A DNA stretch of 64,000 bases from Fibrobacter sp. Lineage in GTDB: Bacteria > Fibrobacterota > Fibrobacteria > Fibrobacterales > Fibrobacteraceae. The translations under genes and the position numbers were made by a program. Below, piece by piece: positions 1-64,000 of the stretch. The stretch covers positions 62,001 to 126,000 of the forward strand of contig JAKSIJ010000003.1 of NCBI GenBank assembly GCA_024398875.1, read 5' to 3'. Below the pieces are notes generated by a model, which had not been told where the DNA came from, did not search any database, and worked only from the letters and a program-made list of their open reading frames with translations. How positions within the stretch are numbered: the first letter of the stretch is position 1; each line of letters starts with the position of its first letter.

Positions 1-2724
1 GGGGAGAAGCTGCAAGTCAACTCCAGTTTTCACGTCTTCATCGTGAATGCTGATGGAACGTGCAAAGACTTTTGCTCCCGGCAACTCATTGAGGCTAAGG
101 CCCGGCATAACTGCCGCTGCATTCTGGTCCAAAACGGCTTGACCGCCGAAGACGGAAAGGAGCTTGGAATCCTTAGGCAGGTAGTGGAGAGACAGTCCGT
201 TTGCACCGGTAGTCCAGTGAGATTCAATTGCGCAATCAAACTGATGGCTCTGATTCAGGAAGTCAATGTCTTCTTGAGTCATGTCAGAAAGAAGCAGTGT
301 CTTTCCGCCATTCTTGGTCACATCCACAATCTTATTCAAGATTTCATCGGGCCAGGAACTGAGGTTTGCCGTAAAGATAATCTGCTCCGGTCCAGAAAGT
401 GCAGCCAAGGCATCGCTGGATTCTTCGCTATTATCTAGGAAACAGACCTTCTTGATGGAATCTTTCACATTGACAGATTCCAGCACAATCAGTTCTTCGA
501 AAGCGGAATGGATTTCCTTTCCATTGTTCTTCAAAGTTTGTTTGATTTGGAATTTTCCTGTGGTCTTGGGAGCAATTAAAGTACATACTCCAAGCTGAGT
601 CAAGCTTGTCTTACCTGCAGGTTCATTTGGAGTAAGATTCTTTGTGCTGAGGACCTTTCCGTTTCCATCCATCAATGCAATTTCCACAGAAATGTTTTCC
701 AGACGACTGTTGTTGAGGAGAGTCACCTGGAAAGAGACCTCGCTTTGAGGGGCGACCACATGTTCCAGTTCGCTAATGAGAACGCGACTAGGAGTGGTTA
801 TTTCTTTAGCAAATCCTTCAAAGCCCTTGCTCACGCGATTTTCATCACAGAATCCGCTAAAGTCTGTTCCAAAGTCAGCCCATTCCGAGAGGAAGAAGCC
901 TGAAACCTGAGGATTGCTCTGGAATGCGGTAATCTGATCCAACTTACTCTTTATGCCAATGCGGCTTGCATCTGCAATGAACGCATCTAAATTGTTCCAT
1001 ACCGACTCAGGAGAAGCAATAAACGTATCCATCGCCTTATAAACATTCTTGATGGACTTTTGAATCTTGGCACTACGCGGTCCCTTGATGGTGGTTGCCT
1101 TCTTGGGGAGAAGCGAGTGATTCTTTAGGGTGACGAGAAGTTTGTTTTCCACTCCGTCTGCCACATTTTCATCTTCATCCTGGAAGCGGCTATCGCCGAG
1201 GCCAGCGTCGGGCACGGTAAATTCTTCTTCGTCCTTGTCAAACAAGTGGGCGAGGAAGTGGCTATAGCTTGCATTGGGGCAAAGCCGCGGATTCACACGC
1301 AATGAGGAATAGGTGGAAATCCTATCAACGGTCACCGGAAGAAGCTTGCCCGTATCCTTATGGAAATTGCCTTCATTATCCAGATAGATACTATCAAGAT
1401 TGCTGATGACAGGGCGAGTCATATCCACGGGGCTGATGGTGTTCAGAAGTTTGTTTCCGTTTTGCAGCATGAAGGTGCCATTTTCGGAGCCAAGAACCCA
1501 AACGGCAATGCATGGATGATTGTGCTGTTCCTTGACGATATCGTTAATAAGCTTCTTTGCAATTTCCAAGCCCTGCGCAGTTGAACGCATGGTATGGATG
1601 GGGAATTCCTGAAATACCAGAAGACCAATTTCATCGCAAATATCAAGTGCTTCATTGCTCAAGGGAGCGCCGCAACTACGAATTGCGTTGAATCCTGCGG
1701 CTTTCACGGCTTGAAGGTCTTTCTTCAACTTCGGGTTATCCTGGGTCCAAAGTCCGCCTTCACTCCACTGCTGGTTGTAGCATACACCTTGAATTTTGAG
1801 AATAGCGTCATTCAGGTAGTAGTCGCCCTTGATACAGTCAAACTTCCGGAAGGAGAATGTCCGAACAACAGGAAAGGTGTACTCGGGAGCCTTGCCCTTG
1901 TTGCCCTTGATTTCAAGTTGGACTTCCACCGCGAACATATTGGGGCGGTCCAGGCTCCAAATGCACTTGTCGCGCTTCCAATCCTTAATGGAAAGAACGA
2001 TGCGTGGAGTCGCGTTTTCCTTATCCAGCTTAATGTCTTTATAGAATTCGTACACATCACCGGCAGAATTTCGCATCAGAATGCGGATGCGGGCCTGGAA
2101 ACCTCTGGGGTTATTGAGGGAAATGTCTAGAGCAACACGCTCCTGGTCCATATCGGGCTCAACATGCACGTCAGAAACGAAGGCCGTATTGCCCAAAATC
2201 AAATCTACATGCCCAAAAATACCGCCAAAGGGGTACTTCATCCAAGGAAGACCTACGGGAACCTCGCTGGGGTGAACAAAGCGGTCATCTGCGCCCTCTT
2301 CACTTTCACGGCCAAAGTCGATACGGCCATTTGCAGAGCCCATGTTGGCTACACGAACGCAAAGGACGTTTTCTTCGCCTAATTTAATGGCTTTTTGGGT
2401 TTCTACAATAAAGGGGGTATAGGCACCAAAATGGGTGGCCAAACGAATGCCATTGAGCCAAATGGTAGCATGGCTTGCTATGCGTTCAAAACGGAGGAAT
2501 ATGCGTTTTGCGACCTGTTTTTCATCCTCAATGGTGAAGCGTTTGAAATAGTAGGCGCAATCCTGGGACATGGTGACTTTTTCAAAAGAGCGTTCCCAAA
2601 CATGAGGAACAGTTACCTTCTCCGTATCTTCAGGGTAGGTGGCATACCAACGATTGGACATACCAGAATCTTCGGTATCCCATTTCATCTGCCATTCGCC
2701 GTCAAGATGCATAATTGTGTTCAT
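1..2724 (-). CDS. glycoside hydrolase family 2-like protein (C-terminus beyond window)
   Basis: The minus-strand frame is open from the ATG at 2724 to the window edge (908 codons), so the end of the protein is missing. AAAGGACC lies about 8 nt before the ATG. The N-terminus has the GH2 sugar-binding domain pattern (about residues 5-130), then an immunoglobulin-like domain and a TIM-barrel part (about 270-620) with HNHPCIAVW at 401-409. No signal peptide is seen, so the enzyme should be cytoplasmic and act on imported oligosaccharides. The acid/base glutamate usually follows Asn (GNE); here the site reads GSEN with Glu414 after Ser413. The nucleophile region around EEFTVPDAGLGD also lacks the usual Glu. 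Family membership is fairly sure; substrate and catalytic competence are not. Confidence 0.75.
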   Translation of the reverse strand, partial: MNTIMHLDGEWQMKWDTEDSGMSNRWYATYPEDTEKVTVPHVWERSFEKVTMSQDCAYYFKRFTIEDEKQVAKRIFLRFERIASHATIWLNGIRLATHFGAYTPFIVETQKAIKLGEENVLCVRVANMGSANGRIDFGRESEEGADDRFVHPSEVPVGLPWMKYPFGGIFGHVDLILGNTAFVSDVHVEPDMDQERVALDISLNNPRGFQARIRILMRNSAGDVYEFYKDIKLDKENATPRIVLSIKDWKRDKCIWSLDRPNMFAVEVQLEIKGNKGKAPEYTFPVVRTFSFRKFDCIKGDYYLNDAILKIQGVCYNQQWSEGGLWTQDNPKLKKDLQAVKAAGFNAIRSCGAPLSNEALDICDEIGLLVFQEFPIHTMRSTAQGLEIAKKLINDIVKEQHNHPCIAVWVLGSENGTFMLQNGNKLLNTISPVDMTRPVISNLDSIYLDNEGNFHKDTGKLLPVTVDRISTYSSLRVNPRLCPNASYSHFLAHLFDKDEEEFTVPDAGLGDSRFQDEDENVADGVENKLLVTLKNHSLLPKKATTIKGPRSAKIQKSIKNVYKAMDTFIASPESVWNNLDAFIADASRIGIKSKLDQITAFQSNPQVSGFFLSEWADFGTDFSGFCDENRVSKGFEGFAKEITTPSRVLISELEHVVAPQSEVSFQVTLLNNSRLENISVEIALMDGNGKVLSTKNLTPNEPAGKTSLTQLGVCTLIAPKTTGKFQIKQTLKNNGKEIHSAFEELIVLESVNVKDSIKKVCFLDNSEESSDALAALSGPEQIIFTANLSSWPDEILNKIVDVTKNGGKTLLLSDMTQEDIDFLNQSHQFDCAIESHWTTGANGLSLHYLPKDSKLLSVFGGQAVLDQNAAAVMPGLSLNELPGAKVFARSISIHDEDVKTGVDLQLLP

Positions 2725-2753
2725 GAATCAAGGTCCTTTATAAATTTTCATGG

Positions 2754-2761
2754 CAAAAATA
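2754..2761 (-). promoter_or_regulatory. TAnnTTTG-type -10 element of the GH2 gene
   Basis: On the minus strand TATTTTTG lies 29 nt before the GH2 start codon. It matches the Bacteroidetes-type -7 consensus TAnnTTTG that recurs upstream of other genes in this window. No clear -35 box is seen. Confidence 0.4.
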
Positions 2762-2782
2762 GCAATTTTTTGGCATAATCCC

Positions 2783-2813
2783 TTTACTTTTCTATAAATC
2801 CTTGCTAAATTTG
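2783..2813 (+). promoter_or_regulatory. rplU-rpmA promoter
   Basis: TTTACT (2783-2788), a 17-nt spacer, then TAAATTTG (2806-2813), 33 nt before the rplU ATG. The second box matches both a sigma-70 -10 hexamer (TAAATT) and the TAnnTTTG form. Confidence 0.5.
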
Positions 2814-2846
2814 GGTCTCCAATAGCAACCTAAAAAGGATTACAAA

Positions 2847-3332
2847 ATGTATTCTATTGTTGAAACAGGTGGTTTCCAGTATAAAGTCGAACTCGGCAAG
2901 ACCTACAAGGTTCCGACCATCGACGCAGCTGTTGGTTCCGAACTGGAGCTCAAGTCCGTTCTTCTTTTCGCAGGAAAAGAAGTGCAAATCGGCACCCCTG
3001 TCCTGAATGATGCTTCCGTCAAGGTTGAAGTTCTCGACCACGGCAAATACGATACCATTATCGTGTTCAAGAAGAAGCGTCGTACCCGTTACGAACGTCG
3101 TAACGGTCATCGTCAGGGCTATACCGAGGTGCTCGTAACGGAAATCCGCTCCGGCGCAGAATCCGCAACTGTTGAACCTCAAGTTATTACCCGCAACCGC
3201 GCTCGCGTGGCTGCCCTTGCTAAGCAGAAGGCTCAGAACAAGCCGCTCACTCGCAAGGAAAAGATCGCTCAGGGTATCGCTAAGCCTGCAAAGGTTAAGA
3301 AGAACTCTCTGCGTAAGGCTAAGGAGGCTTAA
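2847..3332 (+). CDS. rplU: 50S ribosomal protein L21 with long basic C-terminal extension
   Basis: Residues 1 to about 103 are a normal bacterial L21 (start MYSIVETGGFQYKV; middle FKKKRRTRYERRNGHRQGY), which binds 23S rRNA in the large subunit. The usual L21 is about 103 residues; this one has 161, with an extra tail of about 58 residues rich in Lys, Ala and Arg. AAAGG lies about 7 nt before the ATG. rpmA follows after 3 nt, the common rplU-rpmA pair. The tail is in frame and free of stops, so it is probably real. Confidence 0.96.
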   Translation: MYSIVETGGFQYKVELGKTYKVPTIDAAVGSELELKSVLLFAGKEVQIGTPVLNDASVKVEVLDHGKYDTIIVFKKKRRTRYERRNGHRQGYTEVLVTEIRSGAESATVEPQVITRNRARVAALAKQKAQNKPLTRKEKIAQGIAKPAKVKKNSLRKAKEA

Positions 3333-3335
3333 TCC

Positions 3336-3596
3336 ATGGCACATAAGAAAGGTCAAGGTTCCGTACGTAACGGCCGCGATAGTAACGCCAAATATCTTGG
3401 TGTGAAAAAGTATGCGGGCGAATCCGTCAAGGCTGGCAACATCATCGTTCGTCAGCGCGGCTCCCACTTCCACAATGGCACCAACGTTGGCATGGGCAGA
3501 GATTTCACTCTGTTCTCCCTGGTTGATGGCGTGGTGAAGTTCGAACGCCTCGATGCAAAGCGCCAGAAGGTCTCCGTTTATCCGGAAGAAGCCTAA
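3336..3596 (+). CDS. rpmA: 50S ribosomal protein L27
   Basis: The protein has 86 residues and starts [16 protein letters not shown], so it has no cleavable N-terminal extension of the Firmicute kind. L27 sits near the peptidyl-transferase centre, and its basic N-terminus reaches toward the tRNA acceptor ends. The [19 protein letters not shown] segment is diagnostic. It is co-transcribed with rplU and followed at once by a strong terminator. Confidence 0.97.
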
Positions 3597-3619
3597 TCCG
3601 CTTTATTCGAATTTGAAAG

Positions 3620-3649
3620 CCGGACGTGAAAACGTCCGGTTTTCTTTTT
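3620..3649 (+). terminator. rho-independent terminator of rplU-rpmA
   Basis: A perfect 8-bp stem CCGGACGT/ACGTCCGG with a GAAA tetraloop is followed by a T-rich run. Confidence 0.9.
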
Positions 3650-3665
3650 GTATATAAAACTCTTG

Positions 3666-3694
3666 TTGTGCCCTAGCAACGAATTTGCTAAATT
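3666..3694 (+). promoter_or_regulatory. promoter of the 3702 lipoprotein gene, leaderless geometry
   Basis: TTGTGC (3666-3671), a 17-nt spacer and TAAATT (3689-3694) are followed by only 7 nt before the ATG at 3702. Transcription would begin at the start codon. No Shine-Dalgarno sequence is present. Confidence 0.45.
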
Positions 3695-3701
3695 GTTTGC
3701 G

Positions 3702-6020
3702 ATGCGTAAATCTCTATACATGTTATTATCAATACTCATCTTGGCAGCCTTTTCTGCCTGCTCTGATGATGATGACGATGTTGAATACCTGTTTGATAGA
3801 GAATCTACGGAATTGAAAGTCCTTCGCAGTTGTGCTGACGCAAAAGATACTTCTTCCTGCTATAGGCTCCAATACCATTATCCCATCCAAACAGAAGATC
3901 TTGCCTACATCCACATGTGGTTAGATACAACAGTTGTGGACGATACTTCCAAATCAGTTTCTTCTAAACAAATTGAGAATGCAACAAAATCCTACAAATA
4001 CCCACAGGGAACTTCTGCCTTATATGATACCATTGATTTAACAGAAATGGTTGCCCCCTATTTGAAAACATACGATAGCCTGCAAGTTGCATTATTCTGC
4101 GAATATACAGATGACGATGATGAAGGGTCAGTACAACGTGTCTATCTGCATTTTGGAGATGATATTCCTCCAGCACGTGTTTCCATCTACGATTCCGTTT
4201 GGACCACAGGCGTGATGTTGGAATGGTTCCGGCCTACGGATCAGACGGATTTTTACTCGCCTTCAGAACTTTCTGGTCCCATCGTCGGATACAATTTGGA
4301 ACTGTATTCGCCCAACAAGAATGAGGACTTGCGTAATGTCAAATTAATGCTAACAACTCCTGATGGTCTGGATTACGAAGGAAATGTATACTATAAACGT
4401 CATGCACGTATCTATTCCAATAATGATTCCATTTGGGTGGGTGAAGTGGCTCATGCCGACAATGCAAAGAACTACCTCCGTATCGCCGTTATAGATGGAA
4501 AGGGCTTCAATTTTGATGCAGATTCCATGAACCGTTACCGCATGGTGATAGAGGGCTTAAAGCCTGAATCGCAATACACGATTGGTATTTCTGCATGGGA
4601 TTCCAGTGGAAATTCTTCTGGAACGGAGGGCACATCAACTGCAGAGAATAATCAACTCTTCATTACAACAGATTCCATTGCTCCTTTGATGCCCACAAAA
4701 ATCTGGACATTGGCCGACACGCTATTCCCAGGTTACGCTAGACTAGATAGCAACAATCGTTTGCGTATTTTTTGGAGTCAAAGTGTAGATCCCAAATATT
4801 CAAACCATCCTATTACGGTGGATAGTGTGCTACATGTTCCAGATACCTGCTGGATAAAGGAATGCTACGATACAGTGGCAAGTTACATTGTGGAATGGTA
4901 CAATTCCTTTGAAAAGAAGTGGGAAAAATATTCCTATGCCGGTGGGGAAGGGCGTTATTCAAAAATGTATGCCTTAAGTGGAGATACAATGAAAGTGTCC
5001 ACTAAAGGGACTTTTGTGACAGATACCATTCGCTGGGTTTCTCCGGGAGATACCATTATCTTGCGTATTCGCTCCATTGATAAATCAGGTTTTTATTCAG
5101 TGGCTTTAATTGATACCATTGCTGTATCACCCGGAAAATACGCAAAAGATTTGGAATGTCCCGAAGGCTTTGCTGCTGTTTCCACAGGAGATACATCTTT
5201 CTTCTGTATGGAAAAATTAGAACATCAAGTAGACAGCCTCTTTGCAAACAATGTTCTTCATTCCGAAGCAAAGGCTGCCTGTGAGGCCATTTCTGCCAGC
5301 GGTTTCAGTGTATCGTTGTGTAAGGAGCGCGACTGGGAACTGGTTTGCCTTTCTGGAGGAACGCTCGCCTATGGCGTTATTGAAGAAGAGAATGTTGACG
5401 CAACGGAATATTTGTTTAGTTACTGCAATGTCGCAACAAATGATTCATTATCGGCGAAAAACATTTCCAAACGCGATAAGCGTTGTGTAAACCCCATGGG
5501 GATTCGTGATTTGCCGGGCCAATACCAAGAGTGGGTTCTGGGTCGTTCCGAAGACACCATTGCTGTCGTAAAGGGCTCGAGTTATAAAGTATTCAATGGG
5601 CTGGACCGAGAATCCATTGCTCTTTGCACAAACCATTCTACGCCTTATTATACCCGTTTGGAGTGGACCACGGACTCTGTCTATCTCTATCGTGAAGGCT
5701 CAAAGGTAGATACGGTTTTTGTTGCAGATACTTCAAGAACCTTATACAAGATTCTCACAAAAAAAGATTTCAAGGATTCTCTCCAATTCTTTACGGTAAA
5801 GGATTCTTCGGGTAATGTCATTGGTACAGACTACGCTCCTTATGCAGAATACAAGAAGGGCGGAGACGCATGGCTGAAAAAGCTGGCCAATGGATTGATA
5901 TACGAACCCAGCAGTATTAAAGTTGTGTTCCTTACGGGTGAAAAAGTGCAGTATCGCGAGGCCGCAGCCTTCTATAAATCACCGACCATAGGGTTCCGCT
6001 GTTGCGCCTATCCAGAGTAG
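3702..6020 (+). CDS. lipoprotein with fibronectin-like and sulfatase-modifying-factor-like domains
   Basis: The start chosen gives a lipoprotein signal (MRKSLYMLLSILILAAFSAC, lipobox Cys at 20) followed by an Asp-rich linker, so the product should be anchored on the cell surface or outer membrane. The middle (about 150-490) looks like fibronectin type III repeats. The C-terminal 280 residues resemble the FGE-sulfatase/C-type-lectin fold, with EWV near the middle and IGFRCC at the end, interrupted by an insert of about 90 residues. Length is 772 residues. It is probably a surface-exposed binding protein; no enzymatic residues were identified. Confidence 0.7.
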   Translation: MRKSLYMLLSILILAAFSACSDDDDDVEYLFDRESTELKVLRSCADAKDTSSCYRLQYHYPIQTEDLAYIHMWLDTTVVDDTSKSVSSKQIENATKSYKYPQGTSALYDTIDLTEMVAPYLKTYDSLQVALFCEYTDDDDEGSVQRVYLHFGDDIPPARVSIYDSVWTTGVMLEWFRPTDQTDFYSPSELSGPIVGYNLELYSPNKNEDLRNVKLMLTTPDGLDYEGNVYYKRHARIYSNNDSIWVGEVAHADNAKNYLRIAVIDGKGFNFDADSMNRYRMVIEGLKPESQYTIGISAWDSSGNSSGTEGTSTAENNQLFITTDSIAPLMPTKIWTLADTLFPGYARLDSNNRLRIFWSQSVDPKYSNHPITVDSVLHVPDTCWIKECYDTVASYIVEWYNSFEKKWEKYSYAGGEGRYSKMYALSGDTMKVSTKGTFVTDTIRWVSPGDTIILRIRSIDKSGFYSVALIDTIAVSPGKYAKDLECPEGFAAVSTGDTSFFCMEKLEHQVDSLFANNVLHSEAKAACEAISASGFSVSLCKERDWELVCLSGGTLAYGVIEEENVDATEYLFSYCNVATNDSLSAKNISKRDKRCVNPMGIRDLPGQYQEWVLGRSEDTIAVVKGSSYKVFNGLDRESIALCTNHSTPYYTRLEWTTDSVYLYREGSKVDTVFVADTSRTLYKILTKKDFKDSLQFFTVKDSSGNVIGTDYAPYAEYKKGGDAWLKKLANGLIYEPSSIKVVFLTGEKVQYREAAAFYKSPTIGFRCCAYPE

Positions 6021-6026
6021 TTTCTT

Positions 6027-6290
6027 ATGCAGGCACACTGTTCAAAATGCGGTAGAGAATTCGTTGAACGGGTTGGCATGGGCCCTCTTGAAAGCGTTAT
6101 GGCTATCAAGTTACGGAATGCTTTGGGAAATTTCTGTCCAGAATGTCAAGCGGAACTCCGCACAACAAAAAAGGGCCGCTGGACCCTTAGATTTTTGACT
6201 TTAAAAGTTGTTCTAATTAGCGCCGGAATATTGCTGGTAATTTTTGCAATCTTTGCCGCACTAATTCTAGCATTAACTTTCGCTTTGTAA
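6027..6290 (+). CDS. small zinc-ribbon membrane protein
   Basis: The 87-residue protein has an N-terminal zinc ribbon (CSKCGRE and CPEC pairs, residues 5-40) and one C-terminal transmembrane segment of about 25 hydrophobic residues. It starts 6 nt after the lipoprotein stop without a clear ribosome binding site, so translation may be coupled. Function is unknown. Its stop codon lies in the loop of a hairpin shared with the convergent gene. Confidence 0.65.
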   Translation: MQAHCSKCGREFVERVGMGPLESVMAIKLRNALGNFCPECQAELRTTKKGRWTLRFLTLKVVLISAGILLVIFAIFAALILALTFAL

Positions 6291-6301
6291 TCTGCGAAAG
6301 T
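6276..6301. terminator. hairpin between convergent genes
   Basis: A perfect 8-bp stem ACTTTCGC/GCGAAAGT with a 10-nt loop lies between the two convergent stop codons and overlaps both gene ends. It has no long T-run on either side, so it may act as a weak bidirectional terminator or 3'-end stabiliser. Confidence 0.4.
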
Positions 6302-6756
6302 CAATTCACCACAATCTTCTTGTAGTTTTTAGCATTTCCAATCCAAAGCTTTACCAGCAACTCTTCAAGAGATGCGGTAGAAACATTCTCTGGATCTGCA
6401 TCCTGAATCTCATCCGAAATCAGATTTGCCTGAGTCAGGTTCAGCATCCCGTAATACATGGCTTCCATAAGCTGCGACGCAAACTTTGGCGACACATTGG
6501 CTACCGTATCCATATCATTCAATGGAGGAAGCATATTGTTGTCGGGGCTGAACTGGTCCAGGTTATCCATAGTCCACATGTCGGCGGCTTTAGACATATC
6601 AGGGGAAGGAGCAACCTTCTTTAAAAGTTCCTGATACTCCTTCCATTCCTTGTCCGTAGTCTTACCTGCACGGCGAACATTGCGCAAGAAGGAGAGGACC
6701 GCATAGTAGAGGTCCTTTTCCTTTTGGTTCTGTTCCTTTGTGGTAATCTGAATCAT
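6301..6756 (-). CDS. hypothetical protein, last gene of the purH group
   Basis: The 151-residue soluble protein has no recognised family. It has a helical, charged N-terminus (EKDLYYAVLSFLRNVRRAG) and a C-terminal helical part. It begins 10 nt after the AICAR transformylase gene on the same strand, so it is almost certainly co-transcribed with it. No signal peptide or membrane segment is seen. Confidence 0.6.
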   Translation of the reverse strand: MIQITTKEQNQKEKDLYYAVLSFLRNVRRAGKTTDKEWKEYQELLKKVAPSPDMSKAADMWTMDNLDQFSPDNNMLPPLNDMDTVANVSPKFASQLMEAMYYGMLNLTQANLISDEIQDADPENVSTASLEELLVKLWIGNAKNYKKIVVN

Positions 6757-6766
6757 TTATACCAAA

Positions 6767-7819
6767 TTAATGACGGAAATGACGCATTCCAGTGAAGACC
6801 ATTGCCACACCGAGCTTGTCGCATGCTTCAATGGACAGATTGTCCTTTTTGGAACCACCCGGTTGCACAATATACTGGACACCAGCGGCGGCGGCGGCTT
6901 CGACGTTATCTGGGAACGGGAAGAATGCATCGGAGCCCATCACAACTTCGCTGAAAATTTTCTTTTCCAGTGCCTTGAGGCCAGCCTTGTCGATGCACTT
7001 GCCCTTTTCGTTGAAGAACTTCTGGGCGGCCTTCATGCGAGCAACGTTGTCGCGAACGCGGGGCTGGCAGAGGCGGAGATTACTATCAATGCGGTTGGGC
7101 TGACCGGGGCCAAGACCTATAACCTGGAAGTATCCACGAGCGTATTCATAACCCATGACGATTGCGTTGCTCTTGGTGTGTTTAGTGACGATCCAGGTGA
7201 AGCGGGCGAGGGCTTCCTTGTTCTTTGCAAACTTCTTCTTGGTAACGCATTCAAACTTTTCGTAAACATCAACGTCACGGTCCTGAACCAGCATGCCGCC
7301 AATCACGTGTTTGTAAACCTTGCACTTTGTAGCCTTCTTGATTTCGCCAACTTCCAGAAGACGAATGTCCTTGGACTTGTTCTTGAGGAATTCAAGGGCG
7401 TCGGCGTCGAATGCAGGGGCAAGGAGGATTTCAACGAAACGACCTTTAAGGAGCAACGCTGTCTTCAGGTCCACCTTCTTGGTGACGGCAATAACGGAAC
7501 CGAATGCGGACACCGGGTCACCTTCCCATGCGGCTTCAAAAGCCTTATCGAGAGTTTTGCCCGTAGCAAGGCCACATGGGTTCATGTGCTTCACGATGAC
7601 AACAGCATTTTCGCCTGCGAATTCACGAGCCATTTCGAGGGCGGCATCGGCATCAACAATGTTGTTGTAGGAAAGTTCCTTACCATGGAGTTGCTTTGCC
7701 GTGGCGAGACTTGCTTCCGTGCAAGTGGGGTCACGGTAGAAAACAGCGGACTGATGAGAGTTTTCACCATAGCGCATAGATACGGGGTCAACAAACTTCA
7801 ACTTCAAATCTTTAGACAT
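6767..7819 (-). CDS. purH: AICAR formyltransferase (stand-alone PurH transformylase domain)
   Basis: The enzyme transfers a formyl group from 10-formyl-tetrahydrofolate to AICAR, the penultimate step of IMP synthesis. The 350 residues match only the C-terminal transformylase half of bifunctional PurH (usually about 520 residues). The sequence starts where that domain starts (RYGENSHQSAVFY) and keeps the catalytic KHMNPCG motif. The N-terminal IMP cyclohydrolase (MGS-like) domain is missing, and no frame for it lies upstream. AAAGGA precedes the ATG. The cyclohydrolase must be encoded elsewhere or replaced. Confidence 0.88.
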   Translation of the reverse strand: MSKDLKLKFVDPVSMRYGENSHQSAVFYRDPTCTEASLATAKQLHGKELSYNNIVDADAALEMAREFAGENAVVIVKHMNPCGLATGKTLDKAFEAAWEGDPVSAFGSVIAVTKKVDLKTALLLKGRFVEILLAPAFDADALEFLKNKSKDIRLLEVGEIKKATKCKVYKHVIGGMLVQDRDVDVYEKFECVTKKKFAKNKEALARFTWIVTKHTKSNAIVMGYEYARGYFQVIGLGPGQPNRIDSNLRLCQPRVRDNVARMKAAQKFFNEKGKCIDKAGLKALEKKIFSEVVMGSDAFFPFPDNVEAAAAAGVQYIVQPGGSKKDNLSIEACDKLGVAMVFTGMRHFRH

Positions 7820-7869
7820 ATTTTTCCTTTGGTTGTTTTAACAATTTAATAATTCTTTTTGTTCCTGTT

Positions 7870-8694
7870 TTAGAAGAGGCTGGCTGGAGGATTGTTATCG
7901 TCCATACCAGGAAGATCTGGATTTGGAGGAAGGTTATCTAGAGGATCTTCAGGTTCCACCGTCAAGTTATAGTAGACGTTATTCTTCAGTTCATCTTCAA
8001 TATAGAAGAGGGTTCCACCCATAGCACTTCCGCATCCGGCGCAGGCACCCTGATAGCGGATTTTTAGATGGTCATCGTCTGTCAACTCCAAAATTTCCAG
8101 GTCGCCGCCATCCCCCTGGAGTGTTCCGCGAACTGTCTGACGAAGCCACTCCTCAATTTTTTCGATTCTTTGAATCTTCGTCAATGCTCTCCATTCAGCA
8201 TCGGCTTCTGCACGGCCTTCAGCGCTCTGGGTGCGATACTTGATGCGTTCCATCTTCTCGCGAACGAGAATCGCAGTTCCTTTCTTCTCGGGATAGACTT
8301 CCTTGATTTTTTTAATAAGGGTCTGAAGTTGCCCGATTTCTGCGGCATTTTCAGGAATTGCCCGCACATCGGCCGTATCACGAAGAGATTCCTCAATGCT
8401 TGTAGCAGTAATAGCGCAGGCTTCATCAATAGTCTTCTGCTGAATCATTTTGCAGAAAGTGTCTGCCAAAGCCGTAAATATGGGGCCGCCATAAGTAAAG
8501 AAACGAGTCTCCAGAATCTTGTCGCAGTCCGGGTCAATCATCAAATAAACTTTAAGGCTGGCTTCTTTTACATCAACGAGAGCAAGTCCTTTCTCATCAG
8601 CTTCAATCTGGAAGATAGCACCCCGATACTTCGGAGCTTTAGCCACTTCCTGCGCCTTTTGAGAGAGTTGCGTAATAATGTTTTCTTCTGACAT
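7870..8694 (-). CDS. NifU-like protein with degenerate IscU domain
   Basis: The C-terminal domain (about 170-250) is a NifU/Nfu domain with GDGGDLEILEL and the cluster-binding pair CAGC in GACAGCGSAMGG, so it should carry or transfer a 4Fe-4S cluster. The N-terminal part (about 20-130) aligns with the IscU scaffold (RFFTYGG..., IDEACAIT), but the three scaffold cysteines are absent: the YGCGS position reads YGGPI. The tail is rich in Pro, Asn and Asp. The gene lies 50 nt before purH in the same direction and 27 nt after an AsmA-like gene. A carrier role without de novo assembly is inferred. Confidence 0.75.
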   Translation of the reverse strand: MSEENIITQLSQKAQEVAKAPKYRGAIFQIEADEKGLALVDVKEASLKVYLMIDPDCDKILETRFFTYGGPIFTALADTFCKMIQQKTIDEACAITATSIEESLRDTADVRAIPENAAEIGQLQTLIKKIKEVYPEKKGTAILVREKMERIKYRTQSAEGRAEADAEWRALTKIQRIEKIEEWLRQTVRGTLQGDGGDLEILELTDDDHLKIRYQGACAGCGSAMGGTLFYIEDELKNNVYYNLTVEPEDPLDNLPPNPDLPGMDDNNPPASLF

Positions 8695-8721
8695 ATTTCT
8701 TAATTCTGCATTCCTAATTCA

Positions 8722-10554
8722 TCATTCGGCTTTATCTTTGCTTTCTTCAGCTTGATTTGCTGCGGATTCATCAGAACCGGCTACGCTTTCAACCAGTTTC
8801 ACAGGAGTAAAGGCCACTTTCACAATGAGGTTCATCACCGTTTTCCAAATGATTTTGCCGATGGAAAATTGAGGATCTTTCATGTTGCCTTTCACAGGCA
8901 CATCGAAACGAATGTTGTCATCTTTATCCTTCAAAAGGTAGAGTCCTACTTTCATGGGCACAGAGTATTCCGGCTTGGAGTTAGGATCCTTGTCTGCCAC
9001 ATCGAGTTTTTGAATGTCGATAGTGTTTTTGCTGTCCAAATTAAAGTTGCGGATTTTGTTTTCGCTAATGAACGACATGGTTCCCGCACTTAAAGGATAC
9101 CCTGTGTAATGATGGCTGTAATTGCTGAAATGCTTTAAAGCAAGATTCTTAATGTTGATATAGGCATCCATTGTCCCCAAATCACTGATAGCGCCATTAA
9201 ACTTTACCGCAAGAGTCCCTCCACCAGGGAAGGCCGCAGAGACGCTCACTGCACAAGGGAAGTCAAAATTGATATTGCTGCCATTGACCGAAATACCACT
9301 GACGGTATAATGAAATGGGTTGGTAATGGTGTTATCATTGGCGGAAACCGTTGTGTTGTGAACAAGCAACTTATCAACGACAGCCTTAAGTTTTTTAGCA
9401 GGAGCAGGGGAGGTTTCCGTGCTATCTGTTTTTTCCTCATTCGCTGTAGCTATAGGCTCAGATGCATTAACTGCGGAGGAATCGGTTTCTGGAGCATCGT
9501 TTTTCTTGTTCATGGGAGCCAGAAGAACATCGATGTTTGTCTTTCCGCCCTTGTACAAGTCTAGATGTGCAAAAGCTCCATCTACAATGACAGAATCAAT
9601 GTGGAAATCGTTTTCATTCAAGTTTGCCCGAGCGATTCCTACGCCCACGTGATTGACTCCGATGGTCTGTCCGCTAGTTTCTGTCAAAACGATGCTGTCA
9701 AGAGCTACAAGCCCTTTCACATCACTAGCCATCACATCATTTAGATTCCCGTTAACTTGGATGTGTGTATTCAAGAGACCAGAGAAATCACTAAAATCAA
9801 TGAAATCCTTCATATAAGGCTTTCCGCAGGCGAGGGAAAACTGTTCCAAATCTACATGCACGTTGAAATCATTGGTGGCCATATTAGCGTTTACCTTGAC
9901 TGCCAGGTTGCCGCCATCAGCAAACTTGAAGCTGACTCCCACATCTGTACTTTTATTGCTGAGATAAACTGCCGGAATGTTGAGGGAGAAATCCTCAAGA
10001 TGGAACTTGGAACCGACCTTTTCATCCTCATAGATGATATTTCCGTTTTCGAAGACGATGTTTGAGACTGATATGGCAACAGGGAGTGTGTTGGCGATTT
10101 CAGTAGCGTTGATAACTGCTGCTGAATCGGTGGAGGCGGTATCTACAGCAACAGTATCTGCCGTGGAATTGGCGGCGAAATGTTCCAAGATATCTGTAAA
10201 ATTGAATTGGTCTCCGTTCTGGACGGCACGGACATACAGGCCTTTCAAATAGATTTCACTAACGGCGGCAGTTCTCGTGACAATCTTTAGAGGGTCGATA
10301 TTAATTCTGAATTTTTCAAAAGCCACAAAAGGAGTCTTTCCGTCCTTCTCATACAAAGCGAACTTATCCACATTTGCCACGAAGCTTAGGGGATTGAAAG
10401 AGATGCTTTCTATGGAGAGTTGTCGCCCGACTAGTTCTTCGGAATGGCTGACGATGTAATTCTTCGCGATGGAGGGACCAATTTTCAGCGCCACAAATAC
10501 AAGAAGAATAAGGGCAGCCAAAACAATGAGAATAACTTTCAAAGCCTTTTTCAT
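8722..10554 (-). CDS. AsmA/DUF748-like envelope protein
   Basis: The 610-residue protein has one N-terminal transmembrane segment (KALKVILIVLAALILLVFVAL) followed by a long beta-rich periplasmic part typical of AsmA/DUF748 proteins. Family members bridge or act at the outer membrane and affect lipid transport or assembly. An Ala/Thr/Ser/Glu-rich linker lies near residues 330-370. The ATG at 10554 was chosen; a TTG three codons upstream is also possible. TATTTT ends 9 nt before the ATG, suggesting a leaderless message. Confidence 0.7.
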   Translation of the reverse strand: MKKALKVILIVLAALILLVFVALKIGPSIAKNYIVSHSEELVGRQLSIESISFNPLSFVANVDKFALYEKDGKTPFVAFEKFRINIDPLKIVTRTAAVSEIYLKGLYVRAVQNGDQFNFTDILEHFAANSTADTVAVDTASTDSAAVINATEIANTLPVAISVSNIVFENGNIIYEDEKVGSKFHLEDFSLNIPAVYLSNKSTDVGVSFKFADGGNLAVKVNANMATNDFNVHVDLEQFSLACGKPYMKDFIDFSDFSGLLNTHIQVNGNLNDVMASDVKGLVALDSIVLTETSGQTIGVNHVGVGIARANLNENDFHIDSVIVDGAFAHLDLYKGGKTNIDVLLAPMNKKNDAPETDSSAVNASEPIATANEEKTDSTETSPAPAKKLKAVVDKLLVHNTTVSANDNTITNPFHYTVSGISVNGSNINFDFPCAVSVSAAFPGGGTLAVKFNGAISDLGTMDAYINIKNLALKHFSNYSHHYTGYPLSAGTMSFISENKIRNFNLDSKNTIDIQKLDVADKDPNSKPEYSVPMKVGLYLLKDKDDNIRFDVPVKGNMKDPQFSIGKIIWKTVMNLIVKVAFTPVKLVESVAGSDESAANQAEESKDKAE

Positions 10555-10608
10555 AATACTCAAAAAATAGAAAAGCCCTACAAAAGTGGCACACCTAAAG
10601 ATGACATT

Positions 10609-11373
10609 CTAGGCGTTATAGTTTACATCATTCCGATGCTTTAGCACGCGATTTAGAGGAACATAGATAAAGGTGAACAAAATGTAGCCACACAGGAGGA
10701 CTATCCAGTGGTTCAGCCCTAAAATGGTTTCCAGATAACGCATTTCGATGAACATGAAGGGGCCGGCAATGAGGAAAAGGGGGAGTTGGCGGCATTGGTC
10801 ATCTAGAGAGAAACGGCTTTCATAGCTTACAATAGAATTCATCATGGGGAAACTGGTGCAAAAGCCTCCCATGAGCCGCTTGATGAACATAAGGCCCGTT
10901 ACAACGCCAGCAATCGCCGGAGCTTTGATGTAGATGGGCAGGGGAGTCTTGTAGCGCACTCCGGAGCGGTATTTTTGCTTTTGAAAAAGGATGAGACCTA
11001 CGGTAAAATCAAAGGCGCAGGCCCCGAGGAAAAAGGCTTCGCCATCGGGGACACGTGGCATGAGGAAGGTTCCCGTAACCACGAAGAAAACGAGTCCGAG
11101 GATGATGGAGGGAACAATTGGAATTTTTACTTTGTAATGAAGCAACCGGACGATGTTGGCAAACAGCATGCACATGAATCCAGAAATGGCGTTTGCCGCT
11201 CCAATGGGTAGACCGACGGCGATATAGGCAAATCCATAGGGGATGGGGATAGTGGCTGTGACTGCCTTCAATTGCGGGTCTTTCAGGTAAGCGCTGAGAG
11301 TGCCTAGGGCTGTTACCATGAAGACTAGCAGCCAATCATAAAAAGAGAAGTTGAAATTCAACGCCTCGACCAT
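10609..11373 (-). CDS. polytopic membrane protein of unknown function
   Basis: The 254-residue protein has about seven hydrophobic segments and Pro/Gly-rich loops. No transporter family was recognised. TATTTTTG ends 8 nt before the ATG, the -10 arrangement that suggests a leaderless transcript. It is divergent from rpsO and separated by 217 bp. Confidence 0.55.
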   Translation of the reverse strand: MVEALNFNFSFYDWLLVFMVTALGTLSAYLKDPQLKAVTATIPIPYGFAYIAVGLPIGAANAISGFMCMLFANIVRLLHYKVKIPIVPSIILGLVFFVVTGTFLMPRVPDGEAFFLGACAFDFTVGLILFQKQKYRSGVRYKTPLPIYIKAPAIAGVVTGLMFIKRLMGGFCTSFPMMNSIVSYESRFSLDDQCRQLPLFLIAGPFMFIEMRYLETILGLNHWIVLLCGYILFTFIYVPLNRVLKHRNDVNYNA

Positions 11374-11455
11374 AGCGGCCCCAAAAATAGCAAAATAATG
11401 CTGTTTTTGCCCTCTTTTTGAACATATTCGTCCAATCCCATTTATTTATTAGTTC

Positions 11456-11463
11456 TATATTTG
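11456..11463 (+). promoter_or_regulatory. rpsO -10 element (TAnnTTTG)
   Basis: TATATTTG lies 127 nt before the rpsO ATG, which would give an unusually long leader. No convincing -35 box is seen. Confidence 0.4.
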
Positions 11464-11490
11464 GCCTCAGTAGTTGCATTTTACCTTGGT

Positions 11491-11529
11491 CCTGTACCAG
11501 TTTCGCCAATTCCACTGGGTGCTAACAGG
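11491..11529 (+). promoter_or_regulatory. structured leader of rpsO, candidate S15 autoregulatory site
   Basis: Two nested helices are visible: outer CCTGT/ACAGG and inner ACCAGT/ACTGGGT with a 12-nt loop. In several bacteria S15 binds structured rpsO leaders to repress its own translation, with different RNA shapes in different phyla. Assigning that role here is inference. Confidence 0.35.
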
Positions 11530-11590
11530 GAAACTCGGGTAGAACTTGTAATTAGTTTCACAAATCAAACAAAAGGAAATGGATAGTAAT

Positions 11591-11863
11591 ATGGCTACCA
11601 TCACAAAAGAAAAAGCTGCAGAACTCACTGCCAAGTTTGGCGCAAACGAAAAGGATACCGGAAACGTCCGCGTCCAGATCGCCATTCTCACTGAAAAGAT
11701 TGCAAACCTGACCGAACACATCAAGACTCACAAGAAGGACTTCCACTCCCTCCGCGGTTTGTCCATGATGGTTGCAAAGCGCAAGAACCTCATTCGCTAC
11801 TACAGCGAATTGGATATTATCGCTGCTCGTGCTCTTGTTAAGGAACTCGGTCTCCGCGGTTAA
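11591..11863 (+). CDS. rpsO: 30S ribosomal protein S15
   Basis: The 90-residue protein contains the S15 core (HIKTHKKDFHSLRGL, RKNLIRYYSELD). It binds 16S rRNA early in small-subunit assembly. The ATG at 11591 was preferred to one at 11579 because AGGA lies only 1-2 nt before the latter and because S15 begins at MATITKEKA. pnp follows after 20 nt, the conserved rpsO-pnp order. Confidence 0.96.
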   Translation: MATITKEKAAELTAKFGANEKDTGNVRVQIAILTEKIANLTEHIKTHKKDFHSLRGLSMMVAKRKNLIRYYSELDIIAARALVKELGLRG

Positions 11864-11883
11864 TTGCGGACTGGAGATAATCT

Positions 11884-14127
11884 ATGTCTATTGATGCATA
11901 TCAAGCCAAATACGGCAAGATGCTTGACCCCAAGGAAGTGTCCGTTACACTTCCCGATGGACGTGTCATTGCATTCGAGACTGGCCGTATTGCAAAGCAA
12001 GCCCGTGGTGCTGCTGTTGCAAAGATGGGGGATGCCTTCATCCTCTCTACCGTGTGCTATGGTGAAGAGAAGGACGGAGACTTCTTCCCTCTGACGGTAG
12101 AATACCGCGAAAAGTCTTATGCCGCTGGCCGCCTCCCGGGTGGTTACAGCAAGCGTGAACCCGGTCGCCCCAGCGATGAGGAAATCCTCTCCGCTCGTAT
12201 TATCGACCGCCCCATCCGCCCCATGTTCCCTGAAAACTTCACTCGTGAAGTCCAGGTCATCGTGCAGGTTCTCTCTGCCGACAAGAAGTTCGCTCCCGAC
12301 GTACTCGGCGTGAGCGCAGCTTCTCTTTCCATCGGTCTTTCTGAACTGCCCTTTGAACAGCAGGTTGCTGCAGTCCGCGTGGCTGTTGTGGATGGCAAGA
12401 ACATCGTGATGCCTACATACGACGAATTGGCCGTTGCCGATCTTGACCTGGTGGTCGCCGGTACGGAAGATTCCGTTTGCATGGTGGAAGGCGGTGCCTA
12501 TGAAGTTTCTGAAGACTGCATGATTGGCGCAATCCTTGCTGGTCACGAAGTCATTAAGGAAATGTGTAAGGCTCAGCAGCAGTTGGTTGACCGCTGTGCA
12601 AAGCCGAAGATGGAACTCAAACCCCAGCACGAAGGCGAAGCCCACGAAAAGCTGGTCGCTACCGTGAAGGAAGTGGTTTGGGAAGAACTCAACAAGGACG
12701 TTCACTCCAACATGGTGAAGACGGACTTCTATCCGGCTATGGCAGACCTCTGCGCCCGCATGCTGGTGGATCCGCGCATCATTGCCATCACTGGTGAAGG
12801 CGATGCTGCTGATGCTTCTCTCGTTGCTGATGCCAAGGCTATTTTCAGCGACCTGGAACGCACCGCTATGCGTGAAATGATCTTGAACGAACATGTGCGT
12901 CTTGATGGCCGTACCACTACCGAAGTTCGCCCCATTGAAATTGAGATGGGTGTGCTTCCTCGCGCCCACGGTTCCGCCATCTTCCAACGCGGTGAAACTC
13001 AAGGCCTCGTTATCTGCACACTCGGCACCAAGGCCGACGAGCAGCGTTACGAAAGCCTCCAGGGCGAAGGCTCCAAGAGCTACATGCTCCACTATAACTT
13101 CCCGCCGTACTCTGTCGGCGAATGCAAGAAGTTGGGTCTTTCCCGTCGTGAAATCGGTCACGGTCACTTGGCAGAACGCTCTCTCGCAGCCGTTCTTCCG
13201 CTGCCCGATGACTTCCCTTACACCATCCGCGTGTGCTCTGAGATTCAGGAATCCAACGGTTCCTCTTCCATGGCCTCTGTTTGCGGTGGTTGCTTGAGTT
13301 TGATGGACGCTGGCGTTCCTATCAAGGCTCCTGTGGCTGGTGTTGCTATGGGCCTCATCTCTGAGAAGGGTTCCGTTAAGGAAGGCGGCAAGATTGAAAT
13401 CTTGACCGACATCACCGGTACGGAAGACCACCTCGGCGATATGGACTTTAAGGTAACAGGTACTGCTGAAGGTATCACTGCTTTCCAGATGGATATCAAG
13501 ATTCGTGGTATCACTCCGGAACTCATGCGCAAGGCTTTGGAACAGGCCAAGCAGGGTCGTCTCCACATTTTGGAAAAGATGACAACTCTCGGTCTCCCTG
13601 CTCCTCGCCCCAAGGTGTCTGAAAAGGCTCCGACCATGCTCAAAATGCGTATTCCTACCACCAAGATCCGTGACGTGATCGGCTCTGGTGGATCTGTGAT
13701 CAAGGGCATGCAGGCTCAGACAGGCTGCACCATCAACATCGACGACAACGGCAATATTGACATTGCTGCTCCGACCGGCAAGGCTGGCGAAGTCTGCCGT
13801 CGCATGATTGAAGAACTCACTGCTGAACCGGAACCAGGTCGCAAGTACAAGGGCAAGGTGAAGACGATTCAGCCGTTTGGCGCGTTCGTCGAAATCCTCC
13901 CGGGTCGTGACGGCCTCGTGCACATTTCTGAACTTGCCGACCATCGCGTCGAAAAGGTGGAAGATGTGGTTCACGTTGGTGACGAAGTGGAAGTCCTTTG
14001 CCTCGGCGTTGACCCGAAGGGCAAGGTGAAGCTCTCCATGAAGGCACTTCTGCCGCCGAAGCCAGCTGCAGAACCAGCTGCTGAAGCTCCTGCCGAAGCT
14101 GCTCCTGAAGCACCTGTGGAAGGCTAA
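11884..14127 (+). CDS. pnp: polyribonucleotide nucleotidyltransferase (PNPase)
   Basis: This is the 3'-to-5' phosphorolytic exoribonuclease, a trimer that degrades mRNA using phosphate. The 747 residues show, in order, RNase PH domain 1 (about 15-145), the helical linker, RNase PH domain 2 (about 335-545), a KH domain with IGSGGSVIKGM (about 590-610) and an S1 domain with GAFVEILPGRDGLVHISEL (about 665). A tail rich in Ala, Glu and Pro (about 720-747) follows. GGAG precedes the ATG. It shares a transcript with rpsO. Confidence 0.97.
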   Translation: MSIDAYQAKYGKMLDPKEVSVTLPDGRVIAFETGRIAKQARGAAVAKMGDAFILSTVCYGEEKDGDFFPLTVEYREKSYAAGRLPGGYSKREPGRPSDEEILSARIIDRPIRPMFPENFTREVQVIVQVLSADKKFAPDVLGVSAASLSIGLSELPFEQQVAAVRVAVVDGKNIVMPTYDELAVADLDLVVAGTEDSVCMVEGGAYEVSEDCMIGAILAGHEVIKEMCKAQQQLVDRCAKPKMELKPQHEGEAHEKLVATVKEVVWEELNKDVHSNMVKTDFYPAMADLCARMLVDPRIIAITGEGDAADASLVADAKAIFSDLERTAMREMILNEHVRLDGRTTTEVRPIEIEMGVLPRAHGSAIFQRGETQGLVICTLGTKADEQRYESLQGEGSKSYMLHYNFPPYSVGECKKLGLSRREIGHGHLAERSLAAVLPLPDDFPYTIRVCSEIQESNGSSSMASVCGGCLSLMDAGVPIKAPVAGVAMGLISEKGSVKEGGKIEILTDITGTEDHLGDMDFKVTGTAEGITAFQMDIKIRGITPELMRKALEQAKQGRLHILEKMTTLGLPAPRPKVSEKAPTMLKMRIPTTKIRDVIGSGGSVIKGMQAQTGCTINIDDNGNIDIAAPTGKAGEVCRRMIEELTAEPEPGRKYKGKVKTIQPFGAFVEILPGRDGLVHISELADHRVEKVEDVVHVGDEVEVLCLGVDPKGKVKLSMKALLPPKPAAEPAAEAPAEAAPEAPVEG

Positions 14128-14160
14128 TACAAATAAATTAACTTACGTTGATTTAAAAGG

Positions 14161-14190
14161 AAGGTGTCTGAAAAGGCACCTTTCTTTTTT
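14161..14190 (+). terminator. rho-independent terminator after pnp
   Basis: An 8-bp stem AAGGTGTC/GGCACCTT (with one G-U pair) and a 6-nt loop are followed by TTTCTTTTTT. Confidence 0.8.
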
Positions 14191-14191
14191 G

Positions 14192-15136
14192 TTAGAATAA
14201 ATCCAGCGAACTGTCCAAATAGATTTCTTCGCGGACTTTGAGCTGGTATTCGGGCTTTGTCATGTAGTAGAGCAAAAATTCCAGGATGACGGCGCTGCCG
14301 AGGCTTCGGCCTTCGATTTTGAAGTGCGAAAAACCGGCGGGTGCGTACACGTTCTGGATGTCGTCGATTCCGATGAAGCCGGGGTTTTTCATGGCATCGG
14401 AGAAGCGGTAGCCGCGCTTAGCTGTGGGGGAGGCGCATACGTGATCTTCGCAGGGGTCGCCGAGGCTTTTGCGGCTCACGTTCTCGTAGCATTTTTTGCG
14501 TGCGCGGCAAGTGAATGAACAGCATTCGTTGCACAGAAATTCAACTTTCTGTTTTTGCGCAGGCGTGAGCGCATCCAGTTTTGCGAATTCCTTGTTCAAG
14601 CGAAAATCGGGAACCACGAAACGAAAATCTTCGCGGTCAAGTTCTGCTTTAAGCTGCTCGAAATCCGTCAGCACCTTCGTCGTGGTCGAGACGAAGTAGA
14701 ATCCGGGATAATTCGCCTTGAGGTAATCCAGCAGCAAGTCGGAATGAACGATGATGCCGTTTTGGACCGCGACGCTTGTGTCGTTTTGCGCTGCATAATT
14801 TTGAACGTCGCGGATTTTCTCTGCGCCGCATTCAAACTGCCTGCACAGTGAATTGCATAATTTGTCCGAAAGATGTTCTTCTCGGAGCAGGGAATTGCTG
14901 AAAGTGAGTCGTGCCGAGATTCCGTATTCTCTTAAAAGTGCCGACACGTTTTCAGGAGGTTCCTCGCCAAAACCCACGCGGCCACCGCCCCAAATGCAGT
15001 CCATGGGCGCGCCGTAAATCGAGCCGATTTCGCACCAGTCGTAAAAGTATTCCCGATGCTCGCGAAAAAGCGCGAGGAACGCCTTGTACAAATCATAGAA
15101 TTCGAATAAACCTGGCAGGTGGTAGAAAACTTTCAT
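14192..15136 (-). CDS. peptidase U32-like protein, cysteine-rich
   Basis: The 314-residue protein resembles the U32 collagenase-like fold. A central Cys cluster (CNECCSFTCRARKKC) follows a VPDFRLN strand, and the C-terminus contains FKIEGRS, as in U32 proteins that end a barrel after their Cys motif. Some U32 members act in RNA hydroxylation or tetrahydropyran formation rather than proteolysis; the role here is open. The chosen ATG (15136) overlaps the GNAT stop as ATGA; an earlier ATG at 15154 is possible. It is the last gene of a four-gene minus-strand group. Confidence 0.5.
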   Translation of the reverse strand: MKVFYHLPGLFEFYDLYKAFLALFREHREYFYDWCEIGSIYGAPMDCIWGGGRVGFGEEPPENVSALLREYGISARLTFSNSLLREEHLSDKLCNSLCRQFECGAEKIRDVQNYAAQNDTSVAVQNGIIVHSDLLLDYLKANYPGFYFVSTTTKVLTDFEQLKAELDREDFRFVVPDFRLNKEFAKLDALTPAQKQKVEFLCNECCSFTCRARKKCYENVSRKSLGDPCEDHVCASPTAKRGYRFSDAMKNPGFIGIDDIQNVYAPAGFSHFKIEGRSLGSAVILEFLLYYMTKPEYQLKVREEIYLDSSLDLF

Positions 15137-15681
15137 TTTTTGCTTTTTTCCCATTCATCGCGGGCGAGGTGCATGACTTTCACGGGCTTTTCGCTGCCGA
15201 CATCCAATTTGGGGCAGAGCGTTTCTCGTCCAGTGTCCTTAAATCCGCATTTTTCCATCACCTTGCCCGAAGCCGGGTTGTCGGGGAAGTAGTCGCCCCA
15301 CAGAGCGGAAAATCCTTTTTTGCGAAAGCAAAGTTCAATGACTGCGCGCATGGCTTCGGTGCAAATTCCCTTGCCCCAGTAGGGGCGGGCAATCCAGTAG
15401 CCCACTTCGCATTCGCCTTTTTCAAGCAGTAAGTTAGCGTTCGTGGCCGGCAAATAGCCTACGCAGCCGATGACTTCGCGGGTTCCTTTCAACTCCACGG
15501 CCCACATGCTTTCCATGCTGAAAACGGTCTTGATGATTTTGCGGCTTTCTTCGACATTCTTGTGTGGCGGCCAGCCCGCGCGCGTGCCCACCTCCGGGTC
15601 CGAAGCGTACTTGAACAACATCTCGGCATCGCTTTCTTTCCAGGCGCGGAGAATCAGCCTTTGTGTTTCCAGGTCGTGCAT
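15133..15681 (-). CDS. GNAT-family N-acetyltransferase (RimJ/RimL type)
   Basis: The 182-residue protein begins with the RimL pattern (LETQRLILRAWKESDAE), has the acetyl-CoA-binding strand-loop (GYWIARPYWGKGICTEA, near 90-108) and ends with the family NPASGKVMEKCGF segment. It transfers an acetyl group from acetyl-CoA to an unknown amine, possibly a protein N-terminus. Its stop overlaps the start of the U32-like gene by 4 nt. Confidence 0.85.
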   Translation of the reverse strand: MHDLETQRLILRAWKESDAEMLFKYASDPEVGTRAGWPPHKNVEESRKIIKTVFSMESMWAVELKGTREVIGCVGYLPATNANLLLEKGECEVGYWIARPYWGKGICTEAMRAVIELCFRKKGFSALWGDYFPDNPASGKVMEKCGFKDTGRETLCPKLDVGSEKPVKVMHLARDEWEKSKK

Positions 15682-15697
15682 TCTTTGTGTTGTACTC

Positions 15698-16063
15698 TTA
15701 TTTATTACGGATATTTATCGCAAGCAACGGAACAGTCAAAACGAGTACTGCCCATGCGCAGGGGTTGTGCGGCATACAGCAGGCGGCGAGGATGCCATCG
15801 ACGGCAAGGAGTATGAGCGTAAACAGAAACGGCTTGCGCAAAAAGGAATATTCGCGAACTTTGCTTGCGAGTGAAAATGCCAAAAATCCACCAAGGATCA
15901 ATAACGCTCCGCACATGAGACTCATGTACAAAAATGCGGTTTGAGCGCCACCGTCGAGCGAAGCTAATTTTCCAGCGATAACTGGTGTAAAAGTCGCTGC
16001 ACAGTGAACGATTCCCATGGCAATGACGCCAATAGATAATCCCTTTGTGATTTTATTTTTCAT
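15698..16063 (-). CDS. small four-helix membrane protein
   Basis: The 121-residue protein has four predicted transmembrane segments and several cysteines (CMPHNPC near the third loop). No family was recognised with confidence. GAGGA lies 6 nt before the ATG. It sits between the TfoX-like and GNAT genes with gaps of about 15 nt, so all four are probably one transcript. Confidence 0.55.
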   Translation of the reverse strand: MKNKITKGLSIGVIAMGIVHCAATFTPVIAGKLASLDGGAQTAFLYMSLMCGALLILGGFLAFSLASKVREYSFLRKPFLFTLILLAVDGILAACCMPHNPCAWAVLVLTVPLLAINIRNK

Positions 16064-16077
16064 ATTGTCCTCGCTTA

Positions 16078-16416
16078 TTAAACACCTGTAGAACGTTCAA
16101 ATGTTACTTCGATTTTTTTCGGGACGGGCGTAATTTCAACAAGTCTGCGCACGACTTCGCACGCATGCGACTGGTGCTCCATCTCGAGGATGTAATGCTC
16201 CCTGGCGCCCTCGTATGGGAATCCGCATTCAGCCTCTTCCATCAAGTCTTCAATCTCGGGTAGCTTCTTGACAAACGTCATGTCGTCGCAGGCCAATACG
16301 ACGGGCTTCTCGTCCACATAAATCATCCAGTCGCCAAACATCTTCCTTGCGCGAACGTCTCCCACATCGCGCAACGTCTCCTGGATAAAATTGATGAATT
16401 CAGTGCTACATGCCAT
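16078..16416 (-). CDS. TfoX N-terminal-domain-like protein
   Basis: The 112-residue protein fits the TfoX_N family (RKMFGDWMIYVDEKPVVLACDD; C-terminal helices). TfoX regulates competence in some Gammaproteobacteria, but stand-alone N-domains are widespread and uncharacterised. The ATG at 16416 was chosen because TATATT ends 7 nt upstream of it and there is no Shine-Dalgarno sequence, the leaderless arrangement seen elsewhere here. It heads the group that continues to the U32-like gene. Confidence 0.65.
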   Translation of the reverse strand: MACSTEFINFIQETLRDVGDVRARKMFGDWMIYVDEKPVVLACDDMTFVKKLPEIEDLMEEAECGFPYEGAREHYILEMEHQSHACEVVRRLVEITPVPKKIEVTFERSTGV

Positions 16417-16531
16417 AGATGCCAATATAATTAAATTGGATTTTTTCAAATGGAACAACAATAAAAAAATTTGCTAAAAAAATATTTTATCTTTCAAAAG
16501 AATATTAACCTTACCTAAAACGCCTATTTGT

Positions 16532-17404
16532 ATGAATTCAAAATTTTTCACTCGTACATTTTCGTTCATCGCATCGATTGCCCTGGCCGCTTCTTTTGCC
16601 TGTGCGGGGGAGTCTCACGGCTATTTCGCAAAGTTCGCGCAACCAGCAAAGTCTGCGCAGTCCGCGAGCGTCAATAAAATCGCGCAATCCACACAGAAAC
16701 CTGCGGGCCTCAACGAGTCCGTTCGTTTCCCGATGCACAGCGTGATGAAGTTCCCGCAGGCACTTTATGTGGCACACTTCCTCGATAGCGCCAAAATCGA
16801 CATCAACGCCAAAGTCCAGGTCGTAAAAGCAACACTGATGCAAAATACCTGGTCGCCGATGCTCAAAGAACTGGGCGACACGGCCTTGGTTTCGTATGCT
16901 GAATTACTCCAATGGTCCTTGGTGCAGAGCGACAACAATGCAAGTGATCTTCTCTTCAAATTCTGCGGCACGCCCCAAAATATCACTCGCTACATCGAAA
17001 AGCTCGGCTTTAAGAACATTCAAATCGGAGCGACCGAAGCCGAAATGCACGCGGACCTCGCCAAGAGCGACTTGAACTGGTGCACGCCAAAGGAAATATC
17101 AAATCTCTTCGAGTGGTTCTACAAGAATAAAGACAAAAACGTGAACCTCAAGTTCATTTGGAAAACCATGTCCGAAGTGGAAACGGGGAAGGATCGCATC
17201 CCGGCCGCCGTCCCCGCGGGTGCGACAGTTGTTCATAAGACAGGTACAGGATTTCCGCCCAAGGACAAACTCCCGCCCATGAACGACGTAGGAATCGTCA
17301 TTTTGCCGAACGGCCGGGTGATATTCATCGCAGTTTTTGTCCCGGAACCCACAGCACCGGATAAGCTCGCTGAAATTGCCCGTAAGGCTCTTTCTGGCCT
17401 GTAA
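16532..17404 (+). CDS. class A (A2-like) beta-lactamase-like protein
   Basis: The 290-residue protein has a signal peptide (about 1-25) and the class A active-site motifs: Ser70-x-x-Lys73 (HSVMK), Ser133-Asp-Asn (SDN), Glu in TEAEMHAD (169/171) and Lys236-Thr-Gly (HKTGTG). FPMHSVMKF, NTWSPM and EAEMHAD resemble the A2 branch (CfxA/CepA/PER). The enzyme would open beta-lactam rings in the periplasm. Residues 30-64, where the first core beta-strands should lie, are instead rich in Ala, Ser, Lys and Gln, so folding and activity are uncertain. No clear ribosome binding site is seen. Confidence 0.82.
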   Translation: MNSKFFTRTFSFIASIALAASFACAGESHGYFAKFAQPAKSAQSASVNKIAQSTQKPAGLNESVRFPMHSVMKFPQALYVAHFLDSAKIDINAKVQVVKATLMQNTWSPMLKELGDTALVSYAELLQWSLVQSDNNASDLLFKFCGTPQNITRYIEKLGFKNIQIGATEAEMHADLAKSDLNWCTPKEISNLFEWFYKNKDKNVNLKFIWKTMSEVETGKDRIPAAVPAGATVVHKTGTGFPPKDKLPPMNDVGIVILPNGRVIFIAVFVPEPTAPDKLAEIARKALSGL

Positions 17405-17456
17405 ACACGCAAGAATATCGTCGGTCGTCATTTTTTGCGAACAAACATTGCCCAAG

Positions 17457-17484
17457 TTGACATTTCGATTTTTTTTATTATCTT
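17457..17484 (+). promoter_or_regulatory. promoter of the candidate ncRNA
   Basis: A consensus TTGACA (17457-17462), a 16-nt spacer and TATCTT (17479-17484) face a gene-free stretch of about 250 bp. Confidence 0.5.
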
Positions 17485-17490
17485 GAATTA

Positions 17491-17731
17491 AATGGCAATG
17501 AACAAAAACCTATTTACCGGTCAATGCGAATCCGTGGAAAAACTCCACGTCACGAACACTCCCTCGGCAAAGGCGAAGGCTATGCCGACACATGCAGGGA
17601 ACGAGCCCGTTTCCCTGCTTTTAACACCGCGCAGGCGAAAACGAGCGCCGTCAAAAAAATAACTTGTCTTTAATCCGGCGTAATCACAAAGCGTAACAGA
17701 AAACCCCAGGCGCAAGGCTCGGGGTATTTTT
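17491..17731 (+). ncRNA. candidate structured non-coding RNA
   Basis: Between the beta-lactamase-like gene and the convergent dnaJ there is no convincing coding frame, but there are several hairpins. These include CGTGGA/TCCACG, TCGGCA/TGCCGA, a strong GCAGGGAACG/CGTTTCCCTGC stem followed by TTTT, and a final ACCCC/GGGGT stem followed by ATTTTTG. A good promoter sits just upstream. The transcript would be about 240 nt, or about 130 nt if it ends at the strong third hairpin. I do not see conserved cores of tmRNA, RNase P RNA or SRP RNA. Class and function are unknown. Confidence 0.4.
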
Positions 17732-17749
17732 GAACTTGCCGAAGCAGTT

Positions 17750-18895
17750 TTATTTGAATAGATTCTTCATCTTTTCTAAGAAGGATTCTTCCTGAGCCGT
17801 TTCCTTGTCCTTGCGGATTTCGGCGAGCTTTTGGTAGAGTTCCTTCTCTTCGCGGGAAAGGTCTTTCGGAATTTCGACGCCAATGTTCACATAGAGGCTA
17901 CCGCGGTCACCCTGCTTTTTAAGAGGCCACAGGCCTTGTTCACGCAGGCGCAAAATACTGCCGGATTGGGTTCCTGCAGCAATCTTGATGGCAATTTCAT
18001 CCCCGTCTAAGGTAGGAATGCGCTGGGTACCGCCCAAAATAAGCTTATGGACAGGAACCTTTATTTCACAGTGCAAATCATCACCATCGCGGGTATAGAA
18101 ATCATCCTGCTTCTCGGCAATAACCGCCAGCAAATCGCCGCTGGCACCACCACGAGGGCCACAGTTGCCTTCGCCACGCAAATTCAGATATTGGCCTTCA
18201 CTCACGCCCGCAGGAATCTTGACGGCAATTTCCTCATTCTCCTGAACACGGCCTTCTCCACGACAATGGCTGCAAGGATTTGCAATAACTTCACCCATGC
18301 CGCCACATGTGGGGCAGGCGCTTTCGCTAATCATCTGGAAGAATCCACCCGTAGAACGACGAACGCGACCAGTGCCATGACAGGTGCCGCAATCGCTTAC
18401 GCCGGAACCGCCCTTGCCGTTACATTCCGTACAAGGTGCATAGCGCTTGAGGCGAACCTTCTTGGTACAGCCTTCAAAGATTTCCTTATAGCTAAGCGCA
18501 ATCTTTATTTGCAAATCGTTTCCGCGAGGGGGCCCTGCTTTACGGCGACCACGACTACCACCGCCAAAACCAAATCCACCGCCGAAGATATCACCAAATT
18601 GGCTGAAAATGTCGTTGATGTCGAAGCCACCACCGAATCCTCCGAAGCCGCCACCACCAAAACCGCCACCTGGAGCGTTAAAACCGAACTGATCGTAGTT
18701 CTTACGTTTTTCGGGATTGGACAGCACATCGTATGCTTCTGCAGCTTCCTTGAACTTTTCTTCGGCTTCCTTGTCGCCCGGATTCTTATCGGGGTGATAC
18801 TTGATGGCAAGTTTCTTATAAGCGTGCTTGATTTCATCAGCACTTGCGTCTTTACCGACGCCCAAAACTTCGTAATAATCTCTTTTTTCAGCCAT
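17750..18895 (-). CDS. dnaJ: chaperone DnaJ
   Basis: This is the Hsp40 co-chaperone that stimulates DnaK ATPase and delivers substrates. The 381 residues contain a J domain with [10 protein letters not shown] (HPD near residue 33), a Gly/Phe-rich linker (about 75-120), four CxxCxGxG-type zinc repeats ([32 protein letters not shown]) and the two C-terminal beta-domains. GGAGG lies 8 nt before the ATG. dnaK lies 238 bp upstream with its own terminator between, so dnaJ may be transcribed separately. Confidence 0.97.
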
Positions 18896-18918
18896 AATTC
18901 GGCCCTCCGGGGCCAAAT

Positions 18919-19040
18919 ACTAATTATGAATTACGATTTATGAATTACAAAATTCCTTTTTGAACTCGCAAAACATTAGAAATTCAGCAAATTCCTTCAA
19001 CTTCGTTGCTTCGCAGCTCCGCTCAGGATGACGCTCTATA
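18919..19040. repeat. AT-rich intergenic repeat plus GGATGAC repeat between dnaK and dnaJ
   Basis: Near dnaJ the spacer holds an AATTATGAATTAC-type repeat. Around 19013-19034 it holds CGCAGCTCCGCTCAGGATGACGC, whose end recalls the GGGGATGACA ends of repeats at 39.7 and 45.1 kb. Confidence 0.4.
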
Positions 19041-19055
19041 TGCCCTTCTATATGC

Positions 19056-19084
19056 AAAAAGGATTGCCCTTACGGGCGAATCCT
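19056..19084 (-). terminator. rho-independent terminator downstream of dnaK
   Basis: Read on the minus strand, AGGATT-c-GCCC pairs with GGGC-ATCCT around a 4-nt loop, followed by TTTTT. A second hairpin with stem GAGGC/GCCTC and a GAAA-type loop lies between it and the dnaK stop codon. Confidence 0.7.
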
Positions 19085-19133
19085 AAATGTTAATCCATGG
19101 GGGAGGCGAAAGCCTCGCACCCACGGCCTTGAA

Positions 19134-21035
19134 TTAGTCAACCACTTCCGCGTCGACAACTTCCGGACCGTCGCCCTTCTTTTCGGACTTCGGCTGTTCA
19201 GAAGCACCCGGCTGCGGGCCCGGCTGGGCCTGATTTGCACCGGCGGCCTGAGCCATGGAACTGATCATGCCCTGGAGCTTGTCCATAGCGGCCTTGATTT
19301 CATCCTTGGTGCCATTGTCCTTCTTGGCCTTGATATCGTCGATGGCGGCCTGGAGCTGGCTCTTGGTGTCGGCCGGGAGCTTATCGCCAAATTCCTTGAG
19401 CTGACCTTCGGCCTGGTAAGCCATCTGTTCGGCCTGGTTCTTGATGTCCACGAGTTCGCGCTGTTCCTTGTCCTTGGCAGCGTTTGCTTCGGCATCCTTC
19501 ACCATCTTGTTGATTTCGTCTTCGGAGAGGCCGCTGGAACTGGTAATCTTGATGGACTGTTCCTTGCCGGTTTCCTTGTCCTTGGCGGAAACGTGCACGA
19601 TACCGTTGGCATCGATGTCGAAAGTCACTTCGATCTGCGGAACGCCGCGCGGCTTCTTCGGGAGGTCGGTCAAGTCGAACTTGCCGAGAGTGCGGTTGTC
19701 GCGGGCAAATTCGCGTTCGCCCTGGAGAACATGGATTGTCACAGCCGGCTGGTTGTCTTCGGCAGTGGAGAACACCTGGCTCTTCTTGGTCGGAATCGTG
19801 GTGTTGCGGTCGATGAGCTTGGTCATCACGCCACCGAGGGTTTCGATACCGAGGGAAAGCGGGGTCACGTCGAGGAGGAGCACGTCCTTCACGGCAGAGT
19901 CGCCGCTAAGAACTGCACCCTGAACAGCAGCACCGATGGCAACGACTTCGTCCGGGTTCACGGTCTTGTTCGGGTCCTTGCCAAAGAACTTCTTCACTGC
20001 ATCCTGGACGGCCGGGATACGGGTAGAACCACCCACGAGAATCACTTCGTCGATTTCGGACATGCTGAGGCCGGAATCCTTGATGGCCTTGCGGCACGGA
20101 TCCATGGAGCGTTCCACGAGGTGAGCGGTCAGCTGGTCGAACTTGGCTCGGCTGAGGGTCAAATCCAAATGCTTCGGGCCAGTAGCGTCGGCAGTGATGA
20201 AGGGGAGGTTGATGTTCGTGGAAGTCGTAGCAGAGAGGTCGATCTTTGCCTTTTCTGCGGCGTCCTTCAAACGCTGGAGGGCCATCTTGTCCTTCTTCAG
20301 GTCGATGGACGGATTGTCCTTCTTGAATTCGTCGTTGATCCAGTCGATGATGACTTCGTCGAAGTTGTCACCGCCCAGCATGGTGTCGCCGTTGGTGGAC
20401 TTCACAGAGAACATACCGTCGTCGATTTCCAGGATGGAGATATCGAAGGTACCACCACCGAGGTCATAAACGGCAACCTTTTCGCTCTTCTTGGAGTCAA
20501 GGCCGTAGGCGAGGGCGGCGGCCGTCGGTTCGTTCACGATACGGAGAACTTCGAGGCCAGCAATCTTGCCGGCATCCTTTGTAGCCTGACGCTGGGAGTC
20601 GTTAAAGTAAGCAGGAACCGTAATCACGGCCTGGGAAACGCTTTCGCCGAGGTAGTCTTCGGCAATCTTCTTCATGGTCTGGAGCACTGCTGCAGAAATT
20701 TCGGGAGGAGCGAACTGCTTGTCGTCAATCTGCACGCGAATAGGATCGGAACCCGAACCGACGAGCTTGTACGGCATGTTGGTTTCGACGCTGGAGCATT
20801 CGCCGGCGGTACGGCCCATGAAGCGCTTGATGGAGTAAATCGTCTTTTCGGGGTTGGTGATGGCCTGGCGCTTTGCAACGTGACCGACCAAGCGTTCGCC
20901 ATTCTTACCAAAAGCGACGATGGACGGGGTAGTGCGGAAACCTTCCGCGTTAGCAATCACAACCGGCTTGCCGCCTTCCATCACGGAAACGCAGCTGTTT
21001 GTTGTACCGAGGTCAATACCAATAATCTTGCTCAT
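19134..21035 (-). CDS. dnaK: chaperone DnaK (Hsp70)
   Basis: This is the ATP-dependent Hsp70 chaperone. The 633 residues include the nucleotide-binding domain starting [18 protein letters not shown], the phosphate-binding segment [12 protein letters not shown], the substrate-binding domain ([14 protein letters not shown]) and the helical lid. The C-terminus has a Gln/Pro/Ala-rich linker and ends [14 protein letters not shown] lies 8 nt before the ATG. A sigma-54-like promoter sits 34-50 nt upstream in the grpE-dnaK spacer, so dnaK can be expressed independently of grpE. Confidence 0.98.
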
Positions 21036-21068
21036 AATGAGTCTCCTAGTTTAATTTCATCCATTTTT

Positions 21069-21085
21069 AGCAAAAGCCGTGCCAA
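21069..21085 (-). promoter_or_regulatory. sigma-54 (-24/-12) promoter of dnaK
   Basis: On the minus strand the 17 bases read TTGGCACGGCTTTTGCT, an exact match to the sigma-54 consensus YTGGCACGRNNNTTGCW with 10 nt between GG and GC. Transcription would start near 21058, about 23 nt before the dnaK ATG, leaving room for the ribosome binding site. Confidence 0.75.
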
Positions 21086-21135
21086 ATCCCGTTTTTGTTC
21101 ATTTTTAGTCAAATTAAAGGAATTTGCGCACACTT

Positions 21136-21150
21136 GTTTCAAACTGAAAC
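21136..21150. promoter_or_regulatory. palindrome upstream of the dnaK promoter
   Basis: GTTTCA-AAC-TGAAAC is a perfect 6+3+6 palindrome centred about 85 nt upstream of the predicted dnaK start site. That is a usual distance for a sigma-54 activator site. A near copy precedes grpE. It lies 3 nt after the grpE stop codon. Confidence 0.5.
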
Positions 21151-21152
21151 AA

Positions 21153-21827
21153 TCATTTCCCAGAGGAAACAATCACTTTTGCAGTTTTAAGAATCTTGTT
21201 TTTGAGTTTATAGCCCTTCTGGAACACCGTCACAACATGACCTTCAGGGACTGTTTCCGAGGGTTGTTGCATCAAAGCTTCATGACAGTTCGGGTCAAAT
21301 TCAGCGCCTGTGGGGTCAATCTGCTCAAGGCCAGCATCGGTCAAGACCTTCACAAACTGTGTCTGAATCATCTGCATGCCTTTTTCGAAGGAGGGGAGGT
21401 CGCCTTTGTTTTCAGCAGCAAAAGCGCGGTCAAAATTCTCCCAAACATCAGCAAACTTTTCGAGAAGTTTTCCGTTGGCAACTTCAATAAGATCAAGTTG
21501 CTCTTTGGCGCTACGGCGGCGGAAATTGTCGAATTCAGCCATCAAACGCATATAACGGTCGTTCGCAGCAGCGAGTTCGGCCTTTAAAACATTTTCAGCA
21601 GATTCAGTGGGCTGTTCAGTAGCCTGGTCTGCTTTGGAATCCTCTGTGGCATTCTCAGAGGACTTCGCTGCATCATCGACAGGCTTTTCTTCTGTAGAGG
21701 CAGCTTGGTCGCCATCTTTAGCATTAGCATCAGCAGAGGCTTCTTTTTCCATCTTCATGGCAGCCTCTGCAGCTTTTAAAACATCTTCTTCAAACTTAGC
21801 ACGTTCTGGATCCAATTCTTCGGCCAT
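21153..21827 (-). CDS. grpE: nucleotide exchange factor GrpE
   Basis: GrpE releases ADP from DnaK. The 224 residues comprise an acidic, Ala/Glu-rich disordered N-terminus (about 1-75), the long coiled-coil helix (AANDRYMRLMAEFDNFRRR, about 90-130) and the C-terminal beta domain with NCHEAL and GHVVTVFQKGY. AAAAAGGA precedes the ATG. It is followed by dnaK after 117 nt. Confidence 0.95.
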   Translation of the reverse strand: MAEELDPERAKFEEDVLKAAEAAMKMEKEASADANAKDGDQAASTEEKPVDDAAKSSENATEDSKADQATEQPTESAENVLKAELAAANDRYMRLMAEFDNFRRRSAKEQLDLIEVANGKLLEKFADVWENFDRAFAAENKGDLPSFEKGMQMIQTQFVKVLTDAGLEQIDPTGAEFDPNCHEALMQQPSETVPEGHVVTVFQKGYKLKNKILKTAKVIVSSGK

Positions 21828-21869
21828 TTCAAATCCTTTTTAGGGTAAAATGATTTACGGCCGAAATTA

Positions 21870-21886
21870 AGCGAAAATCGTGCCAA
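21870..21886 (-). promoter_or_regulatory. sigma-54 (-24/-12) promoter of grpE
   Basis: On the minus strand TTGGCACGATTTTCGCT keeps the GG-N10-GC spacing and differs from the consensus only by C for T in the -12 box. The start site would be near 21859, about 32 nt before the grpE ATG. The flanks ATTTGGCACG and GCT-AA are shared with the dnaK element. Confidence 0.65.
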
Positions 21887-21895
21887 ATAGAATAT

Positions 21896-21910
21896 GTTTC
21901 AATTTGAAAA
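21896..21910. promoter_or_regulatory. near-palindrome upstream of the grpE promoter
   Basis: GTTTCA-ATT-TGAAAA matches the palindrome upstream of dnaK in 11 of its 12 arm bases. It lies 10 bp upstream of the -24 box and 4 bp after the stop codon of the 24-codon frame. Confidence 0.45.
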
Positions 21911-21914
21911 TAAT

Positions 21915-21989
21915 TTAGGCATTGCTCAGGGTTCCAAGCACAAGGGCAATGACCAAGGCAAACATAATCATGGTTTCTGTGTTATGCAT
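21915..21989 (-). CDS. 24-residue membrane peptide upstream of grpE
   Basis: A short minus-strand frame encodes a peptide starting MHNTETMIM and continuing with about 15 hydrophobic residues to the end (...LGTLSNA), a single transmembrane segment. AAAGGAG lies 7 nt before the ATG, one of the best ribosome binding sites in the window. It ends 88 nt before the grpE start and directly abuts the palindrome. It may be a small stress-related membrane protein or a leader peptide. Proof of expression is lacking. Confidence 0.5.
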   Translation of the reverse strand: MHNTETMIMFALVIALVLGTLSNA

Positions 21990-22039
21990 AAGATTCTCCT
22001 TTTTGCTTTAAGGTAAAACAAGAGAAGGATGGGAGACAA

Positions 22040-22430
22040 GGGTTAAATGCTTTTACTTGAGGAACTCAGTTTCCAACGCTGTTGCAAACCCGTTTTCCAC
22101 GAAATTTGGCAAAAAAAGCCGAATATTAAACAAATGGTGGCCAACAAGCGTTTAAAACGTCCGTTGCCAACACTGTGTCAAAATCAAGCGTTTAAAACCA
22201 GGTTGAAAACCGTTGCTTCATTTTGCCACATCGATGGCCAACCAGTTGTTCACACAGTTGCAAATTGCCGATTCTGTGCAAAAAACGGTAAACCACCTCG
22301 GTTGGGCAACCTTGGTGTGCAACGTCCCGAAGGGTTTGCAAATCTTGTTTGACTACTCGGTGGGAAACCAGATGGTTGGAAAATCGTTTCACACGGGGTG
22401 GAAAACGAAGTTTCAAACGGGTTAAATGCT
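22040..22430. repeat. array of GTT-N3/4-AAC dyads flanked by a 12-bp direct repeat
   Basis: GGGTTAAATGCT occurs at 22040-22051 and again at 22419-22430. Between the copies are about a dozen short dyads at irregular spacing: GTTTCCAAC (22069), GTTGCAAAC (22081), GTTTAAAAC (22150 and 22190), GTTGCCAAC (22163), GGTTGAAAACC (22201), GGTTGGGCAACC (22300), GGTGGGAAACC (22359) and GTTTCAAAC (22410), plus looser ones. CAAGCGTTTAAAAC is repeated exactly at 22145 and 22185. No frame here resembles a known protein. It is probably a protein-binding or structural DNA region. Confidence 0.55.
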
Positions 22431-22549
22431 GGCAGGAAACACTCTTTTATTCCACGTTTTAGTTTACATAACCCGCATTATCGGCAATAAAAAAAGACGA
22501 GGTAATAATATGGTCGGTTTACTCTATTTTTCGCTAAATTCACTTAAAA

Positions 22550-22581
22550 TTGGCATCTTTGTCACCGCTTTTATATATTTG
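22550..22581 (+). promoter_or_regulatory. promoter of the 22588 lipoprotein gene, leaderless geometry
   Basis: TTGGCA (22550-22555), an 18-nt spacer and TATATTTG (22574-22581) are followed by only 6 nt before the ATG. No Shine-Dalgarno sequence is present. From the array end at 22430 to here nothing else is seen. Confidence 0.5.
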
Positions 22582-22587
22582 ACTTGT

Positions 22588-23268
22588 ATGAAGTTTACAT
22601 CATCCCGTTTAAAGATTCTGGTACTTTTATTATCCGTTTTGTTCATCATATCCGTCTTTTCTGGATGTGCTGCCACGCGAAAACTGGATGCAGCCAGCAT
22701 TCTTTCGAAAACGCACTTGGAATTTAATTCCATGACACTGGATTCCGTTTCTATAAATCCAGATTTGTTCGATAAACTGGCCTCTGTGAAGACCAGTCTT
22801 TTGCCAAACCCTCAGGTCGTCACAATTGTACAAAATCTTGCCCGTGGAATTATAGAATCAGAACTTGGTAAAGCCTATTTAAGCGCAGATTTGAACGCCA
22901 TCAGCCAAAGCGAAGATTCATTGTGGGTCCGCTCCCTGAACGCCACCCTAGTTTTGGATTCTGTGATGGATTTGCCCCTTAATCTAAAAGATTCCGTAAT
23001 TCTTGTGACCGGAACCAACAAAATCACAGTAACAACCTCATTCCCGGTTGACAAAAGGATTTTTAAGCTCGAAAGTATAAGGAAGATTACTGTAAAGGGC
23101 GTTCTGGAAGTTGCATTGGATGCAGAAGGGCCTTCTGTTCCATTGGATTTTGAAGTGGGAAAAGTGGTTACTCCAGAAGAGATTACCGCTTTGGAAGACA
23201 ATGCACGCCAAACTCTTTTAAATGGACTAATAAATGATTGGGTCGGAGCCATTTTGCCGAAGGATTGA
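22588..23268 (+). CDS. lipoprotein of unknown function
   Basis: The 226-residue protein starts with a basic n-region and a long hydrophobic stretch ending ISVFSGC (lipobox), so it should be lipid-anchored in the envelope. The rest is soluble and beta-rich, with no known domain recognised. An earlier in-frame ATG exists at 22426, but it would place the signal sequence internally. The stop is 3 nt before the M3 peptidase start, so the two are co-transcribed. Confidence 0.65.
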   Translation: MKFTSSRLKILVLLLSVLFIISVFSGCAATRKLDAASILSKTHLEFNSMTLDSVSINPDLFDKLASVKTSLLPNPQVVTIVQNLARGIIESELGKAYLSADLNAISQSEDSLWVRSLNATLVLDSVMDLPLNLKDSVILVTGTNKITVTTSFPVDKRIFKLESIRKITVKGVLEVALDAEGPSVPLDFEVGKVVTPEEITALEDNARQTLLNGLINDWVGAILPKD

Positions 23269-23271
23269 TAT

Positions 23272-24969
23272 ATGAAAGCGAATCGCATTTTTGTGCCGGA
23301 AAATCTGAATCCGGATGATAAGAAAGTCGTCAGTGATTTGTACCAGCTGTTGCTTCGGGCCGAGATTTTGCCTGCCGCCACTCCCCTGCGGGATTGGATT
23401 TTGAAATGGAGCGAACTGAACTCCGTATTGAACGAGGTTTCTTCCCGGCGTTACGTTGCAATGACCTGCAATACTCAGGATGAAAAGGCAGCCAAGGCCT
23501 ACGCAGATTTCATTGAAAATATCGACCCGATTATCAATGACTATGATGACAAGCTGAACAAGAAACTGATGGCTCACCCTGCCCTCCCCAGCTTGAAAAG
23601 CGAATTCGGCGAATGGTTTAAGGGCGTGCAGGTTTCTCTCGACTTGTTCGCCCCCGAAAATATTGCCTTGGAGACCGAAGAAAACAAGGAGATTCAAGCC
23701 TATCAGAAGATTACCGGCGGCATGAGTGTGGAATTTGATGGCGGTACAAAGACGATGCAGCAAATGGCCGCCTATCTGGAAAAGCCAGACCGCGACATTC
23801 GCGAAAAAGCCTGGCGAACCATGTGGAACCGCCGCTTGCAGGATAGGGACGCTCTGGATAACGCCTACGACAAGCTCTTTGACATTCGCAAGAAAATTGC
23901 CCGGAATGCCCACTGCAATGATTTTATCGACTACATCTTTCTTGCTAAACACCGCTTTGACTACACACCCAAAGATTGCAAGAATTTTCATGAGAGTATT
24001 GAAAAACTTGTACTCCCGCTGCAAAAAGAGATGTACAAAAAGCGCGCTCAGAAAATGGGTCTTTCCAGGCTGCGCCCCTGGGATTTGAGTGTGGATCCCC
24101 TCTCCCGCCCTCCCCTTACGCCTTACAATAGCGGCGATGAACTGATTGAAAAATGCGACCAGATTTTTGAAAGCATTCACCCCCAGGCCGGGAAGTGGGC
24201 CCGTGAGATGCAGGCGAACAAACTCATTGATCCCGATTCTCGCTTGGGCAAGGCTCCAGGCGGTTATCAGATTGGGTTTGACGAGAGTCGCGTGCCCTTC
24301 ATCTTTATGAATTCCGCCAAGACGGACAGAGACATTTATACCCTGCTCCACGAATCCGGACATTCCTTCCATCAATATGCACTGGCAAACCAACCCATTA
24401 TGGCCTATAGGGATGTTCCTGCCGAATTTGCAGAAGTGGCCAGCATGAGCATGGAGCTCATCGGCATGTCGAACTTGAAACCCTTCTACGGCGATGACAA
24501 AGATGCAATTGCCCGCAGCGAGGAGAATGAACTGGCCGATGTCATCTGGCTCTTCCCCTGGGTGGCTAGCATTGACAGTTTCCAGCATCTATTGTACGAA
24601 CACCCCAACCACACGCCTGACGAGAGACGGGAAATCTGGCAGGGGATTATGGACCGGTACGATGCCGGGGTGGATTATAGTGGTTTGGAAGACGTACGCG
24701 CCAACCTCTGGCAGAAGCAGCTCCACCTCTTCGAGTGCCCGTTCTACTACATTGAGTACGGGATTGCCCAGATTGGAGCGCTCCAGGTGTGGGCAAACTT
24801 CAAAAAAGACCCGAAAAAGGCGATTGACGACCTGTTTAAGGCGGAAAGCCTTGGAAGTAGCCGCCCCATACCGGAACTTTTTGCCACGGCCAACATCAAG
24901 TTTGACTTCACACCCAAGACCTTGGAGCCCTTGATGCAGGTAGTTTGGGACGAAATTTCCAAATTTTAG
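23272..24969 (+). CDS. M3-family oligoendopeptidase (PepF-like zinc metallopeptidase)
   Basis: The 565-residue protein has the zinc motif HESGHSFHQY (HExxH near residue 360) and the downstream Glu-containing EFAEVASMSMEL helix that supplies the third ligand. The N-terminal part is the helical M3 cap. No signal peptide is seen, so it should cleave short peptides in the cytoplasm. Confidence 0.85.
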   Translation: MKANRIFVPENLNPDDKKVVSDLYQLLLRAEILPAATPLRDWILKWSELNSVLNEVSSRRYVAMTCNTQDEKAAKAYADFIENIDPIINDYDDKLNKKLMAHPALPSLKSEFGEWFKGVQVSLDLFAPENIALETEENKEIQAYQKITGGMSVEFDGGTKTMQQMAAYLEKPDRDIREKAWRTMWNRRLQDRDALDNAYDKLFDIRKKIARNAHCNDFIDYIFLAKHRFDYTPKDCKNFHESIEKLVLPLQKEMYKKRAQKMGLSRLRPWDLSVDPLSRPPLTPYNSGDELIEKCDQIFESIHPQAGKWAREMQANKLIDPDSRLGKAPGGYQIGFDESRVPFIFMNSAKTDRDIYTLLHESGHSFHQYALANQPIMAYRDVPAEFAEVASMSMELIGMSNLKPFYGDDKDAIARSEENELADVIWLFPWVASIDSFQHLLYEHPNHTPDERREIWQGIMDRYDAGVDYSGLEDVRANLWQKQLHLFECPFYYIEYGIAQIGALQVWANFKKDPKKAIDDLFKAESLGSSRPIPELFATANIKFDFTPKTLEPLMQVVWDEISKF

Positions 24970-25000
24970 AAGAAATTTTGCTAATTTCGCCAAAAATCAC

Positions 25001-25029
25001 TTGCCAAATCAACCCAAATTAGGTATAAT
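25001..25029 (+). promoter_or_regulatory. sigma-70-type promoter of tRNA-Ser and rpoZ
   Basis: TTGCCA (25001-25006), a 17-nt spacer and a perfect TATAAT (25024-25029) lie 17 nt before the tRNA. It is one of the few full consensus promoters in the window. Confidence 0.7.
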
Positions 25030-25045
25030 TGGCCTCACATCCTAA

Positions 25046-25130
25046 GGAGGGATGGCCGAGTGGTTGAAGGCGCACGCTTGGAAAGCGTGTTTATCTTACG
25101 GTAACGAGGGTTCGAATCCCTCTCCCTCTT
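25046..25130 (+). tRNA. tRNA-Ser(GGA)
   Basis: A cloverleaf with a long variable arm is visible: acceptor GGAGGGA/TCCCTCT, D-arm beginning TGGCCGAGTGG, anticodon stem CACGC/GCGTG with loop TTGGAAA (anticodon GGA), and T-arm GAGGG-TTCGAAT-CCCTC. CCA is not encoded. As read, the first pair is G-U and the discriminator is T, both unusual for tRNA-Ser. Confidence 0.9.
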
Positions 25131-25153
25131 CTAAAGTTTTTCGGAGGTACCCT

Positions 25154-25459
25154 ATGTCCGATCAGAGAGTTTATCTTGACGATATCTACGCTAGTGAAGA
25201 ATGTCAAGGTTCTGTGTTCCGCGCCGTTGTGATGATGGCTCACGAAGCACGCTTCCTGAACAACCAGGCCGGTCAGGGCTACATCCAGCTCAACAAGAAG
25301 CCCACCACCATCGCCATGTACAAGTTCAAGGAAGGCAAGCTCACCATGTCTGAGAAGACCTCCAACGACGTGACTGACGAAGCTGTGGCTGCCGCTGAAG
25401 AATCTACTGCAAGCGCAACACCAGACGCTGCTGCTGCAGATGCCGCCTTCGGTGTGTAA
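25154..25459 (+). CDS. rpoZ: RNA polymerase omega subunit
   Basis: The 101-residue protein contains the omega signature (RAVVMMAHEARFLNN, then KKPTTIAMYKFKEGKL), followed by an Ala/Glu-rich tail. Omega stabilises the beta' subunit during RNA polymerase assembly. GGAGG lies 6 nt before the ATG. It follows tRNA-Ser by 23 nt and probably shares its promoter. Confidence 0.8.
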   Translation: MSDQRVYLDDIYASEECQGSVFRAVVMMAHEARFLNNQAGQGYIQLNKKPTTIAMYKFKEGKLTMSEKTSNDVTDEAVAAAEESTASATPDAAAADAAFGV

Positions 25460-25483
25460 TTTCACCTAAATAATCGTTTGGAA

Positions 25484-25510
25484 ATCCGGCTCTTCGAGTC
25501 GGATTTTTTT
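25484..25510 (+). terminator. rho-independent terminator after rpoZ
   Basis: A 9-bp stem ATCCGGCTC/GAGTCGGAT with a TTC loop is followed by six or more T residues. The T-run merges into TATATT at 25510-25515, a likely -10 element of fba. Confidence 0.85.
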
Positions 25511-25576
25511 ATATTGTAACCCGTTAAATCTTTAACCGGCGACCCAGGTCGCCTTACAACTACAAGAGGTAAAACA

Positions 25577-26575
25577 ATGGCAGTTTCTTACAAGGAACTC
25601 GGCTTGGTCAACACCAAGGAAATGTTCGCAAAGGCTGTTGCTGGTGGCTACGCCATCCCGGCTTTCAACTTCAACACCATGGAACAGATGCAGGCTATCG
25701 TGCAGGCTTCCGTTAAGCAGAAGTCTCCGGTGATTATGCAGGTCTCTAAGGGTGCTCGTAACTATGCTAACGGCACCATCCTCCGCTACATGGCCCAGGG
25801 TGCTGTTGAATACGCCAAGGAACTCGGCTGCGCCAATCCGCAGATCGTTCTCCACCTCGACCACGGTGACTCCTTCGAACTCTGCAAGGACTGCATCGAC
25901 AACGGTTTCTCCTCTGTGATGATTGACGGTTCTGCTCTTCCGTACGAAGACAACATCGCCCTCACCAAGAAGGTTGTTGAATACGCTCATCAGTTCGACG
26001 TGACCGTCGAAGCTGAACTCGGCGTTCTCGCCGGTGTCGAAGACGAAGTTGCTTCTGAAGTTTCTCACTACACCAAGCCGGAAGAAGTGATCGACTTCGC
26101 TACCCGTACTGGTTGCGACTCCCTCGCTATCTCCATCGGTACTTCTCACGGTGCTTACAAGTTCAAGCCGGAACAGTGCACTCGCAACGCTGACGGCATC
26201 CTGGTTCCGCCTCCCCTGGCATTCGACGTTCTCGAAGCCATCGAAAAGGAACTCCCGGGCTTCCCCATCGTTCTCCACGGTTCTTCTTCCGTTCCTCAGG
26301 ACGAAGTTAAGACCATCAACGAAAACGGCGGTAAGCTCCCCGATGCAGTTGGTATTCCGGAAGAACAGCTCCGCAAGGCTTCCAAGTCTGCTGTTTGCAA
26401 GATCAACATCGACTCCGACAGCCGTCTCGCTATGACTGCTGCAGTCCGTAAGTACTTCAACGAACACCCGGATCACTTCGACCCGCGTCAGTACCTGAAG
26501 CCGGCTCGCGAAAACATGCAGAAGATGTACGAACACAAGATCGTTGACGTTCTCGGTTCTAACGACAAGCTGTAA
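25577..26575 (+). CDS. fba: class II fructose-bisphosphate aldolase
   Basis: The enzyme splits fructose-1,6-bisphosphate to dihydroxyacetone phosphate and glyceraldehyde-3-phosphate in glycolysis. The 332 residues hold the class II zinc and phosphate motifs LHLDHGD (near 94), EAELGVLAG (near 140), GTSHGAYK (near 190) and VLHGSSS. AGAGG precedes the ATG. Codon use is strongly biased toward a few codons, as expected for high expression. Confidence 0.96.
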   Translation: MAVSYKELGLVNTKEMFAKAVAGGYAIPAFNFNTMEQMQAIVQASVKQKSPVIMQVSKGARNYANGTILRYMAQGAVEYAKELGCANPQIVLHLDHGDSFELCKDCIDNGFSSVMIDGSALPYEDNIALTKKVVEYAHQFDVTVEAELGVLAGVEDEVASEVSHYTKPEEVIDFATRTGCDSLAISIGTSHGAYKFKPEQCTRNADGILVPPPLAFDVLEAIEKELPGFPIVLHGSSSVPQDEVKTINENGGKLPDAVGIPEEQLRKASKSAVCKINIDSDSRLAMTAAVRKYFNEHPDHFDPRQYLKPARENMQKMYEHKIVDVLGSNDKL

Positions 26576-26630
26576 TAGACTGTTTGCGCAAGACTGAACA
26601 AAACTTCGGTCTGCGCACACTCTCGCAATC

Positions 26631-26658
26631 GCCCTCGGCTAATACCCGAGGGCTTTTT
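26631..26658 (+). terminator. rho-independent terminator after fba
   Basis: An 8-bp stem GCCCTCGG/CCGAGGGC is followed by TTTTTG. A further hairpin (TGCGCA-AGAC paired with GTCT-GCGCA) lies earlier in the 3' untranslated region at about 26585-26618. Confidence 0.9.
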
Positions 26659-26726
26659 GTTTACAGATAATTGCTAATTTATCCATACCAAGAGTGCTTT
26701 CATTTGACGAAACTCTCAGTAACGTC

Positions 26727-26760
26727 TCTCATAATTAATAACTCATAATTCATAATTACT
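26727..26760. repeat. AT-rich intergenic repeat (CATAATTAATA type)
   Basis: Three tandem variants of (C)TCATAATTAA/ATTCATAATTA occupy the spacer before the zinc-ribbon gene. The same low-complexity unit appears at 18.9, 36.6, 36.7 and 42.8 kb. Confidence 0.55.
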
Positions 26761-26762
26761 CT

Positions 26763-27014
26763 ATGTATTGTCCTCACTGCGGCGCCGAACTTAAACCAGG
26801 CGCAAAATTCTGCCCCCACTGCGGCAGCGACAAGAACACCGGCTGGAAAGACGGTGCTGAATTCGTCGACGAGGAACTCCCCGACTACGACGAAATCGTG
26901 GAGAATGAATTCGGTGTGGATGCAAGCGGCAAGAAGGTGCGCAAGCAAAGTCCTTTTGTCGTGATAGCGGCAATCATTGTGGCGCTAGCCTTTATCGCAG
27001 GCTTCGTTCTTTAA
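26763..27014 (+). CDS. zinc-ribbon protein with C-terminal membrane anchor
   Basis: The 83-residue protein starts with a double zinc-ribbon motif (CPHCGAELKPGAKFCPHCGS) and ends with one transmembrane helix. It has no Shine-Dalgarno sequence. Its stop codon overlaps that of the convergent kinase gene by 3 nt. Function is unknown. Confidence 0.7.
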   Translation: MYCPHCGAELKPGAKFCPHCGSDKNTGWKDGAEFVDEELPDYDEIVENEFGVDASGKKVRKQSPFVVIAAIIVALAFIAGFVL

Positions 27015-30000
27015 GCAATCGTCTTTTCCAACTGATTGACGGTTTCTTCGGCTTCCGTGAAGTCGTAATCGTCCACCTGGTCTTTGAGCTTGCGGATAAG
27101 GGCATCTTGTGCTTTCTCAAAGGCAATGCCTTCGATGGAATCCAGAATGCGCTTGCATTGCGTGGCAGAGCAGGAATCAATAGCAGTTTTGAGTTCCTCG
27201 ATTGCGGTCGTGAGTTTTTCCTTGGCTTGAGGATCCTGCTTCTTGGGAGCCGCAGAGGTCTGGTCAGAGGCGATATTCCCGAGAGCATGTGACAATCCGT
27301 CCACAAGTTCCTGAAGAGCCTTCTCAAACGCATTGAATTCTTCTGCGTTGAACTCGCCCTTGGAAAGAGAGGTTTCCACCGCAAGACCGAGACTTTGAAC
27401 ATGGGTGGCACCAATCGTTCCACTAAGTCCCTTGACCGTATGCGCGACTCGTGTAGCTTCCTCGAATTTAGAAGCCTCCACAAGTTTACGCAGTTCCACA
27501 AATCGGGTGCCATAATCCCGAACAAAGCCTTGAAGAATCTTGAGATAGAGGGTACGATTACTATTGGCGTGATACAAGCCAGCAGCGGCGTCGAATTCCG
27601 GAATGCGTTCAAACCGCGCCACAAATTCACTGTCATTGCCGGCAAGTTGCGTCGATTCGCCGGCGACAACCGTTGTTGCTTGTGCCTGAGGAGCTTCGGC
27701 GGCAACGGGCAGGAATTTCGCCAGTTCTTCGTACAGAACCACTGGATCGATGGGCTTTACAATATGGGAATTCATGCCCGCTTCAAAGCATTCTTCCTTA
27801 TCCTTCTGGAAGGCTCTTGCACTCATTGCGAGAATAGGAACTTTTCTGAAGTAAGGATCACTCTTATCGCGAATGGCCTTCGTTGCCGTGAGTCCATCCA
27901 TAATAGGCATCTGGATATCCATCAAGACCAAATCAAATTCATCCTTCTTGAGAACATCCAAGGCTTCCTTACCATTGTTCGCCACCATGGTGGTGAGGCC
28001 CACGCTACTGAGGAGAGACACCGCCAATTCCTGGTTCATGGGATTATCTTCCACCAGGAGGATCTTTGCATCCTGGAAGTAGATTTTCCGTTTTTCTTTT
28101 TTGACGGCCTTTTGATAGGTGGACTCCATGCCCACGGCTTCTTGAATGGCACTGAGTAGCGAACTTATCTGCAAGGGTTTTGCAACACAGCTGTTGTAGC
28201 CCAACTTTTCTGCCTTCGTGCGCTGAGCGTCTTCAAAATGGAGCGGATGCATCAGAACTTTAGGAATCTTCTGCATGGATTTTGGCAGGCCCTTCACGAA
28301 GTCAAGTCCGTTAATCATGGGCATCTGATAATCCACCACAAATACATCGTAAGGCGCTTCCTTGGCGGCTTCATGGGCCTGAATCAAATCGAAGGCTTCG
28401 TCTGCGGAGGCGGCCTCTTCCACCACACATTGCAGCTTGTCAAAGATATGGCGAAGAACGGCACGAAGGTTTGCACAATCGTCCACCAGAAGGATGTTCT
28501 TCCCTCTAAACTGGGTTGCAGATTTCCACTTGGGCTCCCCTGCCTGAGGAGCAACAGGAAGCGTTAGCGTGAAGAAGAATCGAGAGCCGACGCCAGAGGT
28601 GCTTTCCACCTGAATCTGGCCACCCATGAGTTCCACAAGAGATTTTGAAATTACAAGTCCGAGGCCTGTTCCGCCATATTTGCGTGTGGTGCTGCCATCG
28701 GCTTGAGTAAAGGCATTGAACAAGCGGCCCAGCTGTTCTGGCGTCATGCCGATACCAGTATCCTTCACGCTGAAGGCCATGCGAACGCTGGTATCTGTCT
28801 TCTGTTCCAACTCTACACGAAGAGTAATGTCCCCTTTTTCTGTAAACTTGGTGGCGTTATTTACCAGATTAGTGAAAATTTGAGAAAGACGCAGGGGGTC
28901 GCCCATCAGCACTTCCGGTATATCAGGATCCACGTCCACAATAAGTTCAATGGGTCTACCCGCAATGCGAACTTCAGCCAGGGCGGCCACTTCGCTGATG
29001 GTATCCTGCAGGGAGAACTGGGTCACTTCTAGTTCCTGCTTCTTGGCCTCAATCTTGGAGAAGTCCAAAATATTGTTGATAATGCCGAGAAGAGATTTTG
29101 CCGCAGAACTGATGCGGTCCACAAAACCATGCTGCCGCTCATTCAAATCTGTTTCCGAAATCAAATGCGCCATGCCGATGATGGCGTTCATCGGCGTGCG
29201 AATTTCATGACTCATGTTGGCTAGAAATTCACTCTTCGCCTGGGTGGCCTGTTCCGCAATTTCTCGAGCCTCCATGACTTCAGAAATATCAATCATGGAA
29301 AGCATGTGTCCCACCACAGAATCCTGCACTTTCAAGGTGACGGCTTCTCCGCGGAACCAAATTTCATTCCGCCCATCCGGGGATTTTATCTGGAACGAGT
29401 CCTTCCAGGTTTCACGCTGGTTAAAGGCTTTATTCAAGGCATCAACCACTTCCTCTTTCATGCCACAGGTCTTCAAATCGTTGAGAGAAAGACCGATGAG
29501 GTTTCGCCATTCACGACCAAAGATATCCGCCAGCTGTTTTGACATGTACTTGATGCGACAATTACGGTCAAAAATGAGAAGGAGGGAGCGGTCAGCGGAG
29601 AGCATGATGGTATCTAGAATGGTATCCTTCTGAATGCCAGAAGTTACATCCGTAATCATAAAGAGGAAGCGCATGGAACCATCATCTTCCACCAAAATTT
29701 GGAAGGATATGTTCCACCAAGATTCTTCGCCCTTTGTGCTCTTTACCATTACCAGAGTATTGCGTTCACTGGGATGAAGTTCTCCGCCCATAGCAACCTT
29801 CATGGCAAATTTCTTGAACTGGTCTGAAGGAAGGTATTTCCAAAGGATATCCCCCTTCATATCTTCCCCATCGTTCAAAAATTCCATCACATTGGCGCTA
29901 GCATGAAGAATATCAAAGCCATCGGTCGTCAAGATGAGGGTAAAGTTCTGATTCGCAAGAAGAGTATCAAACAAAGTACTGGAACTTACACTTTCATTCA

Positions 30001-30985
30001 AATCCTTAAGAATGAGCCAGCGGAAAAGAACCTGACCGAGAACACCAGCAATAATCATCAAAAGAAGCACCGCGAAAGTAACAAGAAGCATAATCTTGGT
30101 CAAATCTTCTTTCAGCTTGGCCACCACCTTGTTCTGCTGAATCACATGCACCACATAGAAGGAGGCGTTCTTCATGGGAGTCGCCATAAAGATGAAATTT
30201 CGCCGATGTTGGTCTATCTTTTCAAAACGGAACACCTTCCCATACATCAAAGAGACTTTAGACAAATCTTCACTAATCATGGAAAGCATATCGGCTATGC
30301 TATCTTGCGTAATCTTGGAAAGATTTGTCTCGTAGGGATAGTAGGTGTAGATATTATCATTGGTTTTATCGATAAGGACAGAAACACCACCTTCTTCTCT
30401 GGCAACCCCTGCAAGAGTGGAGCGAACCTTCTGCAAATCCAAATCCTCAGCAATAACGCCCTTTATCTGATTACCCTTTCCATAGATGGGATAAGAGTAT
30501 GTCATCACATTTTTTTTCAATGACGTCTTGATATATGGGCCCGTTACAGCAAAACCTTTATTGCGTGCTGCTTCTAGATACCAGCCCTTGGTTCGTACTT
30601 CCGAGACAGAGGCGTCTAATTTTTCACCTTGAGCACTGATATATTCGCCATCAGATGTTCCAAAATAAGCATCTACAATTTCCTCCCTACCCAGCATCTG
30701 TTTTGCAAGAATAGAACGAGCACCCTGTTTGGAAGCCTGCTGTACCCGTTTGGGAATGCGTAAGAACTCTTCCTCAGTTTGGCTAAGGAAGCCTTCGCAT
30801 TCCGCCACCGTTTTTCGCAAGGCACTTTCAGTGCTGTTGTATGCTGTGGAAATAAGTGTGGATTTGATGTAGAAGAAGAAAATGAGGATAAGGGCCACCG
30901 CCGCCAAAAGAACGGGCACCGTATAAACAAGTGAAATTCGCCAGCTCAGCTGACGCCGCTTGCTATTTAACGAATTGTGGCTCAA
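27011..30985 (-). CDS. hybrid sensor histidine kinase with Cache, PAS, two receiver and Hpt domains
   Basis: Domain order in the 1324 residues: TM1 (18-40), a periplasmic Cache-type sensor (about 50-290), TM2 (298-320), two PAS domains (about 340-450 and 460-575), HisKA with MSHEIRTPMN (His593), HATPase (about 700-812, KDTGIGMTPEQLGRLF and GGTGLGLVIS), receiver 1 (Asp885), receiver 2 (Asp1023) and Hpt (His1182, AHTVKGLSGTIGA). It is a phosphorelay protein sensing a small extracellular ligand. Receiver 1 has VLMHPLHF where a conserved Thr/Ser is expected. The start is a TTG overlapping the response-regulator stop (TTGA), with AAGGA 9 nt upstream. Confidence 0.92.
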   Translation of the reverse strand: MSHNSLNSKRRQLSWRISLVYTVPVLLAAVALILIFFFYIKSTLISTAYNSTESALRKTVAECEGFLSQTEEEFLRIPKRVQQASKQGARSILAKQMLGREEIVDAYFGTSDGEYISAQGEKLDASVSEVRTKGWYLEAARNKGFAVTGPYIKTSLKKNVMTYSYPIYGKGNQIKGVIAEDLDLQKVRSTLAGVAREEGGVSVLIDKTNDNIYTYYPYETNLSKITQDSIADMLSMISEDLSKVSLMYGKVFRFEKIDQHRRNFIFMATPMKNASFYVVHVIQQNKVVAKLKEDLTKIMLLVTFAVLLLMIIAGVLGQVLFRWLILKDLNESVSSSTLFDTLLANQNFTLILTTDGFDILHASANVMEFLNDGEDMKGDILWKYLPSDQFKKFAMKVAMGGELHPSERNTLVMVKSTKGEESWWNISFQILVEDDGSMRFLFMITDVTSGIQKDTILDTIMLSADRSLLLIFDRNCRIKYMSKQLADIFGREWRNLIGLSLNDLKTCGMKEEVVDALNKAFNQRETWKDSFQIKSPDGRNEIWFRGEAVTLKVQDSVVGHMLSMIDISEVMEAREIAEQATQAKSEFLANMSHEIRTPMNAIIGMAHLISETDLNERQHGFVDRISSAAKSLLGIINNILDFSKIEAKKQELEVTQFSLQDTISEVAALAEVRIAGRPIELIVDVDPDIPEVLMGDPLRLSQIFTNLVNNATKFTEKGDITLRVELEQKTDTSVRMAFSVKDTGIGMTPEQLGRLFNAFTQADGSTTRKYGGTGLGLVISKSLVELMGGQIQVESTSGVGSRFFFTLTLPVAPQAGEPKWKSATQFRGKNILLVDDCANLRAVLRHIFDKLQCVVEEAASADEAFDLIQAHEAAKEAPYDVFVVDYQMPMINGLDFVKGLPKSMQKIPKVLMHPLHFEDAQRTKAEKLGYNSCVAKPLQISSLLSAIQEAVGMESTYQKAVKKEKRKIYFQDAKILLVEDNPMNQELAVSLLSSVGLTTMVANNGKEALDVLKKDEFDLVLMDIQMPIMDGLTATKAIRDKSDPYFRKVPILAMSARAFQKDKEECFEAGMNSHIVKPIDPVVLYEELAKFLPVAAEAPQAQATTVVAGESTQLAGNDSEFVARFERIPEFDAAAGLYHANSNRTLYLKILQGFVRDYGTRFVELRKLVEASKFEEATRVAHTVKGLSGTIGATHVQSLGLAVETSLSKGEFNAEEFNAFEKALQELVDGLSHALGNIASDQTSAAPKKQDPQAKEKLTTAIEELKTAIDSCSATQCKRILDSIEGIAFEKAQDALIRKLKDQVDDYDFTEAEETVNQLEKTIA

Positions 30986-32052
30986 GTGGAACTATCCTTA
31001 AATTTTTCGTAGGTTGCTGGAAGTGTATCGGCAATTTTCAAGAACGCATCCACCACATCGGGGTCGAACTGGGTCCCCTTCCCTTTCACGATTTCCTGCA
31101 CGGCAACTTCATGAGGGAAAGGTTCCTTATACGGCCTGCGGGAGACAAGGGCATCGTAAACATCCGCCACAGACATAAGGCGTGCGCCCACGGGGATTTC
31201 ATCGCCCTTCAATTTGTTGGGGTAACCCATGCCGTCAAAGCGCTCGTGATGCCCAAGAGCAATGTCTGCCGCAATCTGCACCATGGGGTTGTTGTCCAGT
31301 TCCTTTGTGGCTTCCAGAAGCACATCATGGCCCATCTTTGGGTGTACGCTCATGATTTCACGCTCCTCCGGAGTGAGGCGGCCCGGCTTGCGAAGAATTT
31401 CATCCTGAATGCCCACCTTGCCGATATCGTGAAGAGGTGCCGCCGTAGCATAATAATCCACATACTCGTTGGAGGGAATGAATTTTGCAAACCGCGGATG
31501 GTTCCGCAGTTGTTCAGCCAGCTGTTGGACGATAATCTGGGTCCGCTTGATGTGCTCCCCCGTTTCCGGGTCGCGGTATTCCGCAAGAGCGCCGAGGCTC
31601 GTAAGCATCACTTTCAAAGTCTTGCGCAAATCGGCAGTCTTTTCTTCCACTAGTTCGTGAAGATGGTCCCGCTGGCGCTTGTATTCCAGCTGGTTCTTGA
31701 TGCGGAGGCGGACCAAATCCGGAGAGAAGGGCTTCCCGATGTAATCCACTGCACCCAGGTTGAGGCCAATCTGCTCACTCTGAGAATCCGACTTTGCCGT
31801 GAGGAAAATAACCGGAGTCCCTCCAAGGATGCCCTGGCTCTTCATTTCCCGAAGAGTTTCATACCCATCCATTTCGGGCATCATCACATCCAAAAGAATC
31901 AAATCCGGATGAACTTTCTGGGTCAAGGCAAGTGCCTTCTTCCCATTCAAAGCCACAAAAACATCATAATCATTAGAAAGGATGCCCTCCAAAACCTCGA
32001 TATTGGTCTTGGTGTCATCCACTACAAGAATCTTGGCGCGATACTGGTCCAT
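30982..32052 (-). CDS. response regulator with HD-GYP domain
   Basis: The 356-residue protein has an N-terminal receiver domain (VVDD pair, Asp55 in LILLDVMMPEMDG, Lys in IGKPF) and a C-terminal HD-GYP phosphodiesterase domain (PLHDIGKVGI; HHERFDGMGYPNKLKG). HD-GYP proteins degrade cyclic di-GMP. Overlap by 4 nt with the hybrid kinase shows they form a signalling pair. The ATG at 32052 was chosen because earlier frame content has no domain and TATATT ends 7 nt before this ATG, with no Shine-Dalgarno sequence. Confidence 0.9.
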   Translation of the reverse strand: MDQYRAKILVVDDTKTNIEVLEGILSNDYDVFVALNGKKALALTQKVHPDLILLDVMMPEMDGYETLREMKSQGILGGTPVIFLTAKSDSQSEQIGLNLGAVDYIGKPFSPDLVRLRIKNQLEYKRQRDHLHELVEEKTADLRKTLKVMLTSLGALAEYRDPETGEHIKRTQIIVQQLAEQLRNHPRFAKFIPSNEYVDYYATAAPLHDIGKVGIQDEILRKPGRLTPEEREIMSVHPKMGHDVLLEATKELDNNPMVQIAADIALGHHERFDGMGYPNKLKGDEIPVGARLMSVADVYDALVSRRPYKEPFPHEVAVQEIVKGKGTQFDPDVVDAFLKIADTLPATYEKFKDSST

Positions 32053-32134
32053 ATATATGAATATAGTGAAAATCCCCATTTTTGGGGTGGAAATCGATGT
32101 TCCAAGTTGGAATAAGTGGGTTGGCAGCGGACGC

Positions 32135-32761
32135 CTAGAGTTTCGCGGCCCTGGAAAGCTTGATGAAGGCATTCACCGGGTCGGCGTAGTTCCAGATGCC
32201 ACCCAGGAGGGAAATCCCTGAAAGGGGAAGCTTTTTTACCTCTGGCAGGTTGCTTTCGTCTACCCCACCCCAGCCAATCAGCGGAATTCTTGCAGAAATC
32301 GGAGCCAATTTGGCAGCTAGTTCTTCCAAAGTGGCGTCTTTGGTGAGATATTGGAATGGGTCTGCTGCAAATTCAGAGGGGAAAATGGGGCCGACGAGAG
32401 CTCCGCTGAGCCATTCCGGCAGGTTCTGCAGTTCGTCAAGCGTGCGACAGAAGGCCACCGTACTCACGCGCTTCCAAGATTCCGGCACCGCTCCCGTGAG
32501 AGTGCGGGCTTCGCAAATTGAGCCCCGGACATCAAACTGGTCTGCCAAATCCGGCGTGCCTCGGACCCAAACCTTGTCCTTGAATTCCTCCGGGAGCGAA
32601 AGAATCCAGCGCTCGTAGGTGAAGTCTGTAGCCTGGTGGTTCACACCCGGCCCGCGCTTGTAAAGAATCAAGCGGGAAAGACCCCGATGGAACATTTCCT
32701 CGATTTGGTCGTACTCTCCGGCAAAATCATCCGGGCATGTAGAAAGCCAGACTTTGAGCAT
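32135..32761 (-). CDS. ThiE/TenI-family protein (thiamine phosphate synthase-like)
   Basis: The 208-residue protein shows the TMP-synthase/TenI barrel pattern in its second half (GALVGPIFPSEF, IPLIGWGGVDESNL, GISLLGGIW). The N-terminal half is diverged, and the pyrophosphate-binding residues of true ThiE are not evident. It may be a TenI-like paralogue rather than an active thiamine phosphate synthase. TATATT ends 6 nt before the ATG and there is no Shine-Dalgarno sequence. Confidence 0.65.
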   Translation of the reverse strand: MLKVWLSTCPDDFAGEYDQIEEMFHRGLSRLILYKRGPGVNHQATDFTYERWILSLPEEFKDKVWVRGTPDLADQFDVRGSICEARTLTGAVPESWKRVSTVAFCRTLDELQNLPEWLSGALVGPIFPSEFAADPFQYLTKDATLEELAAKLAPISARIPLIGWGGVDESNLPEVKKLPLSGISLLGGIWNYADPVNAFIKLSRAAKL

Positions 32762-32993
32762 GATGAAAATATAGGTTTTTCATGCGAACGACTAACAGCC
32801 ACAAGATGTTTACTTTTGTTTACATTAAATGTCGAAAATGCCTAAAATGCAGTATTTTTTAGCAATTAGACTTATCATTCCAATCCATTTCTATTTAATT
32901 TTACCCATGGATTTTTGCACCGGTTTGTGGCAAAACACGGCCGTGTTGTATATGATCGAGTTTTATTAAATAACCTAAAAAATGGAGATGTCC

Positions 32994-35900
32994 ATGGCAA
33001 AGAAGATGATTGCGTGTGACGGTAATGAGGCAACCGCTAACGTTGCGTTTGCAGTTAGCGAAGTTGCTGCTATTTACCCGATTACACCGTCTAGTCCTAT
33101 GGCTGAGCACGCCGATAACTGGAGTGCGGCAGGTAAGAAGAATATTTGGGGTCAGATTCCCCGTGTGTTTGAAATGCAGTCCGAAGGTGGCGCTGCCGGT
33201 ACCGTTCACGGTGCTTTGCAGGCCGGTGCTTTGACCACAACCTTCACCGCTTCCCAGGGTCTTCTCTTGATGATCCCGAACATGTACAAGATCGCTGGCG
33301 AACTTACCCCCACGGTCTTCCATGTGACCGCTCGTGCCCTCGCCAACCAGGGTCTTTCTATTTTCGGTGACCACTCCGACGTCATGGCTTGCCGCCAGAC
33401 CGGTTTTGCAATGCTCGCTTCCTCCTCCGTTCAGGAATGCCAGGACATCGCTCTTGTGGCCCACGCTTCCACTCTCGAAAGCCGCGTGCCGTTTATGCAC
33501 TTCTTCGATGGCTTCCGTACCAGCCACGAAGTGATGAAGATTGAAGCTCTCGAAGATGGCGTTATCCGTAGCGTCATCGACGACAAGTTCGTGAAGGCTT
33601 GCCGCGAACGCTGCCTCACTCCGGACCGCCCGACCATGCGCGGTACCGCTCAGAACCCGGACGTCTACTTCCAGGGCCGCGAAACCGTGAACCCCTTCTA
33701 CAAGAAGGTTCCGGAAATCGTCCAGAAGTACATGGACAAGGTTGCATCCTTCACCGGTCGTCAGTACCACATCGTTGACTACGTTGGCGCACCCGATGCA
33801 GAACGCGTCATCATCTCCATGGGCTCTTCTACCTGCACCATCGGTGACACCGTTAAGTATCTCAACTCCAAGGGCGAAAAGGTCGGTCTCGTAAACGTTC
33901 GTCTGTACCGTCCGTTCCCCATGGAAGCAGTTGTTGCTGCTCTCCCCAAGACCGTCAAGAAGATCGCTGTTCTCGACCGCTGCAAGGAACCGGGTTCCGC
34001 AGGCGAACCGCTCTTCCAGGACGCTCTTACCGCTGTTTCTGAAGCCGTCATGGCAGGCCAGATGGCTATGCCCAAGATGATCGGTGGCCGCTACGGTCTT
34101 TCCTCCAAGGAATTCACCCCGGCTATGGTCAAGGCTATCTTCGACGAACTGAAGCTGGACGCTCCCCGCGCACGCTTCACCGTTGGTATCAACGACGACG
34201 TCTGCAACACCAGCCTCCCCATCGATCCCGACTTCAAGCTGGATTCCGACTTCTTCCAGGCCATGTTCTTCGGTCTGGGCTCCGACGGTACCGTTGGCGC
34301 AAACAAGAACTCCATCAAGATTATCGGTAACGAAACCGAAAACAACGCTCAGGGTTACTTCGTTTACGACTCCAAGAAGTCTGGTTCTATGACCACTTCT
34401 CACCTCCGCTTCGGTAAGAGCATCATCGACGCTCCGTACCTGATCGGTGAAAACGAAGCTGACTTCGTTGCTTGCCACCATACTCCGCATCTCGAATCCG
34501 TGGACATGCTGAAGTATGCAAAGCAGGGCGCAACCTTCCTGGTCAACACCCCGCACTCCGCAGAAACCGTCTGGGATACTTTCCCCCGTCCGGTTCAGGA
34601 AGTCATCATCAAGAAGCAGCTCAAGGTTTACGTCATCGACGCATACGCAGTGGCTGCAAAGACTGGCATGGGCCGTCGCATCAACACTGTGATGCAGACC
34701 TGCTTCTTCTCCAAGCTGGGTAACGTACTCGATTCCGATACCGCTATCAAGTACATCAAGAAGTATGCCGAAAAGACCTACGCCAAGAAGGGTATGGAAG
34801 TGGTCCAGAAGAACTGGGACGCTATCGATGCTTCTCTGGCAAACCTCTTCGAAGTCAAGGTTCCGGCCGCTGTTACCAGCACTAAGGAATTCCGCGCTCC
34901 GATCCACGGCAACGCTCCTGCATTCGTTAACGAAGTTACTGCAGAAATCATCAAGGGCAACGGCGAAAAGCTCCCCGTTTCCAAGATGCCTGTTGACGGT
35001 GTATTCCCCACCGGCACTACCAAGTACGAAAAGCGCGACCTCGCCCTGAACATCCCGTCCTGGAATCCGGACGCTTGCGTACAGTGCGGCAAGTGCGCTA
35101 TGGTCTGCCCCCACGCTGCTATCCGCGTGAAGGTTGTGGACGAATCCGCTGTTGCTAACGCACCGGAAGGCTTCAAGTTCACCGCTGCCAAGGGCTTCAA
35201 GCTCGAAGGCTCCGAAAAGCCCGTATTCGCAATCTCCGTCTCCAGCTACGACTGTACTGGTTGCGGCGTCTGTACTCAGGCTTGTATCGGTAAGGACAAG
35301 AATGAAGAAGGCAAGAAGGCTATCAACATGGTGCCGCAGGAACCCATCAAGGTTCAGGAAGGCAAGTGCTGGGACTTCTTCGTTGACCTCCCCGAATTTG
35401 ACCGCACCAAGGTTAACAAGAACCTTGTCAAGCAGGCTATGCTCCTCGAACCTCTGTTCGAATTCTCCGGCTCCTGCGCAGGCTGTGGCGAAACCGCTTA
35501 CGTCCGTCTCGTTTCTCAGCTCTTCGGCGACCGCATGGTTGTAGCAAACGCAACTGGTTGCTCTTCCATCTACGGTGGTAACCTCCCCACTACTCCGTGG
35601 GCAAAGAACAAGGAAGGCCGCGGTCCGGCTTGGGCTAACAGCTTGTTCGAAGACAACGCTGAATTCGGTCTCGGTATGCGTCTTGCAATCACCAAGCATG
35701 CAAACCAGGCTGTAAGCCTCCTCGAAGCTGTGAACGTTCCTGCCGAACTCAAGGCTAAGCTCACTTCTCAGGATCAGTCCGACGAAGCCGGCATCCAGGC
35801 TCAGCGCGCTAACGTTGCTGAACTGAAGGCTGCTCTCGCTGGTGCAACCGACGAAGCTTCCGTAAGCCTCCGCGACGAATTCGCCGACTACCTGGTCAAG

Positions 35901-36563
35901 AAGTCCGTATGGATCTTCGGTGGTGACGGTTGGGCATACGACATCGGTTACGGTGGTCTCGACCACGTCATGGCAACCGGTGAAAATGTGAACATCTGCG
36001 TCCTTGACACTGAAGTTTACTCCAACACTGGTGGACAGGCTTCCAAGTCCACCAACCGTGGCGCCGTCGCCCTCTTCGCAGCCGCTGGTAAGCGCGCTGG
36101 CAAGAAGGACCTCGGTCTTATCGCCATGAGCTACAAGAATGTGTACGTTGGCCGTATCGCCATCGGCGCAAACGACGCTCAGGCTCTGAAGGTTCTTCAG
36201 GAAGCAGAAGCTCACAATGGTCCGTCTCTGATCATCTGCTACTGCCCCTGCATCAACCACGGTTTCGATCTCAACAGCCAGCTGGCACACCAGAAGATGG
36301 CTGTGGATTCCGGTTACTGGACTCTGCTCCACTACAATCCGGCTCTCGCCGCCGAAGGAAAGGCTCCGCTTGTTCTCGACTCCAAGAAGCCGACGATTCC
36401 GGTTGCAGAATACATCTACACCGAAAACCGTTACAAGCAGCTCACCCGTAACAATCCGGAAGTGGCTAAGAAGCTCGCCGACGACCTCCAGAAGGAAGTT
36501 GACGCTCGCTTCGCATTCTACGAAGCGATGTCCAAGGACACGGAAGGGCTGATTAGTCTTTAA
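32994..36563 (+). CDS. nifJ: pyruvate:ferredoxin (flavodoxin) oxidoreductase
   Basis: This single-chain enzyme of 1189 residues oxidises pyruvate to acetyl-CoA and CO2 and reduces ferredoxin, a central step of anaerobic fermentation. It starts with domain I (YPITPSSPMAEHAD), has two ferredoxin-type clusters (CVQCGKCAMVCPHA near 695; CTGCGVCTQAC near 760), a third cluster motif (SCAGCGETAY) and the thiamine-diphosphate motif GDGWAYDIGYGG. The ATG at 32994 has GGAG 6 nt upstream. Codon use is highly biased, suggesting strong expression. Confidence 0.97.
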   Translation: MAKKMIACDGNEATANVAFAVSEVAAIYPITPSSPMAEHADNWSAAGKKNIWGQIPRVFEMQSEGGAAGTVHGALQAGALTTTFTASQGLLLMIPNMYKIAGELTPTVFHVTARALANQGLSIFGDHSDVMACRQTGFAMLASSSVQECQDIALVAHASTLESRVPFMHFFDGFRTSHEVMKIEALEDGVIRSVIDDKFVKACRERCLTPDRPTMRGTAQNPDVYFQGRETVNPFYKKVPEIVQKYMDKVASFTGRQYHIVDYVGAPDAERVIISMGSSTCTIGDTVKYLNSKGEKVGLVNVRLYRPFPMEAVVAALPKTVKKIAVLDRCKEPGSAGEPLFQDALTAVSEAVMAGQMAMPKMIGGRYGLSSKEFTPAMVKAIFDELKLDAPRARFTVGINDDVCNTSLPIDPDFKLDSDFFQAMFFGLGSDGTVGANKNSIKIIGNETENNAQGYFVYDSKKSGSMTTSHLRFGKSIIDAPYLIGENEADFVACHHTPHLESVDMLKYAKQGATFLVNTPHSAETVWDTFPRPVQEVIIKKQLKVYVIDAYAVAAKTGMGRRINTVMQTCFFSKLGNVLDSDTAIKYIKKYAEKTYAKKGMEVVQKNWDAIDASLANLFEVKVPAAVTSTKEFRAPIHGNAPAFVNEVTAEIIKGNGEKLPVSKMPVDGVFPTGTTKYEKRDLALNIPSWNPDACVQCGKCAMVCPHAAIRVKVVDESAVANAPEGFKFTAAKGFKLEGSEKPVFAISVSSYDCTGCGVCTQACIGKDKNEEGKKAINMVPQEPIKVQEGKCWDFFVDLPEFDRTKVNKNLVKQAMLLEPLFEFSGSCAGCGETAYVRLVSQLFGDRMVVANATGCSSIYGGNLPTTPWAKNKEGRGPAWANSLFEDNAEFGLGMRLAITKHANQAVSLLEAVNVPAELKAKLTSQDQSDEAGIQAQRANVAELKAALAGATDEASVSLRDEFADYLVKKSVWIFGGDGWAYDIGYGGLDHVMATGENVNICVLDTEVYSNTGGQASKSTNRGAVALFAAAGKRAGKKDLGLIAMSYKNVYVGRIAIGANDAQALKVLQEAEAHNGPSLIICYCPCINHGFDLNSQLAHQKMAVDSGYWTLLHYNPALAAEGKAPLVLDSKKPTIPVAEYIYTENRYKQLTRNNPEVAKKLADDLQKEVDARFAFYEAMSKDTEGLISL

Positions 36564-36582
36564 TCGCGTTGCGATTAAAGAC
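36556..36582 (+). other. perfect 12-bp hairpin spanning the nifJ stop codon
   Basis: GTCTTTAATCGC, a GTT loop and GCGATTAAAGAC pair completely; the stop codon TAA (36561-36563) lies inside the left arm. No T-run follows, so it is not a standard terminator. It may protect the 3' end or affect ribosome release. Confidence 0.6.
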
Positions 36583-36648
36583 AATTATGAAGTACGAAGT
36601 ACGAATTATGAGATATCTCATAATTCATACATCATAACTTATAATTCA
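36580..36648. repeat. intergenic repeat copy 1 (GACAATTATGAAGTACGAA...)
   Basis: An AT-rich partly palindromic element of about 65 bp starts GACAATTATGAAGTACGAA and ends in CATACATCATAACTTATAA. A second copy lies just past the terminator. Confidence 0.6.
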
Positions 36649-36688
36649 AAAAGAATCCCGGTACGAAAGTGCTGGGGTTCTTTTTGAT
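36649..36688 (+). terminator. rho-independent terminator of nifJ
   Basis: A 16-bp stem (36649-36664 with 36669-36684, including three G-U pairs) has a GAAA loop and ends in TTTTT. Confidence 0.85.
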
Positions 36689-36692
36689 TATG

Positions 36693-36760
36693 GACAATTA
36701 TGAAGTACGAATGATGATTTATAAGATTTTTTCATAATTCATACATCATAACTCATAATT
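36693..36760. repeat. intergenic repeat copy 2
   Basis: It again starts GACAATTATGAAGTACGAA and ends CATACATCATAACTCATAA, mirroring copy 1 on the other side of the nifJ terminator. Confidence 0.6.
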
Positions 36761-36837
36761 AAAAATGTCGCCCGTTCTAAAGAATAGTGTCGTTGTTCTT
36801 TTATAGAGCCTTATCAAATTGATTTTGAAAAATAAAC

Positions 36838-36845
36838 TATCTTTG
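36838..36845 (+). promoter_or_regulatory. -10 element (TAnnTTTG) of the methyltransferase gene
   Basis: TATCTTTG lies 22 nt before the ATG at 36868, which has AAAGAGAGA as a weak ribosome binding site. Confidence 0.4.
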
Positions 36846-36867
36846 GAACATCTAAAGAGAGATAAAT

Positions 36868-37731
36868 ATGGTTATTTGCGAAAGTTGCGGAAAAGAGATG
36901 AGCACATGGAAACTTGATGAAAAAAATCAACTTTCCTTATGCAAGTTCTGTAAGCATGTTCAACGATCACTCAAGGAAGCACCAGCAGATTGCAGAGAGC
37001 ATGCCTGGGGCGGAGTCGGCTTATTTGACCATATTAGAACTTGGTTTACGTGGCGTTCACAACAAAAATACCTAAAAAAGAAAAAACAGCCTTCCGACAA
37101 TGTTTTGGAACTTGGTTTTGGAGCTGGTTTGATGCTGAAGCGCCATATTGCACTTGGACACAAATGCACTGGCGTTGAAGCGGATTTGTTGGAAATAGGT
37201 TTACCCGAATATCTAAAGGGAAAAATAAATTTTCATGCTTCAAGCGCCGAAAACATGAATTTACCCCCAAACAGTTTTAATCTTGTCTATGCGATTCATG
37301 TTGCAGAACATTTGCTTGAGCCTCAAAAAGTCTTTGGACTGATTTACAACACATTGGTTCCTGGAGGAGTTCTCCAATTTTTGACGCCAAACGGAAGTTC
37401 TGCGGGCCTATCTATATTCAGAAGTCACTGGTGGAACCTAGAAGATCCAACGCACATTCGCTTTTATTCTCCTGAATCCATAAAATACATGCTTGAAAAA
37501 GCGGGATTTACGGATGTAGAAGTTAGGTTCCCGCGCTGGGACAGTCTCACTTTAGAGGGAGCTTCTTTTGCACGTTGTTTTTTACATCATTCAGGAAAAC
37601 ATGGTGTAATGTCGAAAAAAACTGGTAAACTTCTCGCCCTTTTCAGTGCTCCTTTCTTCGCTTTTGTCAGGTTATTCTGGGGAAGACTTAACCCCTCCAT
37701 GGAAATTTACGCCCGTAAACCAACGGCGTAG
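36868..37731 (+). CDS. SAM-dependent methyltransferase with N-terminal zinc ribbon
   Basis: The 287-residue protein has an N-terminal four-cysteine ribbon (CESCGKE, CKFCKH) and a class I methyltransferase core (motif I VLELGFGAGLML near 86-97; AIHVAEHLLEP near 143). It resembles the Methyltransf_23 group often found with polysaccharide or surface-modification genes. The gene is visibly AT-richer than nifJ and aspS around it and is flanked by repeats, which suggests acquisition. Substrate unknown. Confidence 0.8.
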   Translation: MVICESCGKEMSTWKLDEKNQLSLCKFCKHVQRSLKEAPADCREHAWGGVGLFDHIRTWFTWRSQQKYLKKKKQPSDNVLELGFGAGLMLKRHIALGHKCTGVEADLLEIGLPEYLKGKINFHASSAENMNLPPNSFNLVYAIHVAEHLLEPQKVFGLIYNTLVPGGVLQFLTPNGSSAGLSIFRSHWWNLEDPTHIRFYSPESIKYMLEKAGFTDVEVRFPRWDSLTLEGASFARCFLHHSGKHGVMSKKTGKLLALFSAPFFAFVRLFWGRLNPSMEIYARKPTA

Positions 37732-37852
37732 AATAAATTCGGATTTACGAATATACCAGACAAGATCACAAGAATCTAACTTATTCAACGCAAAACATTT
37801 GTTTGATAAACTATATTTCACCCCGTAAAATTTTATTTCAAGGACGCTTAAA

Positions 37853-39643
37853 ATGAAACGTACACATAATTGTGGCCAACTTCGCAAAGAGGACGTTGGT
37901 CAGGTTGTTACCCTTGCTGGTTGGGTGGATCGCCGCCGCGACCACGGTGGTGTGATTTTTGTAGACCTCCGCGACAAGTACGGAAAGACCCAGATTGTGT
38001 TCAACCCGGATTACAATGCCGAGGCTGTTAAAATTGCTGAACAGCTCCGCAATGAATTCGTGATTTACGTGACCGGTAAGGTTTTTGCCCGCGAAGAAGG
38101 CAACGCCAACGAGAAACTGGCTACCGGCGATATCGAAGTGAAGATTGACAAGATTGAAATCTTGAACGCAGCCCTCACCTCTCCCTTGGCTATTAACGAC
38201 CCCAACGAAGAGTGCAAGGAAAACGACGACCTCCGCCTCCAGTACCGCTATCTGGACCTGCGTCGTCCCTGGATTCAGAAGAAACTCCTCCTCAAGAGCA
38301 AGTTCCTCCGTGCTGTGTACGACTTCTTCTACGACAACGGCTTCGAGAACATCGAGACTCCGGTGCTCTGCAAGTCCACTCCGGAAGGTGCCCGCGACTA
38401 CCTGGTGCCGTCCCGCGTAAACCCGGGCAAGTTCTACGCCCTGCCGCAGAGCCCGCAGCAGTACAAGCAGCTTTTGATGATTGCCGGCATGGACCGCTAC
38501 TTCCAGGTGGCCAAGTGCTTCCGTGACGAAGACCTCCGCGCCGACCGCCAGCCGGAATTCACGCAGATTGACGTGGAAATGTCCTTCGTGAATCAGGACG
38601 AAGTGATGGAGATGTTCGACAAGTTCGTGACCGACGTTCTCGGCAAGGTTTGGAACTTCGAACCGCCGCACCACATCCGCCGCATGAAGTGGGCCGAAGC
38701 CATGCTGAAGTACGGTAGCGATAAACCGGACCTCCGCTTTGACCTCGAAATTCATGATGTTTCTGAAATCGGCGCAAAGAGTGACTTTGGCGTGTTCAAG
38801 AACTGCGTTGCCGGTGGTGGCAAGATTCGCGGTATTGCAGCCAAGGGTTGCGTAGACTTTACCCGCAAGCAGATTGACGACCTCACCACCTTCGTGGGCA
38901 AGTATGGTTCCAAGGGCCTCGTGTGGATGCGCGTCAAGGAAAATGACGTTGTTGAAACTCAGGTCGGCAAATTCTTTACCACGGAACAACTGAACGAACT
39001 GCGCGATGCCGTTGGCGCAAAGTGCGGCGACATGATGTTCTTCATCGCTGGCCCTGAAAAGGTGGCTGCAACCGCTATGGGTCAACTCCGCTTAGAAGTG
39101 GCTCGCATCAAGGGCCTCCGCGACCCGAAGAAGCGTGAATTTGTGTGGATTACTGAATTCCCGATGTTCGAATACAGCGACACCGAAGGCCGCTACATGG
39201 CCATGCACCATCCGTTCACCAACCCGCTTCCGGAACATCTCCAGATGATGCTGGACGGGAACCTGAAGGATTGCAACGCCGAAGCCTACGACCTGGTGTT
39301 GAACGGTGTTGAAGTTGGTGGCGGTTCCATCCGTATTCACAACCCGGAAGTGCAGGAGAAGGTGTTCCGCCTCCTGGGTCTCTCCGAAGAACAGGTGAAG
39401 GAAAAGTTCGGCTTCTTCGTCGACGCCTTCAAGTACGGCGCTCCTCCTCATGGTGGTCTCGCCTTCGGCCTCGACCGCGTTGTGGCTACTATGGAAGGTG
39501 AAGAATCCATCCGCGACTTCATCGCATTCCCGAAGAACACCAGCGCCTCTAGCCCCATGGACCAGAGCCCGAGCGAAGTGGACCTCCAGCAGTTGCAGGA
39601 CATCCACATCTCCGTGCAAATGCCCAAGTCTGCCGCGAAGTAA
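37853..39643 (+). CDS. aspS: aspartyl-tRNA synthetase
   Basis: The enzyme charges tRNA-Asp. The 596 residues contain the anticodon-binding OB fold (GWVDRRRDHGGVIFVDLRD), class II motif 2 (RCFRDEDLRADRQPEFTQID, near 220), the bacterial GAD insertion (about 300-410) and motif 3 (GLAFGLDR near 540). The insertion and length show the bacterial type. AAGGA lies about 9 nt before the ATG. Confidence 0.97.
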   Translation: MKRTHNCGQLRKEDVGQVVTLAGWVDRRRDHGGVIFVDLRDKYGKTQIVFNPDYNAEAVKIAEQLRNEFVIYVTGKVFAREEGNANEKLATGDIEVKIDKIEILNAALTSPLAINDPNEECKENDDLRLQYRYLDLRRPWIQKKLLLKSKFLRAVYDFFYDNGFENIETPVLCKSTPEGARDYLVPSRVNPGKFYALPQSPQQYKQLLMIAGMDRYFQVAKCFRDEDLRADRQPEFTQIDVEMSFVNQDEVMEMFDKFVTDVLGKVWNFEPPHHIRRMKWAEAMLKYGSDKPDLRFDLEIHDVSEIGAKSDFGVFKNCVAGGGKIRGIAAKGCVDFTRKQIDDLTTFVGKYGSKGLVWMRVKENDVVETQVGKFFTTEQLNELRDAVGAKCGDMMFFIAGPEKVAATAMGQLRLEVARIKGLRDPKKREFVWITEFPMFEYSDTEGRYMAMHHPFTNPLPEHLQMMLDGNLKDCNAEAYDLVLNGVEVGGGSIRIHNPEVQEKVFRLLGLSEEQVKEKFGFFVDAFKYGAPPHGGLAFGLDRVVATMEGEESIRDFIAFPKNTSASSPMDQSPSEVDLQQLQDIHISVQMPKSAAK

Positions 39644-39652
39644 AACGAACTG

Positions 39653-39690
39653 CTAGCAAGATCCCCGATCAGGTCGGGGATGACAGCTAG
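39653..39690. repeat. palindromic GATC-type dispersed repeat, copy 1
   Basis: The core ATCCCCGATCAGGTCGGGGAT, followed by GACA, is bounded by CTAGC and GCTAG, giving an extended imperfect hairpin. Relatives lie at 45.1 and 47.4 kb. Confidence 0.7.
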
Positions 39691-39710
39691 AGTTATTGCT
39701 GAAAAAATTT

Positions 39711-39736
39711 AAGCGAGGTTTGATGCCTCGCTTTTT
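39711..39736 (+). terminator. rho-independent terminator after aspS
   Basis: An 8-bp stem AAGCGAGG/CCTCGCTT with a 7-nt loop is followed by a run of T residues. Confidence 0.9.
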
Positions 39737-39796
39737 TTTGACTCGTTTTTTTATACCCTAGGTCAGCCAAACATGCCAACCCATTTTAGGGGAAAT

Positions 39797-40117
39797 TTAA
39801 CCGCCAGATAGCTTGACGGTGTAGCCTTTCTTCTCTAGTTCCGCTTTGATAACGTTTCGCTTGTCGCCCTGGATTTCGATATTGAAATCCTTGACAGAGC
39901 CCCCTACCCCGCACTTCTGCTTTAAGCTGCGGGCAAGGTCCTTCAAGTCGTCTTCATCCAGCGGGAGCCCTGTGACAACACTCGCCATTTTACCACCGCC
40001 AAGACGCTTGAGTTGGATACGCACAACGCCATCACCCTGAGGACGTTCTGCCTTGGGCTTTTCTTCTTTGATGCGGCCAATGCCCGATACAAATACCAGT
40101 GTGGAGCGCTCTTCCAT
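39797..40117 (-). CDS. yciH: SUI1/eIF1-family translation factor (YciH-like)
   Basis: The 106-residue protein has the SUI1 fold signature (VRIQLKRLGGGKMASVVTGL, then LARSLKQKCGVGGSVKD and EIQGDKR). Bacterial YciH influences start-site fidelity in vitro. It is the last gene after a FISUMP lipoprotein and a small membrane protein, with 6-nt gaps. Confidence 0.9.
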   Translation of the reverse strand: MEERSTLVFVSGIGRIKEEKPKAERPQGDGVVRIQLKRLGGGKMASVVTGLPLDEDDLKDLARSLKQKCGVGGSVKDFNIEIQGDKRNVIKAELEKKGYTVKLSGG

Positions 40118-40123
40118 ACAAAC

Positions 40124-40372
40124 TCACTTTTTTGCGGCATTAGGATCCATCGCGTTCAACGTATCTTCCGGTTTTACAGACAAATTATCATTTGTCTTAG
40201 GCGCATTCTTGCGATTGAAAACGGCGGCGATAATCAGAGCGCAGCCAATGTAAAGAAGAACTGCGGCAACAAGGCCCAAAACTTCCGAACCCGTCCAGCT
40301 GGACACGCGCAGAAAGAGCCACATGGAAAGAGGCACGCAGAGGATGAAGAAAATTCCTGCGAAACTTTTCAT
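40124..40372 (-). CDS. small two-helix membrane protein
   Basis: The 82-residue protein has two transmembrane segments (about 5-20 and 30-50) and a hydrophilic Asn/Asp/Lys-rich tail. It starts 6 nt after the FISUMP lipoprotein and ends 6 nt before yciH. No family recognised. Confidence 0.55.
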   Translation of the reverse strand: MKSFAGIFFILCVPLSMWLFLRVSSWTGSEVLGLVAAVLLYIGCALIIAAVFNRKNAPKTNDNLSVKPEDTLNAMDPNAAKK

Positions 40373-40378
40373 AGCCGT

Positions 40379-41413
40379 TTACTTCTTGATGCAGCGGACA
40401 GAGTAGGCGAATGTCTTGAGGTTGTTGTAATCGCCCAAGAAATTCTGGTTTGCGTAGTACATGTTCCAGTAGGGCGCATGCGTAGGTTCAGTGCTTTCTT
40501 CGGCGACCCAGAAGTCAGCGTCTTCATGAACGAAAGCGAACTGTCCCTGAGGATTGCGGTAGCCCGCAGCCTTGGCGCCAAAGCCATAGCGGTCCGTGCC
40601 CACAATTTCTTCGTCGTTCTCTTCCCAGCCCGATGTTTTCTTCAAACTGGTGCCAACCTCTTCCGAGGCGAACCCATTGTCTGCATTTGCCTTCAGCACA
40701 TATTCCACCAGTTTCCGCATATCGGCATGAGATGGAAGGAACCAGCCTTCGGGACATACGCCGCTGTGCTTGGCCTGAACAAGTGCGCCTGCGGATTTTG
40801 TCGCATATTCAGCGGGTAAATCCAGAGCCGCAGTCCAGAGATAAAGACGACCATAGGCAGAGCAATTTTCCAGTTTGCCCTTATAGCACCAGCTGTTTTC
40901 GGATGCATAGTTTAGGTTCTCTGCCATCCACACCTGAGAGCCGATACGAGCCATCCGATAGATATGTCCATCGCGCATGTCGCACAATGTTCCTGCAGGG
41001 ACTTCGGTGCAATAAGACGTATCCTGAACCGTCGTATCAGCCGCAGCGGTATCAACAGCAGCGGTATCGACAGCGATCGTGTCTGCGCGAGCGGTGTCTG
41101 CAACAACCGTATCTTTCTTGACTGTATCCGGAGGCAAGGTGTCCTTAGGGGCCACAGCAATCGTATCCTGAACGGACGAACTGGAGACGGCATCCACAGA
41201 AGAAGAAACGGGGGCCGAAGAGGAGGAAACCTCAATCGTATCCACCGCCGTCGTATCCTTAACAGAATCCACAACCGCCACAGGAGCCGCAGGCTTTTCC
41301 ACAACCGGAGTCTGCTTTTCCTCTGAATTACAGGCAACAAGCAAAAACGCCATTAAAGAGCATTTAAGGGAAATTCCGCAAAAACGGCTGAATTTTGGCA
41401 ATTTTTTCATCAT
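40379..41413 (-). CDS. FISUMP-domain lipoprotein
   Basis: The 344-residue protein has a signal peptide with lipobox (LMAFLLVAC), a low-complexity linker of repeated Val-Asp-Thr and Ser units (about 35-130) and a C-terminal FISUMP domain. That domain includes the diagnostic [31 protein letters not shown] and a closing SVRCIKK. It is probably exposed on the cell surface; function is unknown although the family is expanded in Fibrobacter. TATATTTG ends 6 nt before the ATG and no Shine-Dalgarno sequence is seen. Confidence 0.85.
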
Positions 41414-41419
41414 TCAAGA

Positions 41420-41427
41420 CAAATATA
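41420..41427 (-). promoter_or_regulatory. -10 element (TAnnTTTG) of the FISUMP gene, leaderless geometry
   Basis: On the minus strand TATATTTG is followed by six bases (TCTTGA) and then ATG. It sits in the 149-bp spacer shared with the divergent metK. Confidence 0.5.
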
Positions 41428-41562
41428 GGCATTTTAAGCCAATTTCAGGAGAATAACCTTTGCAAAAAAACTTTTTTCGTTCTCTTGCAGGAGAATACTG
41501 GTTGTCAACATTTATGCGTTTTTTTAGATTTATGCATAGATAACAAAAATAAAGGACGCCAA

Positions 41563-42753
41563 ATGGCACATTATCTTTTTACATCCGAATCCGTTTCCAA
41601 GGGCCATCCAGACAAGGTGGCCGACCAGATTTCCGACTCCATTTTGGACGCTTGCCTCGCCCAGGACCCCAACAGCCGTGTGGCTTGCGAGACACTCGTC
41701 AGCACAGGTCTCGTGGTGATTTCTGGCGAGATTACCACCAAGGCGATGATCGACTACCAGCAGATTGCCCGCAAGACCATCAAGTCCATCGGTTACGTGA
41801 ATCCGGAACTGGCTTTTGACTACAAGGGTTGCTCTGTGTTGGTGGCCATGGACAAGCAGTCTCCGGATATCGCCCAGGGCGTGGATGCCCGCGCTGCAGA
41901 AGGAAAGGAAGGCAAGGAACAAGGTGCCGGCGACCAGGGCATGATGTTTGGCTATGCTTGCGACGACACCAAGGAATTGATGCCTCTCCCCATTAGCCTC
42001 GCCCACAAGCTCATGGAGAAAATCCAGAACCTCCGCGAGACCGGTAAAATCAAGTGGCTCCGCCCTGATGCCAAGAGCCAGGTGACGGTGGAATACGACG
42101 AAAAGGATCGCCCTGTCCGCGTGCAGAATGTGGTTATTTCTACCCAGCATGACGAATTTGTGAACGGAAAGGAACTGAAGCCGGAACAAATCAAGAAGGT
42201 GATTTTCGACCAGCTCATCAAGAAAGTGATTCCCGCAAAACTTTTGGACAAGAATACCGAGATTTTGGTGAACCCCACCGGCAAGTTTGTGGTGGGCGGA
42301 CCTCACGGAGACTGCGGCCTTACCGGGCGTAAGATCATCGTGGACACTTATGGTGGCATGGGTCGTCACGGTGGTGGCGCATTCAGCGGTAAGGACCCTT
42401 CCAAGGTGGACCGCAGTGGCGCATACGCTGCCCGCTATGTGGCAAAGAACATCGTGGCTGCAGGCCTTGCCCGCCGTTGCGAAGTGCAGGTGGCTTATGC
42501 CATCGGTTACCCGAGACCAGTCTCTGTGCTGGTGAACACCTTCGGTACAGGAAAGATTAGCGACCGCGAAATCGAGAAACTCATCCCGAAGTTCTTTGAC
42601 CTCTCCCCTGCCGGCATTGTGAAGATGCTGGATTTGAAGAAGCCAGGCTATGTTGCAACGGCAGCTCTCGGTCACTTTGGCCGCACTGGCGCACGCTTTA
42701 CCTGGGAAAAGACGGACAAGGCTAACGCTCTCAAGAAGGCCGCGAAGATCTAA
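41563..42753 (+). CDS. metK: S-adenosylmethionine synthetase
   Basis: The enzyme makes SAM from methionine and ATP. The 396 residues start [22 protein letters not shown] with the ATP and methionine sites, and contain [14 protein letters not shown] and the Gly-rich loop [22 protein letters not shown] precedes the ATG at 41563. No SAM riboswitch is visible in the leader. Confidence 0.97.
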
Positions 42754-42790
42754 TTTGCAATTCAAAATTCACAATTAAGAATTCATAATG

Positions 42791-42824
42791 AAAGCTTGAT
42801 GGGAAAAACTGTCAGGCTTTTTTT
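42791..42824 (+). terminator. rho-independent terminator after metK
   Basis: A 10-bp stem AAAGCTTGAT/GTCAGGCTTT (two G-U pairs) with a 10-nt loop is followed by a T-run. It is preceded by an AT-rich repeat (AATTCACAATTAAGAATTC) at about 42762-42789. Confidence 0.75.
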
Positions 42825-42854
42825 CATGAAATTTTCTACTATTAGAAGCATACT

Positions 42855-43892
42855 ATGGAAGATCAGCGCATTATTTCTCCGGCCAAAAGCCCCATTGATG
42901 AAAATGACATGGAGCGGAATCTCCGCCCTCCTACCCTAGCGGAATTCACGGGCCAGGAAGACATCAAGGAAAGCCTTTCTATTGCTATTGAAGCCGCGAA
43001 GCACCGCGGTGATGCGCTGGACCATTGCTTGTTTGCTGGGCCTCCGGGCCTTGGCAAAACAACACTTGCTGGCATTATCGCGAAAGAGATGGGCGTGAAC
43101 ATCCATATCACCAGCGGGCCTGTGCTGGAGAAGGCTAGCGACCTTGCCGGCCTCCTCACGAGTTTGCAGGAAAATGACGTTTTGTTCATCGATGAAATCC
43201 ATCGGTTGAATCGCGTGGTGGAAGAATACCTCTACCCCGCCATGGAAGATTTCCGCCTGGACATCATGCTGGATTCTGGCCCGGCAGCCCGCAGTGTGAA
43301 CCTGCCATTGAAGCACTTTACCCTAGTGGGTGCAACGACCCGCAGTGGTCTCTTGACGGGACCGCTCCGTGACCGCTTTGGGCTGCAATACCGCCTGGAA
43401 CTCTACAACGCAAAGGAAATCGTGAAGATTCTCATGCGGAGTGCGAAAATTCTGGGCGTGGAACTGACCAGCGATGCGGCCGAGATTTTGGGCAGCCGTT
43501 GCCGTGGAACCCCTCGCGTGGCTAACCGCGTGCTCCGCCGCTGTAGAGATGTGGCGCAGGTTCGTGGCAACGGCGTCATCGATGCAAATTCTGCGCTAAA
43601 GACATTAGAGATGCTGGGCATCGATAGCGAAGGCTTGGACCCGACGGATAGAAAGATTCTCGCCCTGATGATTGACAAGTTTGATGGTGGCCCCGTGGGA
43701 CTCAATACCATCGGTGCAGCCATGGGCGAAGAGCCCGACACCATCGAGGAAGTGTACGAGCCCTACCTGATTCAGAAGGGACTACTGAGCCGCACACCTC
43801 GCGGTCGTGTAGTCACCATGAACGCCTACCGAATGTTCCATAAGGAACCGCCCCGGGGATTCGTCTCCGAACAGATGGAATTACCGCTGTAA
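42855..43892 (+). CDS. ruvB: Holliday junction branch-migration ATPase RuvB
   Basis: RuvB is the hexameric motor that drives branch migration with RuvA. The 345 residues have Walker A (GPPGLGKTTLAG near 64), Walker B (VLFIDEIHRL near 115), sensor 1 (VGATTRSGLLTGPLRDRFG) and the C-terminal winged helix (TPRGRVVT). Ribosome binding is weak (AGAAG). ruvA and ruvC are not in the window. Confidence 0.97.
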   Translation: MEDQRIISPAKSPIDENDMERNLRPPTLAEFTGQEDIKESLSIAIEAAKHRGDALDHCLFAGPPGLGKTTLAGIIAKEMGVNIHITSGPVLEKASDLAGLLTSLQENDVLFIDEIHRLNRVVEEYLYPAMEDFRLDIMLDSGPAARSVNLPLKHFTLVGATTRSGLLTGPLRDRFGLQYRLELYNAKEIVKILMRSAKILGVELTSDAAEILGSRCRGTPRVANRVLRRCRDVAQVRGNGVIDANSALKTLEMLGIDSEGLDPTDRKILALMIDKFDGGPVGLNTIGAAMGEEPDTIEEVYEPYLIQKGLLSRTPRGRVVTMNAYRMFHKEPPRGFVSEQMELPL

Positions 43893-43981
43893 ATCCGCCA
43901 TCATATCCGCTGTTGGATAAAATGGTTGATCAAGGATGGAAAATTAAAGCGACTTGCTCAACGGCACTTTTATGCAAAAAT

Positions 43982-44941
43982 TTACAAGGCTTGCACCTGG
44001 GCTTCAGTGAGTTTCTGGATGCGACAAACAGTCTCTTTGGATAAGCCCTCGGCAAGCATTTCGCGGGCGGCTTCCAGTCTTTCATTCAGATGCTTCTGCT
44101 CCGCTTCTTGTAGTTTTTTCTCCGCTTCCTGAAGTCCATCTTCCTTCCCCTGCAGGTAGGAGCCCTGCTTTTCGTAGAGCATGTCAGTCATTCCGTCAAC
44201 CTCCAGAAGAAGAACCTCGTCCGTGTACGCCCCCAAAGATACATCTTTCGCAAATCCGCTGTCAAGGAGACCCGCAAGTTTTTCAACAGGAATCTCCTTG
44301 TCCTCCAGAACATCACGGAAGAGCCTGAGCATGTCCGCACGCTTCGACTGCTCGCGCTTTGCCGTGGGCGTGCGGTCTTCGATGGCGAAGAACTTCTCCA
44401 GTTCCACGAAGTAGACGTCCAGTTTTTCATACGGAAAATGCCGGTTGCGCACGACCTGCGTGTGGTGGAAATAGCGGTCTTTCTCCAGCACGAACTGGTC
44501 CTCGGTGAGAATGGACAGCACGTAGATGTGGGGCAGGTCGTAGGACTGGGACTTCTTCACCGTCCGCGAGACCACCCGCGATGTATAGTAGATGAGCCTG
44601 TCCACAAAGAGTTTGTTGTAGTTCTGCTGCACCTCGATGAGAATGGGGGTACCTGCCTGCGTCGTGCCGTAGATGTCGAAGATGGCGGTCTTGTCGTTCA
44701 ATACTCCGGGATTTTCCTGCACGCCGAGAGTAAAGGACTTGATTTCATCAGGGCCGGAAAGCCCGAGCATCGCGTTCAGGAACATGATGGTCCGTTCGGG
44801 CTTCGCCTCGTTCGCCATCAGCAGTTTGAAAACCCCATCGCTGAAGGGGTAGACATTCACAAAGGTCTTGCGGTAGTCCTGCAGTCTGGCTGGATTCTCC
44901 TTCACATCCTTGACCATGGACATGAATTGTGTGCGGTTCAT
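43982..44941 (-). CDS. Rpn-family PD-(D/E)XK nuclease
   Basis: The 319-residue protein matches the Rpn/PDDEXK transposase-like family (FVNVYPFSDGVFKLLM at the start; active-site strands AIFDIYG and PILIEVQQNYN, near 90-105). A C-terminal helical, Glu/Lys-rich region follows (about 280-310). Rpn proteins promote RecA-independent recombination in E. coli and have been linked to phage defence. AAAAGGA lies before the ATG. It is a single gene with no partner seen. Confidence 0.82.
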   Translation of the reverse strand: MNRTQFMSMVKDVKENPARLQDYRKTFVNVYPFSDGVFKLLMANEAKPERTIMFLNAMLGLSGPDEIKSFTLGVQENPGVLNDKTAIFDIYGTTQAGTPILIEVQQNYNKLFVDRLIYYTSRVVSRTVKKSQSYDLPHIYVLSILTEDQFVLEKDRYFHHTQVVRNRHFPYEKLDVYFVELEKFFAIEDRTPTAKREQSKRADMLRLFRDVLEDKEIPVEKLAGLLDSGFAKDVSLGAYTDEVLLLEVDGMTDMLYEKQGSYLQGKEDGLQEAEKKLQEAEQKHLNERLEAAREMLAEGLSKETVCRIQKLTEAQVQAL

Positions 44942-45072
44942 AAAAGCATCCTTTTACCGGGAATCGCCCGGTCGGCGGTAGACCCGAAATGGAGTCCACA
45001 ACCTTATAGACGCTTTTTTAGGGCAAAATCCACACAGAAAAATGATTTTTTTTCTCACGTTTTCTTTCCTTC

Positions 45073-45133
45073 GTCATTCTCGCGAAGGCGAGAATCCAGA
45101 ATTGCTAGATCCCCGATCGGGTCGGGGATGACA
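45073..45133. repeat. compound dispersed repeat, copy 2
   Basis: A first hairpin built on ATTCTCGCGAAGGCGAGAAT (45076-45095) is followed after about 10 nt by the CTAGATCCCCGATCGGGTCG type hairpin ending GGGGATGACA. The second part matches the repeat at 39.65 kb. Confidence 0.7.
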
Positions 45134-45210
45134 AGAGCGCGGGACAAATGTCAGGGATGATGCGCGGGTGTGGCGATCCATGAAAACCGAGCGTCTTTCC
45201 CTGGGCAGGT

Positions 45211-46185
45211 TTAGTCTTGAACACAACGTACCGAGAACGCGAAGTACTTAATGCTGTTGTCCAGGTTGGCATCCTCGCCGTCGTAGCCCAAGTACATGCT
45301 GTAGGCGTATTTGCTATCGTACTCGCTAGACGACCAGAAGTTGGCGTAGAGGCCGGCCTTGTAGAAATCGCCATAGTAGTCTCTGTAGCCTGCAGGGAGA
45401 GCGGAAAAACCGTAGGAGTCAATACCCTCCGTTGACTCGGAGTAATCGTTCCATCCTTCCTCCGACTTCAACATTCTACCAGCAACATCTTCTCCTCCAA
45501 CGTTCGTGAATAGGGTATCCCATTCCGCCTTGTTCGGCAAATGCCAGCCCTCGGGGCAGACGCCTTGGATGGTTCCGCCGGCGCTATAGACCGTGCCGTA
45601 ACCGCACCCCTTGCAGTCATTACTAAAGACTCCGGCGGAGTCCATGGCTGCTGACCAGGTATACAGGCGGCCATACTTGTCACAGTTGGCATCATCATCA
45701 CTATAGCAGTGGCTCTCGGCTATTCCTTCATTGTAGTCGTAATTCAAGTTCTGCGCCATCCAGGTCTGGGCTTTTGTACCTTCACCGATGATGACAGTTT
45801 TGTAAACCTTCTTGTCGCGAGTGTCCACAAACTCGCCATAGCCATTAGTGTCAAGCATATCCTGGTTCAGATATTTCGTTGTAACGCATGTGTATTCAGC
45901 ACCATATTCTCCATAGCAAACCTCATCTGCAATCGAGGAACTGGACCCATTCGCAGATGAACTGCTTGCAATGACGGCGGAGGAACTGCTTGCGACGTCA
46001 CGTAGAGAACTGGAAGTGTTAGCAACAATCGAAGAAGAACTTGTTTCTTCACTGGACGAGGAATCCTCTTCAGCCTCAACGGAGGAACTTGATTCCATCT
46101 CAGGGCCAGAAGAACTATCATCACCGCAGGCGGCGAGAAATGCAAATGTTGCAACAAAAGCTGAAGAGAGAAGGAACTTTTTCAT
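45211..46185 (-). CDS. FISUMP-domain lipoprotein, Ser-rich
   Basis: The 324-residue protein starts MKKFLLSSAFVATFAFLAAC (lipobox), then a polyserine/Glu linker (about 25-90) and one FISUMP domain (YGEFVDTRDKKVYKTVIIG, TWMAQNLNYDYN, YGRLYTWSAAMDS, CPEGWHLPNKAEW, FSVRCVQD). It is probably surface-exposed. AAGGGA lies 9 nt before the chosen ATG at 46185. Confidence 0.87.
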   Translation of the reverse strand: MKKFLLSSAFVATFAFLAACGDDSSSGPEMESSSSVEAEEDSSSSEETSSSSIVANTSSSLRDVASSSSAVIASSSSANGSSSSIADEVCYGEYGAEYTCVTTKYLNQDMLDTNGYGEFVDTRDKKVYKTVIIGEGTKAQTWMAQNLNYDYNEGIAESHCYSDDDANCDKYGRLYTWSAAMDSAGVFSNDCKGCGYGTVYSAGGTIQGVCPEGWHLPNKAEWDTLFTNVGGEDVAGRMLKSEEGWNDYSESTEGIDSYGFSALPAGYRDYYGDFYKAGLYANFWSSSEYDSKYAYSMYLGYDGEDANLDNSIKYFAFSVRCVQD

Positions 46186-46331
46186 GACACAATCCCTTTT
46201 GTATAATTTCTGTAAGATATGTAGTAAAACTGCCAGGTCGGGATGTAGCATTTGTTGGCGCAATTGAACAAAACTTGCACCTTTGGTGCTTAGTTGCAGC
46301 CATCCCCTTTAGGGGAAGCGTCTACAAAGAC

Positions 46332-46350
46332 TTGTCCACCCTGTGGATAA
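46332..46350. promoter_or_regulatory. dyad of DnaA-box-like sequences
   Basis: TTGTCCAC-CCT-GTGGATAA: the right half (TGTGGATAA) is a perfect DnaA box in reverse orientation and the left half is a near copy. No dnaA, dnaN or further boxes are adjacent. The rest of the 46186-46441 spacer shows no gene. Confidence 0.3.
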
Positions 46351-46441
46351 CTACCCACTATGGAACTAACGTTCCAAGTGTCGTATAGCCTATCGGCTCA
46401 AGATGACACGAGGGGACGGCACTCTAATTTATGCGGGGAAT

Positions 46442-47494
46442 TTATTTCTTTTCGCGGATGCGCTTGTAGAAGGACTCGGCCTTTTCTGTGTCGCCAGCGT
46501 TGGAGTAGATGTGGCCTACATTTTCGGCACCGATGCGGCCCTGAGAATTACCCGCAAGCCAAGCCTTCATATAGCATTCAAAGGCTTCTTCATAGCGTTT
46601 CTGGTTGTAGTAAATTTGTCCTAAATCCAGGTTCAAATCCGCCTTGCCCTTCTTATGGCGAAGACCTTCCTCCAGAGTAAAAATCGCCATCCAGGGAGAA
46701 TTCTCCTTCACATACGTCTGCGCCAGATAACGCCTTGCCGAAACATTTTCCGGATCCATCAAGAGACCATTTTCCATCTCGTTCAAGGAAAGCCTTGTGG
46801 AATCCATACTGCGATAATAATAAGCTAGTGTGAAGTGGACATCCGCCCCGGCAGTAGCCGTCATTTGGAGAGCATTTTGCAGCGTCTTGATGGCGTATTC
46901 GTAATCGCCCAATTTCTCGTAGACTTCCGCCAAGCCATACCAGGCATCCATTCGGTCCGGATTCAGTTGCAAGGCCTTCTCAAAATGCTTTTGGGCAAGC
47001 GTCCAATCACGACCTTTCAGATAACATTCCGCCAACGCAAAATGAATGTGGTCCGTTTCGCCACCCAGTTCAATAGCGCGATTGTAAGCAGCGATGGCCT
47101 CCCCTATATCTTCAGAAAGAAAGTAGAGGTCTCCCATCAAGGCCCAGGCTTTTGTGAATGTGGGGAGAAGTTCCACGGTGCGTTTGTAAGCGACCAAAGC
47201 CACCTGCTTGCGGTCCAATTGGACCATGGCGTTCCCCAGATTGAACCAGGCAAATGGTTCGTAGCGGCCTTCGTCAATGGCTGCGCGGTAAAGTTGCACC
47301 GCTTCCTTGAATTTTCCCTGGTCGTAAAGTTCATTCGCCTGGAAGAAATAATCCTCCGCCGCATGGACAGGAACTGCAAGGAATAAACACAAAACGACCG
47401 CAATAAACTTGCTAGATTCCCGGTCAAGCCGGGAATGACAAGCAAGGCGAATGCAACAATGGGACCTACTCAGGCATAGAACCGTGGCGGCCAT
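46442..47494 (-). CDS. tetratricopeptide repeat protein of the TonB operon
   Basis: The 350-residue protein has about eight TPR units (YEPFAWFNLGNAMVQLDR, AWALMGDLYFLSEDIGEAI, DAWYGLAEVYEKLGDYEYAI) after a signal peptide (FIAVVLCLFLAVPVHAAED, about 30-47). It closes a TonB operon, where TPR lipoproteins or periplasmic proteins support the complex. The chosen ATG (47494) lies 11 nt after the tonB stop. The first 30 residues are unusual because a dispersed DNA repeat is read in frame there (CHSRLDRES). Confidence 0.75.
   Translation of the reverse strand: MAATVLCLSRSHCCIRLACHSRLDRESSKFIAVVLCLFLAVPVHAAEDYFFQANELYDQGKFKEAVQLYRAAIDEGRYEPFAWFNLGNAMVQLDRKQVALVAYKRTVELLPTFTKAWALMGDLYFLSEDIGEAIAAYNRAIELGGETDHIHFALAECYLKGRDWTLAQKHFEKALQLNPDRMDAWYGLAEVYEKLGDYEYAIKTLQNALQMTATAGADVHFTLAYYYRSMDSTRLSLNEMENGLLMDPENVSARRYLAQTYVKENSPWMAIFTLEEGLRHKKGKADLNLDLGQIYYNQKRYEEAFECYMKAWLAGNSQGRIGAENVGHIYSNAGDTEKAESFYKRIREKK
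47411..47443. repeat. dispersed palindromic repeat, copy 3, inside coding sequence
   Basis: GCTAGATTCCCGGTCAAGCC followed by GGGAATGACA, of the same layout as the repeats at 39.65 and 45.1 kb, lies within the N-terminal coding part of the TPR gene. Confidence 0.7.
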
Positions 47495-47504
47495 GGTAAA
47501 CAAC

Positions 47505-48161
47505 CTACTTAACAAAGCGGAACTCCTTTGTGGCTTTCTGAGCCACAGGATATCCGCCCAAATGTGCGGGAGAGAACTTCCATTGCCGAACCGCATTCAA
47601 GGCTTCCGTTTCAAAGCCATATCCTGGAGGGTCCACGTTCATGACGCTCGCCTGAGCCACATCGCCATAGACATCAATGACTATCATGACCTTCACATAG
47701 CCCGAAATACCCAGCTTCTTTGCGCGCTCCGGGAAGTTAGGCTGTGTTTCCTTGAGAACTTCTGCCTGCTCGTCCACATCGCCGGCCTCGTAGACCACAT
47801 TCTCCATGACGCCTGCATCCACAGCGGCTCCATCGCCAGCGGCACCCCGGGCAAGAGAAAGGTCCATCTGGAAATTCTGACTGCGGTTGAGACCCGCATG
47901 GCTCGAAATTTTGAAGGGATTAGGATTCACCACCGTGCGGATGACTTTCTGCTTGACTTCCGGCTTCTTTTCGCTAACCAAAACCTCAACTTCCGTGACG
48001 GCGTCCAGTTCCTTCTCGGATTTGACACCTTTATCAAAAAACAGCACATTCAATACGGGAATAGCCAGGAAAAAGATTGCGCTCACCACAAAAGAAGCAA
48101 CTAGTGCCACGGGGACGCGGAACCATTTTGCTAGAAAATCTGTGGGTGAAAAATGACGCAA
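47505..48161 (-). CDS. tonB: TonB-family energy transducer
   Basis: The 218-residue protein has an N-terminal membrane anchor (VPVALVASFVVSAIFFLAIPV), a periplasmic linker and the TonB C-terminal domain (KLGISGYVKVMIVIDVYGDV, then LNAVRQWKFSPAHLGG). It passes proton-motive force from ExbB-ExbD to outer-membrane receptors. The start is TTG, directly abutting the exbD stop (TAGTTG), with GAGGA 4-5 nt before. Confidence 0.9.
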   Translation of the reverse strand: MRHFSPTDFLAKWFRVPVALVASFVVSAIFFLAIPVLNVLFFDKGVKSEKELDAVTEVEVLVSEKKPEVKQKVIRTVVNPNPFKISSHAGLNRSQNFQMDLSLARGAAGDGAAVDAGVMENVVYEAGDVDEQAEVLKETQPNFPERAKKLGISGYVKVMIVIDVYGDVAQASVMNVDPPGYGFETEALNAVRQWKFSPAHLGGYPVAQKATKEFRFVK

Positions 48162-48566
48162 CTATTCCTCTTTATTTGCGGAGATGGAAACTTTACGCAC
48201 CTTTGCCAAATTGCATTCATCCAAAATATCCACCACAACGCCATTGGGGGCGTCACGGTCGCTGACGATAATCACCGGGCGGTCGGGAGCCTCCGCCATC
48301 ATCTGGCGAAGAACGGTCTGAAGGGTGGACAGGTTCACCTGAGTTTCATTGATGTGAATGGTTCCCTGACGGGTAACGCCAATCAAAATGCTTTCCTTGG
48401 CGAGTTCCTTGGCAGAACTGGCCTTGGGCTTCGTCACATCCACACCGGTCTCACGAGTAAAAGTAGAGGTGACGATGAAGAAGATGAGCAGAATGAACAC
48501 CATGTCCAGCATTGGAGAAACATCGATTCCTCCAGTACCGCGGACTCTTTTACGAATAAAACTCAT
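48162..48566 (-). CDS. exbD: ExbD/TolR-family protein
   Basis: The 134-residue protein has one N-terminal transmembrane segment with the family Asp (VSPMLDMVFILLIFFIVTS) and a periplasmic domain. Together with ExbB it forms the proton channel powering TonB. The start at 48566 overlaps the exbB end by 4 nt (ATGA). Confidence 0.93.
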   Translation of the reverse strand: MSFIRKRVRGTGGIDVSPMLDMVFILLIFFIVTSTFTRETGVDVTKPKASSAKELAKESILIGVTRQGTIHINETQVNLSTLQTVLRQMMAEAPDRPVIIVSDRDAPNGVVVDILDECNLAKVRKVSISANKEE

Positions 48567-49195
48567 TTTTCCTCCCGACCAAAGCAGAGAGCCTCGTATT
48601 TGAGAGCCTCGCTCCAAACTTTGTCGTTAATGGTTTCTATGCGGCCTTCCATGTGGTTGAACACCAGCATTAAAGGGAACGCCACCAAAAGCCCCGCCTG
48701 CGTTGTGAGAAGGGCTTCTGAAATTCCATCGGCCAAGAGAACTGGGTTCCCAAAACCGAACATCTGGATAGTTTCAAAAGTGTGGACCATGCCGCTCACG
48801 GTGCCAAGCAAACCCAGCAAAGGAGCAACGGATGCGCAGGTAACGATGGTGCGCTGAGACGTGGCGAGTTTTGTACTGATACGGTGACGTGTGGCATCCA
48901 TGGCGTTACGAACGGCCACGGGGCCCTCATCCCGGTGTTTACGAATGTCTTCGGCTAAGGCAAGGAAATAACCATACCGGCGTTTGCGGATTTTCGCAAA
49001 GGCGGCCTCTTCCCCATTCTTCTCCAATTCCTTGAAAAACGGAGATGCTCCAGCACCTTTAAGCATCAGGAAATAGCCCAATTTTTCAAACATCAGGAAC
49101 CAGCCCACCCATCCCAGCAGGAACAGGGGCGCTAGAACCCAGCCACCGCGCAGCAGCAGGTTCAAGGTCGCTTCAATGACGGAATATTCATCCAT
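48563..49195 (-). CDS. exbB: ExbB/TolQ-type proton channel
   Basis: The 210-residue protein has three transmembrane helices and the MotA/TolQ/ExbB core (VASVAPLLGLLGTVSGM-type stretch, then LLTTQAGLLVAFPLML). It forms the pentameric channel around ExbD. It is translationally coupled to exbD and follows a longer ExbB paralogue. Confidence 0.93.
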   Translation of the reverse strand: MDEYSVIEATLNLLLRGGWVLAPLFLLGWVGWFLMFEKLGYFLMLKGAGASPFFKELEKNGEEAAFAKIRKRRYGYFLALAEDIRKHRDEGPVAVRNAMDATRHRISTKLATSQRTIVTCASVAPLLGLLGTVSGMVHTFETIQMFGFGNPVLLADGISEALLTTQAGLLVAFPLMLVFNHMEGRIETINDKVWSEALKYEALCFGREEK

Positions 49196-49219
49196 TGATC
49201 TATCCTTGAAATCTACCGA

Positions 49220-50716
49220 TTATGCGTCGCTTTTCTCTTTAATCCAAAGTGCATTTAGAACGGCAAGGCCCGTCTTTTCCATACGAGAACGGAGAGCGTC
49301 TGCCCGGTTCACAAGGAAGGTATGGAGAAGTTGAAGGGGAATTGCCACAATGAGGCCCGCTTCCGTGGTCACGAGAGCGATGGAAATACCGCCCGCCAAA
49401 AGCTTCGGGTCGCTGGTGCCGTGCATGGTAATCACGTCAAAGAGTTCAATCATGCCCATCACCGTACCGAGAAGTCCAAGGAGCGGCGCCGTGGAGGCAA
49501 ACACGGAAACCCAGTTCAGGCCTTTTTCCAGCTTGGGAACGTCCGAAGCAAAGAGAACCTCCAAAGCCTTTTCGGCACTGGCACGGTTGGGATACTCTTT
49601 TGCGAAAACGGTCTTCAGCACCTTCCCCACTTCACCGCGGGCTTTTGCAGATTCTTCCTTCGCCTTGGCCACATCGCCTGCATCAAGAGCCTTGAGGGCA
49701 GCACGAGCGGCTTTTCCGCCGAAGCCAACAATGGTAATCCAGATGTAGCGAATGAGGAAAATCAGAATGCCAAGAATGAACAAAACCGTGATGGGATACA
49801 TGAGGATACCGCCATCCTTGAAGAACTGCTTCAAATCATCCTTCCAGGTGGTCTCGGTATGATTGGCAAGTTCGCTGGAAAGTTCCGTACTCAAGAGCAC
49901 ATCCACAGGAACCATGATGTAGGCGGAATCCTTCGTGGCGGCAAATGCCTTAGAAACATCCGCCTTGGTTTCCGGCGTCAAGTTCTCTTGCCAGCCATAA
50001 GTCCGCTTTTTCTCTCCCGCAATAGGAAGCATGAGGGCGGTTGCTTTGTTGCCAGCCTCATCGGCGGCCACGTCTGCCATTTCCATCGCGTAGAGGCCGC
50101 CGAGCCGAAGGCGTGAGCCTTGAGCCACAGACGTCCCGAAAATGAGTTCCGCTTTCTCGAGGGAAATCTCACGGGTGAAGTCCATCTCACTTCTAGCGGC
50201 ATCCAAGAGGGATTTTGCGATACGGAGCGGGTCGTCCCGATAGAGGCCCATTTCCTTCTTCACCTTGTTCTGGACTTCGACGCGCTCCGAAACCTTGAAG
50301 GGAACGCCCTGCTCCTGAAACTTGGAGAGGGTTTCCAGGCGTTCAGGGCCAGCGGCGAGGCTGAGGAATTCGGCACGAGCCTTTTCGGCCTGAAGTTTCA
50401 CTTGTGCCAAATCTTCACGAGCCACCCGGACATCTTCGAAAAGGCGAGCGCGCTCCGACATGAGGGCATCCACCTTCTCCTTGCTTTCCTGATATTTTTC
50501 GTTAAAGAGTTCACGTTCCTGATTAGCGGTTTCGCGGTCCTTCCAGCGTTCGGCAACGGCCATGTCCCGCTTTTTACGGGCCTCTTCAAGACTCGCCTTT
50601 GCGCTGTTCAGTTCCGCACGCTTTTTGACGGCATCTACATCTGAAACCGCCTGCTGCGCCATAACAGGAGCCATTCCCAATGTGAGAACAAGAGCAATAG
50701 AAAGGAGGTGTTTCAT
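49220..50716 (-). CDS. TtpC-like long MotA/TolQ/ExbB protein
   Basis: The 498-residue protein has a signal sequence (MKHLLSIALVLTLGMAPVMAQ), a periplasmic coiled coil (about 25-130), a folded periplasmic part and a C-terminal three-helix ExbB core (STAPLLGLLGTVMGMIELFD, LVTTEAGLIVAIPLQL). This layout is that of TtpC in the Vibrio TonB2 system, which is needed there for iron-siderophore uptake. Its ATG overlaps the preceding stop as TAATG. Confidence 0.88.
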   Translation of the reverse strand: MKHLLSIALVLTLGMAPVMAQQAVSDVDAVKKRAELNSAKASLEEARKKRDMAVAERWKDRETANQERELFNEKYQESKEKVDALMSERARLFEDVRVAREDLAQVKLQAEKARAEFLSLAAGPERLETLSKFQEQGVPFKVSERVEVQNKVKKEMGLYRDDPLRIAKSLLDAARSEMDFTREISLEKAELIFGTSVAQGSRLRLGGLYAMEMADVAADEAGNKATALMLPIAGEKKRTYGWQENLTPETKADVSKAFAATKDSAYIMVPVDVLLSTELSSELANHTETTWKDDLKQFFKDGGILMYPITVLFILGILIFLIRYIWITIVGFGGKAARAALKALDAGDVAKAKEESAKARGEVGKVLKTVFAKEYPNRASAEKALEVLFASDVPKLEKGLNWVSVFASTAPLLGLLGTVMGMIELFDVITMHGTSDPKLLAGGISIALVTTEAGLIVAIPLQLLHTFLVNRADALRSRMEKTGLAVLNALWIKEKSDA

Positions 50717-51510
50717 TATTCAGCCTCCTTTGCAATGGCCACAGGAATGGTGACCAGCTTGGGTGCAGTCTTCCCCTCAGCCACTTTCATCACATCTTTC
50801 AGAAGTGTTCTCATGGCGAGATCCCCGGACACATTTTTCCAGCTGTAGTCCGCGGCACCCTCTTTCGAAAGCCACAACACGTCATTCCCATCATTACTCA
50901 CAAAAATAGAGGCCACCGCCCCATAGCGGAGGAAAGTTCCCGGCACGTTTCGGGCATCCACCATCAAAAATCCCTTGTAGACTTCCGTGGTGTAACCCAG
51001 GCGAATCCGCTCGTAGAAGACTTCCAGTGTGCGATTCAAGGCGTCATCGGCTTCTATCACACCCTTGTGGAGCTGGTCGGCAATTTCTTTAACACTATTC
51101 ACCGTCTCTTCGTTGCGGTACGGGAAATCCGATTCAAAAACGGGAACCAGGGAATCGATAACCTTTGCAAAGGACTCGTTGTACTTGGTTTTGCGACTCT
51201 CATACCACTTGATGGTGCCTGCAGTTTTTTGGCGGGCATTGGAGAGGTTCGCAAGTTCGGCTTTCAGGGAGTCTATTTCTGCCTTCAGGGACTTGTTCTG
51301 GCTTGCGAGGGCCTGGACTTTTTGGCGGCCTACATTCACAAATTCCGCATGGCGCTTTTTTTCTGCATCGTGCATGGATTTTTCACGGGCAGTTTCCGCC
51401 TCCACGGCCTTAATCTGACGTTGGATACTTTCCACAGTTTCCTGTGCGGCCGCAATAGTCGTCACGAGAAAGAGACTGAGGAGGAGTTTTGAGAGATTAT
51501 GAAATTTCAT
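50716..51510 (-). CDS. DUF3450-family periplasmic protein
   Basis: The 264-residue protein has a signal peptide ending IAAAQ, a long coiled coil (about 25-100, ESIQRQIKAVEAETAREK) and a DUF3450 domain. It is the first gene of the TonB2-type operon, in the same position as in marine Gammaproteobacteria. TATTTT ends 7 nt before the ATG and there is no Shine-Dalgarno sequence. Confidence 0.8.
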   Translation of the reverse strand: MKFHNLSKLLLSLFLVTTIAAAQETVESIQRQIKAVEAETAREKSMHDAEKKRHAEFVNVGRQKVQALASQNKSLKAEIDSLKAELANLSNARQKTAGTIKWYESRKTKYNESFAKVIDSLVPVFESDFPYRNEETVNSVKEIADQLHKGVIEADDALNRTLEVFYERIRLGYTTEVYKGFLMVDARNVPGTFLRYGAVASIFVSNDGNDVLWLSKEGAADYSWKNVSGDLAMRTLLKDVMKVAEGKTAPKLVTIPVAIAKEAE

Positions 51511-51602
51511 AGGCGAAAAAATACAAAAAACAATGAGCCGAAGACCATAGTCCATGAATGCTTGCATTCTAATGGCTATGGTTGAGGCGAAGAGTTTTCT
51601 AG

Positions 51603-51630
51603 AAAACCTATGGCGTAAAAACCATAGGTT
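51603..51630 (-). terminator. rho-independent terminator after purT
   Basis: A perfect 9-bp stem AACCTATGG/CCATAGGTT with an 8-nt loop is followed on the minus strand by TTTTCT, about 40 nt past the purT stop. Confidence 0.7.
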
Positions 51631-51670
51631 TCGGGTCTATTTAGGATTAGTTTGTCAAAAGAGGCGGGTT

Positions 51671-52855
51671 TTAGAGCTTGACCTGCACCTTTTCGCGCAT
51701 AGCCATCACAGTAGCCTTAGCCTCATCCACAGATTCGCGGCGGGCCAAAAGTACGCCCATGCGGCGATGTCCCTTCAATTCGGGCTTGCCGAACAGGCGA
51801 AGAGCGGTATCGGGCTCGGCGAGAACTTCCTGGAGGCCGCCGAACTGCACATGGTCGGATTCGCCCTCAACAACGATGGCCTTGCTGGCGCTGGGGCCAT
51901 GGAAAGCGATGTTGGGAATGGGAAGCCCGAGAATGGCGCGGGCATGGAGAGCAAATTCGGAAAGGTCCTGAGAAATAAGGGTCACCATGCCTGTATCGTG
52001 GGGGCGCGGAGAGACTTCACTAAAGAGAACCTCGTCCTTGCAAACGAAAAGTTCCACACCGAAAATGCCGCGACCGCCGAGGGCGTCTGTAATCTTCTTA
52101 GCGATTTCCTTAGCTTGTTCCAAAAGTTCCGGCTTCATGGGCTGAGGCTGCCAGGATTCCTGGTAGTCGCCGTTCACCTGATGGTGGCCTACGGGCTGGA
52201 GGAAGCTGGTGCCGCCAACATGACGGACCGTCAAGAGGGTGATTTCGTAATCGAAGGGAACAAAGCCTTCCACAATGACGCGGCTGGCCTTGCCAGTACG
52301 GCCTTCATTCTGAGAAATATCCCAAGACTTCTGGACATCGGCTTCCGTCTTGATGACGCTCTGGCCATGGCCGGAGGAACTCATGACGGGCTTCACCACG
52401 CAGGGAATGCCGATTTCCTTGACCGCAGCCTTGAAATCCTCGAAAGAATCCGCAAACTTGTACGGGCTGGTCTTGAGGCCCAGTTCTTCAGCGGCCAGGC
52501 GGCGAATGCCTTCGCGGTTCATAGTGAGCTTTGTGGCCTTTGCCGTAGGAATCACATTGAAGCCTTCCTTTTCAAGCTCCACAAGCGTATCGGTAGCGAT
52601 GGCTTCCACCTCAGGAACGATGTAGTCCGGACGTTCCTTCTCGATGACTTCGCGGAGGGCCTTGCCATCCAGCATATTGATGACGTAAGAACGATGAGCC
52701 ACCTGCATACCAGGAGCGTTGGCATAGCGGTCCACAGCCACAACTTCCACACCAAGACGCATCATTTCGATAATGACTTCTTTACCGAGTTCGCCTGCAC
52801 CACAGAAAAGGACCTTGGTGGCAGAAGAACTGAGAGGGGTACCAATTTCGAACAT
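51671..52855 (-). CDS. purT: formate-dependent GAR transformylase PurT
   Basis: The ATP-grasp enzyme makes formyl-GAR from GAR, formate and ATP, a folate-independent alternative to PurN. The 394 residues begin with the nucleotide-like fold ([17 protein letters not shown]) and contain the ATP-grasp loop ([15 protein letters not shown] near 155) and [19 protein letters not shown] precedes the ATG. With the AICAR transformylase at 6.8 kb, the window shows two formyl-transfer steps of purine synthesis. Confidence 0.95.
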
Positions 52856-53001
52856 ATAAAACTCCTTAACGCCCTATAATGTAATCATTTTAAGAGCCCC
52901 AAATTCGCACAATTCTATAAAAAAACGCTGTTTTGTGGTCAAAAATTGTGTATATTGACTGTTGTAATAATTACAAAAACACAACCCATGGAGATTGGAA
53001 A

Positions 53002-53541
53002 ATGGCTAACAAATATGCTGGCACACAAACTGAAAAGAATCTGGAAGCAGCCTTCGCTGGCGAATCCCAGGCACGCAACAAGTACACCTACTTTGCATCC
53101 AAGGCAAAGAAGGAAGGCTTTGAACAGATTGCAGAACTTTTCCAGAAGACTGCCGACAACGAAAAGGAACACGCAAAACTCTGGTTCAAGGAACTGAACG
53201 GCATTGGTGAAACCGCCGACAATCTGAAGGCTGCCGCCGACGGTGAAAACTACGAATGGACCGACATGTACGAAGGTTTTGCAAAGACCGCCGAAGCAGA
53301 AGGCTTTACCGCCCTCGCCAAGAAGTTCCGCATGGTTGCCGCCATCGAAAAGCGCCATGAAGAACGCTACCGCGCCCTCCTGAAGAACGTGGAAACTGCT
53401 GCCGTGTTCGAAAAGAGCGAAGTGAAAGTTTGGGAATGCCGTAACTGCGGCCACATCGTGGTTGGCACCAAGGCTCCGGAAGTCTGCCCGGTTTGCGCAC
53501 ACCCGAAGGCCTTCTTCGAAGTGCACATGGACAACTTCTAA
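53002..53541 (+). CDS. rbr: rubrerythrin
   Basis: The 179-residue protein has a ferritin-like diiron domain ([33 protein letters not shown]) and a C-terminal rubredoxin-like site ([20 protein letters not shown]). Rubrerythrin reduces hydrogen peroxide to water in anaerobes. The ATG at 53002 follows GGAGATTGG. Confidence 0.96.
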
Positions 53542-53633
53542 TCTGCACGGACTTGGCGAGCAAACTTCGCGCAATAAACAGCACGATTGTTGCTTGCGAT
53601 AAACTGCGCCGGGCTCTAACGGGCCTACAAATT

Positions 53634-53656
53634 GCCCTCTGCAAAGAGGGCTTTTT
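53634..53656 (+). terminator. rho-independent terminator after rubrerythrin
   Basis: A 7-bp stem GCCCTCT/AGAGGGC with a GCAA tetraloop is followed by TTTTT. Confidence 0.9.
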
Positions 53657-53674
53657 CATTTCCCCAAATTTTGC

Positions 53675-53682
53675 TAAATTTG
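53675..53682 (+). promoter_or_regulatory. -10 element (TAnnTTTG) of the carboxynorspermidine synthase gene
   Basis: TAAATTTG lies 47 nt before the ATG at 53730, 17 nt after a weak TTTTTC box. GAGGAAAT is the ribosome binding site. Confidence 0.45.
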
Positions 53683-53729
53683 CAGTGAAAAGAAGTGCAT
53701 TCTGATTAGGAATGCTTCAAAGAGGAAAT

Positions 53730-55004
53730 ATGTCTAGAGCTTTGATTATTGGTTGTGGCGCTGTAGCCACCGTTGCCATCAAAAAATGCTGCACCGCCAG
53801 CGATGTTTTCAGTGAAATCTGCATCGCCAGCCGCCACCGCGAAAACTGCGAGAAGTTGGCCGAAGAACTCCGCCCGAATACAAAGACCGTCATCGCTACG
53901 GCCGCAGTAGATGCAGACAAGGCCGAGAACGTGGCAAAGCTCATCAAGGAATACAAGCCGGATTTGGTGATGAACATCGCCCTCCCCTATCAGGATTTGG
54001 CCATCATGGATGCTTGCCTCGAATGTGGCGTGAACTATATGGACACCGCCAACTACGAGCCCGAAAACATCGATGACCCAGAATGGCGCAAGGTTTACGA
54101 CAAGCGCTGTAAGGAAAAAGGCTTCAGCGCCTACTTCGATTACAGCTGGCAGTGGGCCTACAAAGAAAAGTTTGAAAAGGCGGGCCTTACCGCTCTCTTG
54201 GGTTCTGGATTCGACCCGGGTGTTTCCCAGGCTTACTGCGCCTTCGCCCTGAAGCATCAGTTTGACACCATCGAAGAAATTGACATTCTGGACTGCAATG
54301 GCGGCGATCACGGCTATCCCTTCGCCACAAACTTCAACCCGGAAATCAACCTCCGCGAAGTGAGCGCCCCCGGTAGCTACTGGGATACGGACGAAAACGG
54401 CAAGGGTCACTGGGTAGAAATCCCTGCCATGAGCATCAAGCGTGAATACAACTTCGACGGCGTTGGCGAAAAGGACATGTACCTTCTCCATCACGAAGAA
54501 ATTGAAAGTCTCGCCCAGAATATTCCGGGCATCAAGCGCATCCGCTTCTTCATGACTTTTGGCCAGAGTTACCTCACCCACATGAAGTGCCTGGAAAACG
54601 TAGGCATGCTCCGCACGGACCCCGTAAAATTCAATGGTCAGGAAATCGTCCCCATCCAGTTCCTTCGCGCACTTCTGCCGGACCCAGCAAGTCTTGGACC
54701 CCGCACCAAGGGCAAGACCAACATCGGTTGCATTTTCAAAGGCACAAAAGACGGAAAGCCCAAAACCTACTACATCTACAACATCTGCGACCACCAGGAA
54801 TGCTACAAGGAATTGGGCAGCCAGGCCATCGCCTACACCACAGGCGTCCCTGCCATGTGTGGCGCAATGATGATGCTCACCGGGAAGTGGATCAAGCCGG
54901 GAGTGCATACCGTAGAGGAATTCGACCCGGATCCCTTTATGGAAGCCCTCACCAAGTTCGGCCTCCCCTGGAAGGAAAACTTCAATCCCGTTCTGGTGGA
55001 TTAA
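53730..55004 (+). CDS. carboxynorspermidine synthase (saccharopine dehydrogenase family)
   Basis: The 424-residue NADPH-dependent enzyme has an N-terminal Rossmann fold (MSRALIIGCGAVATVAI) and the family catalytic part (SGFDPGVSQAYCAFALK). Close relatives condense putrescine or diaminopropane with aspartate semialdehyde to carboxy(nor)spermidine, the alternative spermidine route common in anaerobes and gut bacteria. The decarboxylase partner is not in the window. Confidence 0.88.
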   Translation: MSRALIIGCGAVATVAIKKCCTASDVFSEICIASRHRENCEKLAEELRPNTKTVIATAAVDADKAENVAKLIKEYKPDLVMNIALPYQDLAIMDACLECGVNYMDTANYEPENIDDPEWRKVYDKRCKEKGFSAYFDYSWQWAYKEKFEKAGLTALLGSGFDPGVSQAYCAFALKHQFDTIEEIDILDCNGGDHGYPFATNFNPEINLREVSAPGSYWDTDENGKGHWVEIPAMSIKREYNFDGVGEKDMYLLHHEEIESLAQNIPGIKRIRFFMTFGQSYLTHMKCLENVGMLRTDPVKFNGQEIVPIQFLRALLPDPASLGPRTKGKTNIGCIFKGTKDGKPKTYYIYNICDHQECYKELGSQAIAYTTGVPAMCGAMMMLTGKWIKPGVHTVEEFDPDPFMEALTKFGLPWKENFNPVLVD

Positions 55005-55027
55005 ATTAGACTCGAATCGTCAGATTA

Positions 55028-56740
55028 TCAATAGTCCTTGACGCAGCGGACATAATATCCGTCTTTTTTACCGGCTCCATCATAATCATACAATCCATCG
55101 AAAGGGACACCATCGTAAGTGCCGCGGAACGTGAATTGTATCGCCTCGTCGTCCCACCCTGTCGATGTCCAGAAAGAGGTAAAGTTTCCAGATTTTACGG
55201 AATACGCCCCTCCCGGAGCAATCGAAAAGCCGTATTCATCGTCACCATTTCCGCCCTCATCCCAACCTGTTTGGGATTTCAGTTTTTTACCAGCCACAGA
55301 TGTCCCACCTATAAACAAGGATTCCCATTCACTGTTACTGGGCAGGTGCCAACCCTCTGGACAAACACCCCTAACGGGAACTCCATCAGAACATATGTCA
55401 TTGACACAGTTTTCATCGTCCATGGCAACAGCCCATGAGTACAAGCGACCATATTTGGCACAACTATCGGCCTCATCTATATAACAACCGCTCCATCCCC
55501 AACTTGCGTCCGTCGGAGTGTAGTCCAAATTCTGGGCCATCCAGGTCAAAAATCCGACGTTAACCACTTTGTAAACCTTGTTGTCACGAGTGTCGAGAAA
55601 CTCTCCATACTTTTTCGATTTATTCAGGAATTCCGTGTCGACGCATTCGTGAGTTGTGCAATCATAGGTGCCAGAGGGTTCGACGCCCTTGGGGAAATTT
55701 GAACTACTGGGAGTATTTTTGAGGCACCGGACAGGTAGAGCCGCTCCAGTAAATCGTCCAAAGGAGGCAGAGTCTTTGTCGCTATACAACATCAAATAAT
55801 AGGTCGAAGAACTATCAATAAGATCTACAGAAGAAGTCCAGTAATAGGACTCATTTTCCACGGATTCAAATTTTCCAGTTTCGGTATCATAGTAGCCGCT
55901 AGGGTCCGCATTAAAGCCACTGTCATAGGACCCATTCCAGAGGCCAACAGACTTCAGGAACCGCCCGGCAATTGAAGAAGACGCTTTTCCATAATTTATA
56001 TTACTTATATTCGGATGCCCTGGATGATAAGACGAATCTACATGGTGAATCAAAATTTCGTAATCTACTATGCTTGGCAAATGCCAGCCATCCGGGCACG
56101 CCTCTATGGCATCATTCCACAGATAGTAGCGACTGCTATAAAGACAGCCTCCATCAGAGTATTCCATACCCTTCAGACATAAACTATTTTTCGTGGCATA
56201 TTCCAAATCGTTCACCATCCATATTTGTGAACCAATGATTATCGCTCCATAAATAGCACTATCACGAGTGTCCATGAATTCACCATATTCTTCACCAGCA
56301 GGCTTGTCTCCGTTAAAGAGAATGCTACTTCTCATGGCGCCCCAGCTACATTCGTCACAATCATAGGTGCCAGCGGGCTTGATCCCCTCCGGCAAAACAT
56401 ACGAAGAACTATGATATGATGGTGCACTAGAACTTGATGATTTATTACCGATACAGTCTGGGTCAGAGTATGTCCAAAATTCACCATCGCAATATGTATA
56501 GGCCCTTAATCCAGTAATAAGACGATAATCGCATTTTTCATAACCCTTACAAGAAATATTTGTCCGCATTCCTATGGAACTGGAGGATTCCCCGTCATAA
56601 TCGGGGTCCTCGTCCTCTTCAAAGAATGAAGATGAAGATTCCTCGTCTTCCCCATCTGTGGAGTGTTCAGAAAGAGTGCAACCATAAAAGCAGCATGAAA
56701 GCGCTGCTACACTGGCAAGATACTTAAGAAACCCTCTCAT
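55028..56740 (-). CDS. lipoprotein with two FISUMP domains
   Basis: The 570-residue protein starts MRGFLKYLASVAALSCCFYGC (lipobox), then an acidic, Ser-rich linker. It has two FISUMP units: domain 1 (about 130-345, IIGSQIWMVNDLEYA, CPDGWHLPS, LPVRCLKN) and domain 2 (about 360-570, LTWMAQNLDYTP, YGRLYSWAVAMDD, CPEGWHLPSNSEW, YVRCVKDY). Each is preceded by a SGTYDC-type segment. AAGGGA lies 8 nt before the ATG. It is probably surface-exposed. Confidence 0.87.
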   Translation of the reverse strand: MRGFLKYLASVAALSCCFYGCTLSEHSTDGEDEESSSSFFEEDEDPDYDGESSSSIGMRTNISCKGYEKCDYRLITGLRAYTYCDGEFWTYSDPDCIGNKSSSSSAPSYHSSSYVLPEGIKPAGTYDCDECSWGAMRSSILFNGDKPAGEEYGEFMDTRDSAIYGAIIIGSQIWMVNDLEYATKNSLCLKGMEYSDGGCLYSSRYYLWNDAIEACPDGWHLPSIVDYEILIHHVDSSYHPGHPNISNINYGKASSSIAGRFLKSVGLWNGSYDSGFNADPSGYYDTETGKFESVENESYYWTSSVDLIDSSSTYYLMLYSDKDSASFGRFTGAALPVRCLKNTPSSSNFPKGVEPSGTYDCTTHECVDTEFLNKSKKYGEFLDTRDNKVYKVVNVGFLTWMAQNLDYTPTDASWGWSGCYIDEADSCAKYGRLYSWAVAMDDENCVNDICSDGVPVRGVCPEGWHLPSNSEWESLFIGGTSVAGKKLKSQTGWDEGGNGDDEYGFSIAPGGAYSVKSGNFTSFWTSTGWDDEAIQFTFRGTYDGVPFDGLYDYDGAGKKDGYYVRCVKDY

Positions 56741-56798
56741 AAACAAATCCCTTCTGAAGGATGAAAAATCGACCAATACAAATGTTTTTTAAAGATAA

Positions 56799-57752
56799 TT
56801 ATTTCTTCTTAATCGCGAGAAGTGAAACGGCGACAAGAATGAGGATTATTCCCAAGGCGAGGCGGAGCGTCATGGCTTCGCCGAAGACGAAAACGCCGAT
56901 ACACACAGCCGTCAAGGGTTCCAGAGCTCCGGTAATTGCTGTTGGCGTAGAGCCCACGAGTTTGACAGCCTTCGCCATAAACACGAGAGATAGAACCGTC
57001 GGAACAAAACCCAGCATCAAGCCCCAGCCCCACTGCACGGAATTTGCGGGGATTGAAGGCAGACCCGAGCCGAATGTGGCGCAGTACAGCAACAGAAATA
57101 GAAAGCAGAAAACCACCGCATAAAAGGTGAGTTTGACGGAATCCATTTGCAGATGGGAACGATTCACGATGACGATGTAGACGGAATAGGTCAGCGATGA
57201 TACCATCACGAGAATAAAGCCAATTGTGCTTAGAGCGACGCCACCATCCCCGCCCCGATACAAAAGACCGATTCCAGCAAGAGAAATGACGATGGAAAAG
57301 GCGGTGATAAGCGTGAGGCGCTCCTTGAAGAAAAGCCGCATAATGATGGAGACTTCGAGAGGATACATGAAGAGTAGCGTAGAGGCGAGCCCTGCATCCA
57401 TGTAGTTGAAAGAGGCAAAAAGCGTCAAGGCGCAGGCAGCAAAGAGAAGTCCCAAAGTGGCGAGTACCGGGATATCGCGAAAAGAAATTGCGAATTTATC
57501 GCGCAGGGAGGCCGCACCGGAACCACTGTCGCTCTGAGAAACCGCGCCAGAACCACTATCGCGATAATTGTCGCGGCGAAACAGCATAAAAACGCCGAGA
57601 AGCAATATGGCCCAAGCAAAGCGGTAACAGAGCACCACTTCTGGGGAAAGTTCTTCCTTGTAGAGATTCAGCGCCCCTAGAGGATTCGTGCCATAACAGA
57701 TGGCAGCAAGGCAACCGTAAAAAATGCCCTTACAACGCGAACTTGGTTGCAT
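56799..57752 (-). CDS. EamA/DMT-family transporter
   Basis: The 317-residue protein has ten predicted transmembrane helices in two EamA halves (helix 1 FYGCLAAICYGTNPLGAL; final ALGIILILVAVSLLAI). These transporters move small metabolites; the substrate is unknown. The start at 57752 overlaps the smc end by 23 nt. The loop after helix 2 holds an imperfect tandem duplication (DSGSGAVSQS/DSGSGAASLR). Confidence 0.85.
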   Translation of the reverse strand: MQPSSRCKGIFYGCLAAICYGTNPLGALNLYKEELSPEVVLCYRFAWAILLLGVFMLFRRDNYRDSGSGAVSQSDSGSGAASLRDKFAISFRDIPVLATLGLLFAACALTLFASFNYMDAGLASTLLFMYPLEVSIIMRLFFKERLTLITAFSIVISLAGIGLLYRGGDGGVALSTIGFILVMVSSLTYSVYIVIVNRSHLQMDSVKLTFYAVVFCFLFLLLYCATFGSGLPSIPANSVQWGWGLMLGFVPTVLSLVFMAKAVKLVGSTPTAITGALEPLTAVCIGVFVFGEAMTLRLALGIILILVAVSLLAIKKK

Positions 57753-60700
57753 CGGCGAGCTGCACAGAGGCAATGCGAGAGATGCCCTTAATCTCTTGAG
57801 TGACGCCATAAAGCATATCGGCTTCGGCCATGGTACGCTTGTTGTGGGTCACCACGATAAAGAGGGTCTGCTTGCTGAATTCACGCAGGAGCGCCATGAA
57901 GCGGCCCACGTTGGCATCGTCCAGAGGGCCGTCCACTTCGTCCAGCACGCAGTACGGCGAGGGCTTTTCCATATAGATGGCGAAAAGCAGTGCAGTTGCA
58001 GTAAGCGCGTGTTCACCGCCAGAGAGCGCCTTGATGCCACGCATTTTTTTGCCCGTGGGGCGCACATTGATTTCGATGTCTGCGTCCAGAATATCCATGG
58101 GCTTGCCATTTTCGTCCAGCTTTTCCACCAGACTCATCTTGGTTTCGCCATTGAGGAAGAGCTTGCTGAACACAAACTGGAAGTTCTTCTGAATGCGGTC
58201 GAAAGTCTCCAAATAGCGGGTGCGAGCAATGTCGTCCAACTTGGTGATGGTGCGGTCCAGAGAAGCGCGGGCGCGGTCCAGGTCATCGAATTCCCGTTCC
58301 ACCTCTTCCAAGTGCTTCTTTTCGTCCTCGTAGTTCTCCATGACATTCACGTCGATGGGGCCCAGTTCCTTAATCTTTCCGCGGAGTTCACGAATCTCGC
58401 GGTCGGCTTCAGGCTGGCTGTATTCCACCTTCTCCATTTCTTCCGGAGATTCCAAATCCACATTCCAATCCGTCAAAATGCGCTCTTTCAAGCGGTCCAG
58501 ATTGGCCTGCAAAGCTTCTTGACGACGACCGATTTCGTTCAGGTCATGCATCTTTTCAATCATGTCGTCACGGATGCGGTCGCGTTCATCCTGCCAGGCG
58601 TCGATATCGCCCTTCACCACATCGTAACGCTCGCGAGCCACATCGCGGCGGCCTTCCAAATCGCGGAGGGCGGCATCCTTTTCCTGAATCTGGTCCGCAA
58701 AGGCCTGGCCCTCGGATTCGTTCTTGGAAATCTGCACCTGGTTCGTTTCAATGTCTGCACGGCGAGACTGAATCACGTTCTGGAGGAACGCCACCTGGTC
58801 TGCAATGGCGCGGAGGCGGTTTTCGTTCTGGAGGAGTTTTGCGTTCTTGTCTTGAGCGCTGCGTTCCAGCTCGCGAACGTCCTCTTCCTTGTCACGGAGC
58901 ATGGTCTCATTTTCCGTGAGCTGATCCATGGAGGTTTGATAATCCCGTTCTGCCTGCTCGTTAGCCGTTTCTGCAGCCTGCAAATCGGCATCACTTTCCT
59001 TGGACTGGTTGGCAGAATCAATCCGGCTGGCGGCATCGGCACAACTCTTTTCCACATCAGAAATGCGAGCCGCAAACTGGTTCAAAAGGTTTTTCTGGAT
59101 GGCAATGCCTGCGTCACCGCCGCGGAGGGCGTTTTCCTTTTCGCGAAGGTCTTCCATGATGGAAGAAAGCATCTGGGCATCTTCATCCACAGCGCTCTGG
59201 AGGTTCGCGACCTCGTCGGACTTTACCGCCAATTCCTTCTGGATGTTCTCCATCTGGCTGGAGGCCTCGGCAAGTTCATTCTTGCGGCTGAGGGTCCCTG
59301 CCGAGGGCGTTCCGCAGACCACGAGGCCCGCAGTGCGGACGATAGCCTCGGGCGCCACAAAGCACAAGTCCTCATTCCCATACTTCTGAGAAAGTTCGAG
59401 GGCACTATCCAGCGAATCCACCAGGAAGTAGCGGGAAAGAATTCCTTCCAGCCATGGCTTCAGGCCAGCATCGCAATTCACGAACTGCATGAGGGAGCCT
59501 TGAAGGCCAGCACCTTCCAGATTGCCCACGAAAGCCGGACGGACGGCGCCAGGCATGGCAAGCATAGCCTGCCCCACATTTTCGCTCTGGAGGGCCTGAA
59601 CAATTTCTTTTGCGGAAGCGGTGTCATTTGCCACCACAGCTTCCAGCATGTCGCCCAAGGCAAGTTCCACCTGCGCGGCGTGCTCGGGAGCGGCATCCAC
59701 ATTGTCGCTGACCAGGCCCTTAATCAAATTCGCCTTATTTTCCTTAATCCAGCGAGAAGCATCAGTGCCGTCGCTTGCCACGCTGTTCAAAACTTCAATC
59801 TTAGATTGTAAGCGAGCCTCTTCATTGCGCAAATTCTGGATGGCTACATTGAGAGCCTGAAGATTCTGCTTGCCCGCTTCAACACGTTCCTCACGAGTGG
59901 ACTTCTGTTCCGCCAGATTGTCCATTTCGCGCTGGGTATCGTCCATGCCCTTTTCTATATCGGCGATGGCGGTTTCAGCATCAGCCTTCTGGCGACGGAG
60001 GTTTTCCAACTCCTGATTCCACTTGTCCACATTGGACTTGAGCATGGCGGATTCCGCATCCATGCGCTCAAAGCGCCCGCGGAGGGCGTTCACACGGTTT
60101 GCAGCTTCCAAACGCTTATTCGACAGTTCGCGAGAGGCACTGCGGAGGTCATCCACCCTATCCCGCAAAACCTGCAACTGTTCCCGCTCCTTCTCCAGAA
60201 GGGCGTTCAGTTCTTCCATGCCGCTGTCGGAGCGGAGCATTTCATTTTCTTCTTCCAGGCGCACCCGCTCGGAATCCAATTCCTGAACCTTGGTGCTGCT
60301 CGCCTCGATTTCACCCTGAGCCTTCTCGTTTGCGGCTTCCAAGGCGGTAATGCCGTCCTTCAAGCGCACGATATTGTTGTTCAAATCGTTGAGGGCGATG
60401 GTGGCATCCTGAACCTGCCGTTCCAAATCCCGGAAGTTGTTCTCCTCTTCGCTGATGGAGAGTTTCTTCTCGTCAATCTTGGTCTGCAAAATGGTTGCCT
60501 GAGACTTGGCGTGCTCCACCTCGTTATTCATGCGGTTGGCAGAGGTGTTGAGCGTATCGAGGCCTTCCTTGAAATCCTCGAACTTGTCCACACTGACGGA
60601 GAGGTCCAGTTCCCGAAGGCGCTTGTTCAAACGCTTGAATTCGCTGACTTTTTCCGCCTGAGTTTCATACTGGCGCACAGCACGGCGGACCGCCTTCAGG

Positions 60701-61284
60701 TTATCCTCCACGCGGAGCATGTCCATCTGGACGCGCTCCATCTGGCGCACAGCCTCCTTGCGCTGCTGGCGGTATTTGCTCACGCCGGCGGCTTCTTCAA
60801 AAAGCACACGACGGTCATCAGCCTTGTCGCTCAACACGGACTTGATCATGTCCGCATTCATCTGGGAGTAGGTGCTGGAGCCAAGGCCCGAGTCAAAAAG
60901 GAGTGCGTGCACGTCGCGGAGGCGGCATTCCTGATTGTTGATGAGGTATTCGCCAGAACCGTCACGATGGACGCGGCGTGTCACTATCACTTCGGAATAT
61001 TCGCTAGCCAGACTGCCATCACTGTTATCGATGACGATGGAAACTTCTGCCAGGCTCATGGCCGCACGTTCTTCCGTTCCACTAAAGATCACATCCTGCA
61101 TCTTGGTCATGCGGAGGAGGGCAGCCTTCTGCTCCCCAAGCACCCAGCGGATGGCGTCCGTGATGTTGGACTTGCCACAGCCGTTTGGGCCCACCACAGC
61201 CGTAAGACCCTTGGTGGGGAAATTGATTTCAGTCTTCTGAGCAAAGGACTTGAAACCGAAAATCTTTAGTTTTGTTATCTGCAC
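57730..61284 (-). CDS. smc: chromosome segregation ATPase SMC
   Basis: The 1184-residue condensin subunit has Walker A (GPNGCGKSNITD near 32), long coiled coils on each side of a hinge (about 510-640), the ABC signature (ALSGGEHALTATALLFA) and Walker B (YCVLDEVDGPLDDANV). It starts at GTG with no Shine-Dalgarno sequence; TATCTTTG ends 7 nt before the GTG, suggesting a leaderless message. scpA and scpB are not in the window. Confidence 0.96.
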   Translation of the reverse strand: MQITKLKIFGFKSFAQKTEINFPTKGLTAVVGPNGCGKSNITDAIRWVLGEQKAALLRMTKMQDVIFSGTEERAAMSLAEVSIVIDNSDGSLASEYSEVIVTRRVHRDGSGEYLINNQECRLRDVHALLFDSGLGSSTYSQMNADMIKSVLSDKADDRRVLFEEAAGVSKYRQQRKEAVRQMERVQMDMLRVEDNLKAVRRAVRQYETQAEKVSEFKRLNKRLRELDLSVSVDKFEDFKEGLDTLNTSANRMNNEVEHAKSQATILQTKIDEKKLSISEEENNFRDLERQVQDATIALNDLNNNIVRLKDGITALEAANEKAQGEIEASSTKVQELDSERVRLEEENEMLRSDSGMEELNALLEKEREQLQVLRDRVDDLRSASRELSNKRLEAANRVNALRGRFERMDAESAMLKSNVDKWNQELENLRRQKADAETAIADIEKGMDDTQREMDNLAEQKSTREERVEAGKQNLQALNVAIQNLRNEEARLQSKIEVLNSVASDGTDASRWIKENKANLIKGLVSDNVDAAPEHAAQVELALGDMLEAVVANDTASAKEIVQALQSENVGQAMLAMPGAVRPAFVGNLEGAGLQGSLMQFVNCDAGLKPWLEGILSRYFLVDSLDSALELSQKYGNEDLCFVAPEAIVRTAGLVVCGTPSAGTLSRKNELAEASSQMENIQKELAVKSDEVANLQSAVDEDAQMLSSIMEDLREKENALRGGDAGIAIQKNLLNQFAARISDVEKSCADAASRIDSANQSKESDADLQAAETANEQAERDYQTSMDQLTENETMLRDKEEDVRELERSAQDKNAKLLQNENRLRAIADQVAFLQNVIQSRRADIETNQVQISKNESEGQAFADQIQEKDAALRDLEGRRDVARERYDVVKGDIDAWQDERDRIRDDMIEKMHDLNEIGRRQEALQANLDRLKERILTDWNVDLESPEEMEKVEYSQPEADREIRELRGKIKELGPIDVNVMENYEDEKKHLEEVEREFDDLDRARASLDRTITKLDDIARTRYLETFDRIQKNFQFVFSKLFLNGETKMSLVEKLDENGKPMDILDADIEINVRPTGKKMRGIKALSGGEHALTATALLFAIYMEKPSPYCVLDEVDGPLDDANVGRFMALLREFSKQTLFIVVTHNKRTMAEADMLYGVTQEIKGISRIASVQLADATKFAL

Positions 61285-61291
61285 GCTAGTT

Positions 61292-61299
61292 CAAAGATA
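61292..61299 (-). promoter_or_regulatory. -10 element (TAnnTTTG) of smc, leaderless geometry
   Basis: On the minus strand TATCTTTG is followed by AACTAGC and the GTG start codon. Confidence 0.5.
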
Positions 61300-61356
61300 A
61301 ATTTTTAGGTTCAACCGTCTTTTATTTTTAGTGAAATTTGGGGATTTTGGAGCGAT

Positions 61357-61755
61357 TTAGCGGAATTTGTAGGTCAGAGAATCCGACTTCACACCCACCA
61401 CCAAATAAAGGCTTCCTCCATCCAAATCAAACTCATGAATGTCTTCCAGTGTATCGCCTGTTGCGTCGGCGGACTTGGTATACCTGAAGCGGACCGTAAA
61501 ATCGCCAACCCAGTCCCCTTCCATAACGCGGCTACGTTCCCCAGGGAGAATGGCCTCGTCAATCCAGGTCTTGGACATGGACGAATCCTTGCTCACCACC
61601 GACACGGAGATGATGGAATAATCCTCGGTGGCGTTCTCCACCTGAAGGCGGCTTTCCGTCTCCACAAACCAGTGGGTCAGGCAACCCGTAAGAGAAAGGG
61701 ATACGATGCACAGGAATGCAAAAGAGATAATAAACTTAAAATGGCGAACAGGCAT
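61357..61755 (-). CDS. small lipoprotein
   Basis: The 132-residue protein starts with a signal peptide and lipobox (IVSLSLTGC), then a beta-rich domain of unknown type. Its ATG overlaps the stop of the preceding gene as TAATG, so the two are translationally coupled and likely act together in the envelope. Confidence 0.65.
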   Translation of the reverse strand: MPVRHFKFIISFAFLCIVSLSLTGCLTHWFVETESRLQVENATEDYSIISVSVVSKDSSMSKTWIDEAILPGERSRVMEGDWVGDFTVRFRYTKSADATGDTLEDIHEFDLDGGSLYLVVGVKSDSLTYKFR

Positions 61756-62975
61756 TATTTACCTCCTTCGCTGTGGGTTGAACCCACCACTTCGTGACGG
61801 ACGCCCTTGGCGGTCAAAGGCTCGCTGGACTTTTCACTGCCCGGAAGCTGAATCATGTTGCCGCCTTCCTTGGGGAATTCACGAGTTTTGCGGTCCAGCC
61901 TCACGCTTTCCATTGGTGCGGACTGCGTTGCCCCGCGGCTGAAGAGGAAGCCGTCCACGGTTCCCAGGTTGAACTGGAACTCCACAAGCCAGGTTCCCTT
62001 CGCGCCAAAGTAATGCTCGTATTCGTAAGAGGAATTGTAGGCGACGCGGATGAAGGGGAACTCCACCGCCCCACCCCACAGCAAATCGCGCTTGCCGGAG
62101 CGGACATTGCGGCGCAGGCACGTGGCCTCAAAAGCCACCATGCGTGACGGGTCCGGATAATACTTCAATGCCGCGGAATGGAACTCCTTGTCCGGGAAGT
62201 TGAACGCCACTTCGCCGTAAAGGCGCTGCTGGAAAAGATTCTGCTCCCAGAACACCAGGAGGGAATCGTCCTCGTCGCCGCCGTTGAAGAGAGTGACGTC
62301 AAAATTCGGGAGGTAAGTAAGCGGGCCGGAACTTCTGCCGCCATAGATAGCGCGAGATTCCAGGTCCAGAGAAATCCGCATTTCGCGCCATTCCTTGCGA
62401 TGGAAACTGCCCTGCACGCTGGCGTGACCATAGCGGAACTCCGCCCAGCTGTAGAGGAGGGAATCATTTTCATCCGGATAGACATCGCCCACGTGCTCCA
62501 CATTCACGTGCTGCATACCGCCGGCGATTGTCATGTCCAGGCGCTGCTGCGTGAAGGTAAGGCCCCAGGTGGTCACCGACCGCATGAGAGAGAAATCGTT
62601 GTACTTGGGGAAGAGGAAGAAGTCTTCGCCGTCCCAGCCCTGGCGTTCAAACCAGAGGAGCGCACCCAAGTGGTTCCCCTTCCCTATCTCGCCGCTGCCA
62701 AAGCCTGCAATATGCTGCTTGGTGGCAAAGCCCTCGTGTTCACCATATGGGCTTTCCAAAGGCATCTGCGTTGTGAGGGGCGTGTAGTAGAAACCGAGGT
62801 CGATGTAACCTCCGCGACCGCCACGAAGCACGTCACGGATTTCACGAAGCTGCAAATCCCGAAGGTCGTTCCCGCCGTTGGAAATTGCCGCCGGTGTGAT
62901 GGCGTCTGCCAGAGCCACGCCCACCATAACGGACGTTACCAGAACCAGACGCTTAAAAAGGTGCGAAAAAGTCAT
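61755..62975 (-). CDS. exported protein, possible outer-membrane beta-barrel
   Basis: The 406-residue protein has a signal peptide (LFKRLVLVTSVMVGVALADA) and many alternating, aromatic-rich strands (LYGEVAFNFPDKEFHSAALKY), suggesting a barrel. No family was recognised. TATCTT ends 6 nt before the ATG, again without a good ribosome binding site. It forms a two-gene unit with the small lipoprotein. Confidence 0.6.
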   Translation of the reverse strand: MTFSHLFKRLVLVTSVMVGVALADAITPAAISNGGNDLRDLQLREIRDVLRGGRGGYIDLGFYYTPLTTQMPLESPYGEHEGFATKQHIAGFGSGEIGKGNHLGALLWFERQGWDGEDFFLFPKYNDFSLMRSVTTWGLTFTQQRLDMTIAGGMQHVNVEHVGDVYPDENDSLLYSWAEFRYGHASVQGSFHRKEWREMRISLDLESRAIYGGRSSGPLTYLPNFDVTLFNGGDEDDSLLVFWEQNLFQQRLYGEVAFNFPDKEFHSAALKYYPDPSRMVAFEATCLRRNVRSGKRDLLWGGAVEFPFIRVAYNSSYEYEHYFGAKGTWLVEFQFNLGTVDGFLFSRGATQSAPMESVRLDRKTREFPKEGGNMIQLPGSEKSSEPLTAKGVRHEVVGSTHSEGGK

Positions 62976-63083
62976 ATTCCCAAGATAGATTTATTTTGCG
63001 GAGGCAAGGGACGGAAGAGGTCGGAAATGGGCTGCAACGGCGGTTAATCGAGAAAATGGCGGAAAAGAGTACCTGCGGGTAAG

Positions 63084-63136
63084 TATATCTGCACTTTTCG
63101 TCATTTCTTTGAAATTTATACTTGCATTTTTCGTCA
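63084..63136. repeat. two copies of a TATAnnTGCAnTTTTCGTCA repeat, 33 bp apart
   Basis: TATATCTGCACTTTTCGTCA at 63084-63103 and TATACTTGCATTTTTCGTCA at 63117-63136 agree in 17 of 20 positions. They directly precede the ATPase remnant and may be its old control region. Confidence 0.55.
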
Positions 63137-63150
63137 CAAATTTCACTTAA

Positions 63151-63342
63151 AAGGAAAAAATCCGCCCCATTGAAGTCAAGTCTGGCAGCTACAAGCAACA
63201 CGTTTCCCTAGACAAGTTCTGGAGTAAATTTCACAGGAAACTGACACAACCCTACATCCTGTACACCAAGGATCTGGAAGTCCGAAAAACGGACTACGGA
63301 GAGATTTTGCATTTACCCTTGTATATGGCAGGAATGATTTAG
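63151..63342 (+). pseudogene. C-terminal remnant of a DUF4143-type AAA ATPase
   Basis: An open stretch without start codon, between stops at 63148 and 63340, encodes KIRPIEVKSGSYKQHVSLDK and continues FWSKFHRKL...PYILYTKDLEV to HLPLYMAGMI. This is the typical end of DUF4143/AAA_14 ATPases (PIEVKSG nuclease-like strand and closing LPLYM). About 85% of the gene is missing. Nothing else is seen in the 62976-63398 spacer except the repeats before it. Confidence 0.7.
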
Positions 63343-63398
63343 AACGTGGAAAATACGCCAAAATCGTGATATTCACCGTCGCCTACATGGCCATGTGC

Positions 63399-64000
63399 CT
63401 ATAGGACACAGCTGTCAAACCTTGCCAAGCCCTCTTCCAGTTCCTTGATAGTGGGCAAACTGCTCTTGAAGTCCTTGGGGTAAATCTTGGCCAACTCAAA
63501 CTCCGAAATGGCAATGGGATTTACCGAACCTTCCAGGGAATATTGCGCGAGAATCTCGTCCTTGTCCTTGCAAACCAAAATTCCAAGAGTGGGCTTGTCT
63601 TCCGGAGTTTTCAGCAGGTGGTTCACAGCCACTACGTAAGTGCCAAGTTGCCCAATAAACGCTGGCTCAAACTTTCCTGTTTTCACCTCGATTACCACAT
63701 AGCAATGCAACTTTGTGTTGTAAAAGAGCATATCCAAGAATTGCTCCGTTTCGCCAACCATCAATCGGTATTCCCGCCCCATGTAGGCATAGCCGCGACC
63801 AAGTTCCATCATGAACATTTCAATATTCTTGAGCAGAGCATCTTTCAATTCCCGCTCTTCAAAATTACTACGGACTTCCACAAAGTCGAAACAATAGGGA
63901 TCCCGAGTCAATTCACGAGCCAAGTCCCCCTGCTCCTTAGGCAGAGTCACATTGAAATTAGTGACCGCGCGCCCCTCACGCTCATACAAGTCCGTATCAA
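63399..64000 (-). CDS. YhcG/DUF1016-type PD-(D/E)XK nuclease (N-terminus beyond window)
   Basis: About 200 codons of the C-terminal nuclease domain are present: YCFDFVEVRSNFEERELKDA, then FLDMLFYNTKLHCYVVIEVK (Asp and Glu-x-Lys of the active site), and IGQLGTYVVAVNHLLK. The frame stays open to the window edge. YhcG proteins resemble Holliday-junction-type nucleases. They often travel with restriction or toxin systems; the partner would lie outside the window. Confidence 0.88.
   Translation of the reverse strand, partial: DTDLYEREGRAVTNFNVTLPKEQGDLARELTRDPYCFDFVEVRSNFEERELKDALLKNIEMFMMELGRGYAYMGREYRLMVGETEQFLDMLFYNTKLHCYVVIEVKTGKFEPAFIGQLGTYVVAVNHLLKTPEDKPTLGILVCKDKDEILAQYSLEGSVNPIAISEFELAKIYPKDFKSSLPTIKELEEGLARFDSCVL

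Follow-up and report, generated by a model that had tools for sequence, protein, structure and literature searches.

In the 64,000-nucleotide stretch of Fibrobacter sp. DNA analysed here (hereafter the window), a region of about 390 bp between grpE and a rightward gene run is filled with short GTT-N3/4-AAC dyads. What is such an array, and why does it stand at this position? An initial annotation, made from the window alone, had offered either a multi-site binding region (centromere-, origin- or nucleoid-protein-like) or a degenerate mobile cassette. On the basis of sequence comparison with relatives, we consider that the array probably (at about 0.85) represents the terminal repeat of a Tn7-like element that homes on the chromosomal dif site, in a copy that carries no genes.

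The dyad array and its boundaries

The array is real and lies far above chance expectation. It contains seven exact GTT-N3-AAC dyads (at 22069, 22081, 22150, 22163, 22190, 22202 and 22410), against a mean of 0.47 and a maximum of 4 in dinucleotide shuffles. A single GTT-N4-AAC dyad at 22301 brings the total of exact dyads to eight (shuffled mean 0.95, maximum 6; 2000 dinucleotide shuffles); the density described earlier is therefore upheld, whereas the count of at least nine clear dyads is not. No other 390-bp stretch of the window is as dense in GTT-N3/4-AAC dyads. The repeating unit is GTTKNMAAC, with site-to-site steps mostly of 11-13 bp, and 16 sites match it with at most one mismatch (shuffled mean 2.6), a number reached in none of 1000 shuffles. 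The 14-bp repeat CAAGCGTTTAAAAC is present, as reported, in two exact copies 40 bp apart that hold two of the dyads. The dyads are short, imperfect and irregular, in agreement with the earlier statement that this is not a CRISPR array. The features of the region are as follows.

21153..21827, minus strand: grpE, the left neighbour
22040..22051, plus strand: 12-bp repeat GGGTTAAATGCT, left copy (exact match), which contains the target-site duplication and whose GGGTTA equals the right terminus of the element
22046..22050, no strand: target-site duplication AATGC, left copy, flanking the element
22051..22424, plus strand: putative gene-less Tn7-like element (solo terminal repeat or mini-transposon), 374 bp, 5'-TTTTACTTG...GGGTTA-3', from the target-site duplication, homologous boundaries in G090 and G100, and site enrichment
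22069..22077, no strand: exact dyad GTTTCCAAC
22081..22089, no strand: exact dyad GTTGCAAAC
22104..22124, no strand: short inverted repeat ATTTGGC-AAAAAAA-GCCGAAT, from alignment
22150..22158 and 22190..22198, no strand: exact dyad GTTTAAAAC, within the 14-bp repeat
22163..22171, no strand: exact dyad GTTGCCAAC
22202..22210, no strand: exact dyad GTTGAAAAC
22410..22418, no strand: exact dyad GTTTCAAAC
22419..22430, plus strand: 12-bp repeat GGGTTAAATGCT, right copy (exact match), consisting of the terminus GGGTTA, the duplication AATGC and T
22425..22429, no strand: target-site duplication AATGC, right copy, flanking the element
22463..22486, plus strand: chromosomal dif core TTTACATAA-CCCGCA-TTATCGGCA, 38 bp from the element
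22510..23268, plus strand: right neighbour, a conserved gene without a Pfam match

The reading frame of the right neighbour is listed from 22426, but a start at 22510 is more likely because dif lies upstream of that position. Between grpE and the element, a 24-aa ORF on the minus strand (21915-21989, MHNTETMIMFALVIALVLGTLSNA), preceded by an RBS-like GGAG, is a possible small membrane protein.

The 12-bp direct repeat is exact, as the initial annotation had it, but it is not the boundary of the array, which is instead the 5-bp duplication AATGC inside it. The repeat is made up of this duplication, one matching base that follows it, and a 6-bp match between left flank and terminus; the latter may be due to chance or may be what is left of a previous tandem insertion, tandem copies being seen in one relative (G033). 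The stretch is gene-less as described, in that its ORFs have no Pfam match and are not conserved in homologs. It has no second copy in its own genome, no Rfam match overlaps it, and its predicted RNA folds no better than shuffled sequence (z = -0.9 and -1.4). The inverted repeat at 22104..22124, which has AAAATTGGC-GAAAAAA-GCCAATTTT at the equivalent place in the alignment with G071 and G090, may be a terminator or a candidate resolution core.

The dif site and the insertions beside it

The decisive feature of the locus, which the initial annotation had missed, is dif, the site at which bacteria separate sister chromosomes. When 871 bp of flanking sequence were searched in relatives, positions 22458-22492 were the sole broadly conserved piece, usually found once per genome. 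The core has a XerD-type arm on the left and a XerC-type arm on the right; we take the reverse complement of the conserved piece, TTGCCGATAAT-GCGGGT-TATGTAAAC, to show the XerC/XerD two-arm layout of dif. Of 80 genomes of the genus, 71 have the 22-bp dif pattern, mostly as one exact copy, as do 39 of 40 high-quality genomes; its arms are conserved and its centre is variable. Whereas an IMEX would lie between two dif-like sites, the genome of the window has a single dif, 38 bp from one end of the element. In several relatives grpE is 145-240 bp from dif, with no array-like sequence between them.

Homologs of the array were found in only three of the 80 genomes searched (G071, G090 and G100), all beside dif on its XerD side. 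Their boundaries, TCTAG...CTTCTTA in the alignment, correspond to positions 22051 and 22424 of the window. All four insertions end 37-38 bp from the dif core, those of G071 and G090 being solo arrays; the 5-bp duplication is exact in three (AATGC in the window, CATCG in G090, GCGGG in G100) and inexact in G071. Solo repeats of the G030 type occur in G033 (in tandem), G068 and G090, on the XerC side of dif, at 36-39 bp from the core and with exact duplications (ATTAG, AGGCC and GGAGC, respectively). With both sides and the complete element of G030 (TTGTA) included, there are eight insertions beside dif, all ending at 36-39 bp from its core and seven with exact 5-bp duplications. A solo of the G087 type is found at guaA in G083 (duplication TTGGT), and another of this type, in G001, has no exact duplication. 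A search for TnsB in the window's genome, G071, G090, G033, G068 and G083 found it in none of them. Shorter matches to the array in many other genomes were set aside as an unrelated motif, found within other genes or in front of a type II topoisomerase/gyrase-like gene.

Other sequences were also observed at dif. In other species, unrelated palindrome arrays of three types lie on its XerD side: GGCATATAA..TTATATGCC (loci L055, L058 and L030), TTACATAC..GTATGTAA (L038, L079, L105 and L086) and TTTTGCAAACA..TGTTGNCAAAA (L064, L071 and L050). Two insertions of about 8.2-8.3 kb between dif and a second dif-like site, one with a Zot-like gene (L053, G007:C22:18000-32000, ~2855-11080) and one with a rolling-circle replication initiator (L052, G022:C15, ~2090-10450), are filamentous-phage-like and apparently represent Xer-integrated phages. 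A CRISPR array with 47-48-bp repeats (L104, G027:C11, ~2412) has a spacer, CATGATTGGTTTACATAATCCGCATTATCT, that contains the dif core with foreign flank, an apparent case of immunity against a dif-integrating element.

Complete elements and the origin of solo arrays

TnsB homologs occur in only six of the 80 genomes (G100, G021, G087, G091, G030 and G018), that of G018 lying at a contig end and being left unplaced. In G100 the array forms the ends of a Tn7-like transposon of about 25 kb beside dif, which encodes a weak TnsA, Mu-transpos_C/TnsB, TniB/TnsC, TniQ and a tyrosine recombinase, with a type I restriction system and ArdC (by Pfam) as cargo. This element is split over two contigs, between the dif-proximal copy and a left copy of only 99 bp, which we read as truncated. 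The elements of G021, G087 and G091 lie at the 3' end of guaA and that of G030 on the XerC side of dif; each of the four has its own array at both ends, in direct orientation.

We found that the repeats of one element are alike, whereas those of different elements differ by 7-30%. In the four fully comparable pairs the two copies are identical (303 bp in G021, 316 bp in G087, 344 bp in G030, and two 316-bp copies with no differences in a split element of G027), although part of this identity could be assembly collapse in draft genomes; those of G091 are 97% identical, with an assembly gap of Ns. The outer flanks carry 5-bp duplications (AGCCG in G087, GCGGA in G021, AAACC in G091, TTGTA in G030, GCTCC in G027), and the inner flanks the pair CTCTA / TAGAG, conserved but for slight changes. 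As inverted termini of the TGT...ACA type bound most individual repeats (among them those of G087, G030 and G033; TCT...TTA in G071, G090 and G100), each looks like a complete mini-transposon with the tns genes outside it. The GTTKNMAAC array, largely in 11-13-bp steps, is also seen in the repeats of G087 and G021. It is absent from those of G030, which carry another motif, as might be expected for a TnsB of 50% identity.

The tyrosine recombinase of the elements has an invariant catalytic set (R, H..R, H, Y); G030 has a serine resolvase in its place, and also a P4-type primase domain. TniQ is 310 and 272 aa long in the dif-homing elements and 442 aa in the guaA-homing ones. ArdC-like reading frames are also present in the elements of G021, G091 and G030. 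Beyond the genus, all TnsB matches listed from plasmids were below 31% identity, the search of viral contigs found none, and relatives in Lachnospiraceae (50% identity), on short contigs, have no visible terminal repeats; no free circle of the elements was found. The terminal repeats of guaA-homing elements (L144 at ~11170-11210, L143 and L145) also contain a strong hairpin that has a run of T on one strand and might act as a guaA terminator in place of the original one, or else as a resolution site.

The reading of the array as a solo terminal repeat draws on a unit of 374 bp that is flanked by a 5-bp duplication and lies 38 bp from dif, on homologs that are the ends of a tnsABC-tniQ element in G100, on direct terminal repeats in complete relatives, and on tns-less solos at the same targets (dif and guaA). 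It gives a place to both suggestions of the initial annotation, whose interpretation as a whole is partly supported: the array has the character of protein-binding sites at a transposon end, and the cassette is gene-less between target duplications. Against it stand the 99-bp left repeat of G100, the inexact duplication of G071, the absence of GTTKNMAAC from G030 and the TTT...TTA termini of the window unit. As these are not TGT...ACA, we file the unit as a diverged terminal unit and not as a canonical Tn7-like transposon.

As to mechanism, TnsB is predicted to bind the dyads, and the short TniQ, with TnsC, would direct insertion to XerCD-bound dif. What transposes would be the repeat of about 300 bp itself, its source being a donor circle on which the tns genes lie outside the repeat. 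Copying from this circle would yield a cointegrate in which each junction holds one repeat; the tyrosine or serine recombinase of the element, or host recombination, could resolve it to leave a solo array as in the window. Identity within and divergence between elements, direct orientation, duplications around whole units and the two types of recombinase fit a cointegrate, and the P4-type primase domain of G030 and the ArdC-like genes of several elements fit a plasmid-like donor. The difference in TniQ length suggests that dif may be read through another protein, most simply XerCD. The tyrosine recombinase is more likely a resolvase than a target selector, because it is intact, occurs also in guaA-homing elements and is absent from the dif-homing element of G030; for the latter two reasons a TnsF-like role in selecting dif was not our first choice. 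However, a TnsA-like protein is present, and in Tn7 TnsA favours cut-and-paste, which would speak against a cointegrate if the protein is active here.

This protein is also the first point in favour of the strongest alternative, a MITE-like, non-autonomous mini-Tn7 moved in trans by cut-and-paste, complete elements being composites of two such copies formed with no cointegrate. The inverted termini of the 300-bp unit and solos with their own duplications would suit it as well, but a composite does not predict repeats that agree within elements and diverge between them, and recombinase genes of two families accompany the elements; we regard it as unlikely. More doubtful still is that the array is an attachment site, into which a circle with one copy recombines in Campbell fashion through the tyrosine recombinase or RecA. 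The flanking direct repeats and the intact catalytic set accord with this, but the first copy must still arrive with a 5-bp duplication, as by DDE transposition, and G030 has a serine resolvase instead; this route might also run in parallel with the main mechanism. A host array at dif with a role in regulation or segregation (centromere-like, bound by a nucleoid protein, or an accessory sequence for XerCD) would explain dense phased sites there, with the palindrome arrays of other species as parallels. It is very improbable given the flanking duplications, the absence of the array from most relatives and the identity of its homologs as transposon ends, which also tell against the centromere-, origin- and nucleoid-protein-like ideas put forward earlier. 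Decayed coding sequence, suggested by a 101-aa ORF that crosses the array, can be dismissed, as in the homologs stop codons interrupt each of the three forward frames and gaps shift the frame, and no Pfam match was found.

Returning to the solo-repeat reading, we tentatively propose, at a little under even odds, a class of elements, integrative and plasmid-like, whose TnsABC-TniQ would act on a mini-transposon of about 300 bp that excludes their own genes. Insertion at XerCD-dif or guaA would always give a cointegrate, resolution would return the circle and leave a reusable solo landing site, and TniQ would read Xer-bound dif. If so, full TnsABC-TniQ systems would count the chromosome-dimer-resolution site among their targets, their TniQ being a candidate reader of Xer, and a Tn7-like life cycle may include LTR-like direct repeats and solo footprints. 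The locus would bring to light a whole family of dif-homing elements, with footprints of this kind left behind, and solo arrays near dif would be a countable record of past integrations. Surveys that seek inverted left and right ends around tnsB could miss such elements.

Comparison with known systems

A literature search, with subscription journals largely outside its scope, found no TnsABC-TniQ element homing on dif and no Tn7-like elements with long direct terminal repeats. Tn7-like elements, for which four Fibrobacteres host species are listed, have arrays of TnsB sites at their ends and fixed target distances (Benler 2021, PMC8649781). The elements described here share with them tnsB, tnsC and tniQ, a weak TnsA, subterminal site arrays, TGT...ACA ends in most cases, 5-bp duplications, a fixed target distance and defence cargo; unlike them, they end in long direct repeats that each carry both termini, their tns genes lie between two complete mini-transposons, and their target is dif-proximal. 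The window unit has the site array at its end, the 5-bp duplication and the fixed distance from its target, but is gene-less, without the tnsB, tnsC and tniQ found in the homologous G100 element.

Insertion sequences of the IS1202 family that hunt dif sites, such as ISAjo2, always insert 5 bp from the XerC site (PMC10132070). They likewise have a TnsB-like transposase, a 5-bp duplication and a fixed distance from dif, but have one gene, whereas the TnsABC-TniQ elements here insert 36-39 bp away, on either the XerD or the XerC side; the window unit itself has no gene and lies 38 bp away on the XerD side. Resolvases and a predicted cointegrate pathway have been described for Tn7-like elements (PMC8649781, PMC11406308). 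Tn5053, which targets res sites, and Tn402 share TniQ-type targeting of recombinase sites and a cointegrate pathway with resolvase (PMC11406308); here, by contrast, the target is a chromosomal XerCD site and not a plasmid or transposon res, and a TnsA-like protein and direct terminal repeats are present. Tn6022 also combines a Tn7-like element with a protein of the tyrosine recombinase family (TnsF, Tsy). Its TnsF, which targets comM, is catalytically inactive and has zinc fingers (PMC10293859), unlike the intact recombinase described above with its occurrence at guaA and its absence from G030. By analogy only, the solo arrays resemble the solo LTRs of retroelements, in that a full element with direct repeats may once have occupied their position; unlike LTRs, they belong to a DDE transposon, with no reverse transcription.
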